41,611 bases of DNA from an uncultured Clostridia bacterium. Its GTDB lineage: Bacteria; Bacillota; Clostridia; Christensenellales; Borkfalkiaceae. The stretch lies in NCBI GenBank assembly GCA_947589555.1, contig CANQAZ010000007.1, positions 1-41,611 on the forward strand. The letters run 5' to 3'. The notes beneath the pieces were generated by a model. It was given only the letters and a program-made list of their open reading frames with translations. It did no database searches and was not told the DNA's origin. This document shows, one piece after another, positions 1-41,611 of the stretch. How positions within the stretch are numbered: the first letter of the stretch is position 1; every line of letters begins with the position of its first letter. The position numbers and the translations under genes were made by a program.

Positions 1-281
1 GGTGATCGCCGAATGTTTCGATGCGGCAGGGACGGCGCGCGCGGGCGGAGGAATTTTTTTCTCGCGCGGCCGCATTTTTTCTCCGCCGCGGATGAGGTTG
101 CTTTGAATTTTTTGCCGGAGTTTCATACTTTCATCATACCGCGAAAATGGAAAATTCCGCGAGCGGGATGACAAGAAAACGGGAAAATTTTTTCGCCCGC
201 CCGCCCTCGGATTTTCCGCCCGAACGGGAAAAGGAGAGCCCGGCCTCGGCGGCCTCCCCCGCGCGCAGAGGAAAGGAAAAA
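1..281. other. GC-rich left edge, no convincing gene
   Basis: I see no convincing complete gene here. One + strand frame is open from base 2 to a TGA at 104-106 and could be the tail of a gene that starts outside the window, but nothing in the 34 residues is recognisable. Longer open frames on both strands between about 120 and 540 have low-complexity Arg/Pro/Ala composition, no ribosome binding site and no family resemblance. They look like by-products of high GC. Confidence 0.3.
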
Positions 282-388
282 GCGGGGATGAAAAATGCGA
301 TGAAGTTGGGGTGCGGCTTTGCGGGGATGAAAAATGCGATGAAGTGGGGGTGCGGCTTTGCGGGGATGAAAAACGAGATGAAGCGGGG
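282..388. repeat. 39-bp tandem repeat, about 2.7 copies
   Basis: Two near-identical 39-bp units (282-320 and 321-359) are followed by a diverged partial third unit (360 to about 388). Each unit begins GCGGGGATGAAAAATGCGAT and ends TGCGGCTTT. The first two differ at only one or two bases. The unit length is a multiple of three, so the repeat stays open in frame on both strands. That may be coincidence, because no credible gene contains it. Confidence 0.8.
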
Positions 389-511
389 CGGGGACTGCAC
401 CGCGGAGCGCCTTGCCGCCGGTTTTGTAAGCGCGGTTTGCATGCGCACGCCGCGCGGCGGGCCCTTTGATGCAAAAGAAGGGATGCGTTTGAGGAATTTT
501 GCTGAAATTCA

Positions 512-540
512 TTGCTTTTCGCGAGGCGGTGTAGTATAAT
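512..540 (+). promoter_or_regulatory. sigma-A promoter of the polysaccharide operon
   Basis: TTGCTT (512-517), a 17-bp spacer and a perfect TATAAT (535-540). Transcription would start near 547, giving a leader of about 27 bases before the first glycosyltransferase at 574. It is the only clear promoter I see ahead of the block that runs to 12587, whose genes are closely spaced or overlapping. Confidence 0.75.
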
Positions 541-573
541 GTATAAGCAAAATTCTACCGAGGATGAGACCCG

Positions 574-1662
574 ATGAAAATTTTGTTGATCTGCAATACG
601 TCCGATTCGGTCATCAATTTTCGGAGACCGTTGATCGAAAAATTCCAAGCCGAGGGGAATACCGTCTCCGTGATCGCGTTCGACGAGCAGAGGCGGGATA
701 AGATCGAGGCGCTCGGCGTTGCGTTCTATTGCGTCCGCGATCGGAATAGAGCGCTCAATCCATTGAAATTATTTTCCCTCAAAAAGCATTATCTTTCGTT
801 GATACGGAAAATCGGGCCGTCCATCGTATTTACGTTCATGCTCAAACCCAATATTTTCGGCGTGCGCGCCGCGAAAAAGGCGGGTGTTCCCAAAATTTTT
901 TCTATGGTGGAGGGAGCGGGCGACGTCTTTGTCAACAACGGCTTGAAGTGGAAACTCATCCGCGTTGCCGTCTGCAAAATGTACCGCAAGTCTTTCCGAT
1001 ACGCCAAAAAAGTGTTCTTTTTGAACGGGGACGACAAGGCGGAATTTCTGTCGCGCAAACTCGTGAAAGAGGAGCAATGCGAAGTAGTCCCCGGGATCGG
1101 CGTCGATTTGGAGCGGTTTGCCTTTAAGCCCATCATCAATCATCATGTGTTTCTCATGGTCGCGAGGATGCTCAAAACCAAAGGGGTCATGGAATATTGC
1201 GCCGCCGCCAGACTGGTGAGACAGAGCCATCCGGAGGCCGTTTTTAACTATCTCGGCGCGGAGGGGACGATCCGTGTTGCCGATATCCAAGAGTATATCG
1301 ACGACGGGAGCATTTGCTATCTCGGCACGGCGGAGGACGTCCGCCCGCATTTGGAAAATTGCGTGCTGCTGCTGCTGTCCAGTTACCGGGAAGGGATGCC
1401 GATGTCGATCATGGAGGCCGAGGCGACGGGACGAGGGATCGTCGCGAGCAATTCCATCGGGTGCAAAGATACCGTCGTCGAGGGGTATAACGGCTTTTTG
1501 ATCGAGCGCGGCGATTATCGGGCGATGGCGGAAAAGTGCATTTATATTTTGGAACATCCCCAAGAAGCCGATCTCATGGGGAAAAACAGCCGTAAATTTG
1601 CGGAAGAAAAATTTGACCAGAAAGAGATCAATTCGAAAATTTACGAGGAGGTCACGGCATGA
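574..1662 (+). CDS. Glycosyltransferase family 4 (PglA/CapM-like)
   Basis: A 362-residue retaining GT-B glycosyltransferase, probably cytoplasmic and peripheral to the membrane, adding a sugar to a lipid-linked oligosaccharide. The N-terminus (KILLICNTSDSVINFRRPLI) is the usual opening of the first Rossmann domain. The C-terminal nucleotide-sugar domain has the family signature around YREGMPMSIMEAEATG, with the E(x7)E arrangement. It most resembles the GT4 branch that includes PglA and CapM-type N-acetylgalactosaminyl or galactosyl transferases, but donor and acceptor cannot be read from sequence. It is the first gene after the promoter at 512-540 and overlaps the next gene by four bases (ATGA type), so the two are probably translationally coupled. 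Confidence 0.9.
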   Translation: MKILLICNTSDSVINFRRPLIEKFQAEGNTVSVIAFDEQRRDKIEALGVAFYCVRDRNRALNPLKLFSLKKHYLSLIRKIGPSIVFTFMLKPNIFGVRAAKKAGVPKIFSMVEGAGDVFVNNGLKWKLIRVAVCKMYRKSFRYAKKVFFLNGDDKAEFLSRKLVKEEQCEVVPGIGVDLERFAFKPIINHHVFLMVARMLKTKGVMEYCAAARLVRQSHPEAVFNYLGAEGTIRVADIQEYIDDGSICYLGTAEDVRPHLENCVLLLLSSYREGMPMSIMEAEATGRGIVASNSIGCKDTVVEGYNGFLIERGDYRAMAEKCIYILEHPQEADLMGKNSRKFAEEKFDQKEINSKIYEEVTA

Positions 1663-2640
1663 AATTTTCGGTGATCGTGCCCGTCTATAATGCCGAAAAA
1701 TATTTGCGGGAGTGCCTCGACAGCATTCTTGCGCAGACCTATCATGACTTCGAACTGATCCTTGCAGACGACGGAAGCACGGACCGTAGCCCTGCGATCT
1801 GCGGCGAATATGCGGAACGGGACGGAAGGGTAAGGGTCATCCGCCAGTCCAATTCCGGCGTGGTCAAGGCCCGCCAAATCGGAGTGGAGGCCGCGCGCGG
1901 CGAATATCTGGTCTTTGTCGACGCCGACGATCGTATCGAGCGCGGTTATTTGGAGCGCTTTGCGCTTCTTCCGTCCGTCGATATCGTGAGGTGCGGATAT
2001 ACGCTGTTGACCCCGGGAAAGGCCGTAAAACACCCCTTGCCCGAGCGCGAGGGCTTTTATTCCAAAAAGGAGATCGAACGCGAAATGTTCCCGCACCTGA
2101 TCCAAGCGAAAAACGCGGAATATATCTTCCCGTGCGTATGGGGGGGGGTGTATTCGGAAAGAACTCTTCGAAAACAACATGGTGAAAGACGCCCGTTTGG
2201 AGATCGGAGAGGACGGGGCGTGCATGATCCCGTGCATCTTTCACGCGTCCTCCATGTATGTATTGAAAGAGTGCCTCTACGGGTATCGGCTCAATAGGGA
2301 TTCCGTTACCGGAAGCCGCAAGGCGTACCGGTGGGACGGGCCCGAACTTATCATCTGCCATCTGCGCGAAAAAATGGCGCTCGACACGGGCGATTTCCGG
2401 GAACAGACGGACAGAAAGATCGTTCACGAGTTGTTTTCCGTTGTCGTTTCGCAATTTAACGGAAACGGGAACAACAAAAAAATAAAAAAAGACATAGAGA
2501 TCCATTTGCAAAATCCGATCTATCGCGATGCGCTTGAAAGGGCGAAATTCAAAGGATCGCTCAAAGCGAGGTGGATGCATTTTGCTTTGAAGCATAGATG
2601 TTGGCTTTTGATCCGACTCTATGCGCGGCTCAGGCGCTGA
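1659..2640 (+). pseudogene. Glycosyltransferase family 2, frameshifted at a G9 tract
   Basis: The first part (1659 to about 2140) encodes a typical GT2 GT-A domain: KFSVIVPVYNAEKYLRECLD start, DDGSTD motif and a VFVDADD acidic motif. At 2140-2148 there is a run of nine Gs. Read as is, the frame continues only to 2297 with unrelated residues. Removing one G restores the frame through CIRKELFENNMVKDARLEIG to the stop at 2640, giving about 326 residues, normal for this family. The break may be a sequencing or assembly error, a real inactivating mutation, or a phase-variable switch in a surface-polysaccharide gene. It overlaps the upstream gene by four bases. Confidence 0.8.
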
Positions 2641-2689
2641 AAGGATTTACGAAGCGGATCGTCGGGCGGGAAACGCCCGGAGCGTTGGC

Positions 2690-3814
2690 ATGAAAACGAT
2701 TTTATTCGTAAGACAAACGGCAATTTACAATGATTCAAGAGCCTTAAAAACAATAAGGACGCTCTCCAAAGAATTTCGTGTGCTTGTTTTGGGGTGGGAC
2801 CGCGACGGCTTGGCGCGCGCGAACACGGAGAAATTGTTCGATGGGGAAAGAGTGCAATGTTTGTTTTACGAAAAACGCTTGAAGCACGGTTCGGGCTTGA
2901 AGGGGATCTTCAAACTGTTGGGGTTTATCCGTTGGACGAAACGGCAATTCATGCGGCACAGAAAAGAGATCTCGTTTGTTCATGCGTGCGATTTGGACGG
3001 CGCGCTGGGCGTATATAAACCCGCGAAGAAAAACAAGATCCCGTTCATTTACGACATCTATGATTATTACATCGAATCGCACAGAGTGCCGAAACTTGTC
3101 AGAAACATCGTTGAAAAGCGCGAAATCGGCATCATCGAGTTTGCGGATTGCGTTCTCATCTGCACGGAGCAAAGGATAAAACAGATCGCAAAGGCATCCC
3201 CGCGCAAAGCGGTCGTTATCCATAATTCTCCGCAACTGAAAGAATACGATATCGAGGATCACGTTTTTGCAAAAGAGGGAAAAATCAGGATCGTGTACTG
3301 CGGCGTTTTGTCGGAGGGGAGATTACTGAAAGAAATTGCCGAAAAAATCGCCGGGAACGGGAAGTTTGAATTGACCGTAGGCGGAGTGGGGCCCCTGGAA
3401 GATTTCATGCGCGAGATCGGCGGGCGCTGTGCGAATATTACCTATTTGGGTAGTTTGCCCTACGATACGGTTTTAGCGCTTGAAAGCGAGGCCGATCTTT
3501 TATTCGCTACTTACGACCCGTCGATCCCCAACCATAAATTCAGTGCGCCGAACAAATTTTATGAGGCTTTGGCGTTGGGGAAACCGATCGTCGTGTGCGA
3601 CGGGACGGGAGTGGACGAACTGGTCCGTCAATTCCACGTCGGAGAGACGATCGGATATTCCGCCGACGCCTTTATCGAGGCCTCAGAGCGCCTGTTTGCC
3701 GATCGCGGAAAATTGAAAGACTTGGCCATCAACGCGAGGCGGCTGTATCGGGAAGAATTCAGTTGGGAAATCATGGAGCGGCGGTTGCTGGATCTGTATG
3801 CCGATATCGGGTGA
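2690..3814 (+). CDS. Glycosyltransferase family 4
   Basis: A 374-residue GT-B glycosyltransferase of the polysaccharide block. The ATG at 2690 is chosen because KTILFVRQTAIYNDSRALK is the usual first beta strand and loop; the upstream in-frame residues are Arg-rich and unrelated. The C-terminal half carries a glycosyltransferase group-1 fold with the donor-site region SAPNKFYEALALGKPIVVCD (conserved E and P-rich loop). The ribosome binding site is weak, so translation may depend on coupling to the preceding gene. This would make its expression sensitive to the upstream frameshift. Donor and linkage are unknown. Confidence 0.87.
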   Translation: MKTILFVRQTAIYNDSRALKTIRTLSKEFRVLVLGWDRDGLARANTEKLFDGERVQCLFYEKRLKHGSGLKGIFKLLGFIRWTKRQFMRHRKEISFVHACDLDGALGVYKPAKKNKIPFIYDIYDYYIESHRVPKLVRNIVEKREIGIIEFADCVLICTEQRIKQIAKASPRKAVVIHNSPQLKEYDIEDHVFAKEGKIRIVYCGVLSEGRLLKEIAEKIAGNGKFELTVGGVGPLEDFMREIGGRCANITYLGSLPYDTVLALESEADLLFATYDPSIPNHKFSAPNKFYEALALGKPIVVCDGTGVDELVRQFHVGETIGYSADAFIEASERLFADRGKLKDLAINARRLYREEFSWEIMERRLLDLYADIG

Positions 3815-3816
3815 CG

Positions 3817-4704
3817 ATGATGAAATTGACTGTGTTTACGCCGACGTTTAACCGCGCCGGGAAATTAAAAAACGTCTATGCCAGTCTGTCGGCGGCCAGG
3901 AAGCGTTTGACGGCAGGGCAAGAGATCGAATGGTTGATCGTCGATGACGGCTCGGTGGACGATACGCAAAATACGGTTGCGGATCTCGTTGCGGAAAATG
4001 CGTTTGAAATCAGATATTATAAGAAAGAAAACGGCGGAAAACATACGGCCTTCAACCTCGCGATAGAAGAGTGCCGCGGCGATCTCTTTCTCTGTTTGGA
4101 CGATGACGACCGATTGATCGAAAATTCGTTGCGGGATATCTTTGATCTGGCGGAGCAATACCGCGGAAAAGGCTATGGCGGGATCGTCGGCAGGGTAACG
4201 GACCCCGACGGCAATTTGCTCGGAAAGACGGTCTTTGAAAATACGTTGGTCAGCAATACAATCGAAATCAGAGACAAATACAAGTTTTGGGGCGAGCCGG
4301 AAATTTATTATACCGAAATTTTGAAACTTTATCGTTTTCCCGTGTTCCCCGGCGAAAAATTTCTCACAGAGGCGATGCTTTTTGATGAAATGTCGATCCA
4401 ACATCCCTTTGTGTATTCCAACATCACAATGATGGTAAAGGAATATTTGCCGGGCGGATTATCCGATAACGGGCTTAAAATACGGATCGAAAGTCCGAAC
4501 GGCGCAGAGGCGTATTATTTTAAGCGGCGTCAACTGTGCAAGGGGCTTTGGCACAAGTTCAGGGCGACCATCAACCGACAAAGATTTTCTTATTGGATCA
4601 AACAAAACAGACCCCGCAGAAAAATGAGCGGCTACGAATTTTTTGCGAAGCCGATATCGTTTGTATTTTACTTAAAAGATAGGAGCAAACAGACGCAAAA
4701 ATGA
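3817..4704 (+). CDS. Glycosyltransferase family 2
   Basis: A 295-residue inverting GT-A glycosyltransferase. It has the opening strand KLTVFTPTFNRAGKL, the nucleotide-binding DDGSVDDT motif near residue 45 and the metal-binding LCLDDDDR motif near residue 95. The tail is basic and has no obvious membrane segment. Two adjacent ATGs (3817 and 3820) follow the stop of the previous gene by two bases. Long upstream in-frame sequence overlapping the previous gene is Arg-rich and not part of the family. The gene ends in an ATGA overlap with wecB. The sugar transferred is not predictable. Confidence 0.9.
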   Translation: MMKLTVFTPTFNRAGKLKNVYASLSAARKRLTAGQEIEWLIVDDGSVDDTQNTVADLVAENAFEIRYYKKENGGKHTAFNLAIEECRGDLFLCLDDDDRLIENSLRDIFDLAEQYRGKGYGGIVGRVTDPDGNLLGKTVFENTLVSNTIEIRDKYKFWGEPEIYYTEILKLYRFPVFPGEKFLTEAMLFDEMSIQHPFVYSNITMMVKEYLPGGLSDNGLKIRIESPNGAEAYYFKRRQLCKGLWHKFRATINRQRFSYWIKQNRPRRKMSGYEFFAKPISFVFYLKDRSKQTQK

Positions 4705-5798
4705 AATCGGTATTGATAGTGTTCGGGACGAGACCGGAAGCGATCAAAATGTGCCCGTTGGTGAAGGAATTGAAGTCCAATCCGAATTTTCGGGTGAAAG
4801 TATGCGTCACAGGCCAGCATCGGCAGATGCTCGACCAGGTTTTGCAAGCGTTTTCCGTCGTTCCGGATCATGATTTATCGATCATGAAAGAAAAACAGAC
4901 GCTGTTTGATATTACGATAAATATTTTGGAGCGCATCCGCTCGGTACTGGAAGCGGAAAGGCCCGACGTCGTGCTTGTTCACGGCGATACTTCGACGACG
5001 TTCGTTACGGCGCTGGCTTGCTTCTATCTGCAAATCCCGGTAGGCCATGTTGAGGCAGGGCTGAGAACGTATGATATCATGTCGCCGTATCCCGAGGAAT
5101 TCAATCGGCAAGCGGTATCCATCCTCGCCAAATTCAATTTTGCTCCGACGGAACTGAGCCGGGATAATCTTATTCGCGAAGGCAAAGCGCCCGATACGAT
5201 ATTTGTGACGGGGAACACGGCTATCGACGCGTTGAAAACCACGGTGAGAGAAAATTATTCGCATCCCGAATTGAGTTGGGCGGCGGATAGCAGATTAATT
5301 CTCATCACTGCGCACCGTCGTGAAAATTTGGGCGAGCCGATGCATCAGATGTTTCGGGCGATCAGAAGGGTACTGGAAGAGCATAAAGACATCAAAGCGC
5401 TTTATCCTATTCACATGAATCCGGTGGTCCGTAAAATAGCGGAGGACGAATTGGGAGACTGCGACAGGATCCACATGATAGAGCCCCTGGAAGTGTTGGA
5501 TTGCCATAATATCATGGCAAGGAGTTACATGATATTGACGGATTCGGGCGGAATACAGGAAGAAGCGCCTTCGCTCGGAAAACCGGTGCTTGTGATGCGC
5601 GATACAACGGAGCGCCCCGAAGGGATCAAAGCGGGTACATTGAAGTTGGTCGGCACCGATGAGGAAACGATATATACGAATTTCAGAACGCTGATCGAAG
5701 ATCGTAGCGCTTATGACAAAATGGCGCACGCGAGCAATCCCTACGGAGACGGTTTCGCTTGCCGCCGTATAGCGAAGGCGTTAGAAGAAAGGCTATAA
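4701..5798 (+). CDS. wecB: UDP-N-acetylglucosamine 2-epimerase (non-hydrolysing)
   Basis: A 365-residue cytoplasmic enzyme that interconverts UDP-GlcNAc and UDP-ManNAc, supplying ManNAc-type precursors for surface polymers. The opening VLIVFGTRPEAIKMCPLVKE, the central VHGDTSTTF and GHVEAGLRT motifs and the C-terminal TDSGGIQEEAP plus RDTTERPEG motifs are all intact and diagnostic of WecB/MnaA. Length is normal for the family. No UDP-ManNAc dehydrogenase lies next to it, so the product may be used as ManNAc itself or oxidised by an enzyme encoded elsewhere. It could also serve wall teichoic acid synthesis. Confidence 0.95.
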   Translation: MKSVLIVFGTRPEAIKMCPLVKELKSNPNFRVKVCVTGQHRQMLDQVLQAFSVVPDHDLSIMKEKQTLFDITINILERIRSVLEAERPDVVLVHGDTSTTFVTALACFYLQIPVGHVEAGLRTYDIMSPYPEEFNRQAVSILAKFNFAPTELSRDNLIREGKAPDTIFVTGNTAIDALKTTVRENYSHPELSWAADSRLILITAHRRENLGEPMHQMFRAIRRVLEEHKDIKALYPIHMNPVVRKIAEDELGDCDRIHMIEPLEVLDCHNIMARSYMILTDSGGIQEEAPSLGKPVLVMRDTTERPEGIKAGTLKLVGTDEETIYTNFRTLIEDRSAYDKMAHASNPYGDGFACRRIAKALEERL

Positions 5799-5819
5799 GA
5801 TTATTGAGGAAAAGCGACG

Positions 5820-6824
5820 ATGAAGTTTATTACTTGCGCCAGTTATTATGGTACGGGATCCAGTGCAGTCACCGACTTGATCACCGAATGCGATAATGTC
5901 CATGATATGGGCGATTATGAATTCAGATTTATTCAAGACCCGGACGGAATCAGGGATCTGGATTATAATTTGGTGGAAAACAACCACCGCCATAATAGCG
6001 GATATGCTTTGCGGCGATATAAAAAGTTTGCGGATTTTCTCAATGGCGGGCATTTTATAAAAAAATATAACCGCTATTTTGGAAAGGAATGGGAACGCCT
6101 GTCCCATAAATATATTGAGGACCTGACCGATTTGCAATATGTCGGCACTTGGCATCGTGAATTGTGGGACAAGGGAAGGGTCGCATACTTTCTTGAAAGG
6201 GGAGTGAACAAGATATTTCATTCCGTGTTTCATCTCAATCGGGACAGAAATATTCAATTGTTCCTAAAAAAGAATATAGAGTACGCAACATTTCCGCAGG
6301 AAAAATTCTATTCGATCACAAAGAAATATATCGAAGATTTGTTTTCTGTCGCCAATTCCGACGGCAAGGAATTTGTGATGGCGGATCAGTTGGTTCCCGC
6401 TTCCAATACCAATCATTATCTGAAATATTTTAATGACATCAAAGTGGTTTGCGTAGATAGGGACCCGCGCGATTTATATATTGCCGAGCAGGAATTATAT
6501 CACGGGAACATCGTACCTAAAAATGTTGAGGACTTTTGTATTTGGTATAAAGTAACGCGTGCCCACCGCGCTTTTGAGCAAGATGATCCCGAGAGAATAT
6601 TACGGCTGAGATTTGAGGACATGATTTATCATTATGAGGAATGTTCCGATTTGATTTTATCCTTTTGCGGAATAGACAAAGTCCATCATGTTGCGCCCAA
6701 AATGAAATTTGATCCTTCGAAATCCATAAAAAACACGCAATTATATAAAAGATTTAATAAACGTTTATCCGATGTAAAAACAATAGAAAAAGAATTGTGG
6801 CCCTATTTGTACAATTACGAATAA
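5820..6824 (+). CDS. Sulfotransferase-like protein
   Basis: A 334-residue protein with two features of PAPS-dependent sulfotransferases. The first is an N-terminal loop, YYGTGSSAVTDLI (residues 10-21), where the 5'-phosphosulfate loop is expected. The second is VVCVDRDPRDLY (209-220), the usual 3'-phosphate-binding RDPRD element. In a polysaccharide operon the inference is that it sulfates a glycan intermediate. No PAPS synthesis genes are present here. It lies 21 bases after wecB with a weak ribosome binding site. Base composition becomes clearly more AT-rich from this gene onward. It could be a family member with altered chemistry, since substrate-site residues cannot be judged by eye. Confidence 0.65.
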   Translation: MKFITCASYYGTGSSAVTDLITECDNVHDMGDYEFRFIQDPDGIRDLDYNLVENNHRHNSGYALRRYKKFADFLNGGHFIKKYNRYFGKEWERLSHKYIEDLTDLQYVGTWHRELWDKGRVAYFLERGVNKIFHSVFHLNRDRNIQLFLKKNIEYATFPQEKFYSITKKYIEDLFSVANSDGKEFVMADQLVPASNTNHYLKYFNDIKVVCVDRDPRDLYIAEQELYHGNIVPKNVEDFCIWYKVTRAHRAFEQDDPERILRLRFEDMIYHYEECSDLILSFCGIDKVHHVAPKMKFDPSKSIKNTQLYKRFNKRLSDVKTIEKELWPYLYNYE

Positions 6825-6842
6825 TCGTTTGGAGAGTGGAAA

Positions 6843-7985
6843 ATGAAAATAGCGTTTGTGTTTGATAGTCTCGGCTTTGGCGGCATAGAAAAAGTAGGTA
6901 TAGATTATATCAAAATATGTTGCCGTTTTGGGCATGATGTCGATGTATATAATTTGAATCCTGAGCGGGAGGAATTGGTTGAAACATTACCGGAATCCGT
7001 ATGTTACAGGCGGTTCAAGTTTAACAGAAAACTGTGCCCCGAATTATATAGTTACGGCGTACAAAAATGGTGGTGGGGAAAATATGCCTATGCGATCCTT
7101 TCTCCTTTTGTAAGTTTTGCGCAAGCCGTCCGAAAAGTTTTTTCAAAACATCGGAAATACGATGTCGCCATTGCTTTCGCCGGCCATATCAATGACCTTT
7201 CCTTTGTCGCCAAAAATTTCATTAAGTCAAAGAAGAAGATTTGTTGGTGCCACGGCAATATATTGTCATATTTCGCAATTTGCGATGCTTACCCGATTCT
7301 TTATAAAAAGATCGATGGGTTTGTAGTGCTTTCCTCCGCGGGGCAGAAGGACATATATCCCGGCCATAGATTTATGTACGAGAAAAAGATATATCAGATT
7401 TACAATCCGACGTTTATTTCGGACAAGCAGGTGGATGGCTCCATTGTGCAAGAATTGCGTGAGAAGTATGGAGATTTCATGCTGATGGTTGCCCGCATGG
7501 AAGACAGAAAGGGACAAAATGTGGCGATGGATGTGCTGAAAAAAATGTTGGCGGATGGCTACGATAAGCATTTGGTCTTTGTCGGCGGGGGAGACTTGTT
7601 GGAACACTATAAAGAATATGCGAAAACGTTAGGGATCGAGGCGCGGTGTCATTTCGTCGGTGAACACGAGAACATGCAGGATTATTACGCCGCCGCGCAC
7701 ATCAATATTTTAACAAGCAAATGGGAAGGGCTTCCGACCGTAATTGTTGAGGGAATGACGATGGGGAAACCGTGTGTCATGACGAATACGGACGATGGAG
7801 AAGTTTCGGGCAACGGAAAATATTGCATGCTCCATGCGGTCGGGGACGTGGAGGGGTTGACCCGGGATATAGAAGCGCTTTACAGTGACGAGGCGCTCTA
7901 TCAAAAGTATTGCGATTTGTCATTGCAACGGGCAAAAGATTTTTGCGCCGAGGCTGTTTCAATTCGTTTGAACGAAATTCTTTGA
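6843..7985 (+). CDS. Glycosyltransferase family 4
   Basis: A 380-residue GT-B glycosyltransferase. The N-terminus KIAFVFDSLGFGGIEKVGID is the glycine-rich acceptor-side loop. The C-terminal donor domain shows FMLMVARMEDRKGQ and SKWEGLPTVIVEGMTMGKP, with both conserved glutamates. The start follows a GGAGAG ribosome binding site nine bases upstream. The gene is AT-rich compared with the flanking chromosome, like its neighbours. It probably adds one sugar of the repeat unit; the donor is unknown. Confidence 0.9.
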   Translation: MKIAFVFDSLGFGGIEKVGIDYIKICCRFGHDVDVYNLNPEREELVETLPESVCYRRFKFNRKLCPELYSYGVQKWWWGKYAYAILSPFVSFAQAVRKVFSKHRKYDVAIAFAGHINDLSFVAKNFIKSKKKICWCHGNILSYFAICDAYPILYKKIDGFVVLSSAGQKDIYPGHRFMYEKKIYQIYNPTFISDKQVDGSIVQELREKYGDFMLMVARMEDRKGQNVAMDVLKKMLADGYDKHLVFVGGGDLLEHYKEYAKTLGIEARCHFVGEHENMQDYYAAAHINILTSKWEGLPTVIVEGMTMGKPCVMTNTDDGEVSGNGKYCMLHAVGDVEGLTRDIEALYSDEALYQKYCDLSLQRAKDFCAEAVSIRLNEIL

Positions 7986-7996
7986 GGCTGGATTGT

Positions 7997-8743
7997 ATGC
8001 AGAGGGAAGGAGAAAAAACGCCGTCGATGGATCTATTCGTCGTCGCACACAAAGAATTTGAAATGTGGGCTGACGACAGAGTTGTGATTTCGGTTGGCGG
8101 CGCGGAGATATCATTCGCGCAAGTAAAAGATAGCGTTGCGGATAATATTTCGGAAAAGAATGGCAGTTATTGTGAACTGACCGCTCTCTATTGGATTTGG
8201 AAAAATTGCAGGAGCGAGTATGTCGGTTTGGAACATTATCGTAGATATTTTTTGATGCACAATCAACCGATTTCCAAACGGCAAGCATTAAAAATATTGA
8301 AAAAAAGAGATTTGATTGTTTCCGATAAATATTATACGAAGCCGACGTTATATGAGCAATATGATAAGGCGCACGTCGGGAGCGATTTGGACTGCATAAG
8401 GGAGATCGTCCGCGAAAAATATCCGGATTATCTGCCTTCTTTGGAAGCGGTTTATCAGAGTCACGGAGCATATTATTTCAATATGTTTATTGCGCGTAAA
8501 ACATTGCTTGACGATTATTGCTCATGGCTATTCCCGATTTTATTTGAATTGGAGACAAAAATCGATAACAGCGCGCGGAATTCCTATCAAGCGCGTACCT
8601 TTGGATTTGTTGCGGAGCGGTTGTTTAACGTCTATATTTTGAAAAATAAGTTAAAAGTCAAAAGTATGGGCGTATATGGAAGTTATCGCGGTCCCATTGT
8701 GAGGCGTATCCACAATTTTATCGGTCGCATCCGATACCACTGA
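7997..8743 (+). CDS. DUF4422 domain protein, putative glycosyltransferase
   Basis: About 248 residues, recognised by MDLFVVAHKEFE near the start, NGSYCELTALYWIWKN and GLEHYRRYF, which are the hallmarks of DUF4422. This family is common in capsule and LPS loci and is thought to be a glycosyltransferase of GT-A type, but activity has rarely been shown. I placed the start at 7997, which has GAGG nine bases upstream and begins 11 bases after the previous gene. The ATG at 8027 directly precedes the conserved domain and is the alternative. Little is known about its sugar. Confidence 0.8.
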   Translation: MQREGEKTPSMDLFVVAHKEFEMWADDRVVISVGGAEISFAQVKDSVADNISEKNGSYCELTALYWIWKNCRSEYVGLEHYRRYFLMHNQPISKRQALKILKKRDLIVSDKYYTKPTLYEQYDKAHVGSDLDCIREIVREKYPDYLPSLEAVYQSHGAYYFNMFIARKTLLDDYCSWLFPILFELETKIDNSARNSYQARTFGFVAERLFNVYILKNKLKVKSMGVYGSYRGPIVRRIHNFIGRIRYH

Positions 8744-8749
8744 ACCAAT

Positions 8750-9868
8750 ATGTCGGTAGCATTATCCGTTGTAATCTATTTTAGCGCTTATGGCGCTACG
8801 GCGTTGTTGTACAGTCTGCTTTTCAGAATAAAAGCAGGCAGGTTTTCCAAATACTTTTTAATTGCTATTGCCGCATTGCCGTTTTCTCTTTTGGCGGGAT
8901 TCAGGGATAATGTAGGGACGGATTATCTTAATTACGCAAAGATTTTCGAGGAGTTCCGGACAACAAAATTAGTAGATCTCATAACCGCTTCGGACAACAT
9001 CGAAGTGGGCTATTATTTGCTTATAAGAGCCATTCAGTTTTTAGGCGCGGATGTTCACTTCGCGTTTTTTGCTTATGAATTTTTTATCATATATATTTTC
9101 CTTTTGGGACTAAGCAAATACAAAAATTCCGTTAATGCGATTTTTTGCATTACCTTTTATTTTGCCATGTACTTTCATCCGTCCTTGAATATTATCAGAC
9201 AGTCTATGGCGATGAGTTTATTGTTCTTGGCGTGCTTCTATTTGATCAATAAAAAATATGTCGCTTATGCGGTTACTAACGCGCTTGCATGTTTGTTCCA
9301 TCGGACGGCCATTATTTGTTTCATATTTTTTATCTTATATGTGTTTTTGCGCAGAGAGTATGCGAAGGACCGCGTGAAATTCAGACTGACGGGTAGACGG
9401 GTTCTGTTTTATATTGTCATTCTATTGTGCCCGTTGATCTATCGGTTGATCATTCCGTTGCTGTTGAGTTTGCCGTTCTTTTCCAAGTATTCCGATTATG
9501 CCGTCAACATTAACGGAACGATCGGATTTGGAATGACGTTCAAATTTATCGTGTTGATTATCCCGGTTGTAGCCGTTATGATCCATAAACGCGGAAATAT
9601 CAGCGCACAGAGTTTGAAATTGCTCGATCTGTACACGCTCTTCATTCCGATTTCGGATATCGGATATTTTATTGAGTTCACCAATCGGCTATATTTATAT
9701 CCGGAGATTTTAATGATAGTCCTTTCCTCCATGATGATAAAAGAGGAGGAGAATAAAAAGATGAGAACCGCAATGGTGATTTATTATCTTGCGTTTATGA
9801 TTTGTGTTTATGTCAACGATTATTTGATATATAATTTCAATGAAACATATCCTTTGGTTTTTGTGTAA
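8750..9868 (+). CDS. EpsG/Wzy-family polysaccharide polymerase
   Basis: A 372-residue integral membrane protein with roughly ten hydrophobic segments. The AGFRDNVGTDYLNYAKIFEE motif at residues 44-63 is characteristic of the EpsG family, the polymerase-like component of exopolysaccharide loci. It would join repeat units on the outer face of the membrane after flipping by the Wzx protein encoded at 11025. The gene sits six bases after its neighbour without an obvious strong ribosome binding site. The sequence of Wzy-type proteins is too variable to predict linkage. Confidence 0.82.
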   Translation: MSVALSVVIYFSAYGATALLYSLLFRIKAGRFSKYFLIAIAALPFSLLAGFRDNVGTDYLNYAKIFEEFRTTKLVDLITASDNIEVGYYLLIRAIQFLGADVHFAFFAYEFFIIYIFLLGLSKYKNSVNAIFCITFYFAMYFHPSLNIIRQSMAMSLLFLACFYLINKKYVAYAVTNALACLFHRTAIICFIFFILYVFLRREYAKDRVKFRLTGRRVLFYIVILLCPLIYRLIIPLLLSLPFFSKYSDYAVNINGTIGFGMTFKFIVLIIPVVAVMIHKRGNISAQSLKLLDLYTLFIPISDIGYFIEFTNRLYLYPEILMIVLSSMMIKEEENKKMRTAMVIYYLAFMICVYVNDYLIYNFNETYPLVFV

Positions 9869-9928
9869 TTACGCAGTTTGAATTGGCTTAAAGAAATTAT
9901 GCGGACGGATAGGATAGAGAGGGGAATG

Positions 9929-11032
9929 ATGTACGATTATTTGATTGTCGGTAGCGGTTTATTCGGTGCGGTGTGTGCATACGAATTGACGAAGGCGGGC
10001 AAATCCTGTCTCGTTGTTGAAAAACGCAATCATATAGGCGGCAATATATATACGGAGCAAATCGAGGGGATCAACGTTCATCGCTACGGCGCGCACATCT
10101 TTCATACTTCGGATCGGGAAGTGTGGGATTACATCAATCAGTTCGCCCGATTTAATCATTATATCAATAGTCCCATCGCTCGATATCAAAGCGAATGCTA
10201 TAATTTGCCCTTTAACATGAATACGTTTACAAAACTTTGGCCCGATGTTTTTACGCCCGCGGAAGCCAAAGCGCGCATCGATTCGGAGAGAAGGGAACGT
10301 TTTACAAGTGAGCCGAAAAATCTTGAAGAACAAGCAATCAATTTGGTGGGGGAAACGATCTATCGAAAACTGATCAAGGGCTATACCGAAAAACAATGGG
10401 GAAGGCCCTGTACAGAACTGCCGCCGTTTATCATAAAGAGGCTTCCCGTTCGCTTTACTTTCGATAACAATTATTTTAACGATGCTTACCAGGGGATCCC
10501 GATTGGCGGCTATACCCAAATCATAAAGCAAATGCTTGCCGGTGCGGAAGTCAGGCTTGGTTGTGATTTTTTCAGCCATCGCAAGAGTTTAACGGTGGTC
10601 GCCCGTAAAATAATTTTTACGGGGGCCATCGACCAATATTACGATTATTGTTTTGGCGCTTTGCAATACCGTTCGGTGCGCTTTGAAACCGAGACGCTCG
10701 AAACGGATAATTTTCAAGGCAATGCTGTGGTAAATTATACTTCTGCCGACGTTCCTTATACCCGCATCATTGAGCACAAGCATTTTGAATTCGGACAACA
10801 GCCGCGGACCGTAATTTCCCGCGAATATTCTACCGAATGGAAGAAGGGGGACGAGCCGTACTATCCCGTCAACGATCTAAAAAACAATGATTTATATGAG
10901 AAATATCGGGAGCGCGCCGCAGAAGAGAAAAAGGTGATTTTCGGCGGCCGTCTCGGTGAGTATAAGTATTACGACATGCATATCGTCATAAAGAACGCTA
11001 TCGAAACAGTGCGAAAGGAAATAAATGGCTGA
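9929..11032 (+). CDS. glf: UDP-galactopyranose mutase
   Basis: A 367-residue FAD enzyme converting UDP-galactopyranose to UDP-galactofuranose. Visible motifs are the FAD-binding YDYLIVGSGLFGAVCAYEL, VVEKRNHIGGN, HRYGAHIFHT, the active-site block KGYTEKQWGRP, the RLPVRFTFDNNYF block and PYTRIIEHKHF. All track the well-studied bacterial Glf closely. The start is set at 9929 because GAGGGG lies just upstream and the family begins MYDYLIVG. An in-frame TTG at 9878 would add 17 unrelated residues. Its presence implies galactofuranose in the polymer. It overlaps the flippase gene by eight bases. Confidence 0.95.
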   Translation: MYDYLIVGSGLFGAVCAYELTKAGKSCLVVEKRNHIGGNIYTEQIEGINVHRYGAHIFHTSDREVWDYINQFARFNHYINSPIARYQSECYNLPFNMNTFTKLWPDVFTPAEAKARIDSERRERFTSEPKNLEEQAINLVGETIYRKLIKGYTEKQWGRPCTELPPFIIKRLPVRFTFDNNYFNDAYQGIPIGGYTQIIKQMLAGAEVRLGCDFFSHRKSLTVVARKIIFTGAIDQYYDYCFGALQYRSVRFETETLETDNFQGNAVVNYTSADVPYTRIIEHKHFEFGQQPRTVISREYSTEWKKGDEPYYPVNDLKNNDLYEKYRERAAEEKKVIFGGRLGEYKYYDMHIVIKNAIETVRKEING

Positions 11033-12587
11033 AAAAAGTCTGAAAAAAAATTTTATTTATAACGTATCGTATCAGTTGCTGATGCTGATAGCGCCGTTTG
11101 TCGTGACCCCGTATGTTTCCCGGGTTTTGGGAGTGGACAATATCGGGTTATATAGTTATGCTAATTCCATAGTATCTTATTTCATGCTGGTTGCCGTATT
11201 GGGCACGACAACGTATGCACAACGCGCCATAGGATATTCTCAAAAGGACAAGGAAGAACGTAGCAGAAAATTTTGGGAAATAGTTATATTCAGGCTTCTG
11301 ACGTCAGCGGTAACGCTTGGCGGTTATATGATTTATGCCTTTTTGATCGCACCCCAAAATCAACGCTTGATTTGTCTGATCCTTGCTATGAATATTATCA
11401 ACAGCGCGTTGGATATTTCCTGGTTTTTGCAAGGGATGGAGGAATTCGGCAAAACTACGCTGTTCAGTACTTTGTTCAGGATAGCCAGCATCGTCTCGAT
11501 TTTTGTATTCGTTAAAAGCGCGGACGATCTTTGGCTATATGTTTTATTCAGCATTGTTTATAATGTTATCGGCAACTTGTTGCTTTGGGCTCTTCTGCCG
11601 AAATACATTTGCAAGGTCAGGAATATCCATCCCCTGAAAGATACAAAAACGATTTTGCAAATGTTTTTACCCACCATTGCCGTTCAATTATATACGGTAT
11701 TGGATAAGTCAATGTTGGGTTGGTTTGCGGACGGATATACGGAAAACGGATATTATGAGCAGGCAGAAAAGGTAGTTAAAATGGCACTCACCGCGGTCAC
11801 CGCTTTGGGACTCGTGATGATCCCGCGCATTTCAAGAAGGTTCAAAGAGGGCGACATGGCGCAGGTCCACGCGTATCTTTACAAATCGTACCGCTTTGTG
11901 TGGATGTTGGCGGTACCCATTATGTTTGGATTGATCGCCATAGCCGATATATTTGTTCCGATTTTTTTTGGCGATGGGTATGAGGCTTGCAGTTTGTTGA
12001 TACAACTGTTTAGTCCGCTCGTGATTTTTATAGGGTTGAGCAATGTGACCGGAATGCAGTATTTTGTTCCGATAGGCAAGCAAAACGTACTTACCCTTAC
12101 GGTAGTAATTGGTGCAATGGTCAACCTCGTTTTGAATTTGTGTTTGATTCCATTCTTCTATTCGATCGGCGCGTGTATCGCATCGGTCGTTGCCGAATTT
12201 TCCGTGGCAACAGCGGGCTTCGTGTACTGTAAAAAGAAGAAATGCTTCAAACTTTCGCCTGTATTTCTTTGTTCATGGAAATACTGGGTGGCGGGTGCGC
12301 TTATGTGCGCGGCAGTTTTTATATCCAAAATTTGGTTGCCTTTGGCGATTTGGAGCCTCATCGTTCTCATTTTAATTGGTATCCTCGTCTATTTCCTTGC
12401 ATTGTTTCTCCTCCGCGACGCCTTTCTATTGGAGGTTTTTCACAAAGGAGTTCAAACGATTCGTAATCTTTTTGGAAGAAAGCGCAAAAATAAAGAGGTG
12501 GCGGAAACCGCGTCCTCGAGCGATAAAGAAGGGCAGGAACAAAACGATACGACAGAAAAGCAAGAGGATGAGCCGTACGAAGGATGA
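11025..12587 (+). CDS. Wzx-type polysaccharide flippase
   Basis: A 520-residue MATE/MOP-superfamily membrane protein with about 12-14 predicted helices. The start KKNFIYNVSYQLLMLIAPFV followed by TPYVSRVLG is typical of Wzx/RfbX O-antigen and capsule flippases, which move undecaprenyl-linked repeat units across the membrane. The last 45 residues form a highly charged, Lys/Glu/Asp/Gln-rich cytoplasmic tail that is longer than usual. The start overlaps glf by eight bases. It is the last gene of the polysaccharide block; a terminator-like hairpin follows at 12694. Confidence 0.9.
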   Translation: MAEKSLKKNFIYNVSYQLLMLIAPFVVTPYVSRVLGVDNIGLYSYANSIVSYFMLVAVLGTTTYAQRAIGYSQKDKEERSRKFWEIVIFRLLTSAVTLGGYMIYAFLIAPQNQRLICLILAMNIINSALDISWFLQGMEEFGKTTLFSTLFRIASIVSIFVFVKSADDLWLYVLFSIVYNVIGNLLLWALLPKYICKVRNIHPLKDTKTILQMFLPTIAVQLYTVLDKSMLGWFADGYTENGYYEQAEKVVKMALTAVTALGLVMIPRISRRFKEGDMAQVHAYLYKSYRFVWMLAVPIMFGLIAIADIFVPIFFGDGYEACSLLIQLFSPLVIFIGLSNVTGMQYFVPIGKQNVLTLTVVIGAMVNLVLNLCLIPFFYSIGACIASVVAEFSVATAGFVYCKKKKCFKLSPVFLCSWKYWVAGALMCAAVFISKIWLPLAIWSLIVLILIGILVYFLALFLLRDAFLLEVFHKGVQTIRNLFGRKRKNKEVAETASSSDKEGQEQNDTTEKQEDEPYEG

Positions 12588-12693
12588 CGAAATACAATTA
12601 GGCCATATTCCTTTCAAGCGGATTTCACGCGCGGAGAGGACGAAAGGAGCCCGAGGCGCTTTCCTTATACTACTTAGTAAAAAATGAAAAGAT

Positions 12694-12721
12694 GCGACGC
12701 CGATCGGCGCCGTATTTTTTT
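12694..12721 (+). terminator. Rho-independent terminator after the polysaccharide operon
   Basis: An eight-pair stem with one mismatch (GCGACGCC / GGCGCCGT, loop GATC) is followed by A and a run of seven Ts. It lies 107 bases after the flippase stop. The rest of the 325-base gap between 12588 and 12912 holds only the promoter at 12855. Confidence 0.7.
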
Positions 12722-12854
12722 GCGGGGATTTTGTCCGCGTCGGTTTTTTAGCAAGGAGAGGACGGGCGGAAAAGGCAGAGCGGAAAAAGGAGAGTTTGGC
12801 AGGGAGATCGCGAAATATTTTGAAAAAATAAACGGTGAAGATTGCTTTATTTAC

Positions 12855-12882
12855 TTGACATTTTTCGGGGAGGGGATATAAT
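12855..12882 (+). promoter_or_regulatory. Strong sigma-A promoter
   Basis: Consensus TTGACA (12855-12860) and TATAAT (12877-12882), separated by 16 bp. It drives the small gene at 12913, whose ribosome binding site GGAGGAAAAGGG lies just upstream of the ATG. Both hexamers are perfect, which is unusual for an unknown 79-residue product and suggests high vegetative expression. Confidence 0.85.
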
Positions 12883-12912
12883 GATAGACAAATCAAGCGT
12901 GGAGGAAAAGGG

Positions 12913-13152
12913 ATGAAAGAGGAAATCGATAAAGAGAGCGCGGGACAGATCTCCTCGGCCGTATCCAACGCCGCGGCGCAAACGAACGCGCGGTTGGCGT
13001 CGACGAACGCACGGCTGACGCAGATCGCCTCCGCGACCGCTCTCAACGGTGCCCTTCTCGCAAAGGCGAACGAGAACAGCGCGGGCATCGCAAGGGATGT
13101 GGGCCGCTTGCGCGACTACGCCGATATCCATTACCGCCGCACGGTGAGATAG
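12913..13152 (+). CDS. Small Ala/Asn-rich protein of unknown function
   Basis: A 79-residue protein that I do not recognise. It is Ala-, Asn- and Ser-rich with a short internal repeat (NARLAST / NARLTQI), heptad-like spacing in the middle and a basic C-terminus (DYADIHYRRTVR). It has no signal peptide, membrane helix or cysteine. The gene has a perfect sigma-A promoter and a strong ribosome binding site, and is followed by a terminator at 13211, so it looks like an independent, well-expressed unit. A small helical, possibly oligomeric, protein is the most that can be said. Confidence 0.6.
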   Translation: MKEEIDKESAGQISSAVSNAAAQTNARLASTNARLTQIASATALNGALLAKANENSAGIARDVGRLRDYADIHYRRTVR

Positions 13153-13210
13153 GAAGGCGGACGGCGCTTTTCCCGACTCTCCCCGAGGAAGGGGGCTATG
13201 CATGATTTTG

Positions 13211-13244
13211 ACCCGATTGCAGAAAATGCAGTCGGGTTTATTTT
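13211..13244 (+). terminator. Hairpin terminator abutting spoVAD
   Basis: An 11-bp stem (13211-13221 with 13227-13237, one G-T pair, loop GAAAA) is followed by TTATTTT. It ends directly before the spoVAD start codon, so the T-rich tail occupies the place where the ribosome binding site would be. It probably ends the transcript of the 79-residue gene. Confidence 0.7.
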
Positions 13245-14237
13245 ATGGGAAATCAGACCATTTACTTCAAAAAACAGCCGCGCATCGTGGCGACGAGCAC
13301 CATTGCCGGTCCCAAAGAGTGCGAGGGGATCATCGGGCGATATGTGGAGACGGCGCTTGCCGACGATATGTTCGGCGAAAGTACCTACGAAAAAGCGGAA
13401 TGTAAGATGCTCTCCCACGTTATCGACGGCGCGATCTCCAACGGGGGCTATAAGCGCGAGGAGATCGATTGCATCGTTTCGGGAGATCTTCTCAACCAAA
13501 TCATTTCGGCAAGTTTTGCGGCGCGCGATTTTTCGGTGCCCTTTTTGGGGGTGTATGGGGCGTGCTCCACGATGGCGGAAAGCCTTGCAGTGGGGGCGGC
13601 CTTTATCAACGGCGGCCTCATGCACCGCGTGGTCGCGGCGACGGGAAGCCATTTTGCTTCCGCCGAGCGTCAGTACCGCTATCCCCTCGAACTCGGTTGC
13701 ACCCGCCCCCCGCAGGCGCAGTGGACGGTGACGGGCGCGGGGGCCGCGCTCCTCTCCGACAAGGGCGACGGCATCAAAATTACGGCGGCGACGCTCGGAA
13801 AGGTGGTCGATTTCGGCGTGACCGACGTCAACAATATGGGCGCCGCTATGGCGCCCGCGGCGGCTGATACCATACTCGCGCATTTCCGCGGGACAAAAGA
13901 AGAACTCGAACGGTACGATCTCATCGTCACGGGCGATTTGGGGGCGCTCGGGAGCCGCATTTTGAAGGATCTCACATGGGAAAAGGGCCTGGATATCTCC
14001 GAGAGGCACGTCGATTGCGGCGAAATCATCTACAACGTCATTGAGGACGAATATCAAGGAGGGAGCGGCGCGGGGTGCTCCGCCGTCGTGCTCAATTCCT
14101 ATCTCATCAACCGTATGCAGTCGGGTGCGCTCCGCAGGATCCTCTTCGTGGCGACGGGCGCCCTCCTTTCCACCGTCTCTTCGGGGCAGGGGGAGAGCAT
14201 TCCCTGCATCGCCCACGCGGTCGTCCTCGAACGGTAG
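13245..14237 (+). CDS. spoVAD: Stage V sporulation protein AD
   Basis: A 330-residue SpoVAD. This thiolase-fold protein belongs to the SpoVA channel of the spore inner membrane, which moves dipicolinic acid during spore formation and germination. It matches the family from the N-terminus (STIAGPKECEG) through VSGDLLNQI, GVYGACSTMAE, SSH-like block GSHFASAERQYRYP, NMGAAMAPAAADTI and the C-terminal VATGALLS. No ribosome binding site precedes the ATG; a hairpin and T run sit there instead. Upstream in-frame sequence is closed by a TGA at 13209. The usual upstream partner spoVAC is not adjacent. Expression in the forespore is expected, but I could not identify a sigma-G promoter. Confidence 0.95.
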   Translation: MGNQTIYFKKQPRIVATSTIAGPKECEGIIGRYVETALADDMFGESTYEKAECKMLSHVIDGAISNGGYKREEIDCIVSGDLLNQIISASFAARDFSVPFLGVYGACSTMAESLAVGAAFINGGLMHRVVAATGSHFASAERQYRYPLELGCTRPPQAQWTVTGAGAALLSDKGDGIKITAATLGKVVDFGVTDVNNMGAAMAPAAADTILAHFRGTKEELERYDLIVTGDLGALGSRILKDLTWEKGLDISERHVDCGEIIYNVIEDEYQGGSGAGCSAVVLNSYLINRMQSGALRRILFVATGALLSTVSSGQGESIPCIAHAVVLER

Positions 14238-14358
14238 GGGAGATACGATTTTCGCCTTTGTCTCATCCGCCTTTCGTCGAAAAGAGCGCGGGCAAGGTGC
14301 CCATAAATGGGAGCGCTTCTCTTTCCGCGGACGATATGGGGAGGAGGTCCTTACATAT

Positions 14359-14736
14359 ATGGAATACTTAGATATTTTGCTCATGTTTTTGAAGGCGTTT
14401 TTGGTCGGCGGCCTCATCTGCGCCGTTGCGCAGGTCATCATCAATCTGACCGAGTTGACGGCGGGAAAAATACTCGTCATGTTCATGCTGGCGGGGGTGG
14501 CACTGACGGCGCTCGGATTGTACCAACCGATCGTGGAGTGGGCGGGCGCGGGGGCGACCGTGCCCATTTCGGGTTTTGGGTACTTGCTTGCAAACGGTGC
14601 GATGCGGGGGGCGCAAGAGGGGATCTTTCAAGCCCTCACGGGCTCGCTTGCCGCCGCAAGTGCGGGCGTTTCTGCGGCCGTCGTATTCTCATTTTTGATG
14701 GCGCTCATCTTCCGTTCGCACACAAAATATAATTGA
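14359..14736 (+). CDS. spoVAE: Stage V sporulation protein AE (SpoVAEb type)
   Basis: A 125-residue membrane protein with three or four hydrophobic segments, matching SpoVAEb: KAFLVGGLICAVAQVI, LGLYQPIVEWAGAGATVPI and SAAVVFSFLMALIF. It would form part of the dipicolinic-acid channel with SpoVAC and SpoVAD. The start is supported by GGAGG eleven bases upstream. It lies 121 bases after spoVAD, in the same orientation and presumably the same transcript. Length is normal. Confidence 0.93.
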   Translation: MEYLDILLMFLKAFLVGGLICAVAQVIINLTELTAGKILVMFMLAGVALTALGLYQPIVEWAGAGATVPISGFGYLLANGAMRGAQEGIFQALTGSLAAASAGVSAAVVFSFLMALIFRSHTKYN

Positions 14737-14805
14737 GCGTTTTCAAATTTAGTTGCATATTCTCCCGCCGCAACGAGTATATTATGGGGAAATTCGGGGG
14801 CTTTT

Positions 14806-14996
14806 TTATCCACATGGTCGCATAAATTCACCGTGGATAAGTGCGCCGCGGTTTGCCCGCGGGGGAAAAGTTAAAAAAAGTTATCCACAATTTACCCCTG
14901 ATTTTTCCACAGAATTCCACATTTCGACAAAAATCGCGTCGTTTGCGGGATTTTTTCAAAAAAAGTTATCCACAATTACAAATTTTCTGTGGATAA
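14806..14996. promoter_or_regulatory. DnaA-box cluster, possible oriC-like site
   Basis: Four perfect DnaA boxes TTATCCACA lie at 14806-14814(+), 14881-14889(+), 14966-14974(+) and 14988-14996(-). One-mismatch or near boxes lie at 14832-14840(-), 14903-14911(+) and 14913-14921(+). A 20-bp direct repeat, AAAAAAAGTTATCCACAATT, occurs at 14873-14892 and 14958-14977, 85 bp apart (about eight helical turns). The surroundings are AT-rich with poly-A and poly-T runs, unlike the GC-rich flanks. No dnaA or dnaN gene is nearby. It could be a replication origin, a DnaA-titration site, or a DnaA-controlled regulatory region. It occupies most of the gene-free stretch between 14737 and 15019. Confidence 0.75.
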
Positions 14997-15019
14997 TGTT
15001 TTTTCGCGCCGAAAAACCG

Positions 15020-15048
15020 TTGACAAATCGTCGCAAAGGGGCTATAAT
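15020..15048 (+). promoter_or_regulatory. Strong promoter of the tRNA-Arg locus
   Basis: Perfect TTGACA (15020-15025), 17-bp spacer, perfect TATAAT (15043-15048). Transcription would start about 15055, 24 bases after the last DnaA box ends the cluster plus the promoter itself. The leader from 15059 contains an eight-pair stem (CGGGTGAA with TTCGCCCG) before the tRNA-like sequences. Confidence 0.85.
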
Positions 15049-15113
15049 ATGCGAGTAATCGGGTGAAGCGGTGGTGCGATAAAGCCGTGCTTGCCTATTC
15101 GCCCGTTTCATGC

Positions 15114-15156
15114 GCATCTTTAGCTCAATTGGATAGAGCGTCGGTCTACGGAACCG
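15114..15156 (+). pseudogene. 5'-half copy of tRNA-Arg
   Basis: These 43 bases are identical to bases 1-43 of the intact tRNA-Arg at 15251: acceptor 5' strand, D arm, and anticodon arm through GGAACCG. After that the sequence departs into a GC-rich stretch with a six-pair hairpin (GTGCCG / CGGCAC at 15174-15193). There is no T arm or acceptor 3' strand, so it cannot be a functional tRNA. A short AAGGCTGG further on (15214 region) matches the start of the 3' half and may be a relic. It is co-oriented with and upstream of the intact gene, on the same predicted transcript. Confidence 0.75.
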
Positions 15157-15250
15157 CCCCGCGCGCACGTATTGTGCCGTCGAAGCGCGGCACGAGGAGC
15201 GTAGCGACGAAGTAAGGCTGGAAGCAAAGATCGGTCAAACAACTGTATAT

Positions 15251-15324
<74 letters not shown>

Positions 15325-15327
<3 letters not shown>

Positions 15328-15362
15328 CGAAGAGAGCCTCCTTTGGGAGGCTCTCTTCGTGG
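15325..15362 (+). terminator. Perfect 17-bp hairpin after tRNA-Arg
   Basis: CCACGAAGAGAGCCTCC (15325-15341) pairs without mismatch with 15346-15362 across a TTTG loop. The stem begins inside the tRNA's CCA end. It is not followed by a T run (TAAAAACGG follows), so it is not a textbook intrinsic terminator. It may act as a terminator or processing hairpin. Confidence 0.6.
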
Positions 15363-15410
15363 TAAAAACGGACGCGAGGATCCCCGGCGGTTAGATTCGC
15401 CCGCTTGCAC

Positions 15411-15439
15411 TTGATTTGCGTGCGGCTGTATGCTATAAT
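15411..15439 (+). promoter_or_regulatory. Sigma-A promoter, extended -10
   Basis: TTGATT (15411-15416), 17-bp spacer, TGC preceding a perfect TATAAT (15434-15439). It would drive the short open frame at 15462 and the acetyltransferase gene at 15622. Confidence 0.7.
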
Positions 15440-15461
15440 AAAAGCGTGAAACGGGAATTTG

Positions 15462-15599
15462 GTGGAGAAGCATGAAAACACTTGGCTTAATTTTCTGTTC
15501 ATTCCGCTAATGCTTTTCTTTATCCGCTTTGGGGTAGGACATATAACGATCGGTTATCAAAATATGGATAAAACCGTGTTTCCCATAAGTACAGTTTAA
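15462..15599 (+). other. Short hydrophobic open frame, possible gene remnant
   Basis: From a GTG at 15462 a frame of 45 codons runs to a TAA at 15597. It encodes an Asn/Thr-containing start and one membrane-like segment (NFLFIPLMLFFIRFGVG). A well-placed GGAG, however, favours an overlapping 12-codon ATG frame at 15472. The base composition is AT-richer than its surroundings. It could be a small membrane peptide, a leader peptide for the downstream gene, or a decayed gene. I do not recognise it. Confidence 0.25.
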
Positions 15600-15621
15600 G
15601 TTTCATTTTGAGGAGAGCGAT

Positions 15622-16194
15622 ATGCAACACAAAGGCATAAAAATTCTTGAAACAAAGCGGTTGATCCTTCGTCCGTGGAAAGAGAGCGACGCCGAAGAGG
15701 CGTTCGCGCATTGGATGAACGATCCCGACGTCACAAAGTATCTCACTTGGACGCCGCACGGGGACATCAAAGTTACGCGCGCTCTTCTCAAAATGTGGGA
15801 ACGGGAGAGCGGCGAGCCGCATATCTACAAGTGGGCGATCGTCCTGAAAGAGGGGAACGTCCTCATCGGCGATATTGCCGTTCTGCGCGCGGACGAATTT
15901 CAGGAGCGCGGCACGATCGGCTACTGTATGGGCAAAAAATGGTGGGGGAAGGGCATCATGACGGAGGCTCTTTCCGAAGTTCTGCGCTACTCGTTTGAGG
16001 AAGTGGGATTTTTCCGCATCGACGGCGAGCATGCGGCGGAAAATATCGGCTCCTCCCGCGTCATGGAAAAGTGCGGGCTTACTTATGAGGGAACGCGCAG
16101 GCAGTACTTCCGCTGTCCCACGACGGGCGAGCGCGTCGATATCGTGGAGCGCGGCATTCTGCGGGAAGAATATTTCAAAAACGCGAAAGAATAA
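15622..16194 (+). CDS. GNAT-family N-acetyltransferase (RimJ/RimL-like)
   Basis: A 190-residue acetyl-CoA-dependent N-acetyltransferase. The start region ETKRLILRPWKESDAEEAF is the RimJ/RimL-subgroup opening. The acetyl-CoA loop is seen near GYCMGKKWWGKGIMTEALSE, and the C-terminal block NIGSSRVMEKCGLTYEGTRR is conserved. Substrates in this subgroup include ribosomal-protein N-termini, small amines and antibiotics; none can be assigned here. GAGGAG lies seven bases before the ATG. The gene is probably transcribed from the promoter at 15411, and the next gene follows by 25 bases. Confidence 0.9.
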   Translation: MQHKGIKILETKRLILRPWKESDAEEAFAHWMNDPDVTKYLTWTPHGDIKVTRALLKMWERESGEPHIYKWAIVLKEGNVLIGDIAVLRADEFQERGTIGYCMGKKWWGKGIMTEALSEVLRYSFEEVGFFRIDGEHAAENIGSSRVMEKCGLTYEGTRRQYFRCPTTGERVDIVERGILREEYFKNAKE

Positions 16195-16219
16195 TTCAAT
16201 TTAACGGAGAAACAGCGCA

Positions 16220-16633
16220 ATGGATAAAACACAAATCATTCAATTTATTTCCGAACAAAAGACGGCTTTTATCGCATCCGTCAACGAACAGGGCTATCCC
16301 GTGATAAGGGCAATGCTTGCCCCGCGTAAGATCGACGGAAATGAGATCTATTTCACGACCAACACTTCGTCCAACAAGATCAAACAGTATTCGGCCAACA
16401 ATAAGGCCTGTATCTATTTCTATAAGCGCGGAAAATTCAAGTATCAAGGCGTTTCCATGATAGGAGAAATGCAAATTTGTACCGATCAAGCGACGAAAGA
16501 CGAGATCTGGTGCTTCGGCGATAAGATGTTTTATAAACAGGGCGTCACCGATCCCGACTATTGCGTGTTGAAATTCAAGGGCATTTCCGCCGAATACTAT
16601 TGTGATTTTAAGGTCGAAACGATAGAGTTATAA
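16220..16633 (+). CDS. Pyridoxamine 5'-phosphate oxidase-like flavin-fold protein
   Basis: A 137-residue protein of the split-barrel flavin-binding fold. FIASVNEQGYPVIRAMLAPR and EIYFTTNTSSNKIKQYSANN are the two typical strands and the phosphate-binding region of the general stress/PNPOx-like family. It probably binds FMN or F420-like flavin and reduces or sequesters small molecules. It lacks the extra C-terminal segment of true PdxH, so a vitamin B6 role is unlikely. It is co-directional with the acetyltransferase and probably in the same transcript, ending at the hairpin at 16632. Confidence 0.85.
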   Translation: MDKTQIIQFISEQKTAFIASVNEQGYPVIRAMLAPRKIDGNEIYFTTNTSSNKIKQYSANNKACIYFYKRGKFKYQGVSMIGEMQICTDQATKDEIWCFGDKMFYKQGVTDPDYCVLKFKGISAEYYCDFKVETIEL

Positions 16634-16675
16634 AACGGAGTCCTTTGCGGGCGGAGAGATTTTCCGCGCCGTTTT
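16632..16675 (+). terminator. Probable terminator hairpin
   Basis: AAAACGG (16632-16638) pairs with CCGTTTT (16669-16675). A second stem, GCGGA / TCCGC, sits inside. The T run is only four bases, so efficiency is uncertain. The left arm overlaps the stop codon of the flavin-fold gene. Confidence 0.4.
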
Positions 16676-16765
16676 GGGAAGCGGCGGAGCGCAATGCCGC
16701 TCGCCCGGCCGCCGCGTGGCGGGTCTATGGCATGAAGGGCGCGGCAAAAATTTTATCGGAAGCCC

Positions 16766-16794
16766 TTGTTTTTTGCACGCAACGGTGATATAAT
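16766..16794 (+). promoter_or_regulatory. Sigma-A promoter of the zinc-ribbon gene
   Basis: TTGTTT (16766-16771), 17-bp spacer, perfect TATAAT (16789-16794). It is followed by an A-rich leader and AGGAGGAAGGA ahead of the ATG at 16825. Confidence 0.7.
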
Positions 16795-16824
16795 CAAAAA
16801 AAGAAGAAAAAGGAGGAAGGATTT

Positions 16825-17052
16825 ATGTGGACAGGAACCATCAGATGCGGAGGGATCGGTTGCGGAGCGACTTTGCCCCTCAATTCGACGCGGTGCCCTT
16901 ATTGCGGGTGGAGGCCGCGTTGCCTATATTGCAAATATTTGAAACCGAATTCTTCTTTCCCCCACATTGACGGCTGTACCCTGAAAGAAAATTCCGATGG
17001 GTACCGTTGCAGCAGATACGATTACGATTTCGAACGCTACGGAAATCCGTAA
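16825..17052 (+). CDS. Small cysteine-rich zinc-ribbon protein
   Basis: A 75-residue protein with eight cysteines: RCGGIGCG, RCPYCGW, RCLYCKY, a Cys in DGCTL and one in YRCSRYD. The paired CxxC motifs suggest one or two structural zinc sites. It has no membrane segment or signal peptide. A strong ribosome binding site (AGGAGG), its own promoter and a terminator at 17127 mark it as an independent, well-translated gene. Function is unknown; small proteins of this kind can be nucleic-acid or protein adaptors. Confidence 0.7.
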   Translation: MWTGTIRCGGIGCGATLPLNSTRCPYCGWRPRCLYCKYLKPNSSFPHIDGCTLKENSDGYRCSRYDYDFERYGNP

Positions 17053-17126
17053 CGTTCGCAGGCGGGCGCATTTTCGCACCGGGACCGCGTGCGGAAAAAG
17101 GGCGACGGTTAGCGCAAACAAATTTC

Positions 17127-17155
17127 GGCATATTCCGACGGAATATGCCTTTTTT
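17127..17155 (+). terminator. Rho-independent terminator
   Basis: A perfect ten-bp stem, GGCATATTCC / GGAATATGCC, with a three-base loop GAC and a run of six Ts. It ends the zinc-ribbon transcript and insulates it from spoIIGA. A lone TATAAT at 17173-17178 follows, without a good -35, and may belong to the spoIIGA promoter. Confidence 0.9.
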
Positions 17156-17200
17156 CGTGCCCTTTTAGCCCTTATAATACCTGTCACGGGGAAGGGAAGA

Positions 17201-18073
17201 ATGGTCGTATATGCCGAGTATGCGTTTCTGGAAAATTTTTTGATCGATGCGGAACTACTCTACCTCGCTCTGAAATGTGCGCGGGGACGGGTGCGGCTGT
17301 GGCGCCTCTTTCTTGCCGCCGCGGTCGGCGCGGCCGAAGCGCTCGTCTTTCCGCTCCTGCCGCTTCCCTTATGGGCGGCCTATCTCGTTAAAATTTTGGG
17401 CGGCGTGCTCATTGCCGTGGCGGCCGTATCCAAAGGCACGAAAAAGACCTATTTCGTCGCGATCGTCTCCTTTTTCCTCATGACGTTTGCGCTCGGCGGA
17501 TTGCTCACGGCCGCCTATTCCTTTTTCGGCGTGGAATACGCCGAGGGGAGCGGCTATCTCGTCGAACAGGCTCCCGTGGCGCTCGTGCTCGCGCTCGCGG
17601 GTGGATTTTGTATTCTCGTCACGCTCGGCGCAAGAAGATTTTATCGCTACCGATGCGAAAAACGCGCCGTATTGCCCTGCGTGTTGTCCGTCGGCGGAAA
17701 AACGGTGCATTGGAAGGGGTTTTCGGACAGCGGAAACCTGCTTTCGTTCCGCGGGGAGCCCGTCTGCGTCGCCTCCGCCGCGGCCGTTTTTGCCCTCTTC
17801 GGTCCTCATCCGCGCGCGGAGGGGCACATCCGCATCGGGACCGTGAACGGAGGCAGGGATTCGCCCGTATTCCGTTGCGACAGCCTGAAAGTGGGGGAAA
17901 AAGTGAGCGAGGGGGCCTTGATCGCGCTCGGTGCGGTGGAGAGCGGGGAGTACCAGATCATATTACATACCGCCTATTCGGAGGGAGAACATGAAGTTGT
18001 TGGGAATGCTGAAAGCGTGGCTCGAAGGGCTATGGGGAAGCGAGAACGTCGTCCATTACCTCTGCGGAAGTGA
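17201..18073 (+). CDS. spoIIGA: Sporulation sigma-E factor processing peptidase SpoIIGA
   Basis: A 290-residue membrane-embedded aspartic protease that cleaves pro-sigma-E in the mother cell after a signal from the forespore. Five hydrophobic helices occupy about residues 5-145. The cytoplasmic protease domain follows, with the catalytic motif GFSDSGNLL (Asp176). The C-terminal [10 protein letters not shown] resembles the family's end. The start at 17201 follows GAAGGGAAG and begins with the usual [15 protein letters not shown]. The gene runs 83 bases into sigE in another frame, so its last 27 codons are shared, which is more overlap than usual. Regulation by Spo0A is expected from the family, but I see no clear Spo0A box. 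Confidence 0.93.
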
Positions 18074-18701
18074 GGCGTTGCCCTTGCCGCTTTCCGCCGA
18101 GGAGGAGGGCGAAATGCTCCGCAAGATGGAGGCGGGGGAGGACGTGGAAGCGGTCAAGGCCTCCCTCATCGAGCACAACCTGCGTCTCGTCGTGTACATA
18201 TCGCACAAATTCGAGAATACGGGCGTGGACGGCGACGATCTCATTTCCATCGGGACCATCGGTCTCATCAAAGCCATCAATTCCTTCCGTTCCGATAAGA
18301 ACATCAAACTTGCGACGTATGCCTCACGGTGCATCGAAAACGAAATTCTGATGTACCTCAGGCGCACGGTCAAGTTGAAGAGCGAGGTCTCCTTTGACGA
18401 GCCCCTCAATACCGATTTCGAGGGCAACGAATTGCTCCTATCCGACGTCCTCGGCACCGACAGCGAAACGGTGTACGGCGGCGTGGAAGCGAACGTCGAA
18501 AAGGAACTCCTCAAAGAGGCGCTCAAAAAACTGCCCGAGCGCGAGCAGAAGATCATGTACATGCGCTTCGGCCTCGGCGGGAGAGAGGAAATGACCCAAA
18601 AGGACGTCGCCGACCGCCTCGGCATTTCCCAAAGTTACATATCCCGGCTCGAAAAAAAGATCATCGAACGGCTCAAAAAGGAAATTTCCAAACTCGTCTG
18701 A
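17991..18701 (+). CDS. sigE: RNA polymerase sigma-E factor (mother-cell sporulation)
   Basis: A 236-residue sigma-70 family factor made as an inactive precursor and activated by SpoIIGA. Residues 1-20 form the short hydrophobic pro-sequence ([16 protein letters not shown]). [13 protein letters not shown] follows, then region 2 ([40 protein letters not shown]) and region 4 ([20 protein letters not shown]). These are near-identical to known SigE proteins, apart from the shorter pro-region. GGAGGGAGAAC gives a good ribosome binding site inside the spoIIGA coding region. Translation of the pair is therefore coupled. Confidence 0.96.
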
Positions 18702-18718
18702 AAAAACTGCCGCAAACA

Positions 18719-18747
18719 TTGACAGAAAGGGCATTTTTCGGTATAAT
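18719..18747 (+). promoter_or_regulatory. Consensus sigma-A promoter between sigE and the galactosidase
   Basis: Perfect TTGACA (18719-18724), 17-bp spacer, perfect TATAAT (18742-18747). It starts 18 bases after the sigE stop and serves the GH27 gene at 18778. A short CCCAA / TTGGG stem at 18751-18769 touches the ribosome binding site GGGAGG, but it may begin upstream of the transcript start. Confidence 0.9.
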
Positions 18748-18777
18748 TGTCCCAAAAAGATCTCTTGGGAGGCAATT

Positions 18778-19905
18778 ATGATCGCCTATCTTCCGCCTAT
18801 GGGCTGGAACACCTGGAACACCTTTGCGCAGGACATCAGCGAGGAACTCATCCTTTCTTCCGCGGAAAAACTGCTTTCCACCGGCCTGAAAGCGGCGGGA
18901 TATGAATACGTCGTTGTGGACGATTGCTGGGCGCTCCGAGAGCGGGACGGCAGGGGAAGGCTCGTTCCCGATCCGCAAAAATTTCCGCACGGAATGAAGT
19001 ACGTCGCCGACCGCCTGCACGCAATGGGGCTCAAATTCGGCATGTATTCCTGCGCCGGGGCGATGACTTGCGCGGGTTATCCCGCGAGTTTCAACCGCGA
19101 ATATCTCGATGCGCGCACCTTTGCTTCGTGGGGCGTGGATTTCCTCAAATATGATTATTGCTTCAAGCCCGCTTCGGCCGACGGGAAAAATCTATACCGC
19201 CGCATGGGCCTTGCGCTTGCAAGTAGCGGCAGGAAGATCCTGTTCAGCGGTTGCAGTTGGGGCGTGGACGCAACGCATGAATGGATCGGCTCCACGGGCG
19301 CGAATATGTGGCGCTCTACCCCCGATATTTTCGATACCTTCGATTCAGTGAAGGACATCATCAAACGGCAGTACGACATCCTTCCGTACGGCGGCGTAGG
19401 GTGCTTCAACGATATGGATATGCTCGTCGTGGGCATGCACGGCAAGGGGAACGTGGGGCTCTCCGGCTGTACGGACGACGAATACCGCCTGCATTTTGCG
19501 GCGTGGTGCGTGCTGGCCTCCCCGCTCATGATCGGATGCGACATCCGCAACCTCGATGAAACGACGAAGGGCATTTTGACCGACCCGACCCTTCTCTCCA
19601 TCGCAAAGGATCCGCGCGGCAACCGCCCGTATCTCATCCGCTTTGCCGATAGCGACGATCTGCCCGTTTTTGTGCGCGCCCTCGAAGGGGGAGACCTCGC
19701 GGTCGGCTTCTTCAACCTTTCCGACGGGGCCGTCAACTTTTGGGTCTCGGCGGACGATTTGGGGGTGCCCGAAATCAGCGGAAAGATCCTTGCGGGCGTG
19801 GAGGCCTACACGGGGCAAAAGGTGCGCTCCGCGAACGGCGTGCTTTCGGCGCGGGTGGAGGCGCACGCGTGTAGCGTGATGAGGCTCCGCGTCGCACAGC
19901 GATGA
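18778..19905 (+). CDS. GH27 alpha-galactosidase
   Basis: A 375-residue glycoside hydrolase of family 27, a retaining enzyme that releases alpha-linked galactose. The (beta/alpha)8 barrel starts at PPMGWNTWNTF. The nucleophile is Asp126 in FLKYDYC and the acid/base is Asp183 in MWRSTPD. CFNDMDMLVVG and CVLASPLMIGCDIRNLD are further family landmarks. A short beta-sandwich domain closes the protein. There is no signal peptide, so it acts in the cytoplasm on imported galacto-oligosaccharides or galactosides. No transporter or other sugar gene is nearby. It has its own sigma-A promoter and lies between sigE and sigG, which are usually neighbours. It overlaps the next gene by four bases. Confidence 0.93.
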   Translation: MIAYLPPMGWNTWNTFAQDISEELILSSAEKLLSTGLKAAGYEYVVVDDCWALRERDGRGRLVPDPQKFPHGMKYVADRLHAMGLKFGMYSCAGAMTCAGYPASFNREYLDARTFASWGVDFLKYDYCFKPASADGKNLYRRMGLALASSGRKILFSGCSWGVDATHEWIGSTGANMWRSTPDIFDTFDSVKDIIKRQYDILPYGGVGCFNDMDMLVVGMHGKGNVGLSGCTDDEYRLHFAAWCVLASPLMIGCDIRNLDETTKGILTDPTLLSIAKDPRGNRPYLIRFADSDDLPVFVRALEGGDLAVGFFNLSDGAVNFWVSADDLGVPEISGKILAGVEAYTGQKVRSANGVLSARVEAHACSVMRLRVAQR

Positions 19906-20102
19906 CCTGCGAAAGGTGCGGCGGGGCCCTCGGCGACGACGCCCTCGGGCTCAACCGGAAATACAACCCCGGCCGCGGATGGCTCTGCAAGGGCTGTTTG
20001 GCGAAAAAACTCGGCGTGACCGAGCAACGGCTGGACGAAAAAATAGAAGAATTCCGCCGCGCGGGCTGTATGCTCTTTTCCGCTCCCGCCCGCCGCGCAT
20101 AA
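19902..20102 (+). CDS. Small two-CxxC zinc-binding protein
   Basis: A 66-residue protein with MTCERCGG at the N-terminus and WLCKGCLAKKLG at residues 27-38. These four cysteines would bind one zinc. A charged helix (EQRLDEKIEEFRRAG) follows. It overlaps the galactosidase stop (ATGA), so it is translationally coupled to it. I do not recognise the family; a regulatory or adaptor role is possible. The last codons overlap the -35 of the putative sigG promoter. Confidence 0.65.
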   Translation: MTCERCGGALGDDALGLNRKYNPGRGWLCKGCLAKKLGVTEQRLDEKIEEFRRAGCMLFSAPARRA

Positions 20103-20126
20103 CTTTTTGCAAAAACGCAGATACTC
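20097..20126 (+). promoter_or_regulatory. Putative sigma-F promoter of sigG
   Basis: GCATA (20097-20101), a 15-bp spacer and GCAGATACTC (20117-20126) match the sigma-F consensus (GYATA, 15 bp, GGNNANANT-type) at all but one or two positions. It lies 31 bases before the sigG ATG, with AAGGAGG between. sigG is transcribed by sigma-F RNA polymerase in Bacillus, so the position fits the known cascade. The match was made by eye. Confidence 0.5.
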
Positions 20127-20156
20127 CTTTTCCCGAAGTACATAAGGAGGAATGCC

Positions 20157-20927
20157 ATGTTGCAGAAAGTAAACATCTGCGGCGTTGATACCGCAGGACT
20201 TCCCAAACTCACCGCAAAGGAAAACGAGGCGCTCATGATACGCCTGAAAGCGGGGGACAAGGCCGCGCGCGACCAGTTTATTGTGGGCAATATGAGGTTG
20301 GTGCTCTCCCTCGTCAAGCGTTTTTGGGCGAAAAACGCCAACGCGGACGATGTTTTTCAGGCCGGTTGCGTGGGGCTCATCAAGGCGATCGATAATTTCA
20401 ATCTCGATTTCAACGTAAAATTTTCGACCTATGCCGTGCCCATGATCCTCGGCGAGATTAAGCGGTATCTGCGCGACGGAAACAGTTTGCGCGTTTCCCG
20501 CTCCATCCGCGATACGGCGTACCGCATTCTGAAAGTGCGCGAGGGGCTCGAAGAGCGCGACGAAGAAGCGACCATCGAGCGCATTGCCGAGGAGATGCAG
20601 GTGAAAGAGCGAGAAGTGGTCTACGCCCTCGACGCCATTTCCGATCCGGTCTCCCTCTACGACCCCGTTTACAACAAGTCGGGCGATACCCTGCAACTCG
20701 TGGACCAACTCTACGACGAAACGCAGAGCGAGGCCATCTGGACCGAGCGGGTCGCCCTCCGCGAGGCCATCGACCGCCTTGCCGACCGCGAGAAGAAGAT
20801 CCTCATGCTCCGCTACTATGAAGGCAAGACGCAGACGGAGATCTCCGCCGAGGTCGGCATTTCGCAGGCGCAGGTGAGCCGCCTCGAAAAAAACGCGCTC
20901 GGCGCCATCCGCAAGGAAATTTTCTGA
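20157..20927 (+). CDS. sigG: RNA polymerase sigma-G factor (forespore sporulation)
   Basis: A 256-residue sigma-70 family factor that directs late gene expression in the forespore, including spoVA genes. The N-terminal KVNICGVDTAGLPKLTAKEN is the SigG signature that sets it apart from SigF. Region 2 (DDVFQAGCVGLIKAIDNF, KFSTYAVPMILGEIKRYLRD), RVSRSIRDTAYRI and region 4 (TQTEISAEVGISQAQVSRLE) are intact. AAGGAGG precedes the ATG with seven-base spacing. The usual direct sigE neighbour is separated from it by the GH27 gene and the small zinc gene. Confidence 0.96.
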   Translation: MLQKVNICGVDTAGLPKLTAKENEALMIRLKAGDKAARDQFIVGNMRLVLSLVKRFWAKNANADDVFQAGCVGLIKAIDNFNLDFNVKFSTYAVPMILGEIKRYLRDGNSLRVSRSIRDTAYRILKVREGLEERDEEATIERIAEEMQVKEREVVYALDAISDPVSLYDPVYNKSGDTLQLVDQLYDETQSEAIWTERVALREAIDRLADREKKILMLRYYEGKTQTEISAEVGISQAQVSRLEKNALGAIRKEIF

Positions 20928-20960
20928 AACTTTCGCATCTATCCCGCATAAAATAGGGGT

Positions 20961-21308
20961 GTGGAAACAAGTTTCGGCGAACTGAAAAAAATGGAGGCGG
21001 TCAACCTCTCGGACGGGAAACGCCTCGGCAAGATCTGCGACGTCGTGTTCACCTACCCCGAGGGGAGGGTGCAAGGGCTTGTGGTGCCCGGCGGAAAGGG
21101 CTTCCGCTGGGGGAAGGCCGATCTCTTCATCGACCTCAAATGCGTGCGGAAAATCGGCGTGGACGTCGTGCTCGTGGAAATCAAGGCGGCGCCAAAGCCC
21201 GAAAAAAAGAGGGGAAAGTGGGAGGATAACTACCCTCCTCCTCCGCCCCCGTCGCCCTCGCCGTTTCGTGGCGGAGGAGACCGCCGCGACTACGGAGAAT
21301 ACGAATAA
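20961..21308 (+). CDS. YlmC/YmxH-family PRC-barrel sporulation protein
   Basis: A 115-residue protein starting at GTG. Residues 1-75 (FGELKKMEAVNLSDGKRLGK, DLFIDLKCVRKIGVDVVLVE) form the small PRC-barrel fold of the YlmC/YmxH family. That family often sits beside sigG or other sporulation genes; its exact role is not established. The tail is low in complexity, with a Pro run and an Arg/Glu-rich end, and is longer than usual. It lies 33 bases after sigG and ends at the bidirectional terminator at 21314. Confidence 0.85.
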   Translation: METSFGELKKMEAVNLSDGKRLGKICDVVFTYPEGRVQGLVVPGGKGFRWGKADLFIDLKCVRKIGVDVVLVEIKAAPKPEKKRGKWEDNYPPPPPPSPSPFRGGGDRRDYGEYE

Positions 21309-21313
21309 AAACA

Positions 21314-21352
21314 AAAAAACGGCTTGAAAGTCAGACATTCAAGTCGTTTTTT
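21314..21352. terminator. Bidirectional terminator
   Basis: The A-rich left arm ending ACGGCTTGAA pairs with TTCAAGTCGT followed by six Ts; there is one G-T pair. A and T runs on both sides let it work in both directions. It separates the converging sigG-ylmC/ymxH and dnaD-like genes. Confidence 0.85.
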
Positions 21353-21393
21353 CAATATTTGCAGAGTACTATGCGTGACATAATAATTGTTTT

Positions 21394-23106
21394 TCAGCCG
21401 TTTTTATCGCAATCGCACATTCTTCCGTCGGGCAAGAAGCCCGTATCCGAACATTTCGGGCAGAAGAATTTGGGAACGAAATCGGCGTTCGAGAGGCCGA
21501 GGCGCGCAAGCGCCTGCGCCCGCTTTGCCCGCGCTTCGTCGAGGCGCTTTGCAACGGCCGCGGCTTCCGCGGGGGAGAATACCTCCGCCTTTGCGAGGGC
21601 GATCTCATCCTTCCGGCATGCGGCGTCGGCTTCCTTAAATCCTTCGTCCCGTTCGGCGGCCGCCCGCGCATTTTCCGCTCTCTCTTCGGCGGCGCGGCGG
21701 CGCGCGGCATAAAAGCGTTCGCGCTCGGAGCGCAGGTCTGCGGCAACGGCCGCTTCGTTGCGGTATTCGGAGCGCCGCTCTTCTGCGGGCCGCTCGGGAA
21801 TTTCGTTTACGGCAACTGCGCCCACCCGCTTCCACTCGGAGAGGAGTTTGTTCATGTAGGGCAGAGGGGCGGAGGCGTTCGCGCTCCGTTTTGCCGCCTC
21901 CAAGATCATTTCCTCCGAAAAATTCCATTCGTTCCGCCAGACGGAGATCATGGAGAGGGCGGACTGCGTCTTTTTCACCACGCCGCACGCCGATTGGATG
22001 CGTTGGAGGAGGCGGAGGAGGCGGTCCTGCCCTTCGCAGTAGGCCTTGACGCTTTCGCCGTCGACGACGCCGCTCCGGTAGAGCGTTTCGATGAGGGCGT
22101 CCAACTCCGGAAAGCCGTATCCGAGTTTGAGTCCCAGCCCGGCGAGGAGGACGAGCCCCTCCTCTTCATAGCCCCGCTCCGTCCATTTTTCGGCGTATTC
22201 GTCGGCAAAGGGGCGGGGATTTTGCACTTTTACCCCCAATTTGCGCGCCACTTTGAACACGATGCCGGCGAGCAATTCCCGCCGCGCGAGGTATTCGCGG
22301 GCGTGTTCCCCGTCCGTCGCGCGGTGTTCGCAGAGTTCGCCGACGAGGACGTCGAGGGAGGGGAGGGTGCCTTTTTTCATGAATTCCGCGGCGGCGTAGA
22401 CGGCTTCGGTCTCCATTCCGTGCGCCAGCCACTTCTCGAGATAGTCGTAGTCGCTCTCCTGCGGTTTGCGGTAGATGCCGAGGAGGGCGAAGATGCGCGC
22501 GAGTTCCCGTTCGTGCACGTTGAAATCGGCAAGGTCGGCTTCGACCTGCTCATAAGTATATTTGCTTTCGCGGCACAGTTTTTGCGCCTTGTTGATGACG
22601 TGGGAAAAGGAGAGTTTCTCGCCGTCCTTTTTCAGGCAATATTCGGCGACGAGGAGGAACGCCTGTTGCTCCATCGGCTCTTTTTCGAGAAATTCCAGGA
22701 TCTTCTGCATTTCGAAGGGGCGGAATTCCTTACCCGCCTTTTGCAGGAGTTTATAGAGTTCGCGGTTGAATTCGGCGTATTTTTCGGGTTTAATCGTCTT
22801 GGGCTTGCCCACCGCGGAATTGACGGGCAGATATTCGACGAAGAGGGGCTCGCGGGAAAGCACGTGCACGAGGTCGCATTCCTCCCAAAACCCGAAAATT
22901 TCGACGAAGCGCTTCATCGGGATATGTAGCAATTTTGCCGCGCTTTCGGCGTCGAATTCGTCCTTGCATTGGCACAGATACAGCCCGTAGAGATAAGCGC
23001 GCACGGCATCCCCGTCCGCCTGCGGCAGATATTTGGTGATGAAGCGGTTTTCCACGCTCGTGTACATGTTCGCGGTGAAATCTTTGGAGAAGGCGCTGAA
23101 CGACAT
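21394..23106 (-). CDS. DnaD-domain replication protein fused to DnaI/DnaC-type zinc region
   Basis: A 570-residue protein of the primosome. The N-terminal half is helical and DnaD/DnaB-like. A DnaB_2-type segment (about residues 385-430) shows NEWNFSEEMILEAAKRS and the conserved YMNKLLSEW. A charged coiled coil covers about 440-535. The C-terminus (540-570) is CPKCSDTGF followed by CDC, with Cys549, 552, 564 and 566. This coiled coil plus zinc motif is the usual N-terminal part of the DnaI/DnaC helicase loader, but here the protein stops and no AAA+ ATPase follows. The start at 23106 follows GGAGGG. It faces sbcD from overlapping divergent promoters. Confidence 0.8.
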   Translation of the reverse strand: MSFSAFSKDFTANMYTSVENRFITKYLPQADGDAVRAYLYGLYLCQCKDEFDAESAAKLLHIPMKRFVEIFGFWEECDLVHVLSREPLFVEYLPVNSAVGKPKTIKPEKYAEFNRELYKLLQKAGKEFRPFEMQKILEFLEKEPMEQQAFLLVAEYCLKKDGEKLSFSHVINKAQKLCRESKYTYEQVEADLADFNVHERELARIFALLGIYRKPQESDYDYLEKWLAHGMETEAVYAAAEFMKKGTLPSLDVLVGELCEHRATDGEHAREYLARRELLAGIVFKVARKLGVKVQNPRPFADEYAEKWTERGYEEEGLVLLAGLGLKLGYGFPELDALIETLYRSGVVDGESVKAYCEGQDRLLRLLQRIQSACGVVKKTQSALSMISVWRNEWNFSEEMILEAAKRSANASAPLPYMNKLLSEWKRVGAVAVNEIPERPAEERRSEYRNEAAVAADLRSERERFYAARRRAAEERAENARAAAERDEGFKEADAACRKDEIALAKAEVFSPAEAAAVAKRLDEARAKRAQALARLGLSNADFVPKFFCPKCSDTGFLPDGRMCDCDKNG

Positions 23107-23168
23107 GAATCCCTCCGTTTTTTTCCGAAAGTGGTCGGAATGCTCTTGCTTTTTCCGTTTGGCTGTTG

Positions 23169-23202
23169 TATAATAGTATAGCATAACCCCAAAATTTTGC
23201 AA
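23169..23202. promoter_or_regulatory. Overlapping divergent promoters for dnaD-like gene and sbcD
   Basis: On the + strand, TTGCTT (23146-23151), a 17-bp spacer and TATAAT (23169-23174) point toward sbcDC. On the - strand, TTGCAA (23197-23202), a 16-bp spacer and TATACT (complement of 23175-23180) point toward the dnaD-like gene. The two -10 boxes abut, so only one polymerase can probably bind at a time. Confidence 0.65.
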
Positions 23203-23247
23203 GCGCTTTTGAAGCGCCCGCGCAAATTTCAGGGATTGCCTTTTCCC

Positions 23248-24402
23248 ATGAACATTTTACACACTTCGGATTGGCATATCGGCAAGCGGCTCATGGACCG
23301 CGAACGTCTGCCCGAGCAGACAGAAGCGCTCGGGGCGCTCGTTTCCGTCTGCGAAGAAAAAGAGGTCGATCTCGTCCTCGTGGCGGGCGACGTGTTCGAT
23401 ACCTACCTTCCTTCCGCCGAGGCGGAGGAGGTGTTTTTCCGCACCGTCAAGGCGCTTGCGGGGGAAAAGAGGGCGGTCGTCATCGTCAGCGGCAACCACG
23501 ACGACGGCGTCCGTCTCGCCGCTTCGGCTCCTCTTTCGGGGGAGGACGGCATCTATCTCTTCGGCAACCGTCCCGCGGCCATTCCCGTGGGGGGCAACCG
23601 CCCCGTGCGGGCCGTCGAGGCGGGGGAGAGGTACGTCGTCATCGAAAACAGGGCGGGCGAACGGGTGTACATCAACGCCTTGCCCTATCCCAACGAGGCG
23701 CGCTTCCGCGAGGACAAGACGGAGGAAAGTTTTCCCGAAAAAATTTCGCGCTGGATCGCGGCGGGGGACGAGGCCTACCGCGGCGATATGCCCCACATCC
23801 TGTTGACCCACCTCTTTGTGGCGGGCGGCAAGACGAGCGACAGCGAGCGCGACATCGACCTCGGCGGCGCGCGCGCCGTGCCGCTTTCCTGTCTGCCCAA
23901 AACGGGTTACGTCGCCCTCGGGCATCTCCACAAAAAGCAAAAAATCGGCGAAAACGCCCGCTATTCGGGTTCGCTATTGCAATATTCCTTCGACGAAACG
24001 GCGGATAAGAGTTTTGTGCTTCTCAAAACGGAGGGCACGGCGATCCGCGTTGCGGAGGAGATCCCCGTCCGCGCCGGGAAAAAACTGGTGCGGCTCGAAG
24101 CGGTCGGCGCGGAGGAGGCGCTCCGCCTTTTGCCGCAGTATCCCGATTGCTATGCGGAACTCACCCTCCACCTCAACGCGCCGCTTACGGCCAAAGAGAC
24201 GCAGGCCTTGCGCGAGGCGAACGACGGGCTGGTTTCCCTTATCGCCCTCGTAAGGTCGGAGGAGGCGGCGCCCGCCGCGGTGCGCTCTTCGCTTTCCGCC
24301 TCCGAACTCTTCTCCGAATATTACCGCTCCCAATACGGCGAGGAGCCGTCCGCGGAACTCAAAACGGCGTTTTTGGCCCTTCTCGCGGGGGAGGAAGTAT
24401 GA
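23248..24402 (+). CDS. sbcD: Exonuclease SbcD (Mre11-like nuclease subunit)
   Basis: A 384-residue calcineurin-type phosphoesterase, the nuclease of the SbcCD complex that opens DNA hairpins and double-strand ends. Metal-binding motifs are in order: HTSDWHIGKR (residues 4-13), VLVAGDVFDTY, VIVSGNHDDG, ILLTHLFV and GHLHKKQ. Length is standard. The ATG at 23248 is chosen because it precedes the conserved NILHTSDWHIGK; the ribosome binding site is weak. It overlaps sbcC by four bases. Confidence 0.95.
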   Translation: MNILHTSDWHIGKRLMDRERLPEQTEALGALVSVCEEKEVDLVLVAGDVFDTYLPSAEAEEVFFRTVKALAGEKRAVVIVSGNHDDGVRLAASAPLSGEDGIYLFGNRPAAIPVGGNRPVRAVEAGERYVVIENRAGERVYINALPYPNEARFREDKTEESFPEKISRWIAAGDEAYRGDMPHILLTHLFVAGGKTSDSERDIDLGGARAVPLSCLPKTGYVALGHLHKKQKIGENARYSGSLLQYSFDETADKSFVLLKTEGTAIRVAEEIPVRAGKKLVRLEAVGAEEALRLLPQYPDCYAELTLHLNAPLTAKETQALREANDGLVSLIALVRSEEAAPAAVRSSLSASELFSEYYRSQYGEEPSAELKTAFLALLAGEEV

Positions 24403-26978
24403 GACCCGTCAAGTTGGAATTTTGCGGCATCAACTCCTTTTCGGAGCCCGCCGAGATCGATTTTACCGACCTTTTGCAATTCGGCATCTTCGGCATCTTC
24501 GGGGATACGGGCTCGGGCAAGAGCACCATTCTCGATTGCATCGGCTTCGCCCTCTACGGAAACGTGTTCCGCCTCGGGCAACGTTCCAGCAGTATTGCCG
24601 ATATCATCAACTACAAACTCGATAAAGCGTACGTCAATTACGAATTCGAGATCGTTTTTGAAGGAAAACGGCGCATTTTCCGCGTGGAGCGGGAAGTCAA
24701 ACGCAAAAATGCCGTGCAAAATGCCCGCGTCTACGAAAGGAGGGAGGGCTCCCTTGCCGCACTCGCCGACGGCGTAAGGGAGAGCAACGCCCTGTTGGAG
24801 CGCGTCATCGGGCTCGAACAGAAGGATTTCGAAAAGTGCATCGCCCTGCCGCAGGGGGAATTCGCGCAGTTCGTCAAAGCCCCGCGGGGGGATCGGCTCA
24901 AACTCGTTTCCCGCCTCTTCGACCTCGAAGCCTACGGCGAAACGCTCACCAAGCGGGTCAACGCCCGCTTTGCGGCGGTGAAGAACGAAGCGAACATGCT
25001 CGAAGTACAACTCCGGCCGTACGAGGCCGTCACGCAGGCGGATATCAAACGGCGCAAGGAGGAGATTGCCGCCCTCGCCGAAGAGGAGAGTAAACTTGCC
25101 GCCCTTTCGGAAGCGGCGCGCGCGGAGGAAAAGCGCATTGCTTTTCTCGCGGAGCGCAAGGCCGCGGCGGACAGGGCGAAGCGCGTTTACGACGGGCTCT
25201 TTGCGCGGCAGACGGAGATGGAGGGGCTCGGCAGGGAACTTTCCCGCCTCGAACGGGCCGCGGAGATTGTCGCCCTCGCGGAGGACGGAAAGCGGGCGGC
25301 GCGGCGCAGGGACGGGGCGCAGGATGCGCTCTTCCTTGCAAAGGGGCGGCTCGAAGGCGCGGAGGCCGCGTGCAAGGCACTCTCCGCCTACGACGAAGAG
25401 GGGGAAGAGCGGGAGATCGCCCGCCTGACCGAGCGCGCGGCGCGCGCCGCGGAGCGGGAGGACAGAAAAAAACGGCGGGAAGCGGCGGAGCGGAAAGCGG
25501 AAAAAATCGCCGCCGAACACATAGCGGAAGCCAAGCAATTTGCCGATTTTTCCTATGATGAAGAGCGGGAAATGCTCGAAAAAAGGCTTGCCGCCCTCGG
25601 CGAGGGGGATTTTGTCTCCTTTGCGGAGGAGAAGGGCAAGGATGCGCTCTTCCGCAAGGAATACGCGACCTTCCGCGGCGAACTTGCGGCGTTGACCGAA
25701 AAGCACGGGGAGATCTCCGCGGATACCGCCCCGCTCATCGAAAAATACGGCGCGCTTGCCGCGGGCGAAGAGGGAGATTATGCGGCGTTGCGGCGGGCGT
25801 ACGACGAGCGCGAACGCACCCGCGCGGAATTGACCGAAAAGCGGTTGGAACTCGAAGCCTACCGCGGCAAATATGATTTGCATTTGCAACGGATGCAACA
25901 GTTGCAGATGGAATTTTTGCGGCTGAAAGAGGAGATCGCGGGCTATCCCCCCGAGGAAGAAGAAGGGGCGGACGGAGAAACGCTCCGCAAGGCGCTCGAA
26001 GAAAAACAACGCAAAAAGAGGCAGTACGCCGAAGAGAGACGGCGCGCGGAGGGCGGGCTTTCCGATGCGAAGGCCGCTTATGCCGCCGCCGAAGCGAATG
26101 CAAACGCCGCCGCCGAAGCGTTCGGCGATGCCAAAACGCGCTACCGTGCCGCTTGTGAGCGGTACGGCTTCCAAAACGCGGAAGAGGCCCGCCTCATGGT
26201 ACAAAAATACGGCAACGCGGAAGAGGCCCGCGCCCAATACGAAGAATTCCGCAGACAATTCGCCGCGGCGGAAGCGCGCGTGCGCGAATTCACGCAGGAG
26301 GACCTTTCCGAGGCGGAGGGGGACGCCCCCGAGCGGGCGAAACTTGCGGCGCGCGCCGCGGAGGAGAGGGAGCGGGAGGCCGGAAAGGCCCTTGCCCTGC
26401 GCCGCGCGGAACTCGAACGCGCCGAGGCCGACTATGCCGTCAAGCGCGGGCTCGAAAAATCGTATGCCGAAAAACAGAAGGAGGCCGAGATCGCGGAGCG
26501 GTTGAAAAAACTCCTCGACGGAAATAAATTCATGGAATTCGTCGCGGAGGAATGCCTCCAAAACGTGGCGAAAAACGCGAGCGCGAGGCTCCTGTCCCTG
26601 ACGGGCGGGCGGTACTTTTTGCGCTATGACGGGGGATTTTTCGTGGGCGACAATTTCAACGGCGGGGCGTCGCGCGGCGTTTACACCCTCTCGGGAGGGG
26701 AAACTTTCCTCGTTTCGCTCTCGCTCGCGCTCTCCCTTTCCGCGGAAATTTGTGCAAAATCTCTCCGTCCCATCGAATTTTTCTTTTTGGACGAGGGCTT
26801 CGGCACCCTCGACGAGCACCTCGTGGACGTCGTGCTCGACAGCCTCGAAAAACTCAAAGGCGAACATTTCTCCATCGGGATCATCTCCCACGTGGAGGAG
26901 TTGAAACATCGGATCGATAAAAAACTGCTTGTAAAAAAGGCGACCGAAAAGCACGGCTCGCAGATACAGGCGGAGTGA
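24399..26978 (+). CDS. sbcC: Exonuclease SbcC (Rad50-like ATPase subunit)
   Basis: An 859-residue SMC-like ATPase, the partner of SbcD. Walker A is GDTGSGKST (residues 35-43) and the Q-loop region contains ALPQGEFAQFV. Between about 180 and 690 lies a long Ala/Glu/Arg-rich coiled coil. Near the C-terminus are the signature TLSGGET and Walker B FFFLDEGFGTLD (ending at residue 805). It is shorter than the roughly 1,000 residues common for SbcC, and I find no CxxC zinc hook in the coiled coil. The start codon overlaps the sbcD stop (ATGA) and follows GGAGG. Confidence 0.93.
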   Translation: MRPVKLEFCGINSFSEPAEIDFTDLLQFGIFGIFGDTGSGKSTILDCIGFALYGNVFRLGQRSSSIADIINYKLDKAYVNYEFEIVFEGKRRIFRVEREVKRKNAVQNARVYERREGSLAALADGVRESNALLERVIGLEQKDFEKCIALPQGEFAQFVKAPRGDRLKLVSRLFDLEAYGETLTKRVNARFAAVKNEANMLEVQLRPYEAVTQADIKRRKEEIAALAEEESKLAALSEAARAEEKRIAFLAERKAAADRAKRVYDGLFARQTEMEGLGRELSRLERAAEIVALAEDGKRAARRRDGAQDALFLAKGRLEGAEAACKALSAYDEEGEEREIARLTERAARAAEREDRKKRREAAERKAEKIAAEHIAEAKQFADFSYDEEREMLEKRLAALGEGDFVSFAEEKGKDALFRKEYATFRGELAALTEKHGEISADTAPLIEKYGALAAGEEGDYAALRRAYDERERTRAELTEKRLELEAYRGKYDLHLQRMQQLQMEFLRLKEEIAGYPPEEEEGADGETLRKALEEKQRKKRQYAEERRRAEGGLSDAKAAYAAAEANANAAAEAFGDAKTRYRAACERYGFQNAEEARLMVQKYGNAEEARAQYEEFRRQFAAAEARVREFTQEDLSEAEGDAPERAKLAARAAEEREREAGKALALRRAELERAEADYAVKRGLEKSYAEKQKEAEIAERLKKLLDGNKFMEFVAEECLQNVAKNASARLLSLTGGRYFLRYDGGFFVGDNFNGGASRGVYTLSGGETFLVSLSLALSLSAEICAKSLRPIEFFFLDEGFGTLDEHLVDVVLDSLEKLKGEHFSIGIISHVEELKHRIDKKLLVKKATEKHGSQIQAE

Positions 26979-26987
26979 GGTGACTTT

Positions 26988-28673
26988 GTGGCGAACACCA
27001 TTCTGACCCCCGTAACGCTTTGGCGGGACTTTGACGACAAACTTCCTTTCAACGAGGAGGTCTCCCCCGAGGAGAACGACGGCACCGCGGTCAGCCGCGA
27101 CGTGTTCTTTTACGGACGCGAAACGGAGAAGGGCAGAGTCAAAATTTACGCGCGCTATTCCTTCCCCGCGCAACAGGAGAGTTTTCCCGCCGTTCTTTTG
27201 CTGTTCGAAGCGGGCTTCGGCTTTGACGACCGCCTCGTGAAAGAATTCGTGGAGCGGGGCTACGGCGTTTTGTGCGTCGATTATTGCGGGGAAAACGGCA
27301 CGGAGAAGCACACCGTCTACCCCGAGGACGTGGATTACGCCAATTATTGCCGCGCGCAGGACCGGTTGGACCGCGCCGATCCCAGCGCCCGCCAAACGAG
27401 TTGGTACGAATGGGCGGGCGTGGCGCGCTACGCGGCGCGCTACCTTTCCGAACGCCCCGAAGTGACCGCCGTCGGCGCCGTCGGGCTCCGCTCGGGCGGG
27501 GAAGTCCTCTTCAAGATTGCGCCCTATGCGCCCCTCGCCTGCTTTGTTTCCGTCTGTGCGGCGGGTTGGCTTGCCTACCGCGGCATGGAAAAATTCTCCG
27601 GCACCGAACAGCACGTGTTCGACGAGGAGAGGCACCGCTTTATCGCGGGCATCGATTCGCAGAGTTATGCGCCCTACGTCAAATGTCCCGTGATGCTCAT
27701 TTCCGCCATCAACGACCAGAAATACAACTACGACAGGGTGTACGATACCTTCCGCCAACTCAACCCCGAAGTGGAAAAGGCCATCCTCTATTCCGCGCAC
27801 GGCAACGGGCTCATCGGTTCCCACTCCAAACACAACATCTTCCTCTTCCTCGATAAATACCTCAAAGGGCGTTCGGTGTACCTCAGTAAGCCCATCGGGC
27901 TCGAAGTCGGCGAGGACGAAAGGGGGGACCTCGTGGCGACCTGCTCCTTCGACGAGGAGGGGGAGATTGTGGAGTACGGCGTTTTCTACACCGAAAAAAT
28001 CACGGGTTCCACCGCGCGCGACTGGACCCGCATCCTCGGAAAATCGGAAAATCTCAACGGCACGAAGGGAATCATCCCTCTCGACGTATATCCGAGCGGC
28101 GACAAGATGCTCGTCTATGCGTTTGCAAAGTACTCCAATAACTTTTCCGTGACCTCCAAAATTCTCGACGTCGTTCTCGACAAAAATTACCGCAACAGCC
28201 GCCCCGCGACCCGCGTCATTTACAGCAACCGCGATGAACTCAACGGCTTTTCGGCCTATCGCCGCCGCGCGCGCTCCGTTGCCGATTGCTTTATGGACGG
28301 CGCAAGTTCCGCGCTCCGCCTGTTGCCCGGGTACGGCGGCATCGAGGGGTTGGACGTGAGCGAGGGGCTCATCTCCTACCGCGTGAGCGAGCCCGGTTAC
28401 GAGCCTCCCGAGGGCGCTTCCTTCCTGTTTGACGCGTACAGCGCGGACGGGGCGACCCTCAAAATCATCTTTTACCTCGATGCGGAGGAGAAAGCGGGCT
28501 ATTCCTTTGAAACGAGGGTGGACGCGGGCGGAAAATGGAAGAGCATTTTGCTTTCCAGCGCCGACCTCAAATCGGAGACGGGCGCGCCTCTTCCCGATTA
28601 TTCGGGCGTCGTCTCCGTCGTATTCCTTTGCGAGGACGGCGACGCGCTCGTCAACAATCTCTTATGGATATAA
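26988..28673 (+). CDS. Alpha/beta-hydrolase with C-terminal beta domain
   Basis: A 561-residue protein beginning at GTG, ten bases after sbcC. Residues about 30-300 have an alpha/beta-hydrolase (dienelactone hydrolase or acetyl-esterase-like) fold: VLLLFEAGFGFD, a nucleophile region VGLRSGGEVLF with Ser in place of the usual GxSxG context (L-R-S-G-G), and a late SAHGNGLIGSHS that may carry the histidine. The C-terminal 250 residues look like beta-rich, possibly carbohydrate-binding, modules. There is no signal peptide. Substrate is unknown. The altered nucleophile elbow leaves activity open. Confidence 0.6.
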   Translation: MANTILTPVTLWRDFDDKLPFNEEVSPEENDGTAVSRDVFFYGRETEKGRVKIYARYSFPAQQESFPAVLLLFEAGFGFDDRLVKEFVERGYGVLCVDYCGENGTEKHTVYPEDVDYANYCRAQDRLDRADPSARQTSWYEWAGVARYAARYLSERPEVTAVGAVGLRSGGEVLFKIAPYAPLACFVSVCAAGWLAYRGMEKFSGTEQHVFDEERHRFIAGIDSQSYAPYVKCPVMLISAINDQKYNYDRVYDTFRQLNPEVEKAILYSAHGNGLIGSHSKHNIFLFLDKYLKGRSVYLSKPIGLEVGEDERGDLVATCSFDEEGEIVEYGVFYTEKITGSTARDWTRILGKSENLNGTKGIIPLDVYPSGDKMLVYAFAKYSNNFSVTSKILDVVLDKNYRNSRPATRVIYSNRDELNGFSAYRRRARSVADCFMDGASSALRLLPGYGGIEGLDVSEGLISYRVSEPGYEPPEGASFLFDAYSADGATLKIIFYLDAEEKAGYSFETRVDAGGKWKSILLSSADLKSETGAPLPDYSGVVSVVFLCEDGDALVNNLLWI

Positions 28674-28675
28674 GC

Positions 28676-28858
28676 ATGTTGCGCCTCGGCACGGTCGTCC
28701 GCATGAAAAAACCCCACCCTTGCGGCGGGGAACGGTGGGAGATCGTGCGCGTCGGCTCGGACTATAAAATCAAATGCCTCACCTGCGGGCGCGTCGTCAT
28801 GCTGACGGCCGATGTGCTCGCACACAGAGCATTGAAAGCGGAGGACGTGTCATCTTGA
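28676..28858 (+). CDS. DUF951 protein
   Basis: A 60-residue protein recognised by LRLGTVVRMKKPHPCGG, WEIVRVGSDYKIKCLTCGR and VVML. Three cysteines suggest a metal site. DUF951 proteins are small, widespread in Firmicutes, and without an established function; they are often near chromosome-partition or GTPase genes. The ATG at 28664 is an in-frame alternative start that overlaps the previous gene. The stop codon overlaps the TTG start of the signal peptidase gene. Confidence 0.85.
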   Translation: MLRLGTVVRMKKPHPCGGERWEIVRVGSDYKIKCLTCGRVVMLTADVLAHRALKAEDVSS

Positions 28859-29472
28859 AAGGGCGTCCCGAATTGCTCACAAGAAAGCAGGACGACGGCC
28901 GCGTCTTTCTCACGGTCGTATCGGTCATTTTGATCCTTTTCCTCGCGTTTATCCTCGTCGGAAGTTGGTTCCGCCAAACCTACGTTGCCTATCGTATCTT
29001 CGGCGATTCCATGCAGAGGACCCTCTTCGAGGACGATTGGGTGTACGGACAGCAGGGGGAAAGGGCGGAACGCGGCGATATCGTCATCCTCGACGTTTCG
29101 GACCGATCCTCTTTCGCCGACGATACCATCATCAAGCGGCTCATCGCCGTGGCGGGGGATGCCGTAAAGGGCGAGGGTGGAAAAGTCTATGTGCGCTACG
29201 CGGGCACGGAAGAATTTGTCGCGCTCGACGAGCCCTACGCGGTGGGCGCGTATGATTTTGAAGTCTGCGAGTTGGGCGGCGGGGAAATTTTCGTCCTCGG
29301 CGACAACCGCTACCCGAGCCGCGATTGTTCCAAGCCGGGCGTCGGACCCCTGCGGGAGGAGGAGATCGTGGCGGTCGTGCCCGAATGGGCCATCGCGCGG
29401 AAGGCGTCCATTACGCGTTGGGAGACCTTCCGTATCAAAGTACGCAACTTTTTTGACGGGCTGTTCGATTGA
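28855..29472 (+). CDS. lepB: Signal peptidase I
   Basis: A 205-residue type I signal peptidase that releases exported proteins from their signal peptides. One N-terminal membrane helix (about residues 17-37) is followed by the catalytic Ser52 in FGDSMQRTL, Lys94 in IIKRLIAVAGD and the family box LGDNRYPSRDCSKPGVGP. The proline that normally follows the Ser motif (SMxPT) is replaced by Arg. The TTG start at 28855 has GGAGG nine bases upstream and overlaps the DUF951 stop. Length suits a Gram-positive enzyme. Confidence 0.92.
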   Translation: MKGRPELLTRKQDDGRVFLTVVSVILILFLAFILVGSWFRQTYVAYRIFGDSMQRTLFEDDWVYGQQGERAERGDIVILDVSDRSSFADDTIIKRLIAVAGDAVKGEGGKVYVRYAGTEEFVALDEPYAVGAYDFEVCELGGGEIFVLGDNRYPSRDCSKPGVGPLREEEIVAVVPEWAIARKASITRWETFRIKVRNFFDGLFD

Positions 29473-29488
29473 ACAGACGGAGGGTAAT

Positions 29489-30328
29489 ATGATTCGCATT
29501 ACGGCGGACAGTACTTGCGACCTCGGAGAAGAGGTACAAAAGAGGAATATCGGCATCATGCCGCTCTCCGTCATTTTGGGCGGAAACGCCTATAAGGACG
29601 GCGTGGATGTTTCTCCGCAGGACATCTTTGATTATTACGATAAAACGGGGCAACTCCCCAAGACCGCGGCGCCGAGCATTTCGGAATATGAAGCGTTCTT
29701 TGCCGGCTATGCGGAGAAAGGGGATACCGTCATCCACTTCAACATCTCGGCGAAGGCTTCTTCGGCCCATTCCTATGCCGTCACGGCGGCGAAACGCTTC
29801 GGAAAGAAGGTCTTCGTCGTGGATACCAAAGCGCTTTCTTCCGGGCAGGGCCTTCTCGTGATGAAGGCGGCGGACATGCTCGAAAAGGGGGCGGGGGCGG
29901 CGGAGATCGCGGAGTGCGTCAATGCGCTCCGTCCCAAAGTGAACACCTCCTTCATCCCGGACAGGCTCGACTATCTCTATGCGGGCGGCAGGTGCTCCCG
30001 CATGCAGATGTACGGGGCCAATCTGCTCAGGATCCATCCCCTCATCGAAATGGACGACGGACAACTCATTCCGGGCAAAAAATACCGCGGGCCGATGGAA
30101 AAATGCGTCGCTTCTTACATCAAGGACCTCGCAGAGCGGTATCCCGCTTATGATAGGACCCGCTGTTTCGTCACGCACAGCAGCGCGGACGGCGAACTTG
30201 TGGAGTTTGCGAAGAAGGCGGTTTTTGAGACCTTCGGCTTTGATGACGTGATCGAGACGGTGGCGGGCTCCGTCGTTACGGGGCACTGCGGCAGGAACAC
30301 TCTCGGCGTGCTCTTCATTGCAGAGTGA
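29489..30328 (+). CDS. DegV-family fatty-acid-binding protein
   Basis: A 279-residue DegV protein (FakB type) that binds a fatty acid for phosphorylation by FakA, feeding phospholipid synthesis. It opens RITADSTCDL and has IGIMPLSVILGG, the lipid-contacting TAAPSISEYEAFF, DTKALSSGQGLLV and C-terminal VTGHCGRNTLGVLF. GGAGGG precedes the ATG. Several DegV copies are usual in Clostridia; the kinase gene is not in this window. It lies 16 bases after lepB, probably in the same operon. Confidence 0.92.
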   Translation: MIRITADSTCDLGEEVQKRNIGIMPLSVILGGNAYKDGVDVSPQDIFDYYDKTGQLPKTAAPSISEYEAFFAGYAEKGDTVIHFNISAKASSAHSYAVTAAKRFGKKVFVVDTKALSSGQGLLVMKAADMLEKGAGAAEIAECVNALRPKVNTSFIPDRLDYLYAGGRCSRMQMYGANLLRIHPLIEMDDGQLIPGKKYRGPMEKCVASYIKDLAERYPAYDRTRCFVTHSSADGELVEFAKKAVFETFGFDDVIETVAGSVVTGHCGRNTLGVLFIAE

Positions 30329-30332
30329 GCCC

Positions 30333-30875
30333 ATGTTCCGCGCCTTTTTCGCCATTCTCAAATCCGCCTTGCTCGCCGTGTGGAACGTCCTGTTTTACGC
30401 GGGCAAACTCCTCTACGGAATTTTGAAATTCCTGCACATCCGCATTCTCGCGCTGTATGTGGCGGTCTGCGCCGTGCTCGCCCTCTTTTTTCCCGTCTTT
30501 ACCGATTGGATCGTCTTCTTTTGGGTCGGTTTTGCGCTTTGCTCCGTCGTGACGGTCGTAAGTTGGGTCCTTGCGGCCCGCCGTGCGTTCAACGCGAAGC
30601 CGCGGAGCGCCGAAGAGGAGGGCGACGGGGAAAAGGCGAAAGGAGAGATCGCCGCGGCGAAGGAGCCCGCTTCCCCGCCCGTAGCCGCCGCGCCGCCGGA
30701 GCCCGAACGGAGGCCGGAACCCACGCCTCGGAAGGAGGCCGCGAAGTACCCGCGCTATTTTGACGTGGAGGGCGCGCCGGAGTACTTCTTTGCCGAATAC
30801 GAGGACCGCTACGAACTCTACCGGCGGGAGGAGGATGGCTATACTTATGTCAGAACGGATCAAAAACGCAGTTAA
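30333..30875 (+). CDS. Unknown membrane protein with Pro/Glu-rich tail
   Basis: A 180-residue protein I do not recognise. Hydrophobic segments cover roughly residues 5-35, 38-60 and 65-90. A Pro/Ala/Glu-rich disordered linker (about 95-140) follows, and then a charged segment with many Tyr (YFFAEYEDRYELYRREEDGY). It starts four bases after degV and continues into a second unknown membrane protein. It could be an envelope or regulatory component. An upstream in-frame TTG at 30318 is an alternative start. Confidence 0.6.
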   Translation: MFRAFFAILKSALLAVWNVLFYAGKLLYGILKFLHIRILALYVAVCAVLALFFPVFTDWIVFFWVGFALCSVVTVVSWVLAARRAFNAKPRSAEEEGDGEKAKGEIAAAKEPASPPVAAAPPEPERRPEPTPRKEAAKYPRYFDVEGAPEYFFAEYEDRYELYRREEDGYTYVRTDQKRS

Positions 30876-30887
30876 ACGGAGAAAATC

Positions 30888-31400
30888 ATGATAAGAATTT
30901 ACGAGGACAAGGATCTGTACGCCGCCGTCAGGCAACAAAGGCGCATTCTCGGCGTCTATTTTGCCGTGATCGCGCTCTTTTTGGTCGGGCTTGCCGCCCT
31001 TCTCGCGGTTTATTTGCTCTTGCCGTACGGCTCTTCCGACGGCACGTGGGTCATTGTGGCAACGAGCGTGTGGACGGCAATGTTCATCGCCTTTTCCTTC
31101 CCGTACATGGGCATCAGTTATAAACGTTGCCATGCCTATGTCAAAATGTTGCGCTTCATCACCCTCGGGCTCAAAGAGAGCATGACCGCGCCGTTTGCGG
31201 GCATCGAGGATTGGACGACGCACGACGGGGTGGATGTGAACGTGGCGACGTTCAACGTTCCCAACCGCAAGCGGGAAGAGGAAATGGTGCGGCAGATCTT
31301 TGTGGACGGGGAAAAGGATTTTCCTCCCTTCGAGGTGGGCGGAAGCGTGCGCACCGTGACGCAGGGCAATCTCCTCGTCGAATACGAAATTTTGGACTGA
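30888..31400 (+). CDS. Unknown two-helix membrane protein
   Basis: A 170-residue protein with two adjacent hydrophobic helices (about residues 20-46 and 53-75) and a C-terminal cytoplasmic or external domain of about 90 residues (GIEDWTTHDGVDVNVATFNV onward) rich in beta-type alternation. No known family is recognised. A GGAGAAA ribosome binding site lies before the ATG, 13 bases after the previous gene, so the pair is probably co-translated. They may act as a complex. Confidence 0.65.
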   Translation: MIRIYEDKDLYAAVRQQRRILGVYFAVIALFLVGLAALLAVYLLLPYGSSDGTWVIVATSVWTAMFIAFSFPYMGISYKRCHAYVKMLRFITLGLKESMTAPFAGIEDWTTHDGVDVNVATFNVPNRKREEEMVRQIFVDGEKDFPPFEVGGSVRTVTQGNLLVEYEILD

Positions 31401-31417
31401 AAGGCAGGTGGAATGAA

Positions 31418-31687
31418 ATGCGTGCAGTCGTAACGGTATCGGGAACGGACAGGCGGGGCGTCATCGCAAAGGTGAGCACCCTGCTGGATGAACGCAACTG
31501 CAATATCGAAGATATCTCCCAAACCATTCTCGGCGGGCAGTTTGCAATGGTGATGATCGTCCGTTGCGAGGAGGAAAATCCCGATTTTACCGCTCTTGCG
31601 GAGGCGCTCGACGAACTCGGCAGGAGCATCGGCATGAACGTCCGCATCCAACACGCCGAGATCTTCGACGCGATGCACAACGTTTGA
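31418..31687 (+). CDS. ACT-domain protein (UPF0237 type)
   Basis: An 89-residue single ACT domain: [43 protein letters not shown] domains bind amino acids or other small ligands and regulate partner proteins. It is followed after ten bases by a DUF711 protein, a pairing conserved across Firmicutes, so it probably regulates or forms a complex with that protein. The start at 31418 is the ATG in frame with the domain; an ATG five bases earlier is in another frame. Confidence 0.92.
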
Positions 31688-31697
31688 AGGAGCGGAA

Positions 31698-33053
31698 ATG
31701 TTCGGCAAAAACGAAATTCTCGAAACCATCGACATGGTGGAAAAGGAGCACCTCGATATCCGCACGGTCACGCTGGGCGTATCCCTCCTTCCCTGCATCC
31801 GCGGGACGGCGGAGGAAACGGCGGCCGCGGTGTATGAACGCGTCATGCGCCGTGCGGAACGCCTCGTGCCCACGGCCGATTCGCTTTCGCGGGAGTACGG
31901 CATTCCCATCGTAAACAAGCGGGTCTCCGTGACCCCCGTTTCCCTCGTGACGGCGGCCTTCCCCGCGCAGAGCGGGCTTGTGGGGCGCGCGCTCGATCGC
32001 GCCGCGCACGAACTCGGCGTCGATTTTCTGGGCGGCTATTCCGCCCTCGTACATAAGGGGATGGCGGACTACGAGGAGACCTTTATCCGCACGATCCCCG
32101 AGACATTGGCGCAGACCGAACGTCTGTGCGCCTCGGTGAACGTCGGCTCATCCCGTTCGGGCATCGATATGGACGCCGTCCGCCTTATGGGGGAAATCGT
32201 CAAGGAGACTGCATCCCGCACCGCCGCGCAGGGCGGCATCGGCTGTTGCAAACTTGTCGTATTCTGCAATGCCGTGGAGGATAATCCTTTCATGGCGGGC
32301 GCCTTCCACGGCGTGGGCGAGGCCGATACCGTCGTCAACGTGGGCGTTTCGGGCCCCGGCGTCGTCCGGCACGCGCTCTCTTTTGTCCCTGACGCCGACC
32401 TCACCGACGCCGCCGAAGTCATCAAGCGGACGGCATTCAAGATTACGCGGGCGGGGCAACTCATCGCAAAGGAGGCGGCAAAGCGGCTCGGCGCGCGCTT
32501 CGGCATTGTCGATCTTTCGCTCGCGCCCACTCCCGCGCGGGGAGACAGCGTCGCGCACATCCTCGAAGAATTGGGGCTCTCCGTCGTGGGGTGCCACGGC
32601 ACGACGGCCGCGCTCGCCCTCCTCAACGACGCCGTGAAGAAGGGTGGAGTTATGGCCTCTTCCCGCGTCGGCGGGCTCTCGGGCGCCTTCATTCCCGTCT
32701 CCGAGGACATCGGCATGATAGAATCGGCCGAAGCGGGGCAAATTTCCGTCGAAAAACTCGAAGCGATGACCGCTGTGTGCTCCGTCGGGCTCGATATGAT
32801 TGCCATTCCCGGCGATACGCCCGCCTCTACCGTTTCGGCGATGATCGCGGACGAGGCGGCCATCGGCATGGTGAACAATAAGACGACGGCGGTGCGCGTC
32901 ATTCCCGTACCCGGCAAAAAAGTGGGGGACGAAGTGGAATTCGGCGGGCTTTTGGGCCGCGCGCCCGTCCTTCCCGTGCACGGCGGTGACGCAAGCAAAT
33001 TCATCGGGCGCGGCGGGCTCATCCCGGCGCCCATCCACAGTTTCAAAAATTGA
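31698..33053 (+). CDS. PFL-family protein (DUF711/UPF0210)
   Basis: A 451-residue cytoplasmic protein related to the pyruvate formate-lyase superfamily fold but without the glycyl-radical motif. It opens [20 protein letters not shown] and includes [44 protein letters not shown] and the C-terminal [15 protein letters not shown], which are typical. Activity is not established for the family. It is coupled to the ACT-domain protein upstream. GGAGCGGAA is its ribosome binding site. Confidence 0.94.
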
Positions 33054-33068
33054 CCGTAAGGAGTTTAT

Positions 33069-34838
33069 ATGCAGAGAACAGAAGTACCCGAACAGTACAA
33101 ATGGAACCTTTGTGACCTCTATCCCTCGGATGAGGCATGGGAGCAGGCGTTCGCCGCTCTCGAAAAAAGAGCGGATTTTTCCAAATTCCGCGGCACGCTC
33201 TCCACGGCGGAGGGGCTTCTCGCCTTTTTTAAGGCGGATGAGGAGATCGCGGGCGAGGCGATGCGGCTCTTTCTCTACGCGCATTTGAAGCGCGACGAGG
33301 ACGTCCGCGTGACGAAATACGGCTCGTACGTCGCCAAATTCATGAGTTTTTACACCAAACTTTCGGCGGAAACGGCATTCGTCACCCCCGAACTCACCGC
33401 GCTCCCCGATGAAACGCTCGACGCCTTCATCGCCGATCCCCGCTTCAAGGCCCGCGACTACATGCTCTCCCGCATCAAGGCGAGCAAAAAATACACCCTC
33501 TCGGAGAAAGAGGAAATCATCTTGGCGCAGGCGGACGAGCCCCTGCAAACGGCAAGCCTCGCCTTCATGATGCTCGACAACGCCGAAGTGGACTTCCCCG
33601 AGATCGTGTATGAAGGGAAAAAGGTCAAGCTTTCGCACGGGCTGTATTCCGTCATCATGAACGGAAAGGATCGGAAAAAGCGTAAAGAAGCGTACGAAAA
33701 GTACTATTCCGCCTACCGCAAACTGCTCGGCACCATCTCCACGACGTACTACGGCAACGTGCAAAAGGATATCTTCTATTGCCGCACCCGCGGGTACGAC
33801 AGTTGTCTGCAAATGGCGCTCTTCGAGGAGGACGTCGAGGAGAGCGTCTACCGCACCCTCGTTCACAGCGTCCATGCGGCCTTCCCGCTCATGCACCGCT
33901 ATATCGCCCTCCGCAAGAAGGCGATGGGGTACAGGAAGCAGTACATGTACGATATCTACCCCTCCCTTGTAGAGGACGCCGAACTCAAACTCTCCTACGA
34001 GGAGGCCTACGATTTGTGTCTCAAAGGGCTCGCCCCCCTCGGGGAGGAGTATCTTGCGCTCTTCCGGAAGGGGCGCGACGAGGGCTGGATCGACGTCTGC
34101 GAAACGGAGGGCAAGCGGGGCGGCGCCTATTCGAGCGGCGCCTACGGCGCCCACCCGTACGTCCTTTTGAACTACCAAAAGACCACGCACGACGTGTTCA
34201 CCATCGCCCACGAGATGGGGCATTCCCTTCACACGTACTATTCCAACGCCAATCAGCCCTACGCGAAGGCGGACTATAAAATTTTCGTCGCCGAAGTCGC
34301 ATCCACCGTCAACGAGGTCCTGCTCCTCAAATATCTCCTCAAAACGACGGAGGACGCAAAACTCAAACAGTATTTGCTCAATTACTTCCTCGATATGATC
34401 CGCACCACTCTCTTCCGCCAGACGCAGTTCGCGGAATTCGAGGAGCGCGCGCATGCGATGGCGGAGGGGGGAGAGCCCCTCAACAAGGACAATCTTTCCG
34501 CTCTCTACAAAAAACTCAACGAGGATTACTACGGGCCCGCCATCGTGCACGACGGCAACATCGCCATCGAGTGGGCGCGCATCCCGCACTTCTACACCTC
34601 TTTTTACGTGTACAAGTACGCCACGGGCATCACGGCGGCCATCTGCATCGCCGATCGCATCTTGAAAGAAGGGGGGCCCGCCGTCGCGGACTATAAAAAA
34701 TTCCTCTCGGGCGGATGCTCCGCCGATCCCGTTTCCCTGCTCAAACTTGCGGGCGCCGACCTCACCCAAAAGGAGACTTTCGACGCCGCGATGAAGGAAT
34801 TCGAAGAAACGCTCGACCAATTCGAAAAAACGCTATAA
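33069..34838 (+). CDS. pepF: Oligoendopeptidase F (M3B peptidase)
   Basis: A 589-residue zinc metallopeptidase that degrades oligopeptides in the cytoplasm. The metal site HExxH is His381-Glu382-Met-Gly-His385 in TIAHEMGHSLHTYYS, with the third ligand Glu in FVAEVASTVNEVLL. The N-terminal helical domain (EQYKWNLCDLYPSDEAWEQA) is typical of PepF. Length and motifs match the family. The gene follows DUF711 by 15 bases with GTAAGGAG as the ribosome binding site. Confidence 0.96.
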   Translation: MQRTEVPEQYKWNLCDLYPSDEAWEQAFAALEKRADFSKFRGTLSTAEGLLAFFKADEEIAGEAMRLFLYAHLKRDEDVRVTKYGSYVAKFMSFYTKLSAETAFVTPELTALPDETLDAFIADPRFKARDYMLSRIKASKKYTLSEKEEIILAQADEPLQTASLAFMMLDNAEVDFPEIVYEGKKVKLSHGLYSVIMNGKDRKKRKEAYEKYYSAYRKLLGTISTTYYGNVQKDIFYCRTRGYDSCLQMALFEEDVEESVYRTLVHSVHAAFPLMHRYIALRKKAMGYRKQYMYDIYPSLVEDAELKLSYEEAYDLCLKGLAPLGEEYLALFRKGRDEGWIDVCETEGKRGGAYSSGAYGAHPYVLLNYQKTTHDVFTIAHEMGHSLHTYYSNANQPYAKADYKIFVAEVASTVNEVLLLKYLLKTTEDAKLKQYLLNYFLDMIRTTLFRQTQFAEFEERAHAMAEGGEPLNKDNLSALYKKLNEDYYGPAIVHDGNIAIEWARIPHFYTSFYVYKYATGITAAICIADRILKEGGPAVADYKKFLSGGCSADPVSLLKLAGADLTQKETFDAAMKEFEETLDQFEKTL

Positions 34839-34853
34839 AACAGAGGAAAAAGT

Positions 34854-36305
34854 ATGGCAACCAATCAAATGCCGCACAATTTGGATGCGGAAGCCGCTCT
34901 TCTCGGCTGTATTCTCATCGACGAAGAGATCCAATCGGAGGTTTTGGACGCGCTCTCCGCCGAAGATTTCTACCAGGAGTCGCACAGGGAGATCTTCCTT
35001 GCGATGAAGGCGGTCTACGGGGGGAGAATGCCCGTGGATCTCGTCACGCTCACCGACCGGTTGGAGCACGACGGAAAACTCGAACGCGCCGGAGGCGTGC
35101 AGTACATCACCGAACTTTCCCAACTTGCGCCCTCCGCCGCAAACTACAAGCAGTATCTCGAAATCGTGCGCCGCGACAGCGTCAACCGCACGCTCATCCG
35201 CGCCGCGCGCGACATCATCGAAAACAGCATGAAGAGCGGGGACGAGCGGGACGCGACGGCCTATGCCGAAAAACTCGTGTACGACGTTTCTCGGAGGCAG
35301 GAGGCCAACGCCCTCGAAGGGCTCGAAGACGGCGTGACCATACAGGATGTTTTGCACAAGTTTGAAAACATCCAGAGCGACCCCAACGCCTACCGCGGCG
35401 TGGAAACGGGCTTCCGTCACCTCGACCGCATCACAAACGGCCTGCAAAAGTCCGATCTCATCATCATCGCGGCCCGTCCCGGCATGGGCAAGACCTCCTT
35501 CGCCATGAACATCGTGGAAAACGCGTGCCTCAACAAAGGGGGCGTCGCGGCCGTCTTTTCCCTCGAAATGCCCCGCATCCAGATCGTACAGAGGCTCCTT
35601 TGCGCGCATGCGAACGTGAGCATGGAAAAGGCGCTCGCGGGCAAACTCGACCGTCAGGAGTGGAAAAACATCATGCGCGCGAGCGACCGGTTGCAACACA
35701 GCAAAATCTTTATCGACGACAGTTCCCGCATCACGCCCGCCCAGATCCTCTCCAAATGCCGCCGTCTCGTGGCGCGCGAGGGAAAACTCGACCTCGTCAT
35801 GATCGACTATATCCAACTCATGGGCGGGGAAGAAACTTCGCGCGGCGGGGAACTCAACCGCACGCAGGAGATCGCAAACATCACGCGCGACCTCAAAATC
35901 ATGGCAAAGGAACTCAACGTGCCCGTCATCGCCCTTTCCCAACTTCGCCGCATTCAGACGAAGGAGGCGCAACTTTCCGACTTGCGCGAATCGGGCGCCA
36001 TCGAGCAGGACGCCGATATTGTCATGTTCATCAACCGTCCCGATGTGGGCGCCTCCGCCGATGAGATCGCAAAGGGGAACGTCGTAAAGGGGGCCGCGGA
36101 ACTCGTCATCGCCAAGCACCGCAACGGCGCGCTCGGGCGCATCCAACTCCGCTTCCTCGGCGAGCAGACAAAATTCACCGATGTGGAGACGGTCGGCCAG
36201 CCTCAGGAAGAGCCGCAATACGGCAGAAAGGCCGCGCCGGAGGAGAATCCCACGGCCGAAGAGGCCTTCCCGCCGCAAGGTAAGGGAGATATTCCCTTCG
36301 ATTGA
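34854..36305 (+). CDS. dnaB: Replicative DNA helicase DnaB
   Basis: A 483-residue hexameric helicase (called DnaC in Bacillus) that unwinds DNA ahead of the replisome. The N-terminal domain starts MPHNLDAEAALLGCILID. The RecA-like domain has Walker A ARPGMGKTS (residues 207-215), Walker B LVMIDYIQLM and the conserved SQLRRIQ region. The end is a Glu/Pro-rich tail. No inteins or insertions are seen. A ribosome binding site GAGGAAA precedes the start. Its loader's ATPase is not in this window. Confidence 0.96.
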   Translation: MATNQMPHNLDAEAALLGCILIDEEIQSEVLDALSAEDFYQESHREIFLAMKAVYGGRMPVDLVTLTDRLEHDGKLERAGGVQYITELSQLAPSAANYKQYLEIVRRDSVNRTLIRAARDIIENSMKSGDERDATAYAEKLVYDVSRRQEANALEGLEDGVTIQDVLHKFENIQSDPNAYRGVETGFRHLDRITNGLQKSDLIIIAARPGMGKTSFAMNIVENACLNKGGVAAVFSLEMPRIQIVQRLLCAHANVSMEKALAGKLDRQEWKNIMRASDRLQHSKIFIDDSSRITPAQILSKCRRLVAREGKLDLVMIDYIQLMGGEETSRGGELNRTQEIANITRDLKIMAKELNVPVIALSQLRRIQTKEAQLSDLRESGAIEQDADIVMFINRPDVGASADEIAKGNVVKGAAELVIAKHRNGALGRIQLRFLGEQTKFTDVETVGQPQEEPQYGRKAAPEENPTAEEAFPPQGKGDIPFD

Positions 36306-36307
36306 CG

Positions 36308-37300
36308 ATGGAAACGCAAATTCTCGGGTGCTCGCGCGGCTCCCTTGCGCGCGCCAAACAATACATCGAGGAGGGGGAGATCGTCGCATTCCACACCGAA
36401 ACGGTGTACGGTTTGGGCGCCAACGCCTTTTCCGACGAAGCCGTCCTCAAAATTTTTGCCCTCAAAGGGAGGCCGTCGGATAATCCCCTCATCGTGCACG
36501 TGCACAGGGATTACGATATTTCCGCCCTCATCGGCGGCGAACCTCCCTACGCGGCGGCTCTTCGCGCGGCCTTTCTGCCCGGTCCCCTCACAATGGTGTA
36601 TCCCTCGGCGGGGAAGGTCTCCAAGTACGTCTCGTGCGGGCTCGGCTCGCTCGCCGTCCGCGTGCCGTCGTCGCCCACCGCGCAGGCCTTTTTGCGGGAA
36701 GTGGATCTGCCCGTCGCCGCGCCGAGCGCAAACCTTTCCAAGCACGTCTCGCCCGTCACGGCCCGCCACGTCTATGACGATTTCAACGGCAAGATCCCCC
36801 TCATTTTGGACGGCGGAGCCTGTACGGGGGGCATCGAGAGCACCGTTTTGGACTGCACGGGGGAAGTTCCGCAGATCTTGCGGGAGGGGCTCGTCACGCG
36901 GGAGATGATCGCCTCCGTCGCGGGGGATTGCCTCGTCTACCGCCTCCGCGCGGGGGAACGGCCCAAGAGCCCGGGTATGGCGTATAAGCACTACGCGCCC
37001 CGCTGCAAAACGGCGCCGTGCCGTTCTGCGGCCGAAGCGGCGGAGTTGTACCGCGCCGAGTTACAGGCGGGCGGCGCCCCCTGCATCCTCGCGGAGAGGG
37101 GAGTCGCGGAGGAACTTTCGGGATATGACGTGCTCGACCTCGGCGGCACGGGGGAAGAAATGGCGCGCAATCTCTACGCCCTGCTCCGCGAGGGGGAAAA
37201 TCGGGCGACTTTGCTCATCGGCGTGGAGCCCCGCTTGCGGGGCGGCGTGATGGCGGGCGTCATGAACAGATGGAAAAGAGCATTCGGGGAAACATCATGA
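36308..37300 (+). CDS. Threonylcarbamoyl-AMP synthase (Sua5 type)
   Basis: A 330-residue Sua5/YrdC enzyme that makes threonylcarbamoyl-AMP for the t6A modification of tRNAs. The YrdC domain carries AFHTETVYGLGANAFSDEAV, FALKGRPSDNPLIVHV, FLPGPLTMV, RVPSSPTAQAFL and PSANLSKHVSP. The linker PGMAYKHYAPRCK and the C-terminal Sua5 domain make it the long form. The start ATG at 36308 follows two bases after the dnaB stop; an in-frame TTG at 36302 is possible. The last four bases overlap the phosphatase gene. Confidence 0.94.
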   Translation: METQILGCSRGSLARAKQYIEEGEIVAFHTETVYGLGANAFSDEAVLKIFALKGRPSDNPLIVHVHRDYDISALIGGEPPYAAALRAAFLPGPLTMVYPSAGKVSKYVSCGLGSLAVRVPSSPTAQAFLREVDLPVAAPSANLSKHVSPVTARHVYDDFNGKIPLILDGGACTGGIESTVLDCTGEVPQILREGLVTREMIASVAGDCLVYRLRAGERPKSPGMAYKHYAPRCKTAPCRSAAEAAELYRAELQAGGAPCILAERGVAEELSGYDVLDLGGTGEEMARNLYALLREGENRATLLIGVEPRLRGGVMAGVMNRWKRAFGETS

Positions 37301-37758
37301 AACACAAGAAAATCATCTTCGTTTGTACGGGAAATACCTGCCGTTCGCCGATGGCGGAGGCGGTGATGAAGCAAACGCTGAAAAAGCAAAAAATACGGTG
37401 GTTTACGGTGCTGTCGGCGGGGCTCAACGCCCAACCGGGGAGTGCGATGTCTGTAAACAGCGCGGCCGTGCTGACGGAAGCGCACATTCCGTTTTCCGAT
37501 AAGTTCACTTCGCGCCGTCTCACGCCCAAGATGGTGGAGGAGGCCTACGCCGTCGTGTGCATGACGGAATCCCAGCGCGTCTCCTTCGGCGGGAAGCCCA
37601 ACGTCACGAGTTTTTATGAACTTTGCGGCGTGGAGATCCCCGATCCGTACGGGCAGAGCACGGAGGTCTACCGCGCCGCCCTCCAAACCATCCGCGCGTG
37701 CATGCCCCGCCTTGTCAAGGCGTTGCGGCTCGAAGAAAATCAAAATATCACCGAATAA
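37297..37758 (+). CDS. Low-molecular-weight protein arginine/tyrosine phosphatase
   Basis: A 153-residue LMW-PTP fold enzyme. The catalytic loop is VCTGNTCRSPMAE (Cys10-x5-Arg16) and the acid is in IPDPYGQS. Thr within the loop (CTGNTCRS) is the feature that marks the arginine phosphatase branch (YwlE) and is also common in the ptp gene beside sua5 and rpiB in Firmicutes. It may remove phosphate from phosphoarginine on proteins marked for degradation, or from tyrosine kinases. The start overlaps sua5 by an ATGA. Confidence 0.9.
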   Translation: MKHKKIIFVCTGNTCRSPMAEAVMKQTLKKQKIRWFTVLSAGLNAQPGSAMSVNSAAVLTEAHIPFSDKFTSRRLTPKMVEEAYAVVCMTESQRVSFGGKPNVTSFYELCGVEIPDPYGQSTEVYRAALQTIRACMPRLVKALRLEENQNITE

Positions 37759-37770
37759 AGGGGGAAAACC

Positions 37771-38223
37771 ATGAAAATTGCGCTTGCTTGCGACCACGGC
37801 GGGCTCGCCTTGAAGAACGTCATCGCAAAATATCTTGGGGAGAACGGCTACGAAGCGGTCGACTTCGGCACGACGACGGAGGCCTCCTGCGATTATCCCG
37901 ATTTCGCGCTCCGCGCCGCCGAAGCGGTCGCCGCGGGGGAATGCGACCGGGGCATTTTCGTGTGCACCACGGGCGTCGGCATCTCCATTGCCGCCAACAA
38001 GGTGCCGGGCGTCCGTTGCGCGCTGTGCACCGACGCCACCTGCGCCCGCCTCACCCGCGAGCACAACAATGCCAACGCGCTCGCCCTCGGCGGGGGCGTC
38101 GTGGGGGTCAATCTCGCCCTCGATATCGTCAAGACTTTCCTTACGACGGAATTTTCGGGCCTCGAAAAGCACCAACGGCGCATCGACAAGATTTCCATGA
38201 TCGAGCAAAAGTACGGGAAGTGA
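37771..38223 (+). CDS. rpiB: Ribose 5-phosphate isomerase B
   Basis: A 150-residue RpiB that interconverts ribose 5-phosphate and ribulose 5-phosphate. It has ALACDHGGLALKNVI at the N-terminus, the catalytic-cysteine block FVCTTGVGISIAANKVPG, and CTDATCARLTREHNNANALALGGGV, all intact. The sua5-ptp-rpiB order is conserved in Gram-positive bacteria. GGGGGAAAACC precedes the ATG. Allose-6-phosphate isomerase activity is an alternative but less likely. Confidence 0.95.
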   Translation: MKIALACDHGGLALKNVIAKYLGENGYEAVDFGTTTEASCDYPDFALRAAEAVAAGECDRGIFVCTTGVGISIAANKVPGVRCALCTDATCARLTREHNNANALALGGGVVGVNLALDIVKTFLTTEFSGLEKHQRRIDKISMIEQKYGK

Positions 38224-38260
38224 GATCCGGGGAATAGAATGTACGACGGAGGAAACCCGC

Positions 38261-39802
38261 ATGATGACAAAAGCGTTGCGCGATAAGATCATCGAATCGC
38301 TTACGTCCATACTGCCCATCGCGCTCATCATTCTCGTGCTTGCGCTCACGTTTACGCCGCTCGACACGGGCATTTTCGTGCTTTTTATCATCGGCGTGTT
38401 CCTGCTCATCTTCGGCATGGGCTGTTTCACGCAGGGCGCCGATATGTCCATGCTCGTCATCGGCGAAAAGATCGGCTCCGCCATGACGAAATCGCGCAAG
38501 ATCTGGCTCATCGCCCTCCTGTCCTTTGTCATCGGCATTATCGTCACGGTGGCGGAGCCCGATTTGCAGATTCTCGCGCGGCAGGTGGATGCCGTCGCCA
38601 AAGTGACCCCGCTCGGGAATTGGCTCCTCATTCTCACCGTCGCGGTGGGGGTGGGCGTCTTTCTCATGATCGCGATGCTCCGCATCGTGTTCCACATCCG
38701 CCTTTCCATCCTCCTCATCGTCTTTTACGTAGCGGCCTTCATCGTCAGCATTTTCGTCGATAAATCGTTCTGGGCGGTCGGATTCGATTCGGGCGGAGTG
38801 ACGACGGGCCCCATGACGGTGCCCTTCATCATGTCCCTCGGCGTCGGCGTGGCCTCTCTCCGCGCGGGCAAAGGGGGGAGGGACGATTCCTTCGGCCTCG
38901 TCGCCCTGTCCAGCGTGGGGCCCATCATCGCCGTCCTCGTGCTCGGCGTCGTGTTCAAGGTGAACGACGTCGAATACGAACTTGCGGCCATGCCGGTGGT
39001 GGACGATACCTTCGAAGCGCTCATGCAATACGCGCACGGCTTTTTGGATCACTCGCAGGAGGTCGCCATCGCCATTGCGCCCATCGTCGTCTTTTTCCTC
39101 CTCTTCCAACTGTTCACCCGTTCCTTCCATAAGCGCCAACTCGTCCGCATCGTCATCGGTTTCGTCTATACGGGCGTCGGCCTCATCCTCTTTCTGACGG
39201 GGGCGAATACGGGCTTCATGCCCGTCGGTCGGGCAATCGGCAAGGCGCTTTCGGAGTTGTGGGGAGGGTGGCTCCTCATTCCCGTCGGCATGCTCATCGG
39301 CTATTTCGTCGTCGCGGCGGAGCCCGCCGTGCACGTACTCAACAAGCAGGTAGAGCGCATGTCCGCGGGCGCCATCAGCGCAAAGAGCATGAAGCGGGCG
39401 CTGTGTGCGGGCGTTTGCATCTCATTGGGGCTCGCCATGATGCGCATTCTGACGGGAATCAACATCTTTTATATCCTCGTGCCGGGGTACGTTGCCGCGC
39501 TCGCGTTGACCTTTTTCGCCCCGCCGCTTTTCACGGGCATCGCCTTTGACTCGGGCGGCGTTGCAAGCGGCGCGATGGTCTCCTCTTTCGTCCTGCCTAT
39601 GGCCATCGGCGCATGTTGCGCTCTGCACGGCGGGGCGACAGAATTTGTGATGACGGATGCATTCGGGTGCGTCGCCTTCGTCGCGCTCGCTCCGCTCATC
39701 TCCATTCAGATCCTCGGCATCGCCTACAAATACAAAACGGGCAAAATCAAGCGGCGTTTCCTCACGGTCGAAGAGAAATTCCTGCAATACGAGGTGGACT
39801 GA
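38261..39802 (+). CDS. DUF1538 membrane protein (tandem domains)
   Basis: A 513-residue integral membrane protein of about 12 helices made of two DUF1538 repeats. Paired landmarks show the internal duplication: VAEPDLQILARQVDAV with AAEPAVHVLNKQVERM, and GFDSGGVTTGPMTVPFI with AFDSGGVASGAMVSSFV. DUF1538 proteins are likely transporters of unknown substrate. Its neighbour is a tandem PII-like protein, and PII proteins often gate transporters, so regulation by that partner is a reasonable inference. The next gene overlaps the stop (TGATG). Confidence 0.9.
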   Translation: MMTKALRDKIIESLTSILPIALIILVLALTFTPLDTGIFVLFIIGVFLLIFGMGCFTQGADMSMLVIGEKIGSAMTKSRKIWLIALLSFVIGIIVTVAEPDLQILARQVDAVAKVTPLGNWLLILTVAVGVGVFLMIAMLRIVFHIRLSILLIVFYVAAFIVSIFVDKSFWAVGFDSGGVTTGPMTVPFIMSLGVGVASLRAGKGGRDDSFGLVALSSVGPIIAVLVLGVVFKVNDVEYELAAMPVVDDTFEALMQYAHGFLDHSQEVAIAIAPIVVFFLLFQLFTRSFHKRQLVRIVIGFVYTGVGLILFLTGANTGFMPVGRAIGKALSELWGGWLLIPVGMLIGYFVVAAEPAVHVLNKQVERMSAGAISAKSMKRALCAGVCISLGLAMMRILTGINIFYILVPGYVAALALTFFAPPLFTGIAFDSGGVASGAMVSSFVLPMAIGACCALHGGATEFVMTDAFGCVAFVALAPLISIQILGIAYKYKTGKIKRRFLTVEEKFLQYEVD

Positions 39803-40638
39803 TGGCGGAAAAGAAGAAGGAAAACACCGTTGTGACGGCGGCCAAGACGGTCGCCTCCATGTTCAAGAGCGCCGCCCAAAAACCGTCGCCCAAGCCGCCC
39901 GCGCCCGCGCGGACCAAACTGCTCGTCAGCATCGTCAACCGCAGGGACGAGCAAAAACTCAAAGAGGTGATGGACGATTGCTCCGTCGCGCTCTCCTATT
40001 CCTTCGCCGGCACGGGCACGGCGCGTTCCCAACTCCTCGACTATTTGGGGATCGGGGAGACGGAAAAGACGGTCGTTCTCTCCGTCATTCCCGAAACGGA
40101 CGAGGAACTCATCATGCGCAACATCAGGCGGGAAATGGCGCTCTACCTCGCGGGGAGGGGGATCTCGTTTACCATACCGCTCACGGGCATCTCGCAAATC
40201 GTCGCAAGCGGCCTCACGCGCGCGGCAACCAACAAAACAACCGATTGGAGTATGATCATGAAGAGTAGCGACAGAAAATTCGATTTGATCGTCGTCGCGG
40301 TGGCGGCGAATTTTGTGGATTCGGCGATGGACGCGGCCCGCGCGGCGGGCGCGGCGGGGGGCACCATTCTCCGCGCGCGGTCGATGATGAACGACAAGGC
40401 CCAACAGTTCATCGGCATCACCCTCATGCAGGAGCAGGAAATTTTGCTCGTCCTCACCAAGAAGGAGAACACGGTGCCCATGATGGAGGCGCTCTCCGAA
40501 AGCGTCGGGGCAAAGACGCCCGCGGGCGGCGTGATCTTCTCCCTGCCCGTCGATAGAACGGCCGGCATTTCGGTGGCGGACGAGGAGGCTGAAAAAAAGG
40601 AAACGACGGACGGCGATCCGAAGGCGGAGGAAGCATGA
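39802..40638 (+). CDS. Tandem PII-like signalling protein
   Basis: A 278-residue cytoplasmic protein with two PII-like ferredoxin-fold domains (about residues 43-145 and 153-250). The second has ARAAGAAGGTILRARSMM and QQFIGITLMQEQEILLVLT, as in nitrogen-regulatory PII proteins. The first is diverged (KLLVSIVNRRDEQKLKEVMD). The N-terminus is Lys/Pro-rich and the C-terminus is an acidic tail. It overlaps the DUF1538 gene and probably controls that transporter by binding a nucleotide or other ligand. Two unequal domains in one chain differ from the usual PII homotrimer. Confidence 0.8.
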   Translation: MAEKKKENTVVTAAKTVASMFKSAAQKPSPKPPAPARTKLLVSIVNRRDEQKLKEVMDDCSVALSYSFAGTGTARSQLLDYLGIGETEKTVVLSVIPETDEELIMRNIRREMALYLAGRGISFTIPLTGISQIVASGLTRAATNKTTDWSMIMKSSDRKFDLIVVAVAANFVDSAMDAARAAGAAGGTILRARSMMNDKAQQFIGITLMQEQEILLVLTKKENTVPMMEALSESVGAKTPAGGVIFSLPVDRTAGISVADEEAEKKETTDGDPKAEEA

Positions 40639-41318
40639 CGCGTCTTCTTCTGCTCGGCGGAGGCGAACTTAAAAACCGCGAGACGCTGAAAATCGACGAA
40701 TACATCGCGGCCGAGGCGAAAAAGATCGCGGGCGGAAGGCGCGCGTGCGGGCTCTTTATTCCCACCGCCAGCCACGACTGCATGCCCTACTACAACACCT
40801 TTCACAAGGTGTACACGGGCATTTTCGACATCAAAACGGACGTCGCGCTCACCGTCGGGCGGGAGTGGGACCGCGAAAAGACGGCGGTGAAATTCGAGCG
40901 GGCGGATTTTTTGTACGTCGGCGGCGGGGACACCGTTTTTATGATCGGGCACTGGCGGGAAAGCGGGCTTTTGGAACTCATCCGCGCCGCATTTGAGAGC
41001 GGGAAATTGATTTGCGGCCTTTCTGCGGGCGCGATCTGCTGGTTCGAGGAGATGTATTCCGATTCGGTGGTGGAAGGGGAGTACGCGATGCACCCCGGGC
41101 TCGGCTGGGTGGCGGGGAAAATTTCTCCCCATTACAACGAAAGAATGCTTGACTTTGATGAGATCGTGCGGTATAATAAATACCGCGCTTGGGGGTTGGA
41201 GAACAACGCCGCGCTCGAAATGGCGGACGGAAAACCCGTCAAGTCGGTTTCGGGAGGCGGAAAGGTGTGGCTTCTCGACGGCTCCTCGGGCGATAAGGTC
41301 GTCAAAACGGAGTTTTGA
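40635..41318 (+). CDS. Peptidase S51 family protein (dipeptidase E/cyanophycinase-like)
   Basis: A 227-residue serine hydrolase of the S51 fold. The nucleophile lies in CGLSAGAICWF and VGGGDTVFMI is the second typical block. Dipeptidase E cleaves Asp-X dipeptides and cyanophycinase cleaves Asp-Arg polymers; the sequence does not decide between them. It overlaps the PII-like gene by four bases (ATGA). This places it in the DUF1538-PII operon and hints at a shared link to amino-acid nitrogen. Confidence 0.85.
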   Translation: MTRLLLLGGGELKNRETLKIDEYIAAEAKKIAGGRRACGLFIPTASHDCMPYYNTFHKVYTGIFDIKTDVALTVGREWDREKTAVKFERADFLYVGGGDTVFMIGHWRESGLLELIRAAFESGKLICGLSAGAICWFEEMYSDSVVEGEYAMHPGLGWVAGKISPHYNERMLDFDEIVRYNKYRAWGLENNAALEMADGKPVKSVSGGGKVWLLDGSSGDKVVKTEF

Positions 41319-41373
41319 CTTGCGGAATTGACCTCCGCCTCGGTTCCCCGCCGAGTAAAAACAGGGGCAATAT

Positions 41374-41456
41374 GCGGATGTGGCGAAATTGGCAGACGCG
41401 CAGGTTTCAGGTTCCTGTGGGAGACCATGCAGGTTCAAGTCCTGTCATCCGCACCA
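41374..41456 (+). tRNA. tRNA-Leu (anticodon CAG)
   Basis: An 83-base class II tRNA with encoded CCA. The acceptor stem is GCGGATG / CATCCGC, the D arm is GGCGAAATTGGCAGACGC, the anticodon loop is TTCAGGT (CAG) and there is a long variable arm. The T loop is TTCAAGT. It decodes CUG, a common leucine codon in this GC-rich genome. A terminator follows ten bases later. Confidence 0.95.
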
Positions 41457-41465
41457 AGTCAGTAT

Positions 41466-41510
41466 AATCCGAACCAAATACTCGTAACGAGTGAATGGTT
41501 CGGATTTACT
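41466..41510 (+). terminator. Terminator after tRNA-Leu
   Basis: AATCCGAACCA (41466-41476) pairs perfectly with TGGTTCGGATT (41496-41506). A second stem, ACTCG / CGAGT, sits in the loop. TACTTTTAT follows. It ends the tRNA transcript and marks the edge of the chromosome side before the IS element. Confidence 0.75.
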
Positions 41511-41534
41511 TTTATAATTTAGCGAATTGAAACA

Positions 41535-41611
41535 TGAAGTGAACCCCAAAAGTTGGACAAAAATTTAATTAGATGATTTGAGAATGAGTTCGGTATTGAA
41601 CCGGGCTCATT
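41535..41611 (-). mobile_element. IS3-family insertion sequence, right end only
   Basis: TGAAGTGAACCCCAAAAG (from 41535) continuing AGTTGGAC to 41558 has the look of an IS3-family terminal inverted repeat. The C-terminal codons of an IS3-type transposase follow on the - strand. The element continues beyond the window, so its other end and any target duplication are not visible. It sits 25 bases after the terminator of tRNA-Leu. Confidence 0.7.
41569..41611 (-). CDS. IS3-family transposase OrfB, C-terminal fragment
   Basis: On the - strand the last 13 codons read MSPVQYRTHSQII and then stop (TAA, complement of 41569-41571). The G-M-S-P-V-Q-Y-R type ending is the conserved tail of the rve integrase domain of IS3-family OrfB. 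The rest of the gene lies outside the window. Whether the whole element is intact cannot be told. Confidence 0.7.
   Translation of the reverse strand, partial: MSPVQYRTHSQII

Follow-up and report, generated by a model that had tools for sequence, protein, structure and literature searches.

A dense cluster of DnaA boxes lies between spoVAE and a tRNA-Arg gene in the genome of an uncultured clostridium of the family Borkfalkiaceae, which raises the question of what such a cluster does when dnaA is not its neighbor. The stretch of DNA that we analyzed, here called the window, is contig C7 (41,611 nucleotides) of a draft genome of 1,618,108 bases in 123 contigs. An earlier note on this sequence had described four perfect boxes, three near-boxes and a 20-bp unit of A-tract and box duplicated at a spacing of 85 bp, set in an AT-rich island with spoVAE and tRNA-Arg on either side and none of dnaA, dnaN, gidA or rpmH beside it. 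All of this was borne out. The features listed below also include some beyond that note, namely the box geometry shared with relatives, the match to the Spo0A box, the promoter and the partial tRNA copy:

13245..14237, plus strand: spoVAD (PF07451, E=7.5e-140)
14359..14736, plus strand: spoVAE, ending ~135 bp before the aligned module (PF03862, E=1e-30)
14806..14814, plus strand: perfect DnaA box (TTATCCACA), an extra one upstream of the conserved core
14832..14840, minus strand: one-mismatch DnaA box (TTATCCACG)
14881..14889, plus strand: box A of the conserved module, perfect (TTATCCACA), assigned from the geometry in relatives
14903..14911, plus strand: one-mismatch DnaA box in the spacer between A and B (TTTTCCACA)
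14913..14921, plus strand: degenerate, two-mismatch box (AATTCCACA)
14923..14929, minus strand: TGTCGAA, which fits the Spo0A box (consensus as in excerpts of PMC4285127, PMC4690370 and PMC5295017), at a distance of 42 bp from where box A begins
14966..14974, plus strand: box B, perfect (TTATCCACA), 85 bp after A, assigned from the geometry in relatives
14988..14996, minus strand: box C, perfect (TTATCCACA) and inverted, 22 bp after B, assigned from the geometry in relatives
15020..15048, plus strand: predicted sigma-A type promoter, TTGACA-17-TATAAT, read from the sequence and laid out in the same way in relatives
15114..15156, plus strand: duplicate of the 5'-terminal 43 nt of the tRNA-Arg gene (100% over 43 nt)
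15251..15327, plus strand: tRNA-Arg(ACG) (ARAGORN; Rfam RF00005, 63.3 bits)

The duplicated unit occupies 14873-14892 and 14958-14977, the GC content is 40.9% in 14741-15060 compared with 54.5% in the window, and dnaA, dnaN, rpmH and mnmG/gidA (the last named from its translation) are all on other contigs. The -35 element starts past a 23-nt gap behind box C, whose center lies ~64 bp before the tRNA transcript start expected from the -10 element. A search for a structured leader RNA showed no excess stability (z -0.28). Between the 5' copy of the tRNA gene and the full gene there are 94 bp; partial copies of the 5' part of tRNA-Arg(ACG), beside the gene or beside each other, occur in 13 of 61 family genomes (hand count) and are possibly scars of repeated integration. 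Elsewhere in the window, the region 6001-13000 has lower GC and mostly higher positive skew and carries genes for EpsG, UDP-galactopyranose mutase and a polysaccharide flippase, so that it is likely a polysaccharide island, and the region 16997-20927, near spoVA, contains spoIIGA together with a pair of sigma-70-family genes and, between the two, an alpha-galactosidase gene.

The cluster is real and far from chance. Boxes with at most one mismatch number 12 in the window against 4.4 expected, a count reached in none of 100 shuffles, and six of the 12 fall within the 191 bp from 14806 to 14996; among 2000 random GC-matched 320-mers, none had six boxes and the maximum was two. Across the draft genome there are 10 perfect boxes, four of them in the cluster, compared with 9 occurrences of a reversed control pattern.

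The earlier note had suggested looking for the same cluster in related genomes, where we found it to recur as a spaced module: box A, 84-86 bp, box B, 22 bp, and the inverted box C, often with the heptamer TTCGACA 42 bp after A. Boxes alone (limits 80-90 and 18-28 bp) yielded 28 triples in relatives, of which 23 were kept; those dropped (L104, L115 on the plus strand, L161, L163 and L097) all lack TTCGACA. An alignment of 22 copies (A1, from which L169 was also left out) gave a sequence-only model, R1. Figures free of selection bias are those of the sets chosen by boxes alone, i.e. the 28 triples and the 23 copies. With wide limits on the spacing, 85 bp was the commonest distance between two plus-strand boxes (30 of 60 sources; limits 30-140 bp) and 84 bp the third commonest (14 of 60), and 22 bp was the commonest distance from a plus- to a minus-strand box (29 of 60 sources, the next value having 2; limits 5-60 bp).

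We searched R1 against 201 family genomes of at least 90% completeness. Among the genomes of the genus is G018, which contains the contig of Candidatus Gallimonas merdigallinarum (L258, lying in reverse complement inside L055). At E<=1e-8 the model matched 46 of 61 genomes within the genus and, elsewhere in the family, 42 of 140, in genera g40, g41, g44 and g46 (both hand counts). At E<=0.01 matches extended to 169 of 201 genomes, the weak ones including oriC gaps (e.g. G028:C2:134154). In the query genome's own oriC candidate stretch and dnaA contig R1 had no match. At the level of the order, 71 of 198 genomes matched at E<=1e-4, with a best value outside the family of 3.4e-10. For closer comparison 60 copies were assembled, 50 from sources with R1 matches (of 52 searched; L012 and L219 have none) and 10 from 26 further loci with matches. 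Of the 16 loci thereby left out, 13 have the same score as an included copy and three are unrepresented: L026 and L058, with a tRNA-Arg downstream on the same strand, and L025, without one. The layout A-B-C fits just 37 of the 60 model matches; outside the genus it often differs. In copies with the exact 85/22 spacing, the box columns have 94% pairwise identity, a value that owes something to the selection itself, since boxes carrying no more than one, one and two mismatches served as anchors for the copies, and the rest of the spacer has 43% (13 copies with the tRNA) or 41% (9 copies without it).

In many copies the module precedes one particular tRNA gene. Of the 60 copies, 34 are followed by a same-strand tRNA-Arg(ACG) that begins 73-366 bp away, 25 have no tRNA-Arg in the 450 bp downstream, and for one the available sequence is too short. 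A promoter of the form TTGAC[AT]-15/19-TA[TA][AG][AT]T stands behind the module in 31 of the 34 tRNA-linked copies, as against 3 of the 25 without the tRNA, and in 29 of these 31 the -35 element begins 20-32 nt past the end of the model match (62 and 78 nt in the other two). Every tRNA-Arg(ACG) found within 450 bp lay downstream of the module and in its orientation. In the reverse direction, starting from the tRNA gene, 13 of 30 tRNA-Arg(ACG) loci had an R1 match upstream on the same strand and 17 had none, one of the 30 having just 34 bp of upstream sequence. The conserved spacing between boxes and promoter makes this a candidate DnaA-regulated promoter, and DnaA control of tRNA-Arg(ACG), one of the functions that the earlier note had considered, agrees with the repeated upstream position and the near-fixed distance to the -35 element.

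Membership of the spoVA operon was considered as an explanation for the cluster and rejected as a rule: spoVAE lies within 400 bp upstream in just 17 of the 60 copies and 1.1-4.8 kb upstream in some others, so that the spoVA context is one common setting. The link to the tRNA also persists where the flank examined contains neither spoVAD nor spoVAE, in the same genus (L276, L277) as well as in g46 (L266, L267, L269) and g41 (L270, L271). On a spoVAD tree of 27 rows, the fewest changes imply that the tRNA was separated at least two times, although a single origin may also fit.

Taken together, we consider it probable on balance that the module is a conserved DnaA-binding control site outside oriC, which would act as a sink for DnaA and as a regulatory site coupled to the tRNA promoter. 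The nearest alternative would dispense with the sink, the whole being a regulatory region of tRNA-Arg(ACG) in which DnaA upstream of the -35 element activates or represses the tRNA. The fixed promoter distance, the consistent side and strand and the persistence of the link without spoVA genes all speak for it, yet we hold it to be unlikely, as nine copies keep the exact 85/22 layout without any tRNA-Arg within 450 bp. The next genes at four loci of this or a similar type differ as well (an FAD protein, an MFS transporter, a cation ATPase and an EamA transporter). A downstream gene common to the copies without tRNA was sought among seven ORFs at four loci (L025, L035, L041, L044) and none was found, nor was there a recombinase among these ORFs. 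Behind several copies without the tRNA promoter (L044, L070, L108, L114, L171) we observed a motif resembling GGGGCATGTCC, which also occurs in the recF-dnaA gap of the query genome (L012, near 1225).

The heptamer between boxes A and B is the second conserved element. TTCGACA is present in the spacer of 19 of the 23 copies chosen by boxes alone (19 of 28 when the dropped triples are counted), in 14 of them at +41/42. In the model-selected set it is the commonest spacer 7-mer, found in 26 of 37 copies (at +41/42 in 22) compared with a shuffle mean of 0.3 and maximum of 3, a figure that is partly built in because R1 itself holds the motif. Its reverse complement, TGTCGAA, is the Spo0A box according to excerpts of PMC5295017, PMC4285127 and PMC4690370, so that a TGNCGAA box at a conserved position would mark the module as a candidate Spo0A-bound site. 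The window contains TGTCGAA twice, against 7.2 expected, and one of the two is that in the module. Spo0A itself is widespread, with a Spo0A_C match in the query genome (E=2.1e-39) and in 187 of 201 family genomes.

The distribution of the motif follows that of Spo0A imperfectly. In genus g44, all six examined elements lack TTCGACA although the genomes have Spo0A; in G207 and G215, which have no Spo0A_C match, the motif is present but displaced, and G004 lacks both. At two spoIIGA loci, where the start codon is uncertain, there was no Spo0A-like box upstream. TTCGACA occurs at one of two spo0A loci, 190 bp upstream and still within the last part of the ORF before it, and is absent from the other. 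Genome-wide, TTTGTCGAA occurs at 22 sites compared with one for the reversed control; 19 of the 22, the module's own site among them, are inside called ORFs, and nothing could be learned from seven proteins encoded at six of the sites. Since the consensus sequences of Spo0A and DnaA are similar, as noted in the excerpt of PMC5295017, TTCGACA may instead be a weak DnaA site, and Spo0A as the factor acting there is uncertain.

For the sink, an activity that the earlier note had likened to datA, the anatomy is again in agreement: of the ten perfect boxes in the genome, this site has four and the gap that appears to be oriC (see below) has none. These numbers, and the occurrence of the layout both with and without the tRNA, would also suit a site that is nothing other than a DnaA sink, of the type of the DnaA-box clusters of B. 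subtilis, with the tRNA promoter as a neutral neighbor. A passive sink, however, needs neither the 85/22-bp spacing nor TTCGACA near +42 nor a near-fixed distance to the promoter, and perfect boxes are found in the oriC of relatives too, so that we regard this explanation as rather improbable. A titration site and control of the tRNA promoter need not exclude each other, and the control site with both roles accommodates the two.

The earlier note had also raised a relocated or second origin of replication, to which the box density, the AT-rich island and the departure of dnaA from the dnaN|rsmG site might lend some weight. In the query genome, dnaA (PF00308) is on contig C104 in the arrangement recF<-|->dnaA, followed by the beginning of mnmG/gidA (the identities of recF and mnmG come from their translations), and this contig has no perfect box. 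Contig C19 carries dnaN and rpmH, with dnaN back to back with rsmG; dnaA with recF and mnmG (L012, C104) has thus parted from dnaN, rpmH and rsmG (L219, C19), and the oriC candidate has stayed at dnaN|rsmG. Box clusters are absent at 29 of 30 dnaA loci of the family (151 genomes searched), the exception being L127, a 3.4-kb contig of G118, a genome with two dnaA matches.

The divergent dnaN|rsmG gap on C19 looks like a canonical oriC and is the best candidate for it. It holds eight boxes with a CCACA core, none of them perfect, and a tract resembling a DnaA-trio, CCACTATTACTATTATTA; its end before dnaN reads TTGTCCACA, ATTTCCACA and then CCACTATTACTATTATTATATAAATATT, which resembles the DnaA-trio of C. 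difficile oriC2, given in the excerpt of PMC7561715 as 5'-CACCTACTACTATTACTACTATGA-3'. A similar tract at dnaN is present in five of six relatives inspected (G157, G028, G056, G035, G027); in G170 none was visible in the final 170 nt of the gap. The gaps of these relatives contain perfect boxes, one in G157, two each in G028, G056 and G035, five in G027 and one in G170, so that the argument from a weak oriC is valid for the query genome only. Further box clusters were observed at G170:C2:328374-328653 (in L193), ~7 kb from the dnaN|rsmG gap, and at G028:C2:105126 (in L221), ~29 kb from it.

GC skew points to the same gap. In G157, of the same genus, nearly all called genes point outward from the gap at ~12.5-12.9 kb, and the skew is below zero in both 5-kb bins up to 10 kb and above zero in 34 of 34 bins from 10 to 180 kb. 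In G170, of another genus, all 22 bins between 228 and 338 kb have negative skew and the 8 beyond them positive skew, with dnaN|rsmG at ~335.6-336.7 kb; ten bins sampled further left, including that with dnaA at 45.9 kb, are all negative. On C19 itself the skew (0.002 left of the gap, +0.062 right of it) neither helps nor harms. At the module, by comparison, the window shows no sign change (+0.13 left, +0.02 right), and around the modules of G034 and G122 the skew is flat or ambiguous. In the window the module shows neither a skew minimum with diverging gene direction nor, as judged by the exact pattern TACTATTAY, a box beside a DnaA-trio and an AT-rich unwinding region; the window's single instance of this pattern is at 23170, 8 kb away. 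Given the candidate at dnaN|rsmG, the skew turn there in G157 and G170 and the steadily positive skew of the window, the cluster at 14806-14996 is very probably not oriC, and we consider either form of the origin proposal highly improbable. Of the interpretations in the earlier note, the origin is therefore not supported, and the titration site and the tRNA-promoter control stand as agreeing with the anatomy. The genome is at the same time a trap for origin calling, with perfect boxes at a tRNA gene and imperfect ones at the oriC candidate.

That the repeats are sites of a protein other than DnaA is scarcely credible, since four of the repeats carry all nine letters of the DnaA consensus, and the oriC gaps of relatives contain perfect boxes of this type.

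Returning to the control site with sink and promoter functions, we envisage the following mechanism, drawn from sequence comparison. DnaA bound to boxes A, B and C would make up a single compact complex directly in front of the tRNA-Arg(ACG) promoter; at 10.5 bp per turn, the spacings of 85 and 22 bp amount to about 8 and 2 helical turns, so that by this arithmetic the three boxes would face about the same way. The complex would be a strong sink for DnaA, competing with an oriC whose boxes are all imperfect in the query genome. In copies with the promoter, the complex would also activate or repress transcription of tRNA-Arg, and a second factor at TTCGACA between A and B, most likely Spo0A~P, might remodel the complex. 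tRNA-Arg(ACG) reads CGU, CGC and CGA by general codon rules. That a single module reads the state of replication through DnaA and that of sporulation through Spo0A~P and sets the supply of this tRNA is a tentative extension, which we think doubtful.

Both halves of the proposal have precedents, in the removal of clusters in B. subtilis and the read-through into datA in E. coli. B. subtilis has DnaA-box clusters outside oriC (Okumura et al. 2012, via the reviews PMC5295017 and PMC13220808), and removal of six of them leads to early initiation (PMC5295017, PMC13220808). As in those clusters, the boxes are grouped outside oriC in a spore-forming member of the Bacillota and are candidates for the control of free DnaA; unlike them, the boxes here are set out at 85/22 bp, are accompanied by a Spo0A-like box and repeatedly stand in front of one tRNA promoter. 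In E. coli, transcription of tRNA genes continues into datA (excerpt of PMC10950094), which like the module is a compact DnaA-box site outside oriC beside a tRNA transcription unit; datA, however, is downstream of glyVXY and works with IHF, whereas the module is upstream of tRNA-Arg. The combination of DnaA boxes with TGTCGAA motifs recalls B. subtilis oriC, where Spo0A boxes partly overlap DnaA boxes (excerpts of PMC5295017 and PMC4285127), yet the module is not an origin by the tests made and has its 0A-like box between the DnaA boxes. Finally, DnaA-controlled promoters such as that of sda, with its link to sporulation (excerpts of PMC4447404 and PMC5295017), resemble the proposed action of DnaA at a promoter and the proposed tie to sporulation; the product here is a tRNA and not a protein checkpoint, and control is predicted.

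Among open-licence PMC papers we found none that joins DnaA boxes to a tRNA promoter or DnaA-box clusters to tRNA-Arg. With several strong boxes clustered outside what appears to be oriC, the module would belong to a known kind, the DnaA-box clusters of the B. subtilis type; its layout, its place before a tRNA and its 0A-like box are new as far as we found.

The best-studied DnaA sites outside oriC are those of E. coli, B. subtilis and other model species. Near-invariant spacing next to a tRNA promoter, repeated across a family of gut Clostridia that is mainly known from metagenomes, would make the coupling of initiator sinks to tRNA transcription, as at E. coli datA, testable in a distant lineage. 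Through the module, initiation of replication may be coupled with tRNA supply, and perhaps with sporulation; if this is true, it would be a direct wire between replication initiation, the sporulation decision and decoding capacity, kept across much of a bacterial family.
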